Below, one piece after another: positions 1 to 64,000 of a DNA stretch of 64,000 nt (positions are counted from its first letter, which is position 1; every line of letters starts with the position of its first letter). The position numbers and the translations under genes were made by a program. The notes beneath the pieces are model-generated. The model was not told the DNA's origin and made no database searches. It worked only from the letters and a program-made list of their open reading frames with translations. Origin of the DNA: Aldrovandia affinis (lineage: Eukaryota > Chordata > Actinopteri > Notacanthiformes > Halosauridae). The stretch covers positions 1,054,001 through 1,118,000 of the forward strand of contig JAINUG010000174.1 in the NCBI GenBank assembly GCA_029706075.1, given 5' to 3'.

Positions 1-270
1 CGCAAGTGATTCCTTGTCCTGACCGATTGGGGAAGGTCGTTCACGTGAGATGAGTCCAGACGTGAGATCACCAGGGCCTGGACTAGGAGTTGAGTGGTCT
101 CTTGGGTGAGGAACGGTCGGATCCTCCGGATGTTGTGGAGGGAGAATCGGCAGGTCCGAGTGATCGCTGCAATATGGCTTGAGAAGTACAGCTGGTTGTC
201 CAGGGTTACCCCAAGACTCCTGGCAGACTGGGACGGAGACACTATGGAGCCTTCCAAGGCGATTGAAGCA
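1..270 (-). mobile_element. L2-like LINE, ORF2 C-terminal fragment (internally deleted)
   Basis: The minus strand reads through a continuous frame that I recognise as the region after the reverse transcriptase domain of fish L2-type LINEs. It contains 'SARSLGVTLDNQL', 'SSHIAAITRTCR', 'NIRRIRPFLTQET' and 'LVQALVISRLD'. After ISRLD the frame jumps directly to 'NDLPQSVRTRNHL', which in related elements lies about 100 residues further on, so a stretch is missing. The fragment runs off the window edge at base 1. It is a dead copy, 5'-truncated as is usual for LINEs. Family assignment is from memory of the motif, not a search. Confidence 0.72.
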
Positions 271-365
271 TCACATTTACATTTTACATTTTAAGCATTT
301 AGCAGACGCTCTTATCCAGAGCGACTTACAATATGTAGCCTACATTAATACAGAATGGACCTAAA
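271..365 (-). mobile_element. L2-like LINE 3' tail
   Basis: The minus strand carries the very common fish LINE/SINE tail 'GTAAGTCGCTCTGGATAAGA' followed by GCGTCTGCTAAATGC and a repeating AAAATGTAAA end. The tail precedes the ORF2 fragment at 1-270 in reading direction, so it belongs to a separate insertion lying head to tail with it. The same tail recurs at about 9640-9695, 27540-27600, 37270-37310 and 59690-59740, and in degenerate form at 24535-24562. Confidence 0.75.
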
Positions 366-1271
366 CCATGCAAGAAAAGGCACCATAAGAGCCGCCAGAA
401 CCCTTCATTTACTCAATTGTTTCCTCTATATTTGGAAGTTACCAGCATATTTTTATCGTAAAGGCATCAACATAATGTACATTTGCGTCAAGCGTATAAA
501 TAGTTAAAGCTGTACCTGTGTTTATAGCTGTAGCCTGTACAAGAAGCAGAAGAGTGGCTATTCCTTTCATTATTCGTTAGTCCTCAAAAGCCAGCGACCC
601 ACCTTATCGTTACCACTTTAATTTTGGGAGTCGAGTTCCTCTTAGAGGAAGAGAACCTGTGCGTATTGTACGGAACAAAACCAGTCGCATCGTCAAACGC
701 ATATATGCAGGTGCACGTAGGTGGTGGTACGTAAAAATACAGCCGCTTTGTCAAACGCATATGCGTTCGTTTTGGCACTAATCATCCCCTATACCTATTT
801 TACCCACAGCGTTTCCATATTGAAAAATTCGGAAAAAATAACCCAATGTTGTTTTTAACCATGACATACATTTAAAAATGTTTGGCAGTCAATGGTGCAT
901 ACGGTAGCCTATGTAAAATAATTAACACGGGATGTATGGATGAAAGTCAACTGAGAATGTAGAAAATGTGAGATTTTCATAAAAGAATGCAGTAATCTAG
1001 CAACCAGTATTGGCAGTCCGCTTCTTTATCAAGGGGTCAACGCAGATATTGACTGAAGCAAGCTTGGGCATCTTCCGTCTACTGGCAGGAACGAATACGA
1101 CTTTTGCTGATTTTTAACGAAGAAATGAATGACATTTCGAACTTTTTCGAGAGATCAATAATAATGTTAAGTCCACGATATGATCTATGATATAGTTCAA
1201 AAACTCGTCAGAAGTGTGTGATACCGGTGCATTGTTCTTGCCATGTATCCCGATGGAGATTCTGCTTAGAG
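366..1271. other. AT-rich non-coding sequence
   Basis: No convincing gene or RNA is visible. A 13-bp direct repeat (GTCAAACGCATAT) occurs near 691 and near 752. The rest looks unique and AT-rich. Confidence 0.5.
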
Positions 1272-1471
1272 CAGGGGTGTCAAACTCATTCCATGGAGGG
1301 CCGAGTGTATGAAGGTTTTTGTTGCAACCAACGCACTACACCAGGGGATTCCACTAATTATCTCCCTTCTTCAACCAAGCAGGGGAACTAATTGAAATCA
1401 CCTGGTGTAGGGTTGGTTGCAACAAAAACCTGCACACACTCGGCCCTCCATGGAATGAGTTTGACACCCTG
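1272..1471. mobile_element. hAT-type palindromic MITE, copy 1
   Basis: Two inverted arms of roughly 85 bp begin and end with CAGGGGTGTCAAAC / GTTTGACACCCTG and include AGGGCCGAGTGT. The arms are separated by only a few tens of bases and there is no coding capacity. The end sequence is typical of hAT-superfamily elements. The expected 8-bp target duplication is not preserved here. A second copy with an intact duplication is at 34270-34474. Confidence 0.8.
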
Positions 1472-1971
1472 ATGTAGCCTATAACCTAACCAAACCTAAA
1501 ATACGGATTTAACATAGAGCTCCAAAGTGCTTGTCAAAAAAGTGACCTGTTGAGGAACAGCATCGAATTGATACATATTATTTCTGTCCCGGTTTTAGAT
1601 TTAGAAAAAATCTGGTAAAAAAGTGATTTTTATTATTCTTTTTATTTTATACAGCCATTAAACGGATAAATAGAGCGATCGCGGGATAGCATTGGAGTTA
1701 AGTGGCTAAGTGAATAAGGGAGAGATATTCAGGAGACAGGCAGACAAGGAGAGGATCAGGGAGAAAATAATACAGTGGTACAGGAGAGAGAGGTAAGGTT
1801 AAGGATAGAGATCGGTAATGTTCTGCATTCATGTTAGGCTATATCTTATAATGGTATCAAATAATATTTGCAGTACTGTAGTAGGGGAAACAAACCCTTT
1901 TGGATTATACGTGTTTCATTTGCATAATTGAAACGCAACAGTCAGGATAGTGGTAATATAGCACCCAGATA
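1472..1971. other. Non-coding, no feature seen
   Basis: AT-rich sequence with purine-rich patches around 1715-1800. Nothing with gene character was found. Confidence 0.4.
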
Positions 1972-3007
1972 CAGGGGGTAGACAAAACAAATGGAAACGC
2001 CAAACAATATATGAATATTTAATAACTAATAAGGAGCTGGGCCACACTTTGCCTTCAGAAAAGTTTCAACCCTTCTTGTAATGCTGTTATACAAGTTCTG
2101 AACTGTTTCTAGTGTGATATTCTTCAAGAAGGAAAGCCTCCAGTTCTTTGAGAGATGAAGGCGATGGAACTCTACTCTGCACTCTATGTTCCAAATCTGG
2201 TGATTGGGAAGACCATGGAAGGTGTTCGACTCCATCCTGGCGTTCGTGAAACCACTCTAGAATCTGTTGTGTGTACGGGGGTGTTATCATCTTCGAATAT
2301 GGAAACATCTTGAGGAAACAATATTTTCACCATAGAGTTTACCTGGTCTCATAAAATGGCTTCCTATTCTTTAGCTGTAATTCTACCATGCAGTGTAATA
2401 ATCAAATCCAATGACTACTACAAGATGGCTGCCCGTATCACAACCACTCCACCGCCATGTTTAACAGTTGGGAACAGGCAATGTGGGTTGAATGCTTTCT
2501 TGTACTTTCACCAAACTTTCCACTGCTCAGAAGTCAAGGTTTTGTGCCCATGGCACCAGGTTATGCATTGTTGCGCCCTGGTAACAAGAGTTTTCCAACT
2601 GGCAGTCCTACCATAACTGTCAGCTTTTTTTGAGGCCGTTGTTTTCTGGGTTTTAGCAACTATCTTGTTAAGTGTCCATCTAACCCTGTTGGTGAGCTTT
2701 GACTTTCAAACAGTGTTCCTTTTCCTTGTTTAGCATATGCCGTCAGATTTTTCAGTACCATTCTGTGACTGATGCACCTGCAATTTTGGCCACCAAGTAT
2801 TTGACCTCTTGCAAAATTTGTTCAATCTTTCATGTTACTTTTGAAACATTTGATTGAAGTGTTGATTTTAAAATGTATTTCATAGCAGAAACATATTAGT
2901 AAATAGTATTCACATTAATATTATATAATACAAAAATGTGTAGACTCCTTAATTTCAAAATAGGATTCCTTTTTCATTTGGGTTTCAATTATTTTGTCTA
3001 CCCCTTG
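1972..3007 (-). mobile_element. Tc1-type transposon, full length but degenerate
   Basis: The element is bounded by terminal inverted repeats, CAGGGGGTAGACAAAAC on the left and its counterpart ending GTCTACCCCTTG on the right, each flanked by the TA dinucleotide that Tc1/mariner elements duplicate on insertion (1970-1971 and 3008-3009). On the minus strand the C-terminal DDE transposase region is readable in pieces: FPYSK, 'EWFHERQDGVEHLPW', 'SQSPDLE', 'SLKELEAFLLEE', 'NLYNSITRRVE' and a terminal GPAPY. Stops and frame breaks are scattered through it, so no active enzyme can be made. Length is about 1036 bp, slightly under an intact Tc1. Related but shorter copies lie at 11130-12231 and 58036-60735. 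Confidence 0.88.
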
Positions 3008-3009
3008 TA

Positions 3010-3795
3010 GATATTCACAAGGTGAAAAGACTTTTGTTTTTTTGTTTTTTAAATGTAACCCACCACCACCCACCAAATGTATACATTTTCTTTCTTCCCT
3101 AAAAAAAGTTCACATCCTCTCCTTCTTCCCACCCACACGCAGTGAGGAAATCCCCTCCTCCCACCCTCTGTATCAGCCACACATCACAGTTTTTTGGGAA
3201 TGTTAGAGATGCTACCAATGTATTTCTTTCTTTCTTTTGGAAATATTATAAATATGTAAATAATATACATTTAACAGACAATGAATTCACTTAATAATAA
3301 ATGCCAATAGGTAACCATTACCAATTGTACTGTATATTGTGATAGAATTATTGTTCTTTATATCAAACCTTTCTGCAGCATTTTCTTATATCTGCGTTTA
3401 TTTTAACTTTGGGATAATTATTTCATGCTCTGTCCGAATTCAGGCAATATTGTGTTTCTGAAAGTTGTTTGTTAGCTTTTATTGCATGTTGCACTCAAAG
3501 CATTATCAAAATAATTGTAGAATTAGACTAAGTAATCCCAAAGCTTTCTCTTAATTGTGTCTCACGTTGTAGCATCTTTCGACAAAGCTCTTTCCACACG
3601 CCACGGTAAAGGATCTAAATGACGATATGATTTAATTGAGTAAAAATCAACTCAATCATTTCAAAGAATAGGGTACACTTTTGACTGCATAGTGCACTAG
3701 CTTTGAACACAAGTTATAAAGCCTTGCAAATAAACTTCAGTTTGGTGGAAAGTTGGTCCTTTTTCATGAACATGAAACTGCCTGATCTGCACAGT
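3010..3795. other. AT-rich DNA downstream of the GPCR
   Basis: The stretch contains poly-T and TAAT-rich sequence. On the minus strand it would hold the 3' UTR of the GPCR. AATAAA-like hexamers are present, but I cannot single out a polyadenylation site. Confidence 0.4.
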
Positions 3796-3953
3796 TCAGA
3801 TTAATGGACATTTACGTCTTCGATATTCCTTGAGTTTGGGAACAGAGAACAGAGAGTTCACAAAGTCAGAAAAGCTGTATATAAATGTAAACAATTTTAT
3901 GATGTCAAGAAAAACAAATTGAGACATTATGCCAATTGATATTGATTATTCAG
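3796..3953 (-). pseudogene. GPCR exon 2 (TM7 and tail) with in-frame TAA
   Basis: After an AG acceptor at 3955-3954 the frame set by the phase-1 donor of exon 1 reads Ala-Glu-stop (TAA at 3948-3946), then runs open for 49 codons to a TGA at 3798-3796. The open part reads 'QFVFLDIIKLFTFIY', 'SFSDFVNSLFSVPKLKEY' and RRRKCPLI, a plausible TM7 with VNSLFSV in place of NPxxY, followed by a basic juxtamembrane helix with a cysteine. From the TM6 proline to the TM7 asparagine is 33 residues, against 34-35 in beta-2 adrenergic receptor and rhodopsin, which supports the join. No AG lies between the TAA and TM7 that would avoid the stop. Confidence 0.6.
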
Positions 3954-4847
3954 CTAGTTGATTGCTGATCAAGGAAAGTAAGTAGAAACGGGTTGAAATA
4001 GTCATCGTAGGGTTAAAGGTAAGGTTTGTGCCTCTGTTTCCAGTTCACCAGCTGCCACACATATATATATATGCATACAATATAAGAGGGGAAACGAGAA
4101 ATGGGCAAGACAGAAAAGCAAGCTATTACCAGGAATGTGTGCCATCACAGTGATCAGGGAAATCACACCGAATATCTTAGCCAGTCTTTTGTTGGCAGCC
4201 TGGCTCCTGTTCATCTCCTTGGCGCTCCTGAATATAGTGTGCAGGATGTGGACGTAGAAGTACAGGTTCAGGGGCAGGAAGACCACAATCTTCACCAACA
4301 TCAGGATTTGCATGGCCTTGTCGTTGATGAAGGAGAAGCAGGTGTGGTTGACCTCGTCCAGGTGGTCCACGCCGCTGCCCAGGAGACGCTGGCCCAGCTC
4401 CTTCATCAGCACGGGGACGAAGGGGAAGAGGAGCTGGAGGGCCAGGAAGGCCTTGCGGTCCACCGCGCGGCTCCACCCGCACACGATGGTGAGGTAGATG
4501 GAGAAGGAGATGAAGGCGGTGTAGTGGAAGGAGGCCGAGCTGGTCACGTGCTTCACGCTCACCATGACCTCGCACAGGGTGTGGCCCAGTGCCCAGCGCC
4601 CGTGGGCCCTCCAGTGCATGGTCAGGGGCCACAGCGCGAGGTTGACGATGTTGCCCGTGGCGCTGCCCAGGATGAACGTGGCCACGTTCTTCTTTATCCT
4701 GCTCCTCCCGCCCAGGATGCAGGAGGCCAGGGCGGCGAGGACGAAGACGTTCAGAGCCAGGCCGGGCACCAGCAGCAGGACCTTGGAGAAGGTGCACATG
4801 TTCAGGTAGACGGTGACGTCGCAGAAAGACGACAGGCTCCGGTTCAT
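3796..4847 (-). CDS. Divergent rhodopsin-class GPCR, two exons, possible pseudogene
   Basis: Model: exon 1 4847-4130, intron 4129-3954, exon 2 3953-3796. The first ATG in the open frame gives MNRSLSSF; the frame is open further upstream but has no ATG there. Exon 1 encodes 239 residues with six hydrophobic segments. GPCR landmarks are N33 in TM1, W73-P74 in TM2, C92 at the top of TM3 paired with C170 in the second extracellular loop (NHTC), P192 with 'LPLNLYFY' in TM5, and P239 in TM6. N2 and N167 are potential N-glycosylation sites. The TM2 LAxxD, TM3 DRY and TM6 CWxP signatures are not conserved (GSATGN, GWSR, MAHIP). This suggests a membrane receptor with atypical G-protein coupling or relaxed constraint. 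Exon 2 supplies TM7 and a basic tail, but a TAA is its second complete codon. I do not recognise the subfamily. The exon is strongly GC-rich compared with its AT-rich flanks. Confidence 0.75.
3954..4129 (-). other. Predicted 176-bp GPCR intron
   Basis: It starts GTAATAG at 4129 and ends CAACTAG at 3954, with a short (TA)n run at about 4062-4075. The reading frame of exon 1 stays open across most of it to a stop at 4002. Unspliced translation would give a six-helix protein with no TM7, which is why splicing is preferred. Confidence 0.55.
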
Positions 4848-6415
4848 GACCGCAGGAGACGACGCTGCCTCACAGACGGGAGAGAGAGTATAGGGGATAA
4901 GGACGAGGCAGGGCAGGGCAAAGGAACAGCCAGGAGCTAGCGCTGACAATTAGGCAGACGTGGCTTGGCGCCCGATGAGCCCCCATTCAACAATGACGAC
5001 GCAGGGATTACGGTGGGCTAACCGGCTGGGCCGGAGTGAGACGTTTTCTCAGCAGGTTTAAAGACAGTGACACCGCTTCCATCCAGAAGGTTCTTAGATG
5101 CACAGCCAGAACAGCGCGGTTCCTCCATGAGCTCACCCGGAGTGCTGGGTCTGGTGTTTTTCTCACCTTTTCAACTCATTGCGACAGAAGGATTTTTCAT
5201 CAGCCTATCCCAGTGGAACCAATTACGACAGTCTCGGGTCATAATCCTCTCGTTCTTATCTGGGATTTTACCATGATCACACTGCTATAAGGATGATCCT
5301 TTGGTCTGGTGGGTACTTAATTGATGAAGCTTATCTTTTTCATATTCGCACTTAATTAAGTTTTCAGCTAATTTATGTTTTTTTTCTCGTTTCGTATATT
5401 TTAAGAGTAAAACGTATTAACCGTATTTGAACGAATTATTGGTTTTACAGATCAGTTCCCTTCATGTTAACCTTACAATTACAGTTCCTTCTACGTGGAA
5501 TATGTAGCAGATAGAAAAATGTGAAAAATTGATCATTACCAACTTCCATTGGTTAGAATGGTGTCATACTGCTCCCTGAACATGCACAGCACAGAAACAC
5601 TTTTTATACATGCATCACCAATGTGCTGGGCGATGTGTCATCCCAGCGATTTTACCTTTTGATATTCCGTTTTTTTCTTTTTCCCAAGGCTTGTTGATTC
5701 TACTTTTTCCATCTAATTAATTTGCTTGTTAGTTGCACATCATTAATAACCCAGTTACCCCTTCCAGTGCTGGAGACGGCAAATCTCTCTAATGAGCTTG
5801 AAGGGCTGTTTGTTTACTCCCTGCGTTCGCTGCACCTGAGCAAACGTGGCACGGAAAGGGTCTGGTCGAATCTCTCAACACTCGCCCTTATGAGTGGGCA
5901 GAAATTGTGTGTGTGCATGCGTACGTGCATGTATAATATATATTAGATATCTAATCAAAAACCTTTTCAACATAAAAGTTACAAGTTACTCTCTGAGGCA
6001 TATACTCTCTGTACACACAAAACAAGTACCTATGTTGTAACAAGGCGCAATAGGCACCCCTTTTATTTGAAGAAAACATACTAATAGACAAAGAAATACT
6101 GAAAAATATTGCACACAAATATTATATTGTAAAAATCCAAGATATATACAAATAACAAATTGAAACTGAACAACAAATAAAAATAAATAGCATGCTTCTT
6201 TTAAAAGGAACAAATATAAGGAGATGCTGTCCAAGACAATAAATAAGAACACTGAAACATATTGCACACTAATGTAAAAATTGAAGGTGCACACAAATAA
6301 AACTAAATTGAACACAGCGGAGTTGCACCTTTTCAATACTGCCTCAATGTGGCAGAAAGTTCTTAACAGAATGAGGTGCTATTCTGTATTTCCACATCAC
6401 ACCTGGCCCCTATAT
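4848..6415. other. Region upstream of the GPCR, non-coding
   Basis: On the minus strand, 4848-5300 should contain the promoter or 5' UTR of the GPCR. An alternative is an upstream non-coding exon joined at an acceptor such as TGTGAG near 4872 or TGTCAG near 4945. No clear TATA box was found. The stretch 6060-6320 holds two imperfect copies of a motif ending ATATTGCACAC, possibly 3' untranslated sequence of the hAT relic next to it. Confidence 0.35.
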
Positions 6416-6668
6416 CTAAAACCTGGCCTTCCTAATCTTCCCTGATGCAAAGTCATCAATGACTTCATCATAGGAAATCTGCCCAGCAACCACATGGTTG
6501 ATACTAATAACCGCAAGACCACTGAGGCGATCCTGTGTCATGGTGGACCTCAGGTAGGTTCTTGATGATCTTGAGTTTAGAAAAGCTTCTCTCTGCTCCA
6601 GCTACTGTCACTGGAAGGGTGACAGCAACTTAAGTTTGGGTAGTACATTTCTGAGAGCTCCTCTTCAT
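6416..6668 (-). pseudogene. hAT transposase C-terminal (dimerisation) relic
   Basis: Read on the minus strand, 'VAVTLPVTVAGAERSFSKLK' leads into IIKN. After one extra base it continues YLRSTMTQDRLSG, 'LAVISINHVVAGQISYDE' and VIDDFASGKIRKARF before a stop at 6418-6416. This is the conserved C-terminal dimerisation block of hAT transposases (PVTVA-x-AERSFSKLK ... YLRSTM-x-Q-RL-x-x-LA). The single-base insertion near IIKN and another frame change upstream make it non-functional. It is a source-type element for hAT MITEs such as those at 1272 and 34270, although I cannot show that they are the same family. Confidence 0.8.
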
Positions 6669-8292
6669 GAATAAATGAATAAGTGTTGTCATACTCTTAG
6701 ATGGCAAAAAGACAATTGTCCTTTCACTTTAAGAATTTAAATGAAATGTTTTGGGTGGGCACAATCACCGAAACAAAGTCAACCCTCCCGACCACTTGCC
6801 TTGTCTAGGTTATTACCTAAATAGCCACCTTGTGAATTTAACCTTAACGGGCAAGCACATTACACTAATCCTGACACCTAGATTCTACAACAAATTAGTG
6901 CTTTTGTTGAGATAAATTAAACCGGGCAGACATGGCTAAACCAATGTTAATGTCTAGAAGTAGATCTGAAGAGATGATGTTATTGGTTTAAGTAGATATT
7001 GACCAATGGGGAGAATTAATCATTTGGGGCATGGAGCATTTTTGATGATGTAATCAGGAAGCTGGAAAATTATGAAAGAGAAGTGGAAGATGAAGAAGCG
7101 GAAGAAGAAGAATAAAAGGAAGAAACCCAAGTGGGAGGCCTCGTTGTGAAGTTGTGCCTGTGTTTATATGAGGCCAGTGGGTACAGAAGTTAATGTTTGT
7201 AAGGTTTATAAAGCACCCTGCCATAAAAATTTGGGAGAGAGAGGTATATATGAGGGACAGTGAAGACGATAATCCAGAAAAAGAAAAGGAAAAGTATCAT
7301 ACCCATTGCAACATGTCATGTTGAACAATGTATAAACTTACATGTATATTTACTTGCAATTTTATTAATGTCATTAGTTCTGTCATGCACGTCTATGGGT
7401 TGGCAATATTTGCCTGTTTGTATTTGATGCCATTTAAACATTTTTAATGATACATTTGGATTCGCAATGTAATATTGATTAAACATTACCGATGTTTTAC
7501 AGGGCAATGTGTCCATCAGTCACCTACAACAAGAGGAAATGCATTTAACAAGGGGCAGAATTGTCTTATACAAATTATATATGGGTTAATTCCAAATGAC
7601 TGAAGCTTTTGAATAAAAAGCTAATCTTAATCGCTATGGCCAGACCTGCTCTCGTCTTCCCCCCTGTAATGGTAATTGATGTGCTCTATTAAAAACACAC
7701 CATTACACATTGTTAGATGACTTGAATAACTGCTCCTCATCATTTTACATAAAATCCGCATTCCAGTTAATGTCTGTGGTCCACTTTGGGCCTTTTAAAC
7801 ATCCCAAGCGAGGAGAAAAATATAACGGCAGGCTGATATACCGCCGATGTTCAAATGCTGTTGGAAATGTCAGGCGAGGAGGATATGTCACAGATTTAAA
7901 GACAAAGCCTTTCATGAAACATTGCGTCCTTGGTCTAAATTGTTAATCAGCGCTGAGGGCAAAAAATTAGTTCTCCTTGAGGCGCCCATTATTGGAATAC
8001 TGTGAACATGGTCCACTGAAACGAGAGAGGCACTTTACGGTCAGCTCATATCCTGCCATAAATAATGAAAGATTAAAAGGGAAAAGTTGGAATTCCCATA
8101 TGTGTGAGCCTGTTCTGTGTGAAATAAGGAATTATATGAAAGCATTATACTGTATCTATATTGTGACTATATGTTCTATCTTTCTTTTTTCTATCTATGT
8201 TCTGTTTCATGTCATTTTCATTTGTATGTCTCTGGGGTTGATGCCCCCCAAAGTTGATACACAAAATATCAATAAAAAATATTCTAAAATGG
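6669..8292. other. Non-coding with a polypurine tract
   Basis: The main local feature is an about 60-bp purine-rich tract (GAAGAAG-type) at about 7073-7132. No gene is recognised. The open frames at 7710-7946 and 7977-8297 have no recognisable protein character. Confidence 0.4.
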
Positions 8293-8575
8293 GATGACGG
8301 ATAGCGTAGCGGTCTAACGCACCTGTATCTTGGCTGGTCCGATATAAGTGTGCGCTGCCTGTCAGGGATCCTTGGCCATTAGCCCCAATTGGGGGCGGCA
8401 TTTGGCTGTCCGCCCCAGGGGGAAGGGGGAGGGTGAGCCGGCTCGAGTTTGCTGTGAAGCACATAAGGGAGTCTCCAGAATGTTGGCGGGTGAATTCTGT
8501 CTCGGCGAGCTTGTGTGGGGAGGGCAAATCGAAATAAATAGAGGGTATAATTAGCCTCTAAATTCTGAGAAAAAG
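8293..8575 (+). mobile_element. tRNA-derived SINE, family B, copy 1
   Basis: The head GGATAGCGTAGCGGTCTAAC resembles a tRNA A-box region. The body contains 'TTAGCCCCAATTGGGGGCGG' and CATTTGGCTGTCCGC, and the tail contains 'AGAGGGTATAATTAGCCTC' followed by A-rich sequence. The same body and tail recur at 51873-52230. The tail recurs at 58113-58454, and a weak copy is at 63300-63540. Confidence 0.75.
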
Positions 8576-9119
8576 AGGAAAAAACCTGAAACAAATAAAA
8601 AAATATATTATTCTTTTTTTCTAAAACAAAAAATGAAATAAACATACAAGCAGTAATAAAAGCATTGTAGGAGCATCGCCATGCCATGCAGTAAAAGTGT
8701 GTCTTAAGTTTAGTTCTAAAACTAGTAAAATTCCTAAACGGGTTCAAGTCTTACTGAAGTGGATGGTGCATAATGACCTCACTCTGTATGGATGGTCTAT
8801 TGTCAGGGCACTGGCATTCACTGAGGCAGAGGTTACTGTAAGAGTGTCACTCTTGCCATTGGCACATGTCCCTGGCTGCATTTGCCACATGTCCCTGCTG
8901 TTTATGTGACAGCTATTGATTTTAAGCCCAGGGTTGCCCTAACACTGAATAACATAGCTGTTTTGAAGAGGTATTGTGTGAGACTGCTCTGAACTGAAAA
9001 CGGCAATCTCCTTCAATATCGGAAAAAAAAAAATTCTCTTTGTTTCTTTTTTTAAATATAAATGGAGAAGGTCAGTCTGCAAAAAAGTGGTGTATGCACA
9101 CAGTCTATGCTATTTCACA
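8576..9119. other. Non-coding, no feature seen
   Basis: AT-rich sequence following the SINE tail. It includes a poly-A/poly-T patch near 9025-9055. Confidence 0.35.
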
Positions 9120-9695
9120 GATTTTTATTGTAATTCTGGAAGACACTCATCACACCCTACACCCCAGCCAGACCCCTTCGCTCTGCCTCCTCTGGCAAAC
9201 TGACTGTCCCATCCCTCAAGGCCCCAGGCACCCGCTCCTCATGGTCTCGCCTCTTCTCTGTCCTGACCCCCTCGGTGGTGGAATGATCTTCTGCACTCAG
9301 TCAGGACCCTGGAATCACTGGCAATCTTCCGCAAAAGACTCAAAACCCACCTCTTCAGACTCCATTACCACTGAAATCTGTACATCTAACTAATTGTCAT
9401 CACCATTGCTTACATGTTTAATACTGCTTTTCGTATATTTATCCTTGTTTAAAACTTTCTCAAACAGAAAAAAAAGAAAAAAAGAAGAAGAAAAAAGAAT
9501 ACTAATTGACTAACCTTTTCCTTCCCGGTGTTACAGGTACAGTATGCAGCTGCCAACAACGATGTCTATCGCTGTATTACTGCACTGATCTCTCGCGCGA
9601 ATAATGATTGATCATACCGTGTATTAATGCACATCTTGTAAGTCGCTCTGGATAAGAGCGTCTGCTAAATTCTTAAAATGTAAAATGTAAATGTG
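9120..9695 (+). mobile_element. L2-like LINE, ORF2 end plus 3' UTR
   Basis: Plus-strand frames give 'PGTRSSWSRLFSVLTPS' and 'ESLAIFRKRLKTHLF'-like sequence (through 9320-9380), the typical C-terminus of fish L2 ORF2. The 3' UTR follows and the element ends with 'GTAAGTCGCTCTGGATAAGA' GCGTCTGCTAAAT and AAAATGTAAA repeats near 9695. A purine-rich A/G run interrupts the UTR around 9468-9500. The copy is 5'-truncated and has frame breaks. Confidence 0.78.
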
Positions 9696-10374
9696 TAAGC
9701 GTCCAAAGAAATTGCATATAGCCCACGCAAAGAGGCCATAATCCTGCTGCAATCCTTTCAGCTCGTGGGGGCTTTGATGCTGACTAGAAAGAGGGCGTCG
9801 GAGAAAGGGACCACGACCGGGAACTAAACTGAAACCCACGCCGATGCGCAGGGGCTGGCGCAGCTGAACTCGGCATCTCCAGAACGTCCCTCCAGTCATG
9901 GGCAGATCACGCGCAAAGGAACAACTATTTCCCTGAGCTGGCTGACTGCCAACCCCACACCAAACAGCCTGCTTCCTGAATTCACTGCAGAATTCTTCAA
10001 AATTATTCACTGTACTCAAAAATAAATTGTACTGAACAATGAGTACTGAATGATAAAATAGCCTTAACAGTGGAGTGTATTTATTGGTTTGTGAAAAGGG
10101 TGCTAGGTCCATGGAGTATGCGAAAGGTATCAGAAAAATGAGAGAATAGACGGTTTTGGACCCACGGCTACTAAATGTTATTAAACCAACAAACAATGAT
10201 ATGCTTTGGACACCTAGAACCTTGAACTTTTAAAATATTTTGTTTTCTTCACAAACAGTTTGTTGAGGCAATAGTGATTTTGAACTCAGCAAAATGTTCT
10301 TTTGAATAAAAACTCAAAACATTTGCATTTCATCGTAAATCAAAGTTAAGGACACATATAGACAGATATATAAA
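9696..10374. other. Non-coding, no feature seen
   Basis: The minus strand stays open over 10196-9624, but the product has no recognisable domain and part of it is LINE 3' UTR. Treated as chance. Confidence 0.4.
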
Positions 10375-10600
10375 TATATAGCCTTTATTGATCCCCAAGG
10401 GGGAACTAGTTTGTGTAAAGGTAGCAATATAAATACACTCAAACATAAAAACACATAACATAACACACATTCCTGTCATTGACATGTTAAAACTTGTTAT
10501 TGCTGAGGGCAGGAATGACCTCCTGAATCGCCTGCATAGATTATTGGCATTTTGTATGAGGGAACCATAACCTCTATTAACTTGGTGATTAAAAAGTAAT
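10375..10600 (-). mobile_element. Non-LTR retrotransposon 3' end (Rex1/CR1-like)
   Basis: The plus strand shows 'CCTTTATTGATCCCCAAGGG', the reverse of a common fish LINE 3' terminus. On the minus strand a short ORF end containing RRSFLPSAI precedes it, as in CR1/Rex1-type ORF2 C-termini. Only the last part of the element survives. The clade name is tentative. Confidence 0.6.
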
Positions 10601-11039
10601 TATATTTTAGGAGCGGGTTTTGACATTGTGTAAGTCTAAATGACTGTCAGTATGCCAATTTAAAAAATTGTGATAACACAGGTTTTATTACTGGATTGTT
10701 TTCCCATAGGTTTTTATTTTACACAAGAGTGCAAATGGCTGAACATTTTCAGTTGAACATATTTAGAGAGTCTGTCTCCCCCTAGTGGCCATTATAAAAA
10801 TAGGGACATTATGGAGAATTTTTAATTTTTTTCAACTGGTATACCCACGGAGACTGTTGAATCATATTTTTAATTTCTGGAAAGCTCAGAGGTCCTCAAG
10901 GCATGAAATCCAGGCTTAAGTCACAAAGAAAAAGGATATCTAAAATATACTAGTTAAATCCTTAAAAAACATAGTAGCAGGCTATACACAATTGAAATTT
11001 AATATAATATATACAGCGGATTCCAGGCTAGATGTAGTA
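10601..11039. other. Non-coding, no feature seen
   Basis: AT-rich. It contains the short motif CTCCCCCTAGTGGCC near 10777, a type seen in several fish repeats, but no boundaries can be drawn. Confidence 0.35.
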
Positions 11040-11129
11040 CTAGATACTCTTTAGATTAGGACATGATGAGCCTAGATGGGCCGAACGGCCCGTTCTCATC
11101 ATTATGTATTCTTATGTTCTTATGTTCTT
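11040..11129 (+). mobile_element. SINE/LINE tail with CTTATGTT repeats
   Basis: The stretch GATGGGCCGAACGGCCCGTT followed by CTCATCATTATG and tandem TTCTTATG units matches a tail that is widespread in fish SINEs and LINEs. The head is not recognisable. It directly abuts the truncated Tc1 that follows. Confidence 0.55.
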
Positions 11130-12231
11130 AATCCTTATTGGAATGCTGTTATACAAGTTTTTAACTGTTTCTAGTGGGATATTCTTCAAGAAGGAAGGCC
11201 TTCAGTTCTTTGAAAGGTTGAAATCTACTCTGTACTCTACGTTCCAGAATTTCCAATAAAAGTTTAATGATGTTTAGATCTGGTGACATGGAAAGTGTTT
11301 TACTTCATCCTGGTATTCATGAAACCCCTCTTGAATCCATTTATCAGTGTGTATGGGGGCGTTATCGTCTTGGATAATGGAAACATCTTTAGGAAACAAT
11401 GTTTGCACCATTGGGTTTACCTGGTCACCAAAAATGGCTTCATATTCCTTGGCTGTAATTCTACCATGCAGAGTAATAATCAGAACCAATGACTCCCACA
11501 AGATGGCTTCCCATACCATAACAGATCCACCACCATGTTTAACAGTTGGGAACAGGCAAATGTGGGTCGAATGCTTCCTTTGTCTTTCTCCAATCATAAA
11601 CCCCTCCAGATGTAGTGAAAAGACGACTCAGGGACCATATTAATTTGTTCCAATGTATTACATTGTTGCATGTACTTTGCTCAGACTCCAGGGTTTATGC
11701 ACATTACGCCAGGTTTTGTGTTGTTGCACATTGATCTCCGAATGACAGCCCTACCATAAATACCAGCTTTTTGTACAGTACAGTACAGTTTTTTTGAGAC
11801 TGGGTGACTGAGGTGTATCTTCAGTTCTGTGGTCATTTTTGACGCCGCTGTTTTTAGTTTTTTAGCAACTATCCTGTTAAGTGTCCCTTTACCCCTGTTG
11901 GTGAACTTCTACTACTTCTTTCCTGATGCAGTTTTTCCTTGTGTGTTGTATGCCGTCATGATTTTCGCTACTGGTCCCTTTGACACATTCAATCATTTTG
12001 CCGTTTCTGTGACTGACACACCTGCAATTCAGCCACCAAATATTTGGCCTCTTAAACTCTCATAATGCTTTAAAAACTCACATATTAAAGTGATGATTTT
12101 AAAAATTTATTTTATAGCAGAAACATATTAGTAATTAGTATTGACATTAAAATGAAACACATGTAATTGCGATTTAGTTGCTTCAAAATATACTTTTTCA
12201 TTTGGTGTTTCCATTATTTTGTTAACCCCGG
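11130..12231 (-). mobile_element. Tc1-type transposon relic, left end missing
   Basis: Same family as the copy at 1972. The right terminal repeat (CATTTGGTGTTTCCATTATT ... AACCCC) is followed by TA at 12232. The left terminal repeat is absent and the copy starts within the transposase C-terminus. Minus-strand pieces include 'VKHGGGSVMVWEAILWES', 'FPKDVSIIQDDNAPIHTDKW' and 'EGFHEYQDEVKHFPC', i.e. the second catalytic aspartate region of the DDE domain (IIQDDNAPIHT). Frame breaks prevent a full product. Confidence 0.85.
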
Positions 12232-12239
12232 TATGTATT

Positions 12240-13328
12240 AAAGCTCTCAACCGATTAAAAAAAGTTGATAAACTATGAATTGCTTTATGCTTTAGGTCAT
12301 TGTCCTGCTTGAATATAAATCTTCTCCCAAGTCTCTTGCAGACTGCAGCAGGTTTTCTTCCAAGATTTGTCCATTTTGCCCTCTATTTTTAAGTTTTCCA
12401 GTCCCTGAAGCAGAGGAGCATCACCATAGCATTAGGCTCCTGCCACCATGTTTCACGGTAGGGATAGTGTTCTTGGGATGATGTGCAGTCTTAGGCCTGC
12501 ACCAAACATAGTGCCTAACGTTGAGGTCAAAAAGTTCAATCTCGGTCTCATACGATTTTAGAATCTTCCTCCACATGCCTTCTGGCAAACTCTTGGTGAG
12601 ATTTCATGTGAATTTTGGTTATGTTTTTGCCACCCTCCCATAAAGCACAGATTTGTGAAGCATCTGGGGTATTGTCCATTGGACAGTTTCTACCATCTCT
12701 GCCATGGAAGACTGTAACTCTGAGTTGCCATAGGCAAGTGCCTTCTTGCACGGATGCTCAGTTTTGGAGGATGGCCTGTTCACAGTCGTAAATCCACAGT
12801 TGTGCCATATTGTCTCCATTTCTTTATGATGGACTTAACAGTGCTCCAGGGGAAATTCTGTCTTTTAAATCTTCCTATATCCTTCTTATAACCCTGCACA
12901 CTTGGTGCTTTTGAAGACTATTTTCTCGGGTTTGCTTCGAGTGTTCTTTGGTCTTCATGATGAAACTGTTGTTTGGAAATGCACTAGGCAACTGTGGGAC
13001 CTCTCACAGACTGGTGTATTTAATTTGAAATAATTTGAAACACCTTAAATGTACACAGGTGGACTCCAATCAAATAATTGTATGACAATTGATTGTACCA
13101 GAGTTTATTTAGGTGTGTCTTAGCAAAGGGGGTGGATACTTATTGAATCAATTGTTGTCTGTTTTTTATTTGTGATTAATTAAGAAAAAGCTTTAGTTGT
13201 GTTTTTAATTTGACATTATAAAGCATTTTGTGGCAAGAAAATCCCAATTAAATCCATTTTGATTCAATGAAGTAAGATAATAAAATGTGAAAAATGCCAA
13301 AGGAGGTGAATATTTTCTTTACCCACTG
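12240..13328 (-). mobile_element. Second, unrelated Tc1-family relic
   Basis: The right end CACTG at 13328 is followed by TA, and inside it reads as the reverse of 'CAGTGGGTAAAGAAAATATT'. Minus-strand pieces read DLNVRHYVWCRPKTA, 'HHPKNTIPTVKHGG' and 'GQILEENLLQSARDLG', the Tc1 transposase catalytic region. The transposase sequence differs from the copy just to its left. The left end is truncated against the neighbouring Tc1, and several stops are present. Confidence 0.82.
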
Positions 13329-16261
13329 TATATCGAGTGCATTTTCTACTGTTTGTAGACATCTTAATTTTATTTTCCATAACGGTCTACACAAAGACAT
13401 GACAGGTATTAACTTTAATCACCAGTTGTGCTATAAATAACTTTTGTATTTCAATAAGAGACAAATATGTCCAGTGGGTATTCTAAATGGGTTGAATCTC
13501 GTTCCAGACAGCCGTGTTTTCATGACAATCCATGTGCTGAGTCTGTAACCATTTCAGAAAATTGTTGTTTAAATCCGAATGGATAGGGATGGGGTCAGAA
13601 GTGTTCCTATTGTCCTCGGTCTGCTGTCTGCTGTCTCACAGAATGACCCTTAGTTGCATGGTTTTGTGACTGAAATTCCCCTGTGAACCACCTTCCCAAA
13701 CTCCTCCAGCACAAAGCCTTTGTTCAGCCAACTGCTGCACTTCACAGAAAGTTCCTTTTGTCTGGGTACCTTTAAGAATTTGCTGCATGAATTAGTCAGT
13801 TGTCTTTGTTTACTCAAAAGCCCCTTTTCCCCAAAGGCAATACACACAGAATTCTGAGAGAGAGACAGAAGGGGGGAGAAAGCATGGTAGAGAGAGAGAG
13901 AGAGACAGAGAGAGACATATCAAACATTAATCGGTGGAAGGCTTTTTAGGCTGTAAAAATATTTCAGCTCAGAGATTGGAAACTGGTGAAGTATAAATGA
14001 TGTGCCATCTGGATCCAAATCGATGCATCAAATTTTGATTTGGAGATTAGCATCTAGGACCTTAAACTAAGTGGCACTAATCCAATGAATTCAGGAGAGG
14101 GTTAAACTGGACTGCATCCAGATTCTTCCTGGCAGTTAAGTCCAAGAGCATTGGCAAGCTGTGCAGGCTTTTTGATCAGAGGAGTACATAAGACACTGCG
14201 TAAACTCTAAACTTCCTCACAGGTTGGTAGCATTTCTCACACCAATATCCTCCCCTTCTGTGGTTATAATTGTAGTGTTGTGTTCAAAGCACAGAGTGAG
14301 CAAAAGTTTATGTAAAATTCCCAAACAACTGTCATTAACCAGAGTTTGCCTTGTGAACAGCGATATACTGTATATCAAAAGTATATGAAGTAACTAGTGA
14401 TATTACCACTATCATAACAATCACCAAAATTAATTCATTGGCAAGTGCTAGGGGTGGGGATGGGAGGTAAGCCAAGATGCAGTCTGAAGAGGGGGAGCAA
14501 TCTGGCCTGAATGGGTGGTCTGTTGAACGATTTGAGCTTTGGTGCCAGTTAACCAAGTGGCCAGGTGCAAAGCAAGATCTAGTTAACCTTAGCGAGCGCC
14601 ACTATGAGCATCTAGTTAGCTCAACTAGCGAATGATGACGCCCACAACAATATGAACAGCCCAAACCACTGAAAATATAGTATAATAAAGAGTATAAAGT
14701 TATATCCTTTACAATATCTAACCTAAACTGATCAACGGACTAATCTAGCTAACTCCTAACATGTGTTATTGAGCTGCTCAGCAGCTCAGCAGCACTTCTT
14801 TTCATGTCATTGCGTGGGAGAATTACCTTTGGCGGGTGCAGATATTTTGATGTTCTTTTAGCAACATTGTGCAGGTTTGGGAAAAGTTTATGAAATAGAA
14901 TTACGACATTAAGAACAGCCAATAACAATGAATAGTCCCTTAAGGCCATCCAGTTAGTTAACTTGTGTTGATGTCACGTTCATCTGTAATTTCTTAGGAG
15001 AACAAATTGATTGACATGTGTTCTGTTCAATGAGAAACAATCGGGTGTTGGAGCTAACTACACACAAAACGTGATTTCAGTCTGGGAATGCAAACAAGAT
15101 GTGGAAATGGCGGAGTTGCAAAACACTTTATCAAATGGAATGGGAATCCAAACTAAAACAATGGATCGCAACTGTCCACGGGGATGACTCGTTGCAAATA
15201 TTGCAATACTCAAATCCGAGCACATCTTAGCGACTTGAGGACCCACGCTGAGACTAATCATTAGAAAGCGCGATGTGCGCCATGCACACAGGATATGGGG
15301 GTATTCACTGTACCAACTACATCGGGAGCAACGGATGTAGTAAGCGACGACCAGAAAAGCAGAGAATTGAGGATTGCAACTCGCCTGGCCTGCCATACAT
15401 CCATCTCAAGGATGAGATTGGAGCGTTTAAATTGCACCGAACTAAAAGTGTGTCTACATTGTTGCTGGAACGGCGTAAAGACAATATTTTTGTATTTTGA
15501 ATGTAAACGGCGACCAATCATTAACTGTGCAGTGTTTAATATTTGCACAACAGCCCCATCTAGTGGAGAAGGAACACACAACACAACCCCTATGTGTTGG
15601 AAAATGCATTTGTGATGATGTTTAATGCGGTTATTATTTTTGTTCATGGTGGATCACTTTGAGTAACCATAGAGTTCCGTCATGGTTCACTTCACTGTGA
15701 TCTGCACAGGCTGTCAGTTGTGTGCAATAGAGCCTTGGACAGCTGATCATTAAAAACTTGCTTGACATTGTTTGTTCATTGTACTTTACTCTAATTTGTC
15801 TGTATTCTTCTTGCGCGACAGTAATGTATTTGGACAAGGAGAGATCAAAACAACTGCTGGTCCAGGCCTTTATGGAGCATAAACTGATAGCTTTCATATT
15901 TCATGTATTTGTTAAAGGTACAGAGAGGGGATATAGCAGGAAAACACCTTACACAAACTTGTGAACCAGAGGCCTTCACATCATTTTGCGACTTTAAGAG
16001 GCGAGAAATGGATCACTGAGAGAGGCGGTGTTGCGAATGACAGAAGCTTGTAACTGTAGACCTTCACACCCATGACATGGACCATCATCCTCATTGCAGT
16101 TGAGTGCTAATCGAGATCTCAGCTCAAAGCATGCACCTCTCCCTGCAAAAACCCGCTATTCTAAACTGTCCATACAGCACAAAAGTATGCTTTCCAATGC
16201 CAGATGAGCTAGACTGCGTAATTCCCAGCAGCTCTGAGTCTATTTCCAGGAGTGTTAAGAT
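13329..16261. other. Mostly unique non-coding DNA
   Basis: A GA-rich patch lies at 13855-13915. The stretch 15060-15560 is open in several frames on both strands (for example 15295-15615 plus and 15647-15261 minus), but no product has recognisable domains. It could be an unidentified repeat or diverged exon. No RNA gene was seen. Confidence 0.4.
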
Positions 16262-16366
16262 ATTTTGCCCCCTGTACTGACCCTGGATCAGTTTTTTCCC
16301 CACAACAATAGGGCTGGGACTAGGGCTGGGCAAACTGATCCTAGATCAGTCATTGGGGCAGAAAAA
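16262..16366. repeat. Short MITE-like inverted repeat (GATCCTAGATCAG type)
   Basis: The left part TTTTGCCCCCTGTACTGACC ... CTGGATCAGTTT is roughly mirrored by AAACTGATCCTAGATCAGTC ... TTGGGGCAGAAAA. Similar CTGATCCTAGATCAGT repeats are common in fish non-coding DNA. Terminal boundaries and target duplications are not clear. Confidence 0.5.
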
Positions 16367-17965
16367 GGCCAGAGCAATTTCTTGCCTGTTTTGAAGTACA
16401 GTGTAGTTTTTTTTTTTTAAGAACAATCAAATCCAAGTTACTGTTATTGAACATGACATTCAGTGCCCTAGTCTAACTGCTCTGCATTTGACCTTGAATC
16501 ATTCTTTTATTACACCAGACAGATCACTGAAAAGATCAGTTAAATGCAATGCCTGAAACCAGTCAGGTGTCACACAGTAGCGCTACACAAAATAAAGGAC
16601 TATAACCCCCACTCATATCACATGCCCTATACCCCACACCCCATCCATTCCTTCCAATACCCCAATATACCTTCCTAACCCCTTCCCCACCCATCCCCAG
16701 ATTGCACTTTTCAAATATTTCTTTTTTGATGGCAATAGCATTTGTAAAGCAAGGACAAAAGAACACTCCACTGCCTGAGCCTGTTCTCAAACACACTGTG
16801 GAAAAATGGAAAATTACTGTGGCGTGAAGATCAACCCAAAGACACAGGCTCAGAGCAGCAAGGCCTGTCGGCACTCTGATTAAACCATCATCTTTGATTT
16901 GAAATGGGCTCGGCAAAATCGTTATGGTAACCCTGAAGACGGAGTGGAATTCTCGCCGGCTAATGTCCCCACAGCCCCCCGTAATAAGAAAACTATCAGC
17001 TGGGTCTCCGCCGCGATGCTCGAACCGCCGTTTAAGGGGAGGTGACAGCAAAGCGGCGGTTTGTCTGTCAATTCAGATTAATGGCCGGCTTTTTGATACA
17101 AAACAAAAGCAAAACGAATCATGTACGGAGGAGAAAAAGGCGCATCTATATTGAGCTTTACGAACAGCTTTCAGATGCGCCAGAGTGTACTGTAACTGTG
17201 TGGACGTGCTACTGAACTGCTGTTCACGGCTAGCTATTTTGGCTAGACCATCGCTGCTGTGTGTCTGTTATATGCAGCTTCCCTTATAAAAAAATCTGCA
17301 GGGGTGGGTGTTCAGATATAATGAGAGCAGCTCGATCCACTTTGTGTCATGTGGTACATAACCATTTTTACTGATCATTAAGCCTGTCCTGTACAAACTC
17401 AGCCACGTAATCCATTTTATTCTCATTATTGTTTGACCCTCTTTCATATAACTTTGCATTTTTTAACCAATTTGTATTGCTGATGTTTACGTTTTCTCTC
17501 AGTTTGTATTTGTAGGCCTGTTCCTTCACTGCAATGGGCTCCATCAATTTTAGAGTGCAGAATAGCCCGTACGAAAAGGGAGCAGCCAGCCGCCACTTCT
17601 TTCCACTATGCTGTCCACCAGCTGAGCTGCACAGTCATTGCAGAGTAGGAGCATACTTCATATGCAGCTGGCGAGGCAGAACGCAGGCCAGAGTAGTCAC
17701 TCCAGTAGTCATTCCAGGGTATACCCCTGCACTGAGAGCCAGTGATTTAGCAGGATGCACCAACCAACAGCCCCATCGTTCTGTAATGTTTTGTCTCCAG
17801 CTGCTGCCTCAAAATGTGATCCACTTTGCCAACAATACAGCATTTTGATGTAGCCAAAAGCAATGTTCAAGGCTCATATATAATGGAGATTGACTAAGGC
17901 ATATCTGGAGTCAGCCTAGAGAAAAGCTTCGCAGAGAGATTTCAATACTGAAGATGAACTACAGG
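16367..17965. other. Non-coding, includes a possible conserved block
   Basis: A poly-T run is at about 16408-16418. The stretch 16850-17110 is GC-balanced, rich in homeodomain- and TCF-like motifs (ATTAAACC, CTTTGATTTG, TTCAGATTAATGG), and contrasts with its flanks. It reads like conserved non-coding DNA rather than a gene. Confidence 0.35.
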
Positions 17966-18188
17966 CAGTGATGGGCAGTAGCCTAGCGTCACTACAAGTA
18001 GCGACGCTACTAGCTTAACTATATTTCCCAGTAGCATGGTTGTAGTGTCACTGTTTCCTAAATCAAATAGCGGGATAGATTTTAATAGCTTGCAATGAGG
18101 GATAGCTTTCATGTAGCGGAGCTATGTGTTTTGTAGAGTAACTGGTAGCTTAGCTTGCAACATTTTCCAAGTAGCTTGCCCAACAGTG
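17966..18188. mobile_element. hAT-type MITE (CAGTGATGGGCA family)
   Basis: The left end CAGTGATGGGCAGTAGC is mirrored by the right end AAGTAGCTTGCCCAACAGTG. The interior is made of GTAGC/TAGCT-rich sequence typical of such fish elements. The 8 bp flanking each side (ACTACAGG and ACTATATG) match at 6 of 8 positions, consistent with a diverged 8-bp target duplication. There is no coding capacity. Confidence 0.7.
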
Positions 18189-21100
18189 ACTATATGTGTG
18201 AAATATTGTCGTTGGTTGCCAGCTAGTTGCTAAGCTAGTTGCGTAGGGTACTTCCATTGTAAATGCTCTATCAATCTACCTAGCTACAAGAATACTAGAA
18301 ATAGATTTTTGCAGAATATAGCAATCTTAAAATAGCTCTTTCTACTCAGTAGAATTAAGAATTATGAAAAAGAGTCATTTATAATCCGCATGGTACATGT
18401 AGAAAGCATAAATTAAAAAGACAATGAACAGGATCATGCTGGCAGGGAGTATGCAGGCATTAATGAGGTAGGCAAGGACATTTTAAATATTTGAGATAGT
18501 GGGCAGTGTTTAATCGGACTTTTGTTCTGTGTTTCTGATCTGATCCACCAGAATCTAGTTCACCGCTACTTCCCTGTCAATGTGGTCAATGACACCTTTG
18601 TCCTCTGCTTTATTATTTTGTGTGTTTTGCATTTACTTGATTTTTTCACCCTCTCCATTCATTTCCTCACCTTCGTTATGCCACTCGTGTGAAGTGAAGT
18701 CCATTCTTAATTTTTTACAGTGCCGCAGTTAATCAATTTCAGGGAGCTTAATTTGCATGCAAATTCCGGCCGCTGTGGAGATGCATGCACGCTGTTTCAG
18801 CAGATAACAGGACCCTAACGATCGCCTCGAAGCCGCGGGAAGACGGAACTTTTCAAGGCGAAGCGTCAGCATTGTGAGAGAGCGTGATTGATCGTCGGCT
18901 GTCTGTGCGCGGATAGTGTAAGTGCTTCATCAATTTCTCTCCGTTTTTCCCCCCCGTTAGCTTTATCCCCCCCTCCTGCTAGCTGAATGTAGGGGCCTGC
19001 GTGCGGGAATACGAACGCGGGGGAGTCCGGAGGCCATGTGGCGACATGCAATTGAGGCATCAATCTGGGACGGCCCGCTCACTGATCGGTGGCTTCAGCC
19101 AGGGAGGTCCCACGCGACGTCGGGGCATTAAAAGATTTAATGGGTCTGGGCAGACTGAATCCTCAAATCATCCGCACTGTAACTCAAGCCTCGTCTGCCC
19201 TTTATACATGCCAATGAATCAAAACCGGTCCTCTCGTAGTGCGTTAGGGAGCAGCTGACAGCACGGCCGGCTGTTCTCTATCATACTGCGTGGCCGTGAG
19301 GGGCGGGGCCGTGCTGGGCAGGGCCGTGCGAGGTGTGTTGGGCCCAGACCTTGTCGAGAGTGCAGGAGCTCCGCACCCGCTGGAACATGCCTGACATTGA
19401 AGGCTGCGATCGCAGTGTTCATTTAAACCTTAGTCTATGCTTCGATGTCCTGGTGTGTTTTTCCCCCCCACCCAAAATCCCAATAACCCCCCTCGCCAAA
19501 CAAACCAAAAGTTTTGAAAGCCAAATATGGAACTTCTTTTTATTGTTCTTGCTGACCCAAGCCTTTTGTTCTTCCTGCAATCTGTGCACAAGAGGCCAGC
19601 TGAATTGAAACTGAGCTAAACTAAACTAAGCTAAGCGGGGCTTCAACAGCTGCCCTGTTAACTCTAAATCAAATATTTGTCCCTCAAGCTAAACTGGAGT
19701 AAAAGCTCTATGGATATTTTATGATTTTATTCATTCGTTTTCTCACAGAATTCCTCCTCTCGGACCTACAAATGTTATCTACATTACAACAACCACACTG
19801 GAAACATGAAACTACAGAATAATACAAAGACAAATGTGGAGGAGAGCTGTGTTTGCTTGGGCATGTTAGTGTGTGTGTTGTTTTTGTTTGTTGTTTTGGT
19901 TTTTTGTGGAAGGGGGAAGTTGAAACTATGATAACAGCAACTTCCACAATTGATCACAGCCACTTTCCAATGTCACCTCTAGATGTCACTGTCTTCCCTA
20001 ATGCTCACTGGGAGAGCGGGACCAGCCACTTCAGCAACTTTGTTATTGAATAAATATAATTAAACAATTCCCAGTTATGAGTTAACCTGGTTCCCGGGGG
20101 CCTGCATTAATAGCCACTCATTATTAAATACATGATGAGGTTATGAGCTACACATTTTCATTACATAATCACTTAGACCAGCTATATGCTAGTGTGCATT
20201 ACTGATTCATTAGTTAGCCATTGCATCATAGATCTTCTCCTTCTGGTGTAACGGCCGTGAACAACAAAAGGCTGGATTTAACTACTTCTACTACAAAATA
20301 ATGATAATAATGAACTTCGATTTGTTGCCGCTATCAAATGTGATGCAATAAAATGTGAAGGGTCCACTGGTTTCCTGCAAGCATTAAAGCAACCATATGC
20401 GCACAGCAACGTTAGGGACGGCGTCTCGTTCATTACACCATTCAGAGGAGGACAGCGTCATTATCGTTGTTTCTAGATTCCCCACTCGTTTGCTCACTTT
20501 ACGAGATTTTTAAAATGCCTTTCATGTGTTTATTTTATGCTGCCAGATTCCATCAGTGACCTCGATGTGAGTCCTCAATAGTTGGCTCGGTCTCGCATGA
20601 ATGCATGCAAACCAGATGACATGATGCTATTTGTTTTTCTTTGCAGACACCCCTACCTAGGGCAACTTACATAGTTTGGCATTTGTGTGGCTGTGCATTT
20701 TACAAACGCAGTGGCAGTAAAGCCAGTTATTTTCCAAACGTACAACAGCTTATAGGATGTGGGAATATTATTATTTTTGAATGTTGTTTTCTCTTTTGTG
20801 TGGTTTCTCCCCATGTACCTAGTTTCTCCCCATATGCCCATTTGGGCATTTTAACTGAATTGAATTTCAAATGTATAAATGTATGACTCTCACATACAAT
20901 GACATGTACACAAACAAACAAAACCAGGCTTCACAGAAATCAATCCTGAAATGCTGGGCATAGCCAGTTATTGATTAAAAACTCTTGTATTGTCATGACG
21001 TCTTTCGTTACGGAGAGGTTGATGACAAAATTGCACAGAGCCAGTTGTACCACCGCAATAGATTTTGGGGCAAAGTGGTTGTAATAGGTAATCACTGTCA

Positions 21101-21254
21101 ACCTTATCTGTAAAGGGTGAGCCTTTATTGTGGTTTTTATTTTAATTGTACAATGTGTGAAACATAACAATCCAAATTGTTCACAAAAATAGTTCCCTAA
21201 GTACACCAGTGCCTTTTGTATACTTATTACACTTCTCATAAATTATACAGATAG
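18189..21254. other. Non-coding with GC-rich, regulatory-looking stretches
   Basis: The stretch 18720-19350 is markedly GC- and CpG-rich and holds a double octamer site (18751-18764) and several GGGCCGTG units (19288-19335). The stretch 20080-20240 is TAAT-rich and reads like a conserved non-coding element. No exon with clear splice signals and protein similarity was found. Confidence 0.35.
18751..18764. promoter_or_regulatory. Palindromic double octamer (POU-type) site
   Basis: ATTTGCATGCAAAT is a perfect 14-bp palindrome containing the octamer ATGCAAAT on both strands, overlapping in the centre. POU-family factors bind the octamer and can dimerise on palindromic variants. The function here is inferred only. 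Confidence 0.4.
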
Positions 21255-21879
21255 AGTTCTGGTGGCTCTGTAGTGGTGTGAGGTGCATTTTCCTGACATG
21301 GTTTAGGTCCACTCATCCTTTAGGGGCAAGGTAAATGCCAATAAATACAAAGCCATTGTAAGTGATCACCTTCATCCTATGGTTTAGCATTTCTATCCTG
21401 ATGAGAATGGTCTCTTCTAGGATCACAATGCCCCATCCACAGGGCACAAGTGGTCACTGAATGGTTTGATGAACATGAAAATGATGTAAACCATATGCTG
21501 TGGTCATCTCAGTCACCAGATCTCAACCCAAGTGCATAACCACATATTCAATATTGGGGGGACATAATGAAATGGATTGTTTTATATCTATAAGTTATTG
21601 GGGGGATAAATATGACTGTTTTAAATATTGTTAACAACTCGTTAAGACGATGTGTCAACCCAACTGACCACTAGGGAAATGTGCCCGAGACATTATTTTC
21701 TACCACCATCAACAAAACAACAGATTATGCCATTTTTCATGGAAGAATGGTGTTGCATCCCTCCAGAAGAGTTCCAGATACTTATAAAATCTATGCCAAG
21801 GTGCTTTGAAGTTGTTCTGGCAGCTTATGTTGGCCCAACACCCTATCAAGACACTTTATCTTTCCTTTATTTTGGCAGT
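21255..21879 (+). mobile_element. Tc1-like element ('AACTGCCAAAATAAAGG' family), interrupted copy
   Basis: The plus strand carries transposase pieces: a GGSVVVWGAFS-like start near 21260, [19 protein letters not shown] near 21477-21530, then 'FLPPSTKQQIMPFFMEEW' and CCIPPEEF up to GPTPY at about 21846. The right end TTATTTTGGCAGT is followed by TA at 21880. The left terminal repeat is missing. About 145 bp of foreign AT-rich sequence (21531-21675), with two TTGGGGGGA-type motifs, replaces the segment after DLNP. The copy is inactive. Confidence 0.8.
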
Positions 21880-23485
21880 TACCTGTATATATTTCCAGAT
21901 CCATATTTTTGTGACCGTGTTGAAATCACAAACCATAAAAAAACATGGTTAGCGCACACCTCACATATGACTCATAACCATGTTTCTCAAATGCAATCAA
22001 TATTCTCCAATAAGCTCTTGATTCCCAATCACAGTGCAACGTGATTTTGGAACCTAATTGTTCCAATGGCTGTTGTGCAGTAACATAAAATATGTTTTGA
22101 AATAAATTGGGTTATGTTGAGTCCTGTAGGGTACTGCTCTGCTCTGTTCAATTACATACAGATTATTGCCTGAAAGGGTTACAGGTCTATAATTGATTAT
22201 TACAGAAATATATCAAATATCCTCATAATTACTTGATAAAATCCTTAAAAAAACATTTGTCACTGCAATCGCAATAATGCGTCCACTTTGAGCTGCAGAA
22301 ACAATGGCATGACAATTAACCTTTTTATTTATAAATCATGTTTTGCTTCCATTTTTTCATCAAATAATCAATATTTCAACATGACACGTTGTGCCTTCGG
22401 TGAGCAGGCGCATGTGTCTCTTTGTGTGCGGAATGCCAGAGCATGAAGATTGCAAATACAAATTACCTGCTACGAAAACAATCACCTCTGCCTGTCAACG
22501 TGGGAGGCAACCGAGCGGCATCAGAAGCTTCCTTTGTTGGGATTATATGAGAGATAGAATGTAGACGTGCTATTGTGGGCTGTTTCAACGTTTTCACAGC
22601 GCGGTATGCTGGACAGAGTTGAAGCCGTCCACGATCGTTTCGTTTTTAATTGGGATACTAATTAAGCTTCGTGAAACAAACAATTGCATCCTGGCGTACT
22701 TTGGCGTCAGTTGCTGTGTCATGTGACGACATCACGCCCAGGGGTAAATCACCTCCGCGCGGTCATGGAACACCTCCTAAGTATAACCTGCCAAAGCATC
22801 ACCATCAGAGCTAATCTGCTGCGAAACCCCAACGCTGCGTCTCTTATCGTTGCGTCGCACAAAGCCGCGCGCTGTGGAAGTTGACGGATGGCGGCTCGGT
22901 CGAAGAAGCAGACGGCCCCATTTGGACCCAAATGAAAGCCATGCTTGCACTGTCTCCAGGAGAAGATTCATTATGGTAATTGGACCACGCTTTCACGTCG
23001 CCCCGTGCCAGAGAGCCGCCCAGTCAGTTTTCGGCAGCGCGAGCCGATCCCAAAGAACCTGGAAATGTCATTGTGCTCCAGATAAATTAAGGCACCAAAC
23101 CTCCTCCTTTCCCTTTTCTATTTATATATGCACAAACATCGACAGCTTGGATAATCAACTGCACCAGATTGCACACCAAGGAACAAATCACTTCATTTAA
23201 CCATGAAAATGATTGAGCAAAGGATGCGGTTTAAAACCAACGACATTTATCAAAGCTGTTTATCCCTACCCTCACATAACTCACTTTAGAAAAGGCAACC
23301 GCATACATACTCTCCACTGAAGACATTAAACCCCAGTTATTTGTATCTACCTTTCTAATGTATTGTTAAAGTGGTTAAATCTATGGATCCAGCTTTATTA
23401 GGTATAGAACGTGCAATATATCATTTTAGTTTGTTGTTTTGACATGGGAGTCTATAGGTTTAGGAAAAAAAAAAAAAAAAGATTA
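21880..23485. other. Non-coding with a CpG-rich block
   Basis: The stretch 22390-23060 is GC- and CpG-richer than its surroundings and contains open frames on both strands (22850-23200 plus; 22971-22749 minus) without recognisable domains. It may be a conserved non-coding or promoter-like region. A poly-A run sits at about 23465-23480, just before the next element. Confidence 0.35.
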
Positions 23486-23783
23486 ACTGCCAAAATAAAG
23501 GAAACACTTGAGTAAATCAGAGATACTGGTGGCTCTGTTGTGGTGTGGGGTGCATTTTCCCAGCATGGTTTAGGTCCATTCACCCTTTAAGGGCAAGATA
23601 AATGTCAGTAAATATAAAGCCATTCTGAGTGATCACCTTAATCCTCTGGTGAAGCATTCCTGAAGGGAGCGGTCCAGACACATGTAGAATCTATGCCAAG
23701 GCGCATTGAAGCTGTTCTGGAGGCTTGCAGTGGCCCAATGCCCTATTGACCCTTTATGTTGGTGTTTCCTTTATTTTGGCAGT
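23486..23783 (+). mobile_element. Tc1-like element, internally deleted, perfect terminal repeats
   Basis: The ends ACTGCCAAAATAAAGGAAAC and GTTTCCTTTATTTTGGCAGT are exact inverted copies and are flanked by TA on both sides (23484-23485, 23784-23785). Only about 298 bp remain. The transposase start region GGSVVVWGAFSQHG is joined, after loss of the middle, to a C-terminal ESMPRRIEAVLEA ... GPMPY. This is a MITE-like deletion derivative of the family seen at 21255 and 30440. Confidence 0.88.
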
Positions 23784-24360
23784 TACCTATAGCTGCTCTA
23801 CTATGACAGTATTGCTTATTTGGTCACACTGTCTGACTGTCCTCATTATCAGCTCCCCCAAGGCAGAAACAGTACCTTGGTTTCACCACTAGATGGTAAA
23901 AAAGAATAATAAAAGGATACAGGGTGAAAGGAAAAGTCACTACCTATCAAGGTTTGGGAAATCCAGGTCCTAAGAAATGGTACCTCAAAGTTTATACCTC
24001 AAAAATAATTACTAGTACACTCAAAATGGGTTTCCATGACAACCAAAACATTTTGAGCTAAGCACAGCATAGAATCTTTGGGCTTCACCAACATGGTCCT
24101 CAAACATGGTTATATTGATGACAGCTGTCAAATGTGTGTAGCGAAGAGAGCGTGCCCATGCCAAGCCCTTTAAGGCCCTGTGTGAATCACTGAGTTAGAA
24201 CAGGCCCATTCAGAGGCCTAGCTGCCCTGTCAAAAGTGAAGTTGTGTGGCTGCAGGCTACTCAGCTGCAAGCAATGCCTTTTTCCAGAAGGGCCATGTTT
24301 TTTAATGCACCAAACGCAGTCTCCCCCTGCATCATTAGAGTCCCGTGAAGTTGGACTGGG
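23784..24360. other. Non-coding, no feature seen
   Basis: AT-rich. It contains CACCACTAGATGG near 23884, which resembles a CTCF-like or repeat-derived motif. Nothing else was noted. Confidence 0.35.
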
Positions 24361-24562
24361 CGGCTTGTAGCGTAATGGTTAGGGAACTGAGCTTGTAACT
24401 CAGAGGTTGCTGGTTCAGTTCCGAGGTGGAGCACTAAGGTTGTACCCTTGAGCAAGGTACTTAACCTGAATTGCTTCAGTAAAATATCCAGCTGTATAAA
24501 TGGATTGTATGTAAAGAAATGTGAACCGTGTAAGGTGCTCTGGATAAAATGTAAATGTAAGT
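24361..24562 (+). mobile_element. V-SINE-like element (tRNA head, central domain, L2 tail)
   Basis: The head GTAGCGTAATGGTTAGGGAA and GCTGGTTCAGTTCC fit tRNA A and B boxes for RNA polymerase III. The central part contains 'TACCCTTGAGCAAGGTACTT' AACC, a domain I associate with vertebrate V-SINEs. The end is a diverged L2-type tail, GTAAGGTGCTCTGGATAAAATGTAAATGTAA. The tail shared with the L2-like LINE copies in this window suggests that the LINE machinery mobilised it. Confidence 0.82.
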
Positions 24563-25930
24563 CCACTGTAGTCCAGAGACACCCCTCTCTCATAGTGCTT
24601 TCACACCTTTGCGGCAAAATATGTGGAATTGAAGGTGCATGTTTCCGCCTCTAAGAAATGTAACCTATCAGTGTATTTGTAGGGTTTAGTTTGTGCTTTG
24701 AATTGACATTAAAATGCCCCTCCTCGTCCGCTGATTGGTCATCCACGCTTATGTTTAAATGCCAGTGGAACAAATAGAGCACTGTTGCATTTTTCTCAGT
24801 TTGTTCTACTACATAACTGTTACCTTCTAGTTGTTTCAAGCGGGCAAAGAGGCTTGTAAAGAGGCTTTCCCCATGCAACTTACCTGTAGGACCCGGTCTG
24901 GCCCGGTCTGGAAGCAGCAACAGAGTGTCCGGCAGTAGGCTTGGTGGAAGTTAGCGAGGGGACCTCTCATTCTCCTGTTGCACTCTTTGGGAATCTCTCC
25001 ATATTAAATGGAGGAAGAAGTATCACAGTGCCCAAAACGTTCCTAAATGATCAAACTACAGCACATATTTTCTATTTCTGTATTTTAGCTTTTGTTTACC
25101 AGTAGTGCACCAAGAAATTATCCATCCAGTTTGACTTCTGTTTTCTGGATTGACATCAAAGAACTGGAGTTACTGAAGTGGGGATGGCGTAAAACCGCAG
25201 CAAAAACACCAGCTATGATAGGATCCCGTCTACACATATGAGTCATGCACTGCGGATTGCCTTGAATGACTCATCCTTTCTAGCCTTAAACTCTCAATTC
25301 TCATAGACCGGAGGTGAAGGAATTCTTGCATGTTTTAAATGTTATGCTTGTGAGCTTCGCGTTGCCTCGGGAACATGTTCTTTCATTTCCGATACTGCTG
25401 TTTGTATCGCTTTTAATTGCTCGTCACCTTGACTCCACCATCTCCATGATTATCACAGCAAATACAGTACAAAGAAAGAAGCATTATTTTATTAGTCAAT
25501 TTGTCCAACAAAAAAGAATGGAGTGCCCTTGGCAGTGGCCTGAAGACTGTACTGGCTGGTGGATGCAAACATACGTACACGATTGATCATGACACAAAGG
25601 GAGGAGTCATGATGACTGAACATTTCCAAAGCCAGACGACAAGGAATAAAGCAGCTAAGCCTTTTATTGCTGCTGTAAATTTCTGATTTTGATGTGCTTC
25701 TGATTTTGATGCTTTCTCATTTCACAGTACGTCCCTGGGGTCTCGATCCTTCAGTGAAGTGTATTCAATCCTCAGATTTCCTCCAGGTGGGCTGGGAATC
25801 GAGTGGCGAAGGGAGTGGCTGGTCTGGGGTGCCCTGTGTTTCCTTCCTCTTACGCCGCCATCTGTAATCGTGGAACGAGCGACAGCCGAGAATTGATGGA
25901 ATTCCTTTCGGCTGTCTTTCCCTTTCAGCA

Positions 25931-26001
25931 CTGGACAGCTCCCGTGCAGCAGGCAGGAGTGGGGAGGAAGATTTAGAGTCCCTGCACCGGGAGCTGTCCA
26001 G
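25931..26001. repeat. Inverted repeat, 19-bp stem hairpin
   Basis: CTGGACAGCTCCCGTGCAG at 25931-25949 pairs with CTGCACCGGGAGCTGTCCAG at 25982-26001 with a single unpaired base. The 32-nt loop is purine-rich. It could fold as a hairpin RNA, or it could be the trace of a small transposon. Confidence 0.55.
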
Positions 26002-27119
26002 CATCCGGCCAAGCCTTCCATCACACCACCACAGGAGTGAATCCACTTTATTCCTCTCTTGGGCTGTGGAGTTGCCTCGCCCCTTTTCTTTTGGTTTTCC
26101 TGTCACTACATAAACAACACACACATAATAGGCCTTATCCCTTTCCCAGTGAAGAATTCACTACATTTCCCAGCCATATCCATGGTGTTTTACCCATATA
26201 TTTGGTGGCCAAGTAGCTACTACAACTAAGAATATGCTAAGTTGTTTTCATTTCCTTTTCAAAATTGAATAATTCATGAGCTGTATAGGCTTGATGGTTT
26301 TTCCCTATGTTTTTGCTGTTTTTTGCTGGTTTTATCCGTGAACGTATAGTTTCTAGTATTAGCCAGCTTATTAAAGTGTGTATGAACACATTTGCTAATG
26401 TATTATTATTTTTATTTTTTTTATTTATTTTTTTATTGGTGAAATATATATATATTTTTAAATAAAAACTGAAAATGAGAACCAGTAGATCCCAACACTA
26501 TGCTGGGAATGTATGAGAATTTGTATGTACTACAGGTCTGCCCAGCATGCCTTACAAAACATTTACCCTCCCCCACCATGAGTATTAAATGAATCCGTGA
26601 GCTTGATTTATAGTTGCTTTCTTATCTCACTAGGAAAGAGCACATCCATTAAGACCTGCTACTTTCCCCCCTAGTATTTCAGAATTAAGTTAGATTGTTT
26701 TTTTTCCCCCAACAGTTGCTATCTGGATCTGTACTTTGGGACTAATGTACCATTCTGCTAACAAAGAAAAATCACTTTAGAAATCCTTATATTGAGCCCC
26801 CTGGAGCAAATGTGTGTACCAGCACTTTTCCCAGGGCTGGGAAGGAAAACAAACCATTTGGGAAACTTTTGACTAAATAAAAGCCCAGCATTTTTCACTG
26901 GAGTCACAATTCTTTAGCACAACTTCATCATAACTTTTTGCGTATAACTTTTTTATTACATTTTCCAATGTCATAGATCAATTCAAACAGAGCAATAAAC
27001 AAAGAAAATAAATGTCATGTTTTGCCTGTAGTGAAATCTATCTTCGCTATCCCGTCTGTAAGCTCCTCTTAGGCAGGGCAGCATGAGCGCAAGCAGATGC
27101 TCCATTGAGCTGCTTCTTC

Positions 27120-27158
27120 AGGTCAAAGGTTATACCTTTGAACAGTTACCTTTGAACA
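27120..27158. promoter_or_regulatory. Cluster of DR1-like / CAAAGG motifs
   Basis: AGGTCAAAGGTTA at 27120 fits a nuclear-receptor direct repeat with 1-bp spacing. It is followed by two inverted copies ACCTTTGAACA at 27134 and 27148. Three related sites in 39 bp is unusual, but binding is not shown. Confidence 0.3.
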
Positions 27159-27534
27159 ATACGCTGAGTTAGCGCATTTCATCAATATTGGCACATGAGA
27201 CTGCTGGGTGGTTGTTCTTGTGTGTATTTGTGTGTGTGGGGGGGCAGTTATGCCATGAGCAAACTGCACTTTCTGTGGACTAAGGCTTCAAGTTTGTCAT
27301 TCTGACGAACTTTAAACACCCCTCATAAGTCTTCTTAAAAAGTTTAAACACAATATATTATGCTCCAGGGTCTCAGGACTCAGATAAGGTACTGGAGGTT
27401 TTGTCACAAGTCAGTAACTGTATTGGGATTCACACAAAGTGTATACAAAATAAATATTTCTAATTAGATTTTTTAAACATGACACTAAAATGTATCCATA
27501 CTACCTTCATCGACGTTTACATACAACATTACAT

Positions 27535-27715
27535 TACACAACATTTTGCATTTTAAGCATTTAGCAGACGCTCTTATCCAGAGTGACTTACAAGATGTGC
27601 ATTAATACGTGGTAAGAACAATCATAGTTTGCGCAAGAGATCAGTGCAGTAATACAGCGATAGACATTGTTGTAGGCAGCTGCATACCATACCTGTCACA
27701 CTGGGAAGGAAAAGG
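27535..27715 (-). mobile_element. L2-like LINE 3' UTR and tail
   Basis: Read on the minus strand, the sequence matches the 3' UTR of the copies at 9120-9695 and 59395-59745 (TGTCTATCGCTGTATTACTG, then 'GATCTCTTGCGCAAAC') and ends with the GTAAGTCACTCTGGATAAGA tail. There is no coding part. Confidence 0.75.
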
Positions 27716-30361
27716 TTTGTAAAGGTTTTTGTTTTTTTACTTTAAAAGGTCACCACAGGTGTACATGATAATGACAAAAGAGCTGTCAATCAGTCCAGAT
27801 TCCACTTGGCTACAAATCCAAATAAATCTATACCTTTTTGATAGAACTTGCTTACATTCTTATTTAAGCCTGTTGGTTAAAACACAGGCATGTCGATCAA
27901 AAGGTTTGCTGTAACTGCATTCATGAAAGGTTCAGGCTCAATATTTCTTATAAATAAATTCATGGGGCAGCTGAGGGTGGTACATTGTGTTTTGCTGCAG
28001 CAGCAAGTGCTTAATAGACGAGACTCCAGAACCTGACTAAACTCCATAACACAGTTTCCATCTCTCCCGCACCTCCATCTACACCGGTGGGTGTCGATTT
28101 TGATCAATGGCTCTTCACTCCACAACCGTGTGGCTGCCTGCTGGCTCCGGAGTGCCCATACTGAGCACTACTGCAACAAAAACAGAGGGGGAAATTTGTG
28201 CCCGATGCCAGGACAGTATAGGTGTGCCAGCTGGACAATCACACTTCAGTCCATCTGTCTGAAACTCTGAGGGGCCTACTTCATGCTATGAAAGATTGTG
28301 GGAGGGAGGTGTGGCCCCCCCCACAGGATATGCAAAGAAGTTGACCAAATAAGGAGGCAGTCATCCGGTCGGGCATTTGGCTTTGGCCTGGTCACATGAC
28401 ATGGAAAGAGGACATCGTTCCTTTTATATGCTTCTGTACAGCCGTCCATTCATTTCAGATGCCCAACGTAGCGCTCTTTAGAAGTCCAGTTTATTCATTC
28501 ACCTTCGATTTTTAATTTCACTACTAACAAAATAGAAAGAATGACATAAAATCCTATACGTCACGATCCTGATATTCAAGCTCCATCAAAATATTATCTT
28601 TCAAGTCGTTTTGGGAGAGAAAACCAAGGAGGCACAGTGCACTGCATAGCTACTTGCACCAGATTTCCAATTGCTCCTGAAGATTGTACCATTATGGACT
28701 GAGGGAAAGCAATGACACACTTGTCTCGCTGGCAACCGCGAGACACAAAGGAAGCTATACCGCTGTTAGTAAAGTATGTTGGTGCCCATCCCAAGGATGC
28801 AGAGTGAATTATAAAACCTGCACTGGATGCAGGACCGTATCTGACAGATCAAATAAAACCCAATGAAAGAGTATTTAATACAAACAGCAGCAGCAGCAGC
28901 AGCAGCATCGGGGCGATAATATCTATATCATATTTACCTCTGAGCAACATGGGGCTGCTCGCATGCGGGGCCCTTATCTCTGACAGCGATCATATGAGCA
29001 GCGTCGGCGTCCTGGCACTACCCCTCCCTCCCTGGCTGCCGTCAGCAGGGGCCACCGCCACTTTCTCGCGACCCCGACGTACCGCCATACATCTTCATAA
29101 TAACTGCGCTTCGGTTTCCTGGCGCCATAAATATATAAAAAGCCCCATCCGGACGTGCATCGTGAACACCGACCGGGTGGAAATGAGCGCAGAAACACGT
29201 CGTTATCGATCTCCGTTCTGCACCTAAAACCTGCGGAGCGGTTACATTCTTTTCTCTCTCTTTTTTTGGGCTGATATTCGCGAGCTGTTTTGAAGGAGGT
29301 TGTCAGGGCGCTTGATTTCCCTGTTATGCAACGGTGGGAGGGGGTGTGTGGCCGAGGAAAGCACGACCGCCTATTAGTTGTGAGCGTGCAACGCCGCGCG
29401 CGCTTACCTCATGTGAACCTCTGTTGATAGTCTGTCAGCCCACCGCTGCTCTTGGCCCAGGGAGATACAATAGGGGGAAAGCAGGAAGCCGAGCCTAATG
29501 TACATGGTCTCGCACGCAGGTTACGAGGCCCTGCATACATTTTCATAATGCCCGGGATTTCGTAATCATAAATCAGGCTAAACCGCTCCACAACTCCACA
29601 AAACTAGAAGGCGAAACACTCACAGGAGCGTCGCACGAGAGCAAGAGAACCTGATTGATTCAAGCATCCTGCATCTGCTCATTTACTATGCACATGGCAA
29701 TAATTAGTGCCCATTTAATGGTTTTAACTGAATTAATAATAATTGTAATATATTACAAAATTCAAGTGAACATCACCCTCTATCCCAGCAAAAACATGCA
29801 CACTACCTCTATAATCTATTATCAGATAATCTATAGTAAATTAATTGTCTGCTTTCAATCTGCACTGTGATTAACCACCCTATGTCTGTGCACAGTCAAG
29901 GTTCGCTCCTGGGATTTCAAGATAAAAGCGAATTCATTAAAATACAGTTTAGACCTTACACGTCTCCCGTTAAAATGGACGCAATTTGTAAAATATGGAG
30001 CACACGACTATATAAGCCCTCACTGCACGTAAGCGCAGGAATAAGGCCTTAAGTCTTGTTGGAGTAAGGGAAACTGTCTGTGGGAGAAGACATTCATTTT
30101 CTCAGGTATCATAGTGTCACATTAAGACTGTGCTGGCAAAGCTCTACTACTCCCCCATACTGATTTATCGACACAGAGCTATCAAACAGAACTACTGCCA
30201 CAATAAATAAGACAACCATTTCAAATATAAAACTCTTGCACAAAGAGAAATGTATTGGACAGCTGTTCTCAAACACAGCAGTCTCTGTAAAATCATTATT
30301 TCAAGCTTGAATCAATTTCAGCACATTCCTACACATTGTTGAGTACTAGCTATAAATATGG
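27716..30361. other. Non-coding with a CAG repeat and GC-rich block
   Basis: Seven CAG units lie at 28885-28905. The stretch 28900-29420 is CpG-rich, includes a TATA-like CATAAATATATAAAAAG at about 29124, and would suit a promoter or conserved non-coding element. No transcript structure can be proven. Confidence 0.35.
28885..28905 (+). repeat. (CAG)7 trinucleotide repeat
   Basis: Seven uninterrupted CAG units are followed by CAT. There is no open frame of note through it. Confidence 0.9.

Positions 30362-30417
<56 letters not shown>
30362..30417 (+). repeat. (AT)n(TG)n microsatellite
   Basis: An about 19-bp AT run is followed by an about 37-bp TG run, lying 22 bp before a Tc1-like insertion. 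Confidence 0.95.
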
Positions 30418-30420
<3 letters not shown>

Positions 30421-30439
30421 ACGTGTGTATATACAGATA

Positions 30440-30996
30440 ACTGCCAAAATAAAGGAAACACCAACATAAAGTGCTTTAATAGGGCGTTGTGCCACCACAA
30501 GCTGCCAGAACAGCTTCAATGCACCTTGGCATAGATTCTACAAGTGTCTGGAACTCTTTTGGAGGGATGCAACACCATTCCTCCATGAAATATTGCATAA
30601 TTTTGTGTTTTTTTGATGGTGATAGAAAACACTGTCTCAGGCACCTCTCCAGAATCTCCCATAAGTGTTCAGTTGGGTTGAGATTTGGTGACTGAGGCAG
30701 CCATGGCCTACGGTCACACTGAATTGTTTACATCATATATTTACATCATTTTCATGGTCATCAAGCCATTCAGTGACCACTCGTGCCCTGTGGATGGGAG
30801 AATTGCTATCCTGAAAGAGCACTCCGATCAGGATAGAAATGTTTCACCACAGGATGAAGATGATGACTCTTATATGGCTTTGTATTCATTGGCACTTACC
30901 TTTCTCTCTAAAGGGCTTAGTGGACCTAAACCATGCCAGGAAAATGCACCCGACACCATAACAGTGGCGTGAGTATATTTACTTTATTTTGGCAGT
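30440..30996 (-). mobile_element. Tc1-like element, internally deleted
   Basis: The left end ACTGCCAAAATAAAGGAAAC and right end CTTTATTTTGGCAGT are inverted copies flanked by TA on both sides (30438-30439, 30997-30998). The minus strand encodes the C-terminal transposase region 'EEWCCIPPKEFQTLVESM' and an 'SPNLNP'-like motif, plus a shortened upstream part including 'IMVSGAFSWHGLGPLSP'-like sequence. At 557 bp it is about half the size expected for an autonomous copy. Confidence 0.85.
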
Positions 30997-31001
30997 TATC
31001 T

Positions 31002-31002
31002 C

Positions 31003-31038
<36 letters not shown>
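31002..31038 (+). repeat. (TG)n(TA)n microsatellite
   Basis: TG repeats followed by TA repeats begin just beyond the right end of the Tc1-like element, mirroring the (AT)n(TG)n on its left. Confidence 0.95.
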
Positions 31039-34000
31039 CTATATCTTTTTTTCCCAAGTTGAGATTTCTTCATGAGCTGATACGAAGCAGAATGCATTAA
31101 ATATTTATAGGCATAGGTTTTATATCAATAGGTATAAATAAAATGTGATATTCCCACAAAATTACACATTCAAAATATACCTAGGGCCAAGACACAGCTG
31201 ATCCTGGTGATTTCGAAAGTGATTTTGGCCACAAGCTTTTAATGCCCGTGCACACCACAGAGAAACCCCCTGCTGTACCCTCAACTTTCACAGAGGAATC
31301 ATGGGAAAACTGGCACAAACACGATGACAAAGCGCACGTGTGAATAGACGGAATGCTAATGGGCGACGGCGATTTGAAGACGGAGCACGGCACATTTCCA
31401 TGGCGACCGTACAGCAGGTGGTACGTGTGGCACCGGCAACGTGTTTAATCAGTTCCATCTCCGAGGCTCAGTCTAAGAACCCCAGACGCTTTGCTTCTGT
31501 CACATTCGTCCAGGGATTAATGGAGGGAAAAGGGATATCATTCTCTGTGCTCTCCAAAGCTGTTTTTTTCCCACAGGGACGACTGACAGGAGATGGATGT
31601 CGAGCGCCGCGATAAGGAAATCATTAACACACTGCAGGGCCCTTGAAAAGGTACATCTTTGGAGAAAGGTCAAGTGTCTAAAGGCATCTTTTTTCCCTTC
31701 CTTACGGGTGCCCCCTGCTTTCCGGCACGCCTACGTGAAGGCCCACAGATCAGAGCAGCCCGGGCCTGCTGTGAGGACACGCGTGTGATAGTGAAAGCCA
31801 CGAGAGCCATCTTCTTTTGATGGCTGGATTACAGGGGGAAAACCTTCTCCCACAGATTTCTCGCATCACCGGATGCCACTTTTCATCCTCGTTGGACTGC
31901 ATAAAGCACCGACGGACATGTGGGTTCTGAGCTTCCATGCGTATCTGATTCTTCATTTACACAGCAGATGCCCCTGCCCAGGCTGATGTACTTAATTTAT
32001 TGTACACTTGACATATTGTCTATTGCAAGCAATCTGGGCCTTACTTGTGCGGTGCTCAAGAATACAGCAGTAGTGCCCACATTTGGGATACAACTTTCTA
32101 GCCTTCTGGAACTGGAAGTCCAGTTCACCAACCGCCGCTGCTTCATGCTCGGTTACCACAGTGCACTCCTTTGCGTGCGTGCATGTCACAGAGACTGGCA
32201 GTGCATAACTTGAGAATAGTCTTCCGGAACATGCCGTCTAAATATTCAACACACGTTCGTTCAAATGCGACAGCGTTGTTTCTCCACAAGCGTCGTACCT
32301 GAAAAGCCAACGCCGATCCTTCCCTCTTCAGACGTGTCTTTCATGGCGAGATCCAAATACAACACACACACACACACACAAAAGTAATTTTCCGCAACGG
32401 CGCTTGTACCTTGTAGGCAAAAACATTCAGTCCTTGATTATTGAGCTCAAAGTCTTGTCCCGGTCTCCCTCGTCTCTCTCCTTCTCCCTCGTTGTCACTT
32501 AAAATCCAGTTCAATAAGCTTCAGGGGCCGGGGATCAAACAGGCGGCTCGCTGTGATGATCTGAGCAGAAACCCACAAAATCTGCGTCCCACTGCCCTCC
32601 GCATTAATTATTCTGCGCGGGTCCACACTGCAATCCGCTTTGCTGGCACTTAATCCCAGAGAGGTGAGGCGGGGGGAACGTGATTACGCCGCGGCTGCCA
32701 TTATTCCACCATTCAGCTTTCCACGGCGGGCCAGTAAAGCAAATTACCCCACGGTAACGGGTGTGGTCTGCGCTCAAGTCCACACCTGACACCTAAAAAC
32801 CCAGCAAGAATTCCTGACTGCAGCCGCGCCAAATTAGCTTACTGCTCCAAATAACCAGGTCGCTCGAATCAAGGGGAGTGCGAGCCAATGAGTCATGAGC
32901 CCAGGGGTGACCATGCCGCCGTTCACAGCACGCTCGCCCGCCAACACGCAGTGCCGCGCGTCAGAGTGACGACGATGAGTGCTCATCCATGCGTTCTAAA
33001 AATGTGCACGATGGCAAAGATCAAAAACGATTACCATATCTGCATACGTAGGCCTAAGATTTAATGAATGACTTTAAAACAAAAACTATAAAAAAACAAT
33101 GGGTTCTATTTCTGGGACCTGCGTCTCGATTCGGGCATGCTTGGAGGGGATCGTGCCGCGACAGTCGGAAGGGCGCGACGGCAGCTGGGCGCCATTTTTT
33201 GAGCCATTAAAGAAAATGTAAAACACACAGCGGCTGTACTCCTGTACACACACATCAAACACTCTGTAATCACACACCTGCCCAGGGACGCTTCAGGCAT
33301 AATCCTTCACACAATTAGCTCAGTGGGCCAGGAGTGCCTCACCTGAATGAAAGCCAAGCGACCGACTGCTCGCCCTGCGCTGACTGGGACATGCTGATGC
33401 CAGCTATTCTTCAGGGGAGGAGGTGATGGAATGCACTGTGCACTGTGCACCAGAAAGGAGCGTGTGCACCAGTCGAGTACTATGTCCATAGCAGTCAGGG
33501 AGCTAGGTGCAAACATTGCTTAACTTGTAAGTTGCAACTTGTAAGCGAACAGCTCCAGATTTTGGGGAATATCACTTGCTGGGGGGGGGTGGGGGGGCTT
33601 AAATCCACAATTAAGTTCAAAGTCTGAATACGTACAGAGCGGTGAGGTCTGTAATTTTTTGACTTATCTCCATGTTGCGCGTGCTTAACTTAACTCCGAA
33701 TAGGGCCCTTATTGAATGAATAATGATAAGGATGAATCAACTCTCAAAGGAAGACGTCCGCAAACAATCCCAACTCCTGCCAGATGGAAAAGCTTTAGCG
33801 GGGGATATACACTAAGGGATTGTAAAACACTCGGTCTCAGTATGTCACATGCCCCACGGAAACGAATGCAGACCATGCCAGTGCTGGTGGTGGCCAGCAG
33901 CCCTGCCAAAGGCGGAAGGGTTTCAATCGCTCGGGCAGCTGCTCTCTGTCTGCGCCAGACTGTGCGTAAAGTTTACGCCTCCGATGCAATGTCTGCGTCG

Positions 34001-34269
34001 TTCAGCTGGTGGACTGTGGAGGGAAACAAAGCGCCGGCTTGCTGCATGCTCTTTGAAGGAGAGCGTATGCTCGCCCGCGCTCTCTTCCGAACCGATGGAG
34101 GACGTTGCAGCTATCAGATTGGGATGAGATTGGGCGTTCCACATTGGGGAAGACAAAAAATCTATGATAAAATGTGATTCAATAAAAATGCCAGGCACGT
34201 ACACAAAGGTGACACAAGAGGGTAAACATGTCCACCACCCCGTTAAAGGCACAAGCTGTGCCTGTAGAC
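31039..34269. other. Non-coding, GC-rich in places
   Basis: Contains a (CA)n run near 32360-32380 and G-runs at 33580-33598 that could form a G-quadruplex. Open frames at 33716-34177 (plus, 153 codons) and nearby shadows have no recognisable domain, no clear splice signals and no known family, so I do not call a gene. Confidence 0.35.
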
Positions 34270-34482
34270 CAGGGGTGTCAAACTCATTCCATCGAGGGCC
34301 GAGTGTGTGCAGGTTTTTGTTGCACCCAATGCACTACTGCAGGTGATTTCAATTAGGTCCCTCCCTTGGTTGAAGAAGTGGGCTGATTAGTGAAATCACC
34401 TGGTGTTGTGCATTGGTTGCAACTAAAACCTGCACACACTCGATGCCCTCGATGGAATGAGTTTGACACCTGTGCTGTAGAC
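34262..34482. mobile_element. hAT-type palindromic MITE, copy 2, with 8-bp target duplication
   Basis: The element proper is 34270-34474. The ends CAGGGGTGTCAAACTCATTC and GAATGAGTTTGACACCTGTG are inverted. The 8-bp direct repeat CTGTAGAC lies immediately outside both ends (34262-34269, 34475-34482), as expected for the hAT superfamily. Same family as the copy at 1272. It has no coding capacity and must rely on a transposase made elsewhere. Confidence 0.93.
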
Positions 34483-35574
34483 AGACACATTGCTTGGAGA
34501 CTGTACGCTTACTGTACGCAACACAGGCCGGGCCGTATCGATCCCAGTGTGAAGAAACACCAAGCGGCGGATGGGCAAGTGGAAGCGGAAGAGTCGGTGA
34601 CAACAGCCAATGCGTCAGTTCCACGGAGGAGGAATCAGGCAGGCGGGCTCTGACAGAGAGCCTTGCCTCAGTGACAGGTAAATAACAGTGCTCAGAAGGC
34701 GGGGGCAGGGCCAATCAGAGCTGAGAGCCCTTCACAAACGGGACGTGTCACAAATAAATGATGCCCTCATCTCTCGTGTCTCCGTGGCCTTGTTAGCCCG
34801 TAGCTAATGAGCAGCGCTGTAATGAGTAAATGAGAGGAACAATACAAATGTGGAGAGGCTATGGTGTAAGAGGATATGACTGTGTGCGCCGCAATTAATT
34901 TTTTTGCCAGCTTGAACAATGAGAAGAAACATTGATCTGAAGTAAAGCATAACCAGTTATTAGGAGCGTTGGGCTCTTACTAAGGCATTAATCACAAGCT
35001 AACAATTATCTCTCATTATTAGAACGCAAAGAGCTGTGACTGATTGGGCGTTGATTTTTTGGTCGTAATGCTGTACCTCTGTAAATATTGAAACGGAGCT
35101 CGTTCAAATCTGTGTGTGTGTCGAGTGGCTTTGAAAACACAAGATAAGGGTAATTAGCAGATTTGTTTCTATCCCGCCTCATTTTTTACAGGGTTTACAA
35201 TTGATACACCTGCCCCTGACAAGCAGGGTAATTTGAAGGGGAATCCGGACATCTTTATCAGATTCTCGATAAGGGGAAAAAAAGGCCAACAAGGGAAAAA
35301 TGGCCCATGAATAAACAACAAAGCAGCATATTTGTGTTCCCCTGCATCCACATCCCTCTCCCCTCGCCTGTCCGACTCTCTCTATCTCTCCACCTTCTCT
35401 GTCGTTCCCAAGAGCCCAATCAGTGATGTCATCAGCCGGGGACGCAGTGTGTCCCTCTCAGTCCAGGAGTGCCAGCCTGCCACACATTTGGTTAGGGGTC
35501 ACTGTTGATATCATCAGGAGTTCCTGTACAAATGCAGTCCTGCACCTGTGACCTTGGCAGTGAACATCCTGTAC

Positions 35575-35626
<52 letters not shown>

Positions 35627-36451
35627 AGCCTGTTAGCCCCAGGTGTGGTGCCCCTTCTCTGGGGATTGTGGGCATGCAGTGGCAGAGTAAGGGAGCGAGG
35701 GGTGATGGAACTGATGAGCATACACCTGCATAAATCAATGGACCTGTTATCACTAAGCATACCACTTAGTATGCTATTTCACGAGGTATGGACCTCATCA
35801 ATGCAGGTTTGCTCTTTCAGAGCATTTATTGCGAGAAGAATGTTTAACAGATTGGTTGATAATAAACAAATATAGAATCAGAGGCATGCTGGCGTTTTGG
35901 GAATGGTAAAAATCTTGGCCCACTCTTGAGTATTCGGCTTGGGGTCTTGAGTTGACACTCTGATGCCTGCAGGTCATCAGTTCCTCCAACTTGAGTATAA
36001 CCTGAGTAGGAAAGGAGGGGTAGGGATCCGAACATTGCAATAGACATGTTAAGAGTTGGTGATTCAGTTTTTTCCCCTAGTTTTAAGAGCGAGGGGTGAG
36101 CCTTCCTGGGGGGCTAAAGTTCGTAAACTCCATTTGAAGTTCTGAACGAAGGAGTTGCCTTGACGATGTTTTCTATCTTTCAACATAAATCACGGCCCTC
36201 CACCCTGGCTTTGGGCAGTGACCGATAAATGGATTAACAGTGACATAGTATATCTAATTCTGGCAGGTGTACAACTGCAGTGAGGGGATCTATAACAGGT
36301 GACAAATCTGGAATCGTTGCACATCTGGTACAACTTGTCCAACTTTGTCAGGTGACACCAGGCTATATTAATGAGGGTGATGAACTTGCTGAGGTATGCT
36401 TCCAGTACATCTTTATGTGAAGGTGTTAGGCGCCACGCTTCCTCCCCACGG
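34475..36451. other. Non-coding, likely conserved block and (CA)n
   Basis: The stretch 34740-35160 is rich in TAAT, SOX-like (AACAATG / CATTG) and TTAATCAC motifs, has low repeat character, and looks like conserved non-coding DNA. A (CA)n tract follows at 35578-35624. No gene was found. Confidence 0.4.
35578..35624 (+). repeat. (CA)n microsatellite
   Basis: An uninterrupted CA run of about 47 bp. Open frames across it (TH or CV repeats) are artefacts. Confidence 0.95.
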
Positions 36452-36633
36452 CAGTGGTTCCCAATCCTCTCCTTGGGGACCAACAGCCAGTCCATGTATT
36501 CATCAAATTCCACCAACGGCACACGGGATTCAACTACTTAATGAGCATTGATTAGTTGAATGAGATGTGCTGGTGGTGGAATTTAACAAATACATGGCTG
36601 GTGGTCCATAAGGAGCGGGTTGGTTCACCACAG
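36452..36633. mobile_element. hAT-type MITE (CAGTGGTTCCCAA family)
   Basis: The left end CAGTGGTTCCCAATCC ... CTCCTTGGGGACC is mirrored at the right by GGTCCATAAGGAGCGGGTTG GTTCACCACAG. The interior arms share CATGTATT/AATACATG and AAATTCCACCA/TGGTGGAATTT. The flanking 8 bp (CCCCACGG and CCCTACAG) match at 6 of 8 positions, as for a diverged target duplication. Confidence 0.75.
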
Positions 36634-37269
36634 CCCTACAGGACCCAAAACACAGTGCACCTAGGTACAGTAGGACCATATGTCAAATTCACGGTGAGGG
36701 AGTTATTTCTCATATTCTGGAGACCTTCACTGTTGCCCAGTACGTGGTTTATTTCCAACAGTGCCACTAGATGGCACTGTTCCTGTTCAGTTCTAACATT
36801 TCAGTAGATTCTCAAAAGAAAAAAGATTTTAAAAAGTCCCTGCTCACACTGAAAAGAACATTAATTATTGATCAGCATTTTCAGACCTTGTATTTGTACA
36901 TATCCTTCATACCTATGTGGTTCTCTTATGGAATGTGACATGTACTGCACCCTCGATGTCACATTATGCCACCTTACACATTGTTCAGCAGAATGCAGTT
37001 TGGATAAGTTAAAAGAAGGCATTTGGATGTGAATGTGAATGATTTAAAATGTAGTTTTCTATAGTACACTAAGGTACGTCCCCTTCAAATAAACCCAAGA
37101 GCCAATTTAATCGTAATTTATTTAAAGCAATTCCTCCTCTAAGATACAACCTACCATTGGAACAGTATAATCTAATTGGAAAGCTGGAATGTAAAGAGTA
37201 TGTCCTTGAGGAAAAAGTTTCTGAATGGCAGTCAGACAGACAGCGCTATATATATATAAATGTATATAT
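36634..37269. other. Non-coding, no feature seen
   Basis: AT-rich. CACTAGATGGCACTG near 36763 is a CTCF-like motif. No gene was seen. Confidence 0.35.
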
Positions 37270-37413
37270 GTGCCATTTAGCAGACGCTTTTATCCAAAGG
37301 GACTTACAGTAGTGAATGCATACATTTTTCAGTATATGTGGTCCCAATGGGAATCAAACTGACAACCTAAGCATTGTCAGCACCATGCTGTACCCACTGA
37401 GCCACACAGAACC
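37270..37413 (-). mobile_element. tRNA-derived SINE with L2-type tail
   Basis: On the minus strand the head TGTGTGGCTCAGTGGGTACA and GTCAGTTTGATTCCC match tRNA A and B boxes. The end is GTAAGTCCCTTTGGATAAAA GCGTCTGCTAAATGGCACA, a variant of the L2 tail. It lacks the central domain of the copy at 24361, so it is a different, shorter SINE type. Confidence 0.8.
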
Positions 37414-40400
37414 ACACTAGATAGTCAAATGTGCAGGTACTCCTGATGCAACTTTTGCAGTCAGAGGGCAGGGCAGGGGATGCAGAGGAGTCTGTACCAA
37501 CCGCTGTTTCTGATCTAAATGTACAGCACATCCAGAACCTCTCGTTGCTATAGAGATCTGCATCAGAGATGCTTAGAAGAATCCGAAATACATACGAGAA
37601 ATGCATTCTGCATGCAAACAGTTGTTTATGCTTAAACCATTAAATAGTGACTTTTTAGGTGGTAAAAGGAAAATGCTACCTAGCGTGCTTATCACAGACG
37701 TAATGGCCCTGGCCTTATGCCTACCGTATGCATTTTATGCATTCTAGATAGCACCATGTGGCACCGACTATTCACCGCTAGTCAGAGGAGGTGATGGGAA
37801 TGGCACAGTCATGCCATTGACTCTCTGTCACCTCAGTGCGGTGAGTCATGGAAAGGCAGAGTTTCTATAAAGGCATTTTTTATCAATGAAAACACCCCCT
37901 CGACTCCCATTGAAACATCCCCAGTCACGAAAACCACGGAATTCGTGCACAGGTCCAATGGAACGTGACGCATTCATCCTCTAAAACTGTGAAGGAATAG
38001 TTTGAAGCATATAAATAAATAAATAAACTCGATCCAATGCATTTGAAAGAGGGATTTGCTCCAGTGACGAAGGCAGTGTCCTTGATTCAGACCATGGCTA
38101 CAAAGGGAGAGTGGAGTGACAGTGTTTTGATGGCTGTGTGTTCCTGCCTCCGCACAAACAGGAGAGTGGTCTTTGGAGACCGATGACACATTTTACGCCA
38201 CATAAATCTGGAACCATCAAACTGTTTATGATAAGACATCAATTTTCTGATTTCCTTTTTTTCCTGTGCTCCGGCACAGAGGAAACTCCTTTCAGGAATG
38301 CTACGCATTAGCAATCTGCATAGTCTTTAATCAGAACCACCAGTGGACTGTGACCGGGAGAAAAGATGACCCAAAAACAAAACAAGAGTTTTGTGACCCT
38401 GGTGGATTTCCATAATCGTGACATTGTGATTTCAATTTCCATTATGGAGGTTACTGTAGGTGGGGGGGGGTCTGATCTGATTTTAGAAGGAAAAGGTGAC
38501 AGGCCTGAGGTTCACCTGGCATCACTGTGTTCATCTGGCTGAGAGGTGGAGAGGGTGGAGGACAGTGCTGCATCCCATCACATAGTCAGAATAACATCAG
38601 ATGGGGCAGACATGGAGTGGTGCTGGATATTCAGAGGGGAGATTAGCCTTCACCTAGAGCCTGGCCTCTATGCGAAGGCTCGACTTTTAACAACACAACA
38701 TTTGCCAGCTGAATCAACCCCGACCTTTTGCGGAAGCCTTCGGCGAAGTGGAAGAAAACAAAATGGAGTCCCTCTGGAGATCAGTCTCTCAGAGTGGTCT
38801 TCCAGAGTGGTCTTCCAGAGATGTTCAAATACCGGCACTCCAATCAATGAACAGTCAGACCAGGTACTGTATGCGGTGACCGGCGGTGACCCATACAGTG
38901 AATACTGGTGAATCTGAAATACAAAAAAACCCAAAACAATCAAGTAATTATACAACAACTGACTGACAAAGCCCAATGGTATGAAAACAACATTTCCAGG
39001 GGAAGGTGTTTGGTTGGACAATACCATTTAGCATTGCTAAATAAGATAGCTAAAGGCCCTTGGCTCGTTTACTGAAACCAATCACATCTAGTTGAATTTG
39101 TTCTTAAATGTTACTCGACTTGGCACGATAGGTGCCCTACATTCTGATTATAGGATACTGTATGCTACTGATAATTTATGTCAGAGGACTGCTGTGGTGG
39201 CTTTTTAGCGTGAGCCATCAGCAGAATATTTAATGCATTTCCGAACTGGCCTTCACATAAAAAGCAGTTTTACAGCAGACCAATTTTACGGGTAGTATCA
39301 CTCCACCACTGTGGATAAAAGATAACAGAAGATTGTGTGCCAAGACGGGATGCTTACCTCTCTCTGGGTCACTTAATCTTTGGGGGCGCATAGAAGGAAT
39401 CGCTCCACTATTCAACCCTCCTTCAGTTAAGATACCAGTGGGAAGAAACCTGACATGTTGGCTTTATCTATCGAAGGCCATTGTGGCTCACAGCTACTAC
39501 TTCTGCCTGTCTGTCTGGACTGAACCAATCACATCTGCCTATCATATGTCACATAGCATTCTCAAAAGGTCAGGTGGCAGCCAAAACCGTTATGCCCTGT
39601 AAACTCTAAAGTCCTTCGGCGTCCTTTAAGGCTGACTATCTCACTACTGTACCTGTAAGGAAATGTACTATGGGATTGAATAGGATTTTCTGTCATTCTG
39701 GGGATTGTGTTTTTCTTTGGAAAGGGCATGTATGCACTAGCACAGGAAGAGTCTAACAGGTGTTCATCTATGCAATCTGTGGAACATATTCAGTCTAGCC
39801 ACAGTGCACAAAAATACAAGAAAACATTTTGTTTTGTTTGTTTTACAGGCTTGAAGTTTCCAATACATTTTTCTCAATTCGACGCAAAGGAATCGCAATC
39901 AGCGTGAATAAAGATGATTGTGTATGTAGTAGCCCTAAAGAAGAGACTTCACTGGACACTCACGGTAATATATCTAACCATAATGGACTCCAACAATTCC
40001 CCCTGCCCTCGTCTTTGTAAGGGGGAATTATGAGACGGTGACAGGGGCAACAATGGGCACTGTAATCTCAGTGGAGGAATGACAGTGGATTCTCCAAGAG
40101 TCTGTGATTTATAATAGCGACGACACAGTCTGACAGGTAAGCCCTCTGCGGGGTCCAGGCACCTCTGACAGGAAGTACACTGAGAGCACGTTGCTCATTA
40201 TCCTGTCAGTGGTACATGGCAGACAGGCGTGTTCTAAGGAAGTGTCAGAGACCGAAACATGCTCAATATTTTTGAATACGTATCTAACATGACATAAAGC
40301 CAAGCAGTTCTGAAAGTTGAAAAAAGACAACTTACAGCCTTCCGTGATACTCTCAATTACTATCTGGTAATTAATGCTTAACAAAGCATTAATATGTGTA

Positions 40401-43400
40401 TTGTAAATCATTAATACAAGCATTGCTATTTGCATACCTCAGTTATTGTTAATAAAGTATATGTTTGTGTGTTAATTATGCAATATTTTAATCCATCGTT
40501 CACTTTGCATGCCATCCATGTATACTATATTTTTACTTAAACATTTCAGCACAAGTTCTTTGCTGTTGCTGATTTGAATTAGGCATATATACACCCTGAT
40601 CACCCCTACACCGTTGTGCAAGCATCATGACATCTAATTGATGGTGGAGCCCACCTCGTTAAGTACATAAACAGTTTATGATTGGCATTAGAAAAGATGG
40701 AAATAAAAAACACATCCTGTGTGATTACATCCAAGGTACTTCATTGCAGAATGATGTTAACTTTAAGCACGGTCACTGGCACTCCAAATTACACTGAAAT
40801 GTCAAATTAATTTGCAATGAAGGGGATCTTGTGTAATATGTCATTTGCAGACTAAGGCAATTATTTTGTGCTTCCGTTATGTACGCTATATTCTCAGGCA
40901 TGAGCTCTCCCAGTTAATCTCCCACTGTCAGAGACAGAGAGGGCAGAGGCAGGAGCTAAAATGCTTGACTTCCCCTCTCACACAAGATGGTTATCCCTCT
41001 GTGAATCCCAGTCATAATCCACTTCACAAGTGTTTTGAGTTAAAAAAATAAATAAATATGCCTTCAAAACTACCATGGCTGGTTGGGAAATCTAAGGTCA
41101 TGTATATCAATTCTCAAAAACTGTCAAAATGACCATGTAAAAGAAGGCATCCAAAAACAAATTCTTGTAGAACCAGAATGACTCTATGCCGAAGGGATTA
41201 TCTGAACCAGAAAACACTGTTTTTAGCTGACCCGGTCAAGATATCTCCCCTTGACCGGTGTGGGAGTGTCATGTCACAACTGATGGCTGTCTGTCACAAC
41301 TCATGTTAAGGTTAAGAGCGATGGCATCACAGGTCATGAATGTTTGGACGTTTGGCTGACTGCATCTGAAAGTCTAAAGAGAATGTGTGTCTTTATGGGG
41401 TGGTTTTACCTGGATCATGGCCAGGCCGTATGTGGCTCTTACAGCATGTGTGTGGGGCGTGTGAAACCTCTTGGTTCCGTTTAGCAATGACACCTGACAC
41501 GAAGCTGTTTCAGCGGGCCTCAGCTGTCCGTCTCTACCGGAGATCACAGCTCACACACATCTCCAGCAGACTGCGAGGACGGAGAGGGAGACCTCAGCTT
41601 TCATGGCACACTCTTTCACAACTTTTCACATCACTGAAGGCACAAAAGGACACTACTGCAGACAGAACTCAACGGCAGCAGACCCAAGGACAACAACAGC
41701 AACAGAGACGGCAACAATAACAACAGCAGCAGCGCCTGCATTGCCACTACAAATGTAAAGGGGAGCATGCGATTACGAAAGCGGAGGATGGGAAAGTTTT
41801 TAGATTTGACGTAGGCTGCCTGTTTTCATTCCTGAAACATCAGCGAATGCAACAATTACAACGCAGAGCCCATTTAAGCCAGACAATGTCTTAAAATGAA
41901 TTTAAAATGATTAAATATGCTTTCTAAATTTCTGCTACACAAACTGTGATACACATTGGCCTTGCTTCTCCAAGGCTGTATGAGTCAATCGGTGCTGTGA
42001 TTACCACACTTAATAATTCTTTTCTTTTTCAATCAGAAAGCCATATGAAATGGATTTGACCCTGCACGCGGTTAGCAGGCTGCTGAGAAGCGTATTGTGA
42101 CAAGCAAACACACTGCATAAAGCATTATAGAGCTTGACAGCATGCTGACTGAGAGAATGGTTTGTCTTCCCAAACCAGAATGTGTAAATTGTTCATCAAT
42201 CAATGGACTAATGAATAAGCTGTTCAGCAATGGTGATTTGACTAATTGGTAATGTAATTATTCTTCAAAATCTCAAATGACAAGGTTCTCCTTAAAATGA
42301 AATAATTTAAGTAAGTTTTGAATTAGTAGTGCACCTGCTTATAACCCACAGCTAACCATTTGAATTAATAATGAATATAAAATCATATTCTTAATTAATA
42401 TAAAAAGATAAATATATTAAATAAAATCAAGATTACATATTTTATGTATGAGCAGCCCCTGGTATAGTTTTTTCAAACAATCTATCTTAAGATTTTCACA
42501 GTTTTACATTTCTTACATGAAGTCAATTTATACTGTTGGAAAATATCCAGCAGTATAAAGTATAAACAATGTATTGTTTAAAATATCAATTTAATACTAA
42601 AAAAACATTTCATTGTGAATAGGAGAACAAGTTTGGAGATGCAGAGTACAAGTACATCATACAATATATTTATTCTTTTTAAAATGAAGCAAAATGCATT
42701 TTTATGTGAATGCTTCACGCCAGTTATAGATGCGTAGCAAAAAGCGTTGATAAATTACGAGGAGTTGTGAACTTCAGATCTCTTTATATACAAACAGTGC
42801 TTAGTCTCTTGTAAAAAGCAGGTTCAGCTGATTTAGTATGATCCAACTTTAGTATGCCTTTTACAGCACTCTGCAATCGGGATCGATAGAAGACAAGACT
42901 AGCAAGTTCATGAGCACATTGCATCGGGTCTAAGGCAATTTGGTTCTACATAACATTTTGTTCTACATCTGGGAAATACAGAAAGTCTTGAGAAAAGCCT
43001 GCGCTGTACTAAAAGGTACGCTGCAATTGATCCTTTGAGTCTAAGCAGGTAATGAATAATTGCAAATTCCCTGCAACATCATGAAAGCCATAAAAAGAAT
43101 AATCATTTTGAATGTCTAAAAGGGACTCAGTAACTCACTAAGTGACACAGTGGTCAGGAATACATTTGTTTTCTCTAAATTGTTTCGTAGGCTTCACCGT
43201 GGTGGCCAGGCTAACAGGTCTTTACGACTGCTTTGCAACTGCTTTGCAACGGCTTTACAAGATTGAGTCTCAAGTGTGGAGGAAAAAAATGTTTTGTATT
43301 AAGTTGGAAGGCTAGAACATCCACGGGACACGCAGACACTAACTCAGTGGGACGCTGCAGGTCAGAGACAAAGGCTTTTCGCGCCACAACTTCAAAGGAA

Positions 43401-43588
43401 CATCTGTTCTTTTGTGACGTTACCCCCACGGCAGGAAACCTCCTTCCCATTGGTTTAAGACCCTTGGAGGGCTGTTCTAACAACCTGTTATACCTTCATG
43501 TCGGTCCATAGCTCCAATTACCTGTAAGTTAACACCCTGTTACTTCCCCCTTGTGACTGTTCCCTCCCCTTCCGTTATGTTGGATATA
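37414..43588. other. Long stretch without recognised genes
   Basis: Only small features are visible: a 13-bp tandem duplication (AGAGTGGTCTTCC) at about 38792-38820, a 9-bp-stem hairpin at 41232-41258, CAA/CAG-rich sequence at 41690-41740 and very AT-rich DNA at 42350-42720. The open frame at 41385-41720 is low-complexity and unrecognised. Confidence 0.35.
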
Positions 43589-44140
43589 CACTACCGTTCA
43601 AAAGTTTGGGGTCACCTTCCATCTGGACTATGGCTAATCGGGCACTCCTTCATTCTTCAGCAAGATAACGACCCAAACACACCTTGAAGTTGTGCAAGAA
43701 CTATCTGGTGAAGGAGGAATGTGAACAACAACTCAAACTAAAGACCTGGCCTGCCCAGTGTCCAGACCTCAATCCCATAGAACTTGTATGGGACAAACTG
43801 GAAAGGAAGAGTCAAAGCAAAGCAACCCACAAGTTTTTCTGGGAATTGCTGCAGGATAGCTGGGAAAACATGTCGGGTGATTTCCTGCTAAAACTTATTA
43901 ACCGAATGGCCACTGTTTGTGAGGCTATTCTCACGCCAAAGGGTGACTATTTTGAGGAATCCAAGATTCAATTTTCAATATAATTTTCTTGAACATTTCT
44001 TTGATGTTCATTTTGTTCATTGTTACATGTGTTTTTTGTCATTTTAAAGTATTTACAGAAATGTATACGGTGTAAAGCATTGTCAATTATGAGATAAAAA
44101 TAGTTTCCAGCAGGTGACCCCAAACTTTTGAACGGTAGTG
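43589..44140 (+). mobile_element. Tc1-type transposon, internally deleted, intact ends
   Basis: The ends CACTACCGTTCAAAAGTTTG GGGTCACC and GGTGACCCCAAACTTTTGAA CGGTAGTG are exact inverted copies of 28 bp, flanked by TA at 43587-43588 and 44141-44142. The plus strand keeps the transposase C-terminal part, with 'KLCKNYLVKEECE', 'WPAQCPDLNPIELVWDKLER' and 'GDYFEESKIQFS'. The catalytic DPN/WPxQxPDLNPIE region is present, but its upstream junction is frame-shifted and the N-terminal DNA-binding half is deleted. At 552 bp it cannot encode an active enzyme but could be mobilised in trans. Confidence 0.92.
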
Positions 44141-46466
44141 TAAATATCCATTTGAATTTGAAGGCGGGAGATTCGCTGTCCTGCGTGACACGGGTCTCCG
44201 TGCAGCTGTTCGTAATTAAAGCTTTAATACTGTTTAAAGAAATTCTCTCTGATCCTACTGAGTTTTAATTTCCATGACTTTGCCTCAGCTTGCCTTGCTT
44301 TGCTGACATCCGTATTCCATTTTTCCCTAAAGACACAGTGAGCTTGTCGCTGGTAAATGATCAGAGAAGATCACTGCGGCGATCTCTTCATGAGAACAGA
44401 CCTGGCATATTCTTCGCCTCTACGCCTTCCACAAAAGAGACAATTAAAGTCCATGCTTATAGCAACTGGCGACCTCTGCATCATGGTAATGAAAGCCCTG
44501 AATCATCTCTGGCCTACTGAACGTGGAACACAAATTAAATACGATCTCAAGCCAGAATTGAAAAGTTAGGAGCCCTCTTGCAAAAAGTAGTTCAAGGACT
44601 CTCCATCTGACGCAGAAGCACTCAAAAGGCCTCCGGCAAGACAGTTTATATTTATACACCGACATATGGCCTCCACTTTGTATGAGTACATTCCAAATGA
44701 ACGTTTGGGAGTGTTAAAAGCCACAGATGATGCACAACATTATGCAGGCATGTGAGATCATAATTAACTCTCCGGAAGATGTGTTTTGTGTAATGAGTAA
44801 TATAAAGTAAAAGATTGTATCCCACTATTAGTTCTGTTGCTATACCAAGTCCACCTTGTAACAGATAAGGGAAGGGAACAGGCACAAAAACAAGATAATT
44901 TAACATACTTGTTGCATTACAATAAACATTGTGCAGCAGTTAACTCTAGTTATGGATTTGGATTACCATAAAGACAACAAAATTTCCAATCTCTTGAATC
45001 TGCCTGGGGGAAAATGGAAACAAGGCACAATCAATTTCCTTGATGAAAGCAATCATGTACAAAACACAATTTTTTTCTGTTAAGGGGAAATGATTTCAGT
45101 GAGTAAATCACACACGATGAATATTATCACTTGACATTATTAGCCTCCGCTTTGCACTGTAGAGCAAAGCCTCGTCTACTGGAATCATGCTTTTCTTATA
45201 AGCACTTTGATCACATCAGTTTTTTGCCAGTTGATTGCATATTTTAGCCCTCAGTTCATTGCATTTTTGTCACGGTTTAAAAAAGAAGAAATAAACTTGA
45301 GAAATAAAAATTACCTTTTCGTGTATCTTCCTGACCTTGGTGAGCTTGTGGGTGAAATGCAAATGTAGAGACACTCTCTTGGCCTAGCGCCCAGACAGGC
45401 GCTGTGCAGGCTGGAGTGAAGGATGCTGGGACAGGGTGATCTGTTACTGGGAATGGCTGTTTGGGAGGTAGGAGCTCCTGATTAATGTGCCTTTCGTTTG
45501 TTCCAAAGGGCTTGCCTCCTCCCTCCTCCTTGGACAGCTCAGGCTGCACGGACCTGTCCTATTTGTAAACACGAGTGGGGGATGTCCGTGTGCAACGTGA
45601 CGTCATCCCTCCAGCTCTCGTGTCCATGTGTCCCTTCAGACGGCTCACGCTGAGGTGATGATCACCCTGATGAAGTGATTACATGATCACATGTGATTAC
45701 ATTACAGGGAACATATTTTTAGGAGTGCTTTGCTGCCCAGGAACATACACATTGCCTGCACCCTCGTATTTAAATGAATAATTAATATCTTAATAAAATA
45801 CAGGACAGTCCACTGTCCTTGCAAGCACTTTCTAAATTCTGACTCATAACATAAAAATAGCCTTTCTTGCATCATAATCTGGGCCATAAGTCATAAATGC
45901 AAATAAATTGCATCATTGTATAAACAGTAAATGGTTTATTTTTATTATTGTATTATTATAATTGATTACCCTTTCCATTTTCCCACATTTCAGAAATGCA
46001 TATTCATTTAAACTGTCTGCCCATATAGATAGCTATTGGATATGAATTCAATAACTTTGCTTTGAAACTCCTGAAGTAAAGATAACGTCCTGCCATTTTG
46101 TTAAGGACTTGTAATTATGTATCTTGGATTCAATTCAGAGACTAAGCTGGCAATGAAGCTTGCTGCCGTCGCAGTAAACTTGAAGCTGAAGAGCACGGAT
46201 CAGACACCACCACCTTGGGGTGTGTGATCTGCCAGAAATCAGCTGTTTCTGATCAAGCAAATAATTACACAATCTGGAATTGAGGTTTTTCGCATTTATG
46301 ATGAATGTAAAAAAAAAAATCATTTGAAATTCTGAATTGAAATCCCCCTAGTGAAAACTATTGGGGCTTCTGAGCCTGCAAAATATGGCAAATGTGAGAA
46401 AATGATAGGATGCACTATACTGAACATCATGATAGGGTAATAGGCAGCTTGCAACATTGTCTTTGC

Positions 46467-46502
46467 ATTTATCAGATGGCTGAAGATTGCCATCTGATAA
46501 AT
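46467..46502. repeat. Perfect 14-bp inverted repeat (hairpin)
   Basis: ATTTATCAGATGGC and GCCATCTGATAAAT flank an 8-nt loop. Weak extra pairing (TTGC/GCAA) continues outward beyond a 2-nt bulge. Confidence 0.7.
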
Positions 46503-46778
46503 TAGCAAGAATGCCAATGTAAAAGTGGTTTTAGTGATCCTCATAAACTAATGTATGAGTTATCCAACTCGAAATATGATTTAGGTAGCTATCTGGTGAT
46601 GTGGCATAGTACCAGTACATTATCATGTTCCCATTGCATCACTGGTCTGAAAGGTAGCAAAGTTTAAGTGAAAATTGTATACATATGGTTTCAAATGTAC
46701 CTTCATTTCATAGTCTCTTCTCTATCCTATTAGATTACAAATTCTTTCTATGTCCTAAAGAAATTCTATATAATATTG

Positions 46779-46782
46779 TGTG

Positions 46783-46821
<39 letters not shown>

Positions 46822-46831
46822 GTGTGTGTGG
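46779..46831 (+). repeat. (TG)n microsatellite
   Basis: A TG run with a single CG interruption. Repetitive open frames over it are artefacts. Confidence 0.95.
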
Positions 46832-49800
46832 CACTTATGCTTTTTTGACTTTCACGCGGCTGCCAGGTGGCCGTCGAAACACCTCATTATCTGCACTCAG
46901 GCCACATCAGGTTGTTGACCCTGTGGATTCACAAGCAGAGGGAGGAGGCTGTGTGAAGGAGAGCGGCCTTATGGAGGAAAGCATGCATTCTGGGAGATGG
47001 CGATGCATGGGCGAAGGTGGCAGATTAATGACTCGTCTCAAAGCATTGACCTCCCTGGCTCGGAGACAGACTGAGTCACTGTGAGCAGCTGATCTTTCAA
47101 TAGTTATACTCCTCCAGCACTTGTTAAAACAGGGGACCAGCAGAGACATTGTCTTCAACACGTGTGGCTGCTGGCACACGGAGGCATTGCGCGACAGTTG
47201 TTGTGACACCGTTGGCAGCTAGCTACTACCTGGCAGAACTTCAGAAGGTTCGATAACCCAGAGGAGTCACCTCATTAAAACTCCAGTTAAATGCTAATGT
47301 AATGCGAATCTGTAAGCAGTCCATCCCTTCTTTGGTTTTCAATAGCCAGTATCTGGAGACTGTATATATTGTAAGGGTGCCAGCACAAAGGCAGTTGTTT
47401 TTGGTATAAGTGCACCAAGGTTGATATTTTCATCCCTGTGTTTTTGTGCTTGTGCTGAGTGGGTGGAACGGGGGTGTGTATTGGAACATCATTGCATCAT
47501 TAAAATAACTACATTTATTCAGACGTGCCTCTTTTTTTCTGGGCTGGCACTTTGCTGTGCATTCGTTAGCCAACAATGGAGAATATTTAATAATGGTATA
47601 GCTAATTAGCATCAAGGATGCACTTTCTTGCATACTTGATGTTAATTAGTTTCCAATGTATCTTAATTTCCAATTACATTCATAAGTGCACATTCTAATT
47701 CCAACTAATCCTCAAAATTTGATACAACACTTCACTAGTTTTGTGAGTGAAAATATTTTTCGACCAGCAACCCCCTGAAGTGCTGTTATGACAACCGCAT
47801 TGTCTTCCTTACAACAAAATTGACTGATGAACAGAGTGACTCAATACAATTTGTTAGCAGCTAGTTAGGTTAGTCAGTCAATCATCTTAGGCTAGTTCTT
47901 TTAAAGGCTATAATGTTGTACTCTTTATTTATATTAGTATTCTGCCTTTTGTGTTCATATAGCAATTCTTGTGGGACGACATCATTGGCAATACAAACTC
48001 GCTCATAGTGGTAACAGAGGACATTACATCTTATTGGTGCGCTCACTTGCTACCTACGTAGTCAATTGGTTAGTTGTCTACCTTGTCTGTGTGGACACAA
48101 TAATACCACTTGGCATGTTAGTCTGGCTAGTTAACGTTACCTAATGGGCTAGTCTGAGTTGGTTTGTCACCTGAAGTTAGCTGCAAGTTAAAGTTAAATC
48201 ACAAAAACATTGTTTGGGACATAAGATTAAAAAAATGTATTCTTCTGAGGCCGTACAGAAATAGGAACTAGGCCAATGATGATGATGATACTAATTATGA
48301 TAGTAGGGTAAAATGGACAAAAGCTAGGGGGAAGACAATACATAAATACATAAACGTATGTGTGATTATGGCATTCCAGTTTGGTGGGTTGTGTGAGTGG
48401 GACACAGTCACCCTTTTTATTATTCTGGTATACGGTTGTTCAATATTTATGTAGACCAATCTGGAAGTGATTACCCCTTTTGGTTTCTTTTACAGAGCAT
48501 TCATTTCTGGAGAGTAACAATGCACACAATTGGTAAAAAATAAAATAACTTTGAAGTCCTGTGTTCCTCTGAGATACCAGTTGCATTCGCCACTGTGCAC
48601 TGAAATGGTCCGGAGGCCACAAAACGCAGCTTGGAAGAATGTAATTTGGTGGCTTCAGGGATGGCATGGCTTCATCCTGTGTCTGACTCCAGGTGATGCT
48701 TGAGCTCATTGAATAAGGCGATGATGGCATGACCTGGGACCTGAAAAAGTCTTATTGTTTTCTCAGGCATGTACAAAATTGCTTTCTGAGAACACTCTTT
48801 CCCAAAGCAACTACAGTATATCCTAAGATGCCAAGGATTTATCCTCCTAACACCAACAGCAGCTGCCATGTCAATGTGCTTGAATTAAGAAATTCCATAC
48901 ACAGGCATCAAATGACAATAAATTAAGCCACAATTGTTACCAACCTTGATGAATCACATCTAATAATTGCTCAAACAAATGTTAAAATTCTGCCCTTCCA
49001 CATTTTGGCAGTCGTACATTTGGAAACCCTCAATTAACAATTATGCATTTAGACAAATGTGCAAAAATGAGCGTTGCTACATTTCACTTCTTTAAGCCAT
49101 GCAAAAGGTAGTTATGGCACCTTAGTAGATACTGACTGTCACAGTTCTGCAGATGGTAAGAGCTCTGTGGCCCCGCAAGGCTTTGATAAATCTGCCCTGA
49201 TCTGCATACATTTACATTGACTTATTTAGCTGTAATCCAGACTGACATCATTTTAAAAGGAGAGAAGAGACACTGCACCTTCCTGCTTTGTGAAGTGTAA
49301 AAAAATGATCGTAGAAATTCTGAAGATTTGATCATTTCATATGGAGTCTGATGAGGGACAGACCTGTGGCACCCTAACATCCTAAAAGTCCTGCAAGGTT
49401 TTCCACATCCCCAAATAAAAAAAAACAACCTTGAGAATGTGACACTACTGCTAATAGTGCATCACCCCACAGGGCTGTTGGCTACAGGCATCACTGGCAC
49501 AGTCTGGATTCAATACCAGAGTGTGGGGCTCTTGAACTTTCTAAATGCAATCGTATCATCTACGTAGATTCGGTTGAAAAATGTGATGTACTGTCGGCTC
49601 TGGCATGGAAATAGACATTTAAAGAGCCGGTGTAAAAAGAGATGGTAGTCATCTGTAAGGTTTTACGGGAAGAACTGCAGATCTGAGAGGAAAGGGCTGG
49701 AGTTCCTCACAATTCGTTGAGCCAGTTGTTAAGTTGTACCATGGCAGGGTAAGAATGTGCACCCATGTTGGACTAGGCTGAAAAGTGTAAGGGCCTCTGT

Positions 49801-51872
49801 TATACAGCAATGCATGGCTGTGTAGTGCTACATCTGTCCTACATTGAACTCCATTGACAATTTTTAAATCATCCCTTTCTATTCAGTTCCAAGTGCAGGA
49901 CCGGTACAATTCCACATGCTGAGATTATCTCCAAGAGAAAATGTGTTGCTACACACATATAGGAAGGCCTGACGAGAGAACAAGGAGAATCTGGGAAGTG
50001 GCGTGGAGCTCGCTATTGGCATGGAGCTCGCTACATGATTGCATGGGGAGGGGGAGGGGGGGGGACTGCTTATGACGAGCACCAGTGCACAACCTGTGCG
50101 AAAACGATAAGAGCATCCAGCTTTCAGAGTGAGAGGCTGTTTTTGCCCCATCGATGCATCCTTCAAAAACACTCTGCCTCTTCCCGAGGCCAGCGGTTAC
50201 TGTGACTATTTGAAATCAAAACTACAATCACGAGGGCCAACATGTGAGGACCCTACAGTGCAAACTCAAGTCACTTCACTGTACATATAGCACAGCTGTT
50301 TGGTAGAGACAGACTACAATAAAGAGCCTGCCCGGAGACAGTACTGTATATACTGTTTCACTGGCAATTGTAGCACTACTGGTTTCAGCCCCTTGGCTCT
50401 GACAGCAAGGCCCTTCTAGCCATAACCTAAGGGGTTTTGTGAGAATAATTCATCGCGTGGAGCAAGCCAGACAAGACATGGCATAAACTGGATAATAAAA
50501 GCCATAAAGCAGCTACCTTCCATTTTATTAGCAATTTAGATTTAATGACAGATAAAATAATAGATTTGAGGAGGACTGGAGAGATGATGCCTTGGGTTTT
50601 TCACACCTCCGTCTTCGATGTTTCACACCTCTGCCTCAATTTGCATAATATTCAGCAGTTTTTCTTTTTTCTGATGAGCCCTGTAAAACATTTGGTAGAT
50701 GGAACACTAAAAATACTCCAGTCTGTATGGGTTGGTCTGCTGTTTACTGTCAATAGTTTGGATTTTCCTCAGCACTTATTTATTTTTTTCCCTGACAATT
50801 AGCGAAGCTGTGGAAAACGCACAAGTGGAAATGCTGTGGAGTGCCTGACCGTAAAAACACACATTCAACTCACCAGGATTGAAATAAATAATTAAGCTGT
50901 AGATAGGTCTTGTGAGATACAAGCAGAAATGATGGATGAGAGTGTGTGGGGGTGGCATGCACAGTACATGGCTCAAAAAGCAGACGATCAGGAATCGGAC
51001 CAGAATCTAGATACTGTATGAGACACAGCCTGGATCTCACTGCGTTAACAAAGCACTGATGGACTGATGGTCTTTCAATACATCCGTCCCCAACACCTGA
51101 GACAATTCAAATGACTAAAAGCCCATTCTGTAACAATGGAACACTGAGGGTCAGGAAACACAAAATCAGGCAAAGCTACTGGGATGGCAGGCATGTCATC
51201 CGCCAAGTTGTGGGTTGGCAGGGGATACCACATACCTGTACAGTGCCGGGAGTGGTATCTGAAAAGTAGTGTCATCAATAACCTTCACCGGATGGCTACC
51301 TTAGCTTGCTACGGTTCATGTGCTTTCATTAACATTAGCAACAAAGCACTAGCTAGCGTTCCACTAACATAAGTTGCTAAATGTAGTTACCTAGCAGTAC
51401 TGCTAGCTGTTTTCCCTGCCCAGTATGCATTGCTATGTGTAGTGGACCTACTGAAGGAAGGAAAGCTGTCTAAAACAGTTAAAAGGAAAAATGTTCACTT
51501 CAAACCTGAAATTCAAATTTCAAATTTGAAACACCAGCTACATTCTCCATACAAAAGTACAGACATCACCTTATGTAACATTACCTAAATCAATCCACTA
51601 AACTTAGGTGATTTGTGCCACTGTATGACTGTAAGTACCACTAACGCTAACAGCAGCTGGCAGCGCACAACAGAAATACGATGTGTCCTTGCTGCAGACT
51701 GGCACACAGTAAAGGCACATTTTTTTATGTTATGTTACCGTATCCATATACAGTATTATACATGTGTTAATTTGCTACCAATGTCGCCATTACCTGCTAC
51801 CTAGCTTGATAGTTTCAGCTACATGTTTATTTGAATGAACATTATACGGAAACATTATACAAAACAGTGGAC

Positions 51873-52230
51873 TGGCGGATAGTGTCTAATGCACCCATAT
51901 TTGGCTGGTCCTGTACGAGTGTGAACTGCCTATCAGGGACGTGGTTCGAAACCCATCTCTGCCAGACCGGCCCTGGCCGTTAGCCCCAATCGGGGGCGGC
52001 ATTTGGCTGTCCGCTCCTGAGGGAAGGAGGAGGGTGGTCGGCACAAACTCACTGTGAATCACGTAAGGGTGTCTCCAGAAAGGGGGTCAGTGAGTTCTGT
52101 TTTGAAGGAGGCGGATCGTCACCGGCCTCGGTATCTTGCCCCGTAGAGACTGGCGGCGAGTTTGTGGGGTTAATCAAAATAAATAGAGGGTATAATTAGC
52201 TTCCAAATTGGGCAGAATTTTTTTTTTTTA
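51873..52230 (+). mobile_element. tRNA-derived SINE, family B, copy 2 (most complete)
   Basis: The tRNA-like head includes GGATAGTGTCTAATGCACC and the B-box GGTTCGAAACC. The body has 'TTAGCCCCAATCGGGGGCGG' and CATTTGGCTGTCCGC as in copy 1 at 8293. The 3' part GAGGGTATAATTAGCTTCC AAATTGGG ends in a poly-T/A patch. This copy keeps a middle section (about 52095-52160) that copy 1 lacks. Confidence 0.8.
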
Positions 52231-53436
52231 AACAAAATTGTAAAAATTTTAAAAAGACTAAGCATTCAGGAAATAGACATTTTTATTAAATTCTTACTGG
52301 GCAGCTTTGACTGCCATGTATGAAAAGCGCGTTATAAAGTTATTATTATTATTACATGATCATTTTCATATCAATAATTTGGTATGCAGACAGATTTTTG
52401 GAATTGTGTTTTTTACAGATGTACGTATAGAGAGTATAAGCTATGCATATGTGAGTAACTTTTTTACGGGCTTTTTTATGCTGAAAATATTTTTGTTGAG
52501 ATCAATCACCAGACGCTGACCTGATCGTAGCGTTTTGCTACTTCATGGAGAGAAAATCCTTTGATCGAGTCATACCTGTCATGGAATTTACAACACATTG
52601 TTGGTCCATTCATTATATAAGATTTATGTAACCTCACTCTCCTCTCACAGCTGTATGGTAAAGCCAATTAACCACAATATCACACTTACAATCTATCCTT
52701 TGGATTATCACACTTACAATCTATTGGCATGCCACTAGAAAAAAAGGGGAAAAAAACAAATCCACATCAAACAGACCATGATGTGAAAAACTCAGCAGAG
52801 CATGAGGAATCAGCCTCATCCCATCATGCGCCTCTCTGTGACACTGGGGCCATGGCTGCCCAATCAGCTCCTCAACAGGGCCATGCCCAGGAGAGGAACA
52901 CCCCAAGTGGTGGGACGGTGGGGGGGGAACTGTAGGTGGCCGCCCCACAAACCCTATTAATAGATCTCTGATCCACCAACCCCCCATCCCCACCCCCATG
53001 CCAGAGGGAGAGATTACATGCTACACTGCATATATGCAGTCTTAGTCTCTTGAGAAGGGCATCCCTGGTATGAAGTCACAGATGGGGTTTTTATCTTAGA
53101 GAGGTATGGTTGAGGGTTATGGTTTCTCATCTGTCCATGGGTCCATTTTATTTATATTCATTTGTGATTTACGAGAACATTCACTCCCTAGAATTTTTGT
53201 CATTTTTGCCCACTCCAAACAATCCCACCCTTTAAAAACACAAACTCACTCCAATTGACACAGGTTTGTGTACTGAGTCTCTCTAGAGTAAAACATGGTA
53301 CTGGCCCTCGTCTCCCTTTCTGTCTGTCTCTATCCATCATTTTGCACAAATTTCACTATGTGCAGTACAGCACCGTGTTGTGTGTCTGTGTGTGTGTGTG
53401 CATGTGTATCATCTACACATAAATAAATCTCTCTGG
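52231..53436. other. Non-coding with a short duplication
   Basis: A tandem duplication of ATCACACTTACAATCTAT lies at 52679-52725. A (TG)n-rich stretch is at 53376-53402. No gene was seen. Confidence 0.4.
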
Positions 53437-53441
53437 GGTAC

Positions 53442-54267
53442 TGTGGAAGGCGTCGGTCTCAGCAGCGGATCAGGGCGATTAGCGGCCACGCCTACTGGCA
53501 GAGCAGCCAGCGCACGCACCGGTCTGGTGTTGCTAATCACATCGGTGTGCTTTAAAACTGCTCTGCTCTCTTCAGTAGGTGGCTGGAACAAGAAAGAAAA
53601 GGCGTGGGAGACCGAGGAGAAAGAAAGAAAGAAAGCAAAGCAAAGCAAAGCAAAGCTTTCGGTTATGGTTTAAATGGTTGTTGTGTTTATTTTGTTTATT
53701 TGGTTTGAAAACTCCCGGTCTGGTTCTCTGCCCGTGTCGGGATCAGAGAACGTCGAAAGATAAAATCAATAAAGAATCCGGTCCGTAGACCGAAAACTCC
53801 AACCCTGTTTCCAGACTGCTCTGTTCCGTACAGGGAGTGTCACGTGGCGTGTGACAAAGTGGTGCCGAAACCCGGGAGAAAAGAGCAGTCTGGAAACAGG
53901 GTTGGAGTTTTCGGTCTACGGACCGGATTCTTTATTGATTTTATCTTTCGACGTTCTCTGATCCCGACACGGGCAGAGAACCAGACCGGGAGTTTTCAAA
54001 CCAAATAAACAAAATAAACACAACAACCATTTAAACCATAACCAAAAGCTTTGCTTTGCTTTGCTTTGCTTTGCTTTCTTTCTTTCTTTCTCCTCGGTCT
54101 CCCACGCCTTTTCTTTCTTGTTCCAGCCACCTACTGAAGAGAGCAGAGCAGTTTTAAAGCACACCGATGTGATTAGCAACACCAGACCGGTGCGTGCGCT
54201 GGCTGCTCTGCCAGTAGGCGTGGCCGCTAATCGCCCTGATCCGCTGCTGAGACCGACGCCTTCCACA
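53442..54267. mobile_element. Palindromic LTR insertion (two inverted LTR-like arms around a PBS loop)
   Basis: The arms 53442-53822 and 53882-54267 are inverted copies, differing by one CAAAG unit (4 against 5) and one C/T substitution. The loop 53823-53881 holds the rest of a U5-like region ending GTGACA and, 3 bp later, TGGTGCCGAAACCCGGGA (53860-53877), which has the form of a tRNA primer-binding site. The left arm plus loop therefore looks like a 415-bp LTR (TGT...ACA) with AATCAATAAAG as a poly-A signal near 53765, followed by a PBS. The right arm is the same LTR in reverse, lacking its last ~34 bp. The unit is flanked by GGTAC on both sides (53437-53441, 54268-54272). There is no gag or pol. 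Confidence 0.88.
53860..53877 (+). other. Primer-binding-site-like sequence
   Basis: TGGTGCCGAAACCCGGGA begins with the TGG that pairs to the CCA end of a tRNA and lies 3 bp after the presumed LTR end, the normal position in LTR retrotransposons. The primer tRNA is not identified. Confidence 0.7.
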
Positions 54268-54312
54268 GGTACTATACCCAAACTGTTACAATGTTACATG
54301 TACAGTATGTCA

Positions 54313-54313
<1 letters not shown>

Positions 54314-54358
<45 letters not shown>
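54314..54358 (+). repeat. (CA)n microsatellite
   Basis: A CA run of about 45 bp begins some 45 bp beyond the palindromic LTR insertion. Confidence 0.95.
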
Positions 54359-54362
<4 letters not shown>

Positions 54363-54989
54363 AAGGTAATAAAATGCTTCTGTCTCTCAGAAGAAGCCCA
54401 CAGACAGAATATCTATCGGCAATACCCTTTTGTCATTGCCATTTTAATCTGAAATAATAATAATAATCAAATCTAATACGTTTTGTGTGCATTCAAATGT
54501 GGCCCATTTGTTGGAAACCGTGCATGGAGGAAATGCAGGAATATTCAGAAAGGTTTATAATGTACGCTGGCCCCATTCCTGTTTAAAAAGAAAGTCAGGA
54601 ACACAGAGTTTTGTACTACCCTGCTTTTGAACAGACTTGTGTGCTCACACTTCTCTGAGGTGCTCCAGCTAAGGCAGATGCAGTCAGCTGTCTAATTAGT
54701 ATTAGATATTTTGGCCGCATTGGGTATGTAGCCCAGCCCGGGGTCTTTTGAAATCCCACACGTCTAACAACAATCTATAGCCTTAAGTAAAATAAAAAAA
54801 TAAAAACATAATAGGATTTATTTCTTAGTGAAATATTGATATTTCTTAGAATTGTAGTTGACATTAAGTGCTGATTTTGTTCCCATCTGGCTCCAGTTTC
54901 CAGAATTCATTGAAAATGGTTACCGGAAAAAGACCTTTCAATCTGCACCAATACCGGCTTCTGGACACAAAACTGTGTCAATACCTTCT
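54359..54989. other. Non-coding, no feature seen
   Basis: AT-rich sequence. The last ~90 bases may already belong to the LINE that follows, but the frame is not readable. Confidence 0.35.
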
Positions 54990-56057
54990 CAATGACTAAC
55001 AATACTAATACACAGCCAATCCAATACAAGGTCAATCACAGAGCACATATCACCCAGCACAAGATGTATAGGATGGGATTCACAGACTCTGACACATGTT
55101 CACACTGCACATTAAACACCCCAGACAACTGTTTCCATTCCACTTGAACTTTTCTGACAAGCAGTAAGTGACAGAATATCCCTCCTTTTGAGCTGCAGCG
55201 TTCCACTCTCTCCATCCCTCTGTCCACTTGGAGACCTCTCGACAATCAACCCCCCTGTCAGAAACGCCAGACCCGTACTCATCGCCCTATCGCCAAGAAA
55301 ACGATTATCTTAAACTGGAGAACTAGAAATGCATTAAACATCACACAATGGTTAAATCTGCTCACAGATCCCATATCAATAGAAGCAATGACAGCCTCCT
55401 TCAAAAACCAAACTACACTCTTTGAAGAAATTTGGGCACCATTACATTATTATAAACTAGATGCACTCACCATGCAACACCATACAACATTCTCCATAAC
55501 GGGTAAACCCCCATTAATTATACAACTTCGTTTCCTGTCTTTAATGTTCATGTATTTATTTTATTTCACTGCATCATTATTACTACTATTATTTCCCTAT
55601 TATTTACTTCCTATTAGTTTATTATTGTTACTACCATTGTTTATTTCCATGTTGTCCTATATTTGTCCGTCTGCCCGTCTGTCTGTCAATCAGTTTGTCC
55701 CACCTAAGCTGACTGGCTGTTTGTCTACCTGTATGTGTGTCGGTCAGATTGCCTGGTCATCTGTCTGTCTGTCTTTGTAATTCACTTTCAGACTTTCTGA
55801 ATAGCACCATGGTGTCGGGGAGGGGGGGTTCTGGGGAATCTAGGGGGCGGGAGGGAGGAAGCTTAAATATTAAACACAGCTAAGGGAATTTTGGATCGGG
55901 GTGGGAAGGGATCAGAGGGTCTGAGCACTGGGGGACAGCTTAACATTCACCACTGTCAATTAATTTATCTACTGTGCTATAATTAAGTTGTCCCCCAGAG
56001 AGAGGGGGTGGGCCAAAGAAAATGATTATTTTGTTAAATATTAATAAAAAATAACAT
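54990..56057 (+). mobile_element. L1/Tx1-like LINE, ORF2 C-terminus and 3' UTR
   Basis: Plus-strand pieces read IQYKVNHRAHIT, 'HKMYRMGFTDSDTCSHC', then RKRLS/'KKTIILNW'-type sequence, 'NITQWLNLLTDPISIEA' and 'MTASFKNQTTLFEEIW'. This is the order found at the C-terminus of fish L1/Tx1 ORF2, including the cysteine-containing end domain. One stop and at least one frame change occur near 55145-55270. The 3' UTR contains pyrimidine-rich sequence, then G-runs (55812-55995), and ends in an A-rich tail near 56043-56057. The copy is 5'-truncated and dead. Confidence 0.8.
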
Positions 56058-58035
56058 ACCGGTCCCATGGTATGATAACTATAAATTATTCAAACCAGTT
56101 CATGTTAGACTTTATGGGGTTTTACACCTTTTCATCAAGAGCATCATCATTTAAAAAAAGAAAAAAAAAAATGGTTGCCTGTCAGCACAAGGCTAATGCT
56201 AAAATGGATACAAATTCAGATTCCACGCAGCGAGACCCAAGCCAACTTGACCTCAACAGAGTAGACTGCATCTACAGTTTGGCAAACAATTTATGTTTCT
56301 GGGTTGTCAAGAGCAATGTTTAAAAGACTAATTAACAACACATTTATCTGCAAATGTAAGTTTCTACAGTCGACAGGCAGAAGGAGTGAGGTGATGCAGT
56401 GCATTCTAGGATTTGTGTGATGATTAGAAAGCACTACTGTAGGCTATGAAGCCACAGAAGGATTTAAAATGAGCTCATGTTCTTGCTTATTAAATCCAAC
56501 CTTTCAACATGGACACCTTCTGCACTGGGAAAGGTGAGGAAAAACATATTACACTTCATATTTTCAGTGAAGTTACTCTTCAAGACTTTGAGATTCGGTC
56601 ACGTTATAGTCCCCTGAGCTGGGCTGCAATAGATGCAACGGGGTGCCATTTTAGCAGACATTTTCCCCACTTCTCCCACCATTTTAGTAACTTAGTTTAA
56701 ATCAAGCATAATCTACATTAACATCACAGCGGTGCAGAAATGGCTTCACTCTGATGTTGAAAGCAGCAGCTGTTGGGTGGAATAAACAGGTGGAAATAGG
56801 AGAAAAACGAGGAGATTGGGAGGAAGTTATCATTTGGGGAAAAATACAAAAAAATGAGATTACTGAAATGGGTTTTCAATGTAGGACGCGATGCATTCAC
56901 CTCAGATGTATGGGCTCTGTTATCAGTGGTGTGCAGCGCACACAACTCCAATGTCACTTCCATCTACAGGGCGAATTGACCCAGAATCACTACGCTTAGA
57001 GCATGCCTTTATGAGCTTCCAAGCTATTTCTAATGCATTTAAAAAAAAGAAAAACTTTAATTGTGGACCATATGTTCAGTCTTAAAATTAGCATATAAAA
57101 GCCATTAGCTGTTAAAAATGGTCAAGCCCAACTCTCAAAGTTTGCTTACCATCACTGTTTGGAGTTTATTGCCTGTACAAAGCACTGAAATTATACAATG
57201 ACTGCTAAGAAATGAAGAGCATAGGGTATTTTTTATGTTTTTGCCCCCTACAATGAATGCATTCAACCACTGACTGAAAAGCACACTTATGTTTAGCCTA
57301 TTTGTGGATATACTATTTATGTTTAATTCTTTATGGCTGTTAAAACAAATAAGCCATCACAATTTCTGCAGCAATCGGGACAGACACTCTGTTATTAAAC
57401 ACCATTCTGGTTTATAAACATTGGTAACAACGTTTTTTCAGCTGTGACCACCTGTATTACAGTCATAACCATCTCACTTTTATATGTGCATGTCATGATT
57501 CATAAAATGGAAACACAACCCTCCAAATGAAGTCTTCTCTTTCTTATTACATTTATTTCATGATGAAAGTATATGGGTGAGATAAAAGAATGGTTGAATC
57601 AATGAACAAGGGATGAATAAAGGGGGTTTAAAAAATGATGGCTGCACAGATAATTATATAGATAATTAAATACATAATTATATAGAGCAAGTCAGTACAG
57701 AGATACAAAACAGCATATTCTTGTTCTAGGGATTTAAGATTTAGTCAACAAGAAATCAGAACTGGTGGAGGATATCTCTGTCCTTGCCTGCATTGTAGAT
57801 GGCCAGGCCTTATTAAGACATGATGCATTCTATAGTAGGTAAACAATTTTTGAAGGCCACAGATCTACCAAAATGTGGAATTTACTGTCTAGACAAGCAT
57901 AGCATTCCTACTGTCAAAGTAACCAAAATCTTTCAAGAAACTTATGACTTCAGTAACTCTCTGAAGCATGTTTCAGTTGACATTTTCAATGTGTTTCATT
58001 GAGCCTCACAGACCAGGAGAGTTGCTGACCAGCTT
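56058..58035. other. Non-coding, no recognised gene
   Basis: AT-rich sequence with poly-A patches (56155-56170) and GATAATTA repeats near 57645-57680. A few minor open frames are present. None is recognised. Confidence 0.35.
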
Positions 58036-58112
58036 TTTATTTGTTATGGTTTGGGCAGCCATCTCGTAGGAGTCATTGGGTCCGATTATTCAATTAAATG
58101 CTCCCATATTCC
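58036..58112 (+). mobile_element. Tc1 relic, first part (split by a SINE)
   Basis: The plus strand reads 'VMVWAAIS' and GSHWVRLFN-like sequence equivalent to the VMVWEAILWESL region of the Tc1 copies at 1972 and 11130. The fragment stops at TCCCATATTCC, which is repeated after the SINE. Confidence 0.7.
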
Positions 58113-58454
58113 GGGCTCCCAGGTAGTGTAGTGGTAGAATGTCCGACACTGCCCACTGCGACCAGGGTTTTATTCCACCAGCCACACCAGTTTGGGCTCT
58201 GACCGGTAATGCCACTAGGGTTGGGGGAGGGAAGCCGATACGAGCTCACTGCGTATAGGAGTGCGCATACTGGAGTTACAGTGACGGCTTGGTGGGTTCT
58301 GACTCGGAAGAGGTGGTGCTCCGCCACATGTCACTGCCGGTTTCAGGACTACGGCAGTGAGCTCTTAATATGAGGGAGGGGGATAACTGACATGAAAAAA
58401 GAGGGTATAATTGGCTACTAAATTGGGGAGAAAATGGTGAAGAAGAAAAAAGTT
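58113..58454 (+). mobile_element. tRNA-derived SINE, family B variant, with 11-bp target duplication
   Basis: The head GTAGTGTAGTGGTAGAATG matches a tRNA A-box. The tail GAGGGTATAATTGGCTACTA AATTGGGGAGAAAATGG is shared with the copies at 8293 and 51873 and runs into an A-rich end. The direct repeat TCCCATATTCC lies at 58102-58112 and 58455-58465, marking insertion by target-primed reverse transcription into the Tc1 relic. Confidence 0.85.
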
Positions 58455-58608
58455 CCCATATTCCAAGACGATATTGCCCGCATACACACTGCTAAACGGA
58501 ATCAAGAGTGATTTCATGAACACCAGGATGAAGTCAAACACCTTCCATTGCCTCCCCAATCACCAGATCTAAACATCATTGAATGTTTATGGGAAGTTCT
58601 GGAACTGT
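58455..58608 (+). mobile_element. Tc1 relic, middle part
   Basis: The plus strand continues the transposase: FQDDIARIHTAKRN, then 'FHEHQDEVKHLPLPPQSP' and DLNIIECLWEVLEL. The 5' side of this part lost some sequence relative to related copies. At about 58608 the homology stops and resumes at 60529. Confidence 0.8.
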
Positions 58609-59310
58609 AAGAGGGTTGGAAAGAGCTGGCTGTATGAATAGTCAGTTTCTCTCCCTCCCTGCACTGTAGTACTGTGATCTGGATAACTTATCATCTGACA
58701 AATGGCTGGCCTGGGAACCATCAAAATGATTTTTAGACTGCCCTGTGAAGGTGAAACCCACCTACCCTCACAGTGGGGGCACCCACATCCCCTCCAGCTC
58801 CCAGTGTCCTGCAATGAACCCAGTTCTTCTTTTCGTTTCTTTGAAGCGTGGTGTTTATATGACATTTTCCCATTTCTGTACACAGTCCTTTGCATTTTTG
58901 TTGAACACTGCAAGGTCTTTTGAGCTGCAAGGGTTGGGTAGTAGAGAGCAGACAAGGCAGTGCTCCATAGTGTGGTCTGCTTCACCACATTCACAGGTGG
59001 TTGGGCTGGTCTTGTAGCCCCATCTGGCCAGAGCAGCTTTTGACCGTCCCGTTCTCGTTCTCAGGCAGTTGAGTGTTTTCCACTGGGCCCATGGTGCTTC
59101 TAGGCCAGGGGGGAGGTCTTCAGTGGGGGGTATTCCCATGACAGTTGGAGGGGGGTCATTTCCAAGCTTTCCCATCCAGAGTTCGATTCTGGTTTCTTCC
59201 CGGGACTTTGTTAGGGGCTGGACATGGCTGAGAAAGCTTCTTCTTGACTTTAGTCGCTGGGCCGGAGGGTGACATCCATGGAGGAGATGGCGTTCGTCAC
59301 TAGTAGCTTT
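58609..59310 (-). mobile_element. Non-LTR retrotransposon ORF2 C-terminal relic
   Basis: The minus strand reads 'WAQWKTLNCLRTRTGRSK', AALARWGYKTSPTTCECG and EADHTMEHCLVC. This matches the C-terminal CxC...H...C zinc-like motif that follows the reverse transcriptase in jockey/I/R1-type LINEs (RTG-x-GR-x-K ... CxCG ... H-x3-C). It is 5'-truncated and has frame breaks near the 3' end. It lies wholly inside the interrupted Tc1. Confidence 0.7.
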
Positions 59311-59394
59311 TGTTATCTCGACTCGGCTGGCAACCCAGTAAACGGGTCAAATACGGAATATCGTAAAGAACTGTTGTTATTTTGAAGGTGTGCA

Positions 59395-59745
59395 GCTGGT
59401 CTTGTCATTTGAATCACTTCCAATCTTCCGCAAGAGGCTCAAAACCCACCTCTTCAGACTCCACTACCACTGAACACTGTCCATCTAGTCAATCTGTCGT
59501 CACCACTGTTTACTTGTTCTACACTGTTTAAAAAACAAAACAAAAACAAAAAAACCCACTAACCTTTTCTTTCCCAGTGTTACAGGTATGATATGCAGAC
59601 GCCTGCAATGATGTCTATTGCTGTTTTACTGCACTGATCTTGTGCGCTAACTATGATTGTTCTTACCTTGTATTAATGCACATCTTGTAAGTTGCTCTGG
59701 ATAAGAGCGTCTGCAAAATGCTTAAAATGTAAATGTAATGTAATG
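59395..59745 (+). mobile_element. L2-like LINE, ORF2 end and 3' UTR
   Basis: FRKRLKTHLFRLHYH is readable at about 59424-59475, followed by the 3' UTR and the tail GTAAGTTGCTCTGGATAAGA GCGTCTGCAAAATGC with AAATGTAATGTAATG repeats. It aligns with the copy at 9120-9695. It lies inside the interrupted Tc1. Confidence 0.8.
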
Positions 59746-59759
59746 AACAACAATTTATA

Positions 59760-60045
59760 AAACAAACCAGCAGGTGGAGTACTGTCTAGGGCTGGTCAGA
59801 GATGTATAAAGGAAGTAGTAAAACCCCAGCTCGGGGAGTTCATTCGCTTAATGAAGGCTCCGGGCGCTCTAGTTTTCCATGTTTGGGGAATGTGTTATAC
59901 TGTGTTGTCTTGTAGGTTCTCCCCTATGTATTGTGTAATGTCTGTTTTCTGAGATTTGCTAAAGGCGGAAATAAATGTGCAAATCATCGCTTCAGCCTAG
60001 GTCTTCTTTTTCTCTAGCGCTAGTAAGGGAGAGATGTAACAAGCC
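59760..60045 (+). other. Possible LTR or promoter/poly-A fragment
   Basis: GATGTATAAAGGAAG near 59801 resembles a TATA box, and GGAAATAAATGTG near 59967 resembles a poly-A signal. The stretch ends CTCTAGCGCTAG ... GATGTAACA near 60042. The spacing would suit the R/U5 part of an LTR, but no matching 5' end or PBS was found. Confidence 0.25.
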
Positions 60046-60528
60046 GGGAGCAAGGCCGCAAGGACTGTTCCCACTCCGCCATCAGCGTGGGAGACGACAT
60101 TAGTCCTTCTGCGCTGTGTAGTCAGCCCTGCGTCATCACTAGAGTAGCGGACTTAGAATGTGTTCAGTAGTTGCACTGTATGCAGGCAGCAAAATGCTAC
60201 AAGTCTGGAATCTCAGGGTACCAGGCAAACCATGGGATGGTTTCTATGTCATGGGCCCTAGAGAACAGGCCCTTCGACTCCTTTGTGGCTGTTACAGGGA
60301 CAGGGGCAAACACATGTCTGTGGTATATATTGTCTAATTGTACTTAATGTTAGTTGTATAGTTTGTCCGGATCACCTTCCCCAAAATGCTCCAGATGAAA
60401 GTGGCGGTCTAAGTGTCACAATTGGCCATGTAATATGGTGTTGATAATTAATACAATTAATTAAAATGTACTAAAATGTCACACGATGCATGTCACACGG
60501 TACATTTTTCCTACAGAACATATGAATT

Positions 60529-60735
60529 AGATTTACACCACTTTCATCTCTCAAAGAAATGGAGGGTTTCTTTCTTGAATAATGCTCCAGTATCCCACTA
60601 GAACAGTTAAAAACTGTATAACAGCTTTCCAAGAAGGATTTAAGCTGTTCTGAAGGCAAAGGGCAGCCCAACTCATTAGTTAAGAAATATTCATATATTA
60701 TTTGGTGTTTACATTATTTTGTCTACACCCTTGTA
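60529..60735 (+). mobile_element. Tc1 relic, last part and right end
   Basis: Transposase homology resumes with IRFTPLSSLKEMEGF, then a 'SIPLEQLKTV' and FPRRI-like C-terminus. The terminal repeat TTTGGTGTTTACATTATTTT GTCTACACCCTTG follows at 60701-60733, with TA after it. Together with 58036-58112 and 58455-58608 it forms one Tc1 of the same family as the copy at 1972. Confidence 0.8.
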
Positions 60736-63299
60736 TATAGCCACATTTCACATTCCATACCAAACAGAGGAAGTCGTTTTAAATGCAAAGAAATACAAAA
60801 AAAGACAGATTATGCTTCAGACAACAGCTGCTTAGATCCTCTCTGAAAGTAACACTATACTGACAGCTCATTTGAATCACAACAAGCGAGTACATGTTAT
60901 GTTTTTCCAAAAATGAGTGCAGTTGTTGTTGTTGTTTTCTCTTCATTATTCATACCAAAAAGGAAAATTGAGTAACTGCCTAGCATTATCCTGCTTAGCC
61001 CTGAAACATGAAGCCATTCGATTTTAAGGCACTAAAAATGGCCACAGCAAGAAAGGAGGGAAAGAGAAGGCCTTTTTTCATCTAGGAGTTGCTTTGGGAC
61101 AAGAATAAATATTCCTTTCCTGTAAAGAATAAAATCACATCTTGATAGCATGGCAGTATGTGGAAAGGAGAGGGTCTTTGTTATCAGATGATAACTTTTG
61201 CCAGGTAAGCTCCTACTTTCCACATTAAAGATGGAGGCTGAGCTAATTTGGGTGAAAAGCCTCAGAGATTGAAAAATCCGGCCAAGCAAGACGTTATTTC
61301 ATGCCCATATTGCACAAAGACATGGTAAAAATGTACTAAAAGCTATTTAAAACCTGTTTTGAATGAGGTGGTAATATAGAAAAACGCTCAAGAACTGAGG
61401 AGAGCATTCCTCGACATGACAGTTTTCCGCGTTCTCAACAAAAGACATCTCCATTCAATCTCAATCAAAGAAAAGCATCTGTCTCTTGAGTAAACACAAA
61501 TGAATTTTTCTTGTTACAGGGACACGCCTTATTTACACGCAGATGAGCACCATCATTTTATTCTAAACGGAAATAATGACGATGCCAGATGGTAGCTCAA
61601 AGGCAGAAAAGCTGCAGGCACTTCTAAACAACATTCATTTGCACATTCTCAAAGATGTTGTCTCTTGAACAATGTGCCTTAACTTGCATTTTAAATACCC
61701 CTGGATGACTGATGTTCATAGAATATGGTGCATAGATTAAAGGGACTGAGTACATTACTAAAGCATTTATTGAATGGTACCTCAGGCTTTGTTTATCTAA
61801 CAATTATAATTTGGTGTTTGCACATTTATTTGAATAGGAACATGTTTAGTTGGTCGTACCAATCAAACAGCTGGTCAGAGGCCCTTCAGGGACTGAAATC
61901 TTAGGATTTCGTATTTTTCAGAACACCGAAGCTTTAGCCGAGCAATTTTGGGATGAATAGTTTGTAGCATTAGCTCGCAGTGCTTTCAAAGACACATCCA
62001 TAATTGTGACAATATGGCTGCATGTGTGCATCAGTATTTTCTTCTACATTCATGTTGAAAATGTGTAATTTTCAACTTTTTAGCGATTACTCCCATGAAA
62101 GAATTGGATTGAAAAAAATACTTTGAAAAAGTCTGCAATACATTTCATATTATTCAATTCAGCTTTGGTGAGTGCAGGACAATACATTTTGTAAACATGC
62201 AAAAGAAAATGGTTCATACAGACGTACAGTACATCTATAATGGGCATTTGCATTTTAAAAGTGTTAACACTTTCCTCCAATACTGGCAACACTTACCTCT
62301 AAAGTGCACACAAAAGTTAAAGGTGCCTCATGATGAATCTGTCACCAAAACTCATTGTGTGACAGTTTGAGTGATAACACTGTATGACCAAGAATGCAGG
62401 CTAATTTGTGATATGGCAATAACATTCATTTGTTCATAATTTTAACATATGCACTGTGATAAGTAGCTTATTTTTAATTCCTTTTATATTGCTGCTGTGA
62501 AAGTAGGAAGGCACAGCAATAATATTTATCAGCATACACCAAGCTTCCAAAAATGATAGAAAACACTGCAACTCATTCAACACAGGACAGAGTGGGTTCT
62601 CTCTCTCTCTTTCTCTCTCCATATTCTCCGAGCTGTCATTTTCTGATAAATTATTAAGCCATTTATTTATTGCATTATTTTTATTATTGATTTATTTATG
62701 TATTCATTTTAGTTTCCTTAAAGGCCCACACCTTTGGAATATAATCCATAATTTATTTCATTAATAACAATGAATTCAAATGGTCTTAAGGTCTGTGCAT
62801 TTGGCTTCACTGCCCTCTTAATTATATATGTGCCATCACATTACACTTGGTACTATAAAGTTTTCACAAAATGCAGCAAAATACTACATAATTGATGAAG
62901 TAATTATACTCTACACTCTGCAGAAAACCAGCTTTGTTTGAGACCAAGATTAGAGTAGTGTTAAGGCTTCCTATGTTGTGGTTTGTGTATGGGGTGGTAA
63001 AATATTTTGCATTATAAGGTTTGGCATTTTAATTCTAAAATAGAAACCTCTTGATTTCTGCCACAATGAAGCCCCGTAAAAGAAAGTAAAGCAATTCCTG
63101 ATGAGGTGAGGTATAGTTTTTTCCTTTAGAATATGAATAGCATTATCCTTATCCCACACAGTTTTGGTCCTCTGAAATCTCGCTGTGTGAGGACATTCTA
63201 ATAAGGCAGACAATGTAAATTCCAGAAGCATTCACATCAGCTGGTGAACTGAGGGCACTGTGGTTATCATTTTTTGAATAAATAAAGGCCTCCATTGTC
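60736..63299. other. Non-coding, no recognised gene
   Basis: AT-rich unique-looking DNA. CTCT-rich patch at 62598-62618 and TTATT-rich low complexity at 62660-62710. No features beyond that. Confidence 0.35.
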
Positions 63300-63540
63300 C
63301 AGCTAGTGCAGTGGTGCATTGAGGCACCTCATGGTCCGGCATCAACTCCTGAATGTGCCAGTTCTGACTATGGCTGGGCGCTCCGTTGGTGCGATGCACA
63401 GCTGGCCATAGCATTGTCCAGGGAGAGCGGTTTCTTGTCAGTCACACATGCTAGTCTGCATTCTCCCGAGTGGAGGACATTGCCGCAATGGGACGGGCCT
63501 ACAAATCATTGGGCTTTCCAAATTAGGAGAATTTAAAAAT
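63300..63540 (+). mobile_element. tRNA-derived SINE, family B-like, degenerate
   Basis: The head CAGCTAGTGCAGTGGTGCAT and the end 'TTTCCAAATTAGGAGAATTT' resemble, weakly, the head and AATTGGGGAGAAAA tail of the other family-B copies. The B box cannot be recognised with confidence. Confidence 0.4.
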
Positions 63541-64000
63541 ATTAAAATGGGATAAAATTGGTTAAAATATAAAGTCAGGATTAAGAATGAAGAATTAGGA
63601 GTAAATTAACTGGGGAAATGTCAATGGTATTAGTATGCTAACTAAAAATGATTCATATGGGATATCTCGCATTCCTCTGAAAATAATTAATTTGGTTTTT
63701 GATTCAAAGAGAAAGTTTGATTGAATCCTCAGCAGCTTGCCCAGTGGTGAGTACATTGCTTGAAGCATACCAACAGTACCAGTACAGTACCATAGCAAAT
63801 CTCCAAGCATTGTGTGTTGAAAGACTTGTCAGCTCATAGGTCAAGATAATGGTTGAGGCGTTTGTGTGAATTTCCTGTCTTTTTATCTATTATAGTCTAT
63901 TATCTGTCCCTTAAAATGTATGTTGTTTTTTGTGTTTCATTTTCAGACCTTTTTTCACCGAAAGGTAATCGAATCACTTACATACAGATGTTACCCATGA
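63541..64000. other. Non-coding, no feature seen
   Basis: AT-rich sequence to the window edge. Confidence 0.35.

Follow-up and report, generated by a model that had tools for sequence, protein, structure and literature searches.

A palindromic LTR unit with two outward U3 termini and its probable origin at a U5-leader inverted repeat

In the normal course of LTR retrotransposition, integrase receives a U3 end and a U5 end. The window, i.e., the whole 64-kb stretch of DNA that was analysed, contains a unit of inverted LTR sequence with a U3 terminus on either side, and it has to be asked how such a unit is made and how it was inserted. The unit is real, and there is good support for a two-U3 LTR palindrome whose ordinary parents are present in the same genome. 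It may be new, as the searched literature, which lay mostly outside subscription journals, yielded no published natural equivalent, neither a palindromic or inverted LTR nor a two-U3 insertion; work on self-priming, template switching, inverted duplications and the concerted integration of U3 or U5 ends contained no matching element either. Probably, the nascent plus strand of a Gmr1-type Ty3/gypsy element turned at a repeat shared by U5 and the leader, which gave rise to a palindromic LTR with U3 outward on both sides, and this product would then have been inserted by integrase with a target-site duplication (TSD) of 5 bp.

Anatomy of the unit

The initial annotation had described an 826-bp inverted unit with GGTAC duplicated on both sides, nearly identical inverted arms of about 380 bp and two U3-type outer ends, and each of these features was found again. 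The unit occupies positions 53442-54267 (826 bp) between the two copies of GGTAC (53437..53441 and 54268..54272, without strand), and the anatomy as well as the flanking GGTAC can be read directly from the letters. The exact arms measure 381 bp (53442-53822) and 386 bp (53882-54267) and are separated by a spacer of 59 nt, which shrinks to 51 nt if one mismatch is allowed. They differ by one substitution and by one 5-nt unit in an AAAG/CAAAG tract; it is inside this simple tract that MAFFT scores the second arm difference. The outer termini, TGTGGAAGG and CCTTCCACA, are both U3, and the pair of one U3 and one U5 end that marks an LTR insertion is thus not present.

Read from left to right, the unit has the order U3-R-U5-PBS-leader, followed by an inverted partial U5, R and U3. 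It begins with a complete LTR of 415 bp on the plus strand (TGTGGAAGG...TGTGACA, 53442..53856), to which ordinary copies fetched from the genome that match through LTR, primer-binding site (PBS) and leader are 85-98% identical. On the same strand, TTTAAA at 53551 may be a promoter and AATAAA at 53768 a polyadenylation signal, and U5 contains one half of an 11-nt inverted repeat (CTGCTCTGTTC, 53816..53826, plus strand). The letters AAG after 53856 separate the LTR from the PBS (53860..53877, plus strand), and the leader segment GAAAAGAGCAG (GAACAGAGCAG in ordinary copies) at 53878..53888 on the plus strand contains the point at which the sequence turns round. The right arm is an inverted truncated LTR on the minus strand (U3-R-partial U5, 53882..54267), which lacks the last part of U5 and the PBS, overlaps the leader segment with its first 7 bases (53882 onward) and has the U3 terminus CCTTCCACA as its outward end. 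The loop is informative, as it contains the remainder of U5, the PBS and the first part of the leader, which makes the left half a complete LTR; the initial annotation gave the size of the loop correctly as 59 nt and missed this content.

The 18 nt at 53860-53877 are the complement of the 3' end of tRNA-Phe(GAA). They are identical to the start of a published tRNA-Phe(GAA) probe, given in the available part of PMC7038984, and were therefore assigned as the PBS; a tRNA probe in a passage of PMC7810713, where the tRNA is not named, also contains this 18-mer. After the 18 nt, the probes in these excerpts read on as TTGAACC or TCGAACC (PMC7038984, PMC7810713). The unit reads GAAAAG behind the PBS, which is near the GAACAG of ordinary copies, and copying of the leader letters from the primer tRNA beyond the PBS was ruled out, as the continuation of the tRNA differs. 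Exact matches to the PBS patterns were absent from the viral_contigs and genome_contigs collections.

How unusual the unit is within its surroundings was assessed at several levels. The 64-kb window contains no other copy of this LTR, and a scan outside the unit for inverted pairs with ungapped arms of at least 40 nt and a spacing of up to 3 kb gave three pairs with arms of only 52-58 nt. A 5-mer match at the exact spacing of the TSD occurs at 91 of 63,164 window positions (0.14%), and GGTAC alone is therefore modest evidence; it gains weight from its position, which is exactly adjacent to the two LTR termini, and from the 5-bp TSDs of two ordinary family members. RNA of 53580-54129 folds as a single long hairpin (-474.6 kcal/mol vs. 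a shuffle mean of -151.15, n=100), as expected of any palindrome. Pfam families were found in none of the three stop-to-stop frames of at least 100 aa that overlap the unit, nor in ten further frames of the window. Elsewhere in the window, a 315 aa open frame on the minus strand (4002-4949) matches the rhodopsin-type receptor family PF00001 (E 2.7e-09), and three UnaL2 LINE 3' elements (Rfam RF00436) are located at 289-342, 9626-9678 and 37267-37320. The receptor frame and the LINE tails would suit a fish-like vertebrate as host.

Ordinary copies, parent element and copy number

The assembly containing the window comprises 1,222,302,279 bases (1.22 Gb) in 2,576 contigs. A search with the unit as query gave at least 86 matches, a lower bound since 40 of 2,906 first-look candidates were scored. 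Among the matches listed, the window locus alone matches the whole unit, and at least 21 matches outside the window span LTR and PBS up to query base 452, which is the end of the 11-nt leader segment. Two pairs of LTRs in direct orientation, on C2056 and C1112, delimit elements of about 5.2 kb from end to end. Both of these elements, the two ordinary ones for which both ends were read, are flanked by 5-bp TSDs (GTATG in C2056 and ATATG in C1112), so GGTAC has the TSD length found in 2/2 ordinary elements. Thus, the assignment of the unit to an LTR family in the initial annotation was borne out by the complete LTR-PBS-leader and by ordinary copies of the 415-bp LTR, and the full-length parent was found in the form of the two elements of about 5.2 kb.

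A purine-rich sequence, GGCGATGGAGGG, precedes the 3' LTR, with one extra G in C2056. In C1112 (L026), a 2.7-kb piece lying between the LTRs codes for the H2C2 and core domains of integrase, followed by reverse transcriptase and RNase H: H2C2, rve and p58_C precede RVT_1 and RNase H, the domains occupy separate reading-frame pieces, and rve lies below the Pfam cut-off. An integrase located before the reverse transcriptase in a Ty3/gypsy element is described as a mark of the Gmr1 lineage in the available part of PMC2774666. Judged by this domain order in the one copy examined, the parent is a Gmr1-type Ty3/gypsy LTR retrotransposon.

Some members of the family deviate from the ordinary arrangement. 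In L016 (C491:653700-656500), two family LTRs lie 1.9 kb apart in direct orientation, and the usual leader after the PBS is replaced by TGAGCTGGGACC... behind both LTRs, with 182 of 235 bases alike when aligned without gaps; L016 is perhaps a non-autonomous derivative in tandem. L014 and L015 (C136:1892652-1898247), with an LTR that has a purine-rich tract before it and a PBS after it, 4.7 kb from another LTR plus PBS, are perhaps tandem elements with a common LTR. In L017 (C1911:1312500-1314000), an internal deletion joins the middle of the LTR to its last bases TGACA, and AATAT is present on both sides.

The palindrome itself was directly found once: with up to 3 mismatches, the junction pattern has one occurrence in the 1.22-Gb genome, namely at the window, and its reversed control has none. 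As the junction, searched with this pattern and tolerance, occurs once, the unit is best described as a single aberrant insertion and not as an amplified class. The initial annotation had stated that no named element class has this structure; the searched literature indeed provided no equivalent, whereas the notion of an element class is not supported, and the further palindrome copies that it had suggested searching for did not appear in the search for this junction. Within the assembly, the right flank (54268-54900) has a single matching place; neither a second allele nor a paralogue, and hence no empty site, came to light, and the plasmids collection contained no match to the unit. One other locus, L009 (C1945:3424800-3427600), has the same LTR with U3 ends outward on both sides; it was rejected as a second clean palindrome, as its flanks TTGTG and CTGGA differ and form no TSD. 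By eye, both halves of L009 carry MITE-like sequence at about the same LTR position. The window contains palindromic MITE-like repeats at 1275-1469 and 34252-34492 with a common TGTCAAACTCATTCCAT, which resemble the insert of L009.

The turn-round point and the origin of the palindrome

In the ordinary copies read, except L016 and L018, the leader after the PBS starts with GAGAACAGAGCAGCACCACTGG or a sequence near it. Of the 13 ordinary LTR-PBS-leader copies tested, 12 have a leader segment GAACAGAGCAG that is exactly reverse-complementary to their U5 sequence CTGCTCTGTTC, and the repeat can be seen in them directly; the exception, L003, has one change in U5. L016, with its other sequence after the PBS, the more divergent L018 and the 3' LTRs were left out of this set. 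Where the repeat ends, the leader of the palindrome gives way to inverted U5 (GAAAAGAGCAG followed by TCTGGAAACAGG); matching bases are present at the join, and the turn-round point sits, again as a direct observation, inside the 11-nt U5-leader repeat. Because one base of the palindrome leader differs from the ordinary repeat (A for C), leader and U5 of the palindrome now match at 10 of 11 positions, and pairing of 11/11 at the time of the event holds only if this change came later.

Folding calculations suggest that the two halves of the repeat can pair. In folds of an ordinary copy, CTGCTCTGTTC is predicted to pair with the leader: the RNA of L004 would form a stem of 11 bp whose arms enclose the PBS (z -3.0, 1/200 shuffles as stable), and an L004 DNA strand ending at the leader repeat is predicted to have a fully paired 3' end (z -4.6, 0/200 shuffles as stable). 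The U5-PBS-leader strand of the palindrome itself (53780-53888) would form the stem too, with an unremarkable whole fold (z -1.33, 22/200 shuffles as stable). In RNA of the divergent relative L018, U5 and leader are likewise predicted to pair, although the fold as a whole does not stand out from shuffled sequences (z -0.53, 52/200). According to a duplex calculation, the best LTR site for the leader segment would be U5 at -10.6 kcal/mol, with a nearly equal site in U3 at 53562 (-9.7 kcal/mol).

The plus-strand DNA of LTR elements starts at the polypurine tract. For the unit, this strand would begin there, copy U3-R-U5 and the PBS, pass the second strand transfer and enter the leader. Having advanced 11 nt into the leader, the strand could then pair through its 3' end GAACAGAGCAG with CTGCTCTGTTC in U5, a place given by the sequence of the unit. 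The U5 copy used would belong either to the strand itself, in a snap-back, or to a sister plus strand packaged with it in one particle, and copying would extend to the 5' end of the plus strand. Given the start at the polypurine tract, this 5' end coincides with the U3 terminus, and because copying stops there, both ends of the product would be U3. Snap-back on a single strand leads to a hairpin with one open end, for which a further step is needed; mutual priming of sister strands is preferred because a linear duplex results directly. Finally, integrase would join both U3 ends to the target, a step suggested by the TSD, and the integrase, reverse transcriptase and RNase H domains between two ordinary LTRs agree with such an insertion. 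Parts of LTR-element replication are covered by the available section of a Ty3 overview (PMC5371799), and retroviral integrase is described in excerpts as acting on both viral DNA ends and making TSDs of 4-6 bp (PMC3790719, PMC11054761). What speaks against this preferred origin is the single copy, the fact that the intermediate is one we infer, the leader mismatch, the unremarkable whole folds of the palindrome strand and of L018, the nearly equal pairing site in U3, the extra step needed after a snap-back and the lack of a natural two-U3 insertion in the papers searched.

The main competitor is a rearrangement after integration, which we regard as unlikely and still to be reckoned with. A normal full-length element would have been inserted between the GGTAC copies, and at the U5-leader repeat a replication fork would have left the leader for the inverted 5' LTR, run back to the U3 end and then switched to the outer end of the 3' LTR via ACA. 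The 11-nt repeat could serve the first of these switches, near-identical arms would likewise result, and since both LTR ends finish in ACA (CTTCCACA and GTGTGACA), the second switch, onto the outer 3' LTR end, is possible and would leave the observed letters. Such a course takes two switches, however, the second of which has to fall exactly at the terminus, and this is a coincidence: when flanks of 500 bp are modelled, 3 or more bases match at 10,135 placements (4 or more at 2,836), and the observed structure is one of these, with 3. That the palindrome existed before integration, as the initial annotation had concluded from the matching duplication, is in line with the two U3 termini and the TSD of family length; 'means' was too strong a word, as a double template switch gives the same letters.

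A smaller chance is given to a course in which host repair used microhomology to join two cDNA fragments of sister molecules end to end, with ends in the leader and in U5, respectively, before integrase inserted the product. The product and its ends would be the same, and the matching bases at the join are real, but two independent breaks would have to hit both halves of the 11-nt repeat in an element of about 5.2 kb, whereas pairing and extension would explain the turn-round without breaks. It is very improbable that two ordinary elements entered the same 5-bp target in opposite orientation and that a deletion then ran from the leader of one to the U5 of the other. Near-identical LTR copies do exist, as among 136 pairs of other copies there are 7 with at most one difference, some of these being the two LTRs of one element; nevertheless, the same target would have to be hit twice and a fitting deletion would be required. 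Furthermore, both arms carry an A at 53802/53902; of the 17 other LTR copies in the alignment (made without L018, the deleted LTR of L017 and L009), 16 have C at this place and one has a gap. This private A argues against two elements in one target and indicates that the arms probably come from one source. An assembly or sequencing artefact, e.g., a fold-back read, would be more surprising still: fold-back artefacts produce palindromes, and the assembly sequence was the material here, but a fold-back read would invert the flank too. With low-complexity masking on, the 600-bp flanks share only two inverted 10-base matches (E 0.53), the other inverted matches are CA/TG repeats, and the TSD is exact. 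The probability of a non-autonomous DNA transposon with long terminal inverted repeats, e.g., of the Ginger type, is close to nil. The termini of the unit fit TGTNR, and TDD-4 and TDD-5 make 5-bp TSDs according to the available part of PMC2836005; against this stand the left half with its complete LTR, PBS and leader, the existence of ordinary elements with these LTRs and the junction found once. DNA-transposon and MITE readings were accordingly ruled out by the PBS, the leader, the ordinary parent copies and the once-only junction.

Significance and comparison with known systems

If the palindrome was made during reverse transcription and inserted by integrase, a germline two-U3 insertion with a proper TSD would be natural evidence that integrase accepts a symmetric substrate in vivo; in the excerpt of PMC11054761, simple in vitro integration assays are run with short DNAs modelled on U3 or U5 ends. 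The turn-round at the U5-leader repeat offers a testable route to two-U3 substrates and is relevant to the question of how inverted-repeat DNA transposons could arise from LTR retrotransposons. Bao et al. proposed that the inverted repeats of Ginger1 could derive from two LTRs which by chance were oppositely oriented and, in the available text, called the chain of events unclear (PMC2836005). A palindromic LTR formed in one event by reverse transcription would be a simpler source of matched ends than two LTRs opposed by chance. More speculatively, and with a rather low probability, the U5-leader stem of this family could be a built-in turn-round point at which an LTR retrotransposon is made into a symmetric unit with inverted repeats that its Gypsy-type integrase accepts, and thus a natural and observable step towards an inverted-repeat DNA transposon; further palindromes with other cargo would then be expected in this genome or in relatives. 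A transcript across the unit might also yield double-stranded RNA against the LTR family.

Terms in the literature that sound similar refer to other structures: in the available passages, 'palindromic LTR motif' denotes the TG..CA ends and not a palindromic LTR (PMC2253517), 'inverted LTR' denotes an antisense LTR (PMC8786324), and the accessible text of PMC11302176 contains nothing on such palindromes. A match to the unit, be it among BEL/Pao elements with a tRNA-Phe PBS or through the PBS letters, was likewise not found in the searched literature, which was mostly outside subscription journals.

With its Gmr1-type Ty3/gypsy parent, the unit shares LTR, PBS, leader and a 5-bp TSD within the same genome; it differs from this parent in that a coding region is absent, that a complete LTR is combined with an inverted truncated one, and that both ends are U3. 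A solo LTR, which arises by LTR-LTR recombination and has one U3 and one U5 end, resembles the unit in containing little beyond LTR sequence and in being flanked by a TSD. The unit, however, has two U3 ends, a PBS, a leader and an inverted second LTR in place of the single LTR. Inverted terminal repeats in a reverse-transcribing element are known from DIRS-1, which uses a tyrosine recombinase and circular intermediates according to the available part of PMC5633606. The unit shares the inverted terminal repeats and the reverse-transcribing origin with DIRS-1; by contrast, it has a TSD, and the domains of its parent are of the integrase type and lie between directly repeated LTRs.

Ginger and TDD transposons have symmetric termini of the TGTNR type and a Gypsy-like integrase, with 5-bp TSDs in TDD-4/5, and the same excerpt describes the TGTNR terminus as common to Gypsy LTR retrotransposons as well (PMC2836005). 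The unit resembles them in its TGTGG terminus, which fits TGTNR, and in a TSD that falls within 4-5 bp. It is unlike Ginger/TDD elements or a MITE in that no transposase and no multicopy family were found and in that it is derived from LTRs with a PBS. In retroviruses, e.g., Rous sarcoma virus, a U5-leader stem near the PBS is an RNA structure for initiation. Here too, U5 and leader are predicted to pair around the PBS; unlike its retroviral counterpart, the stem would also serve as a turn-round point for DNA.
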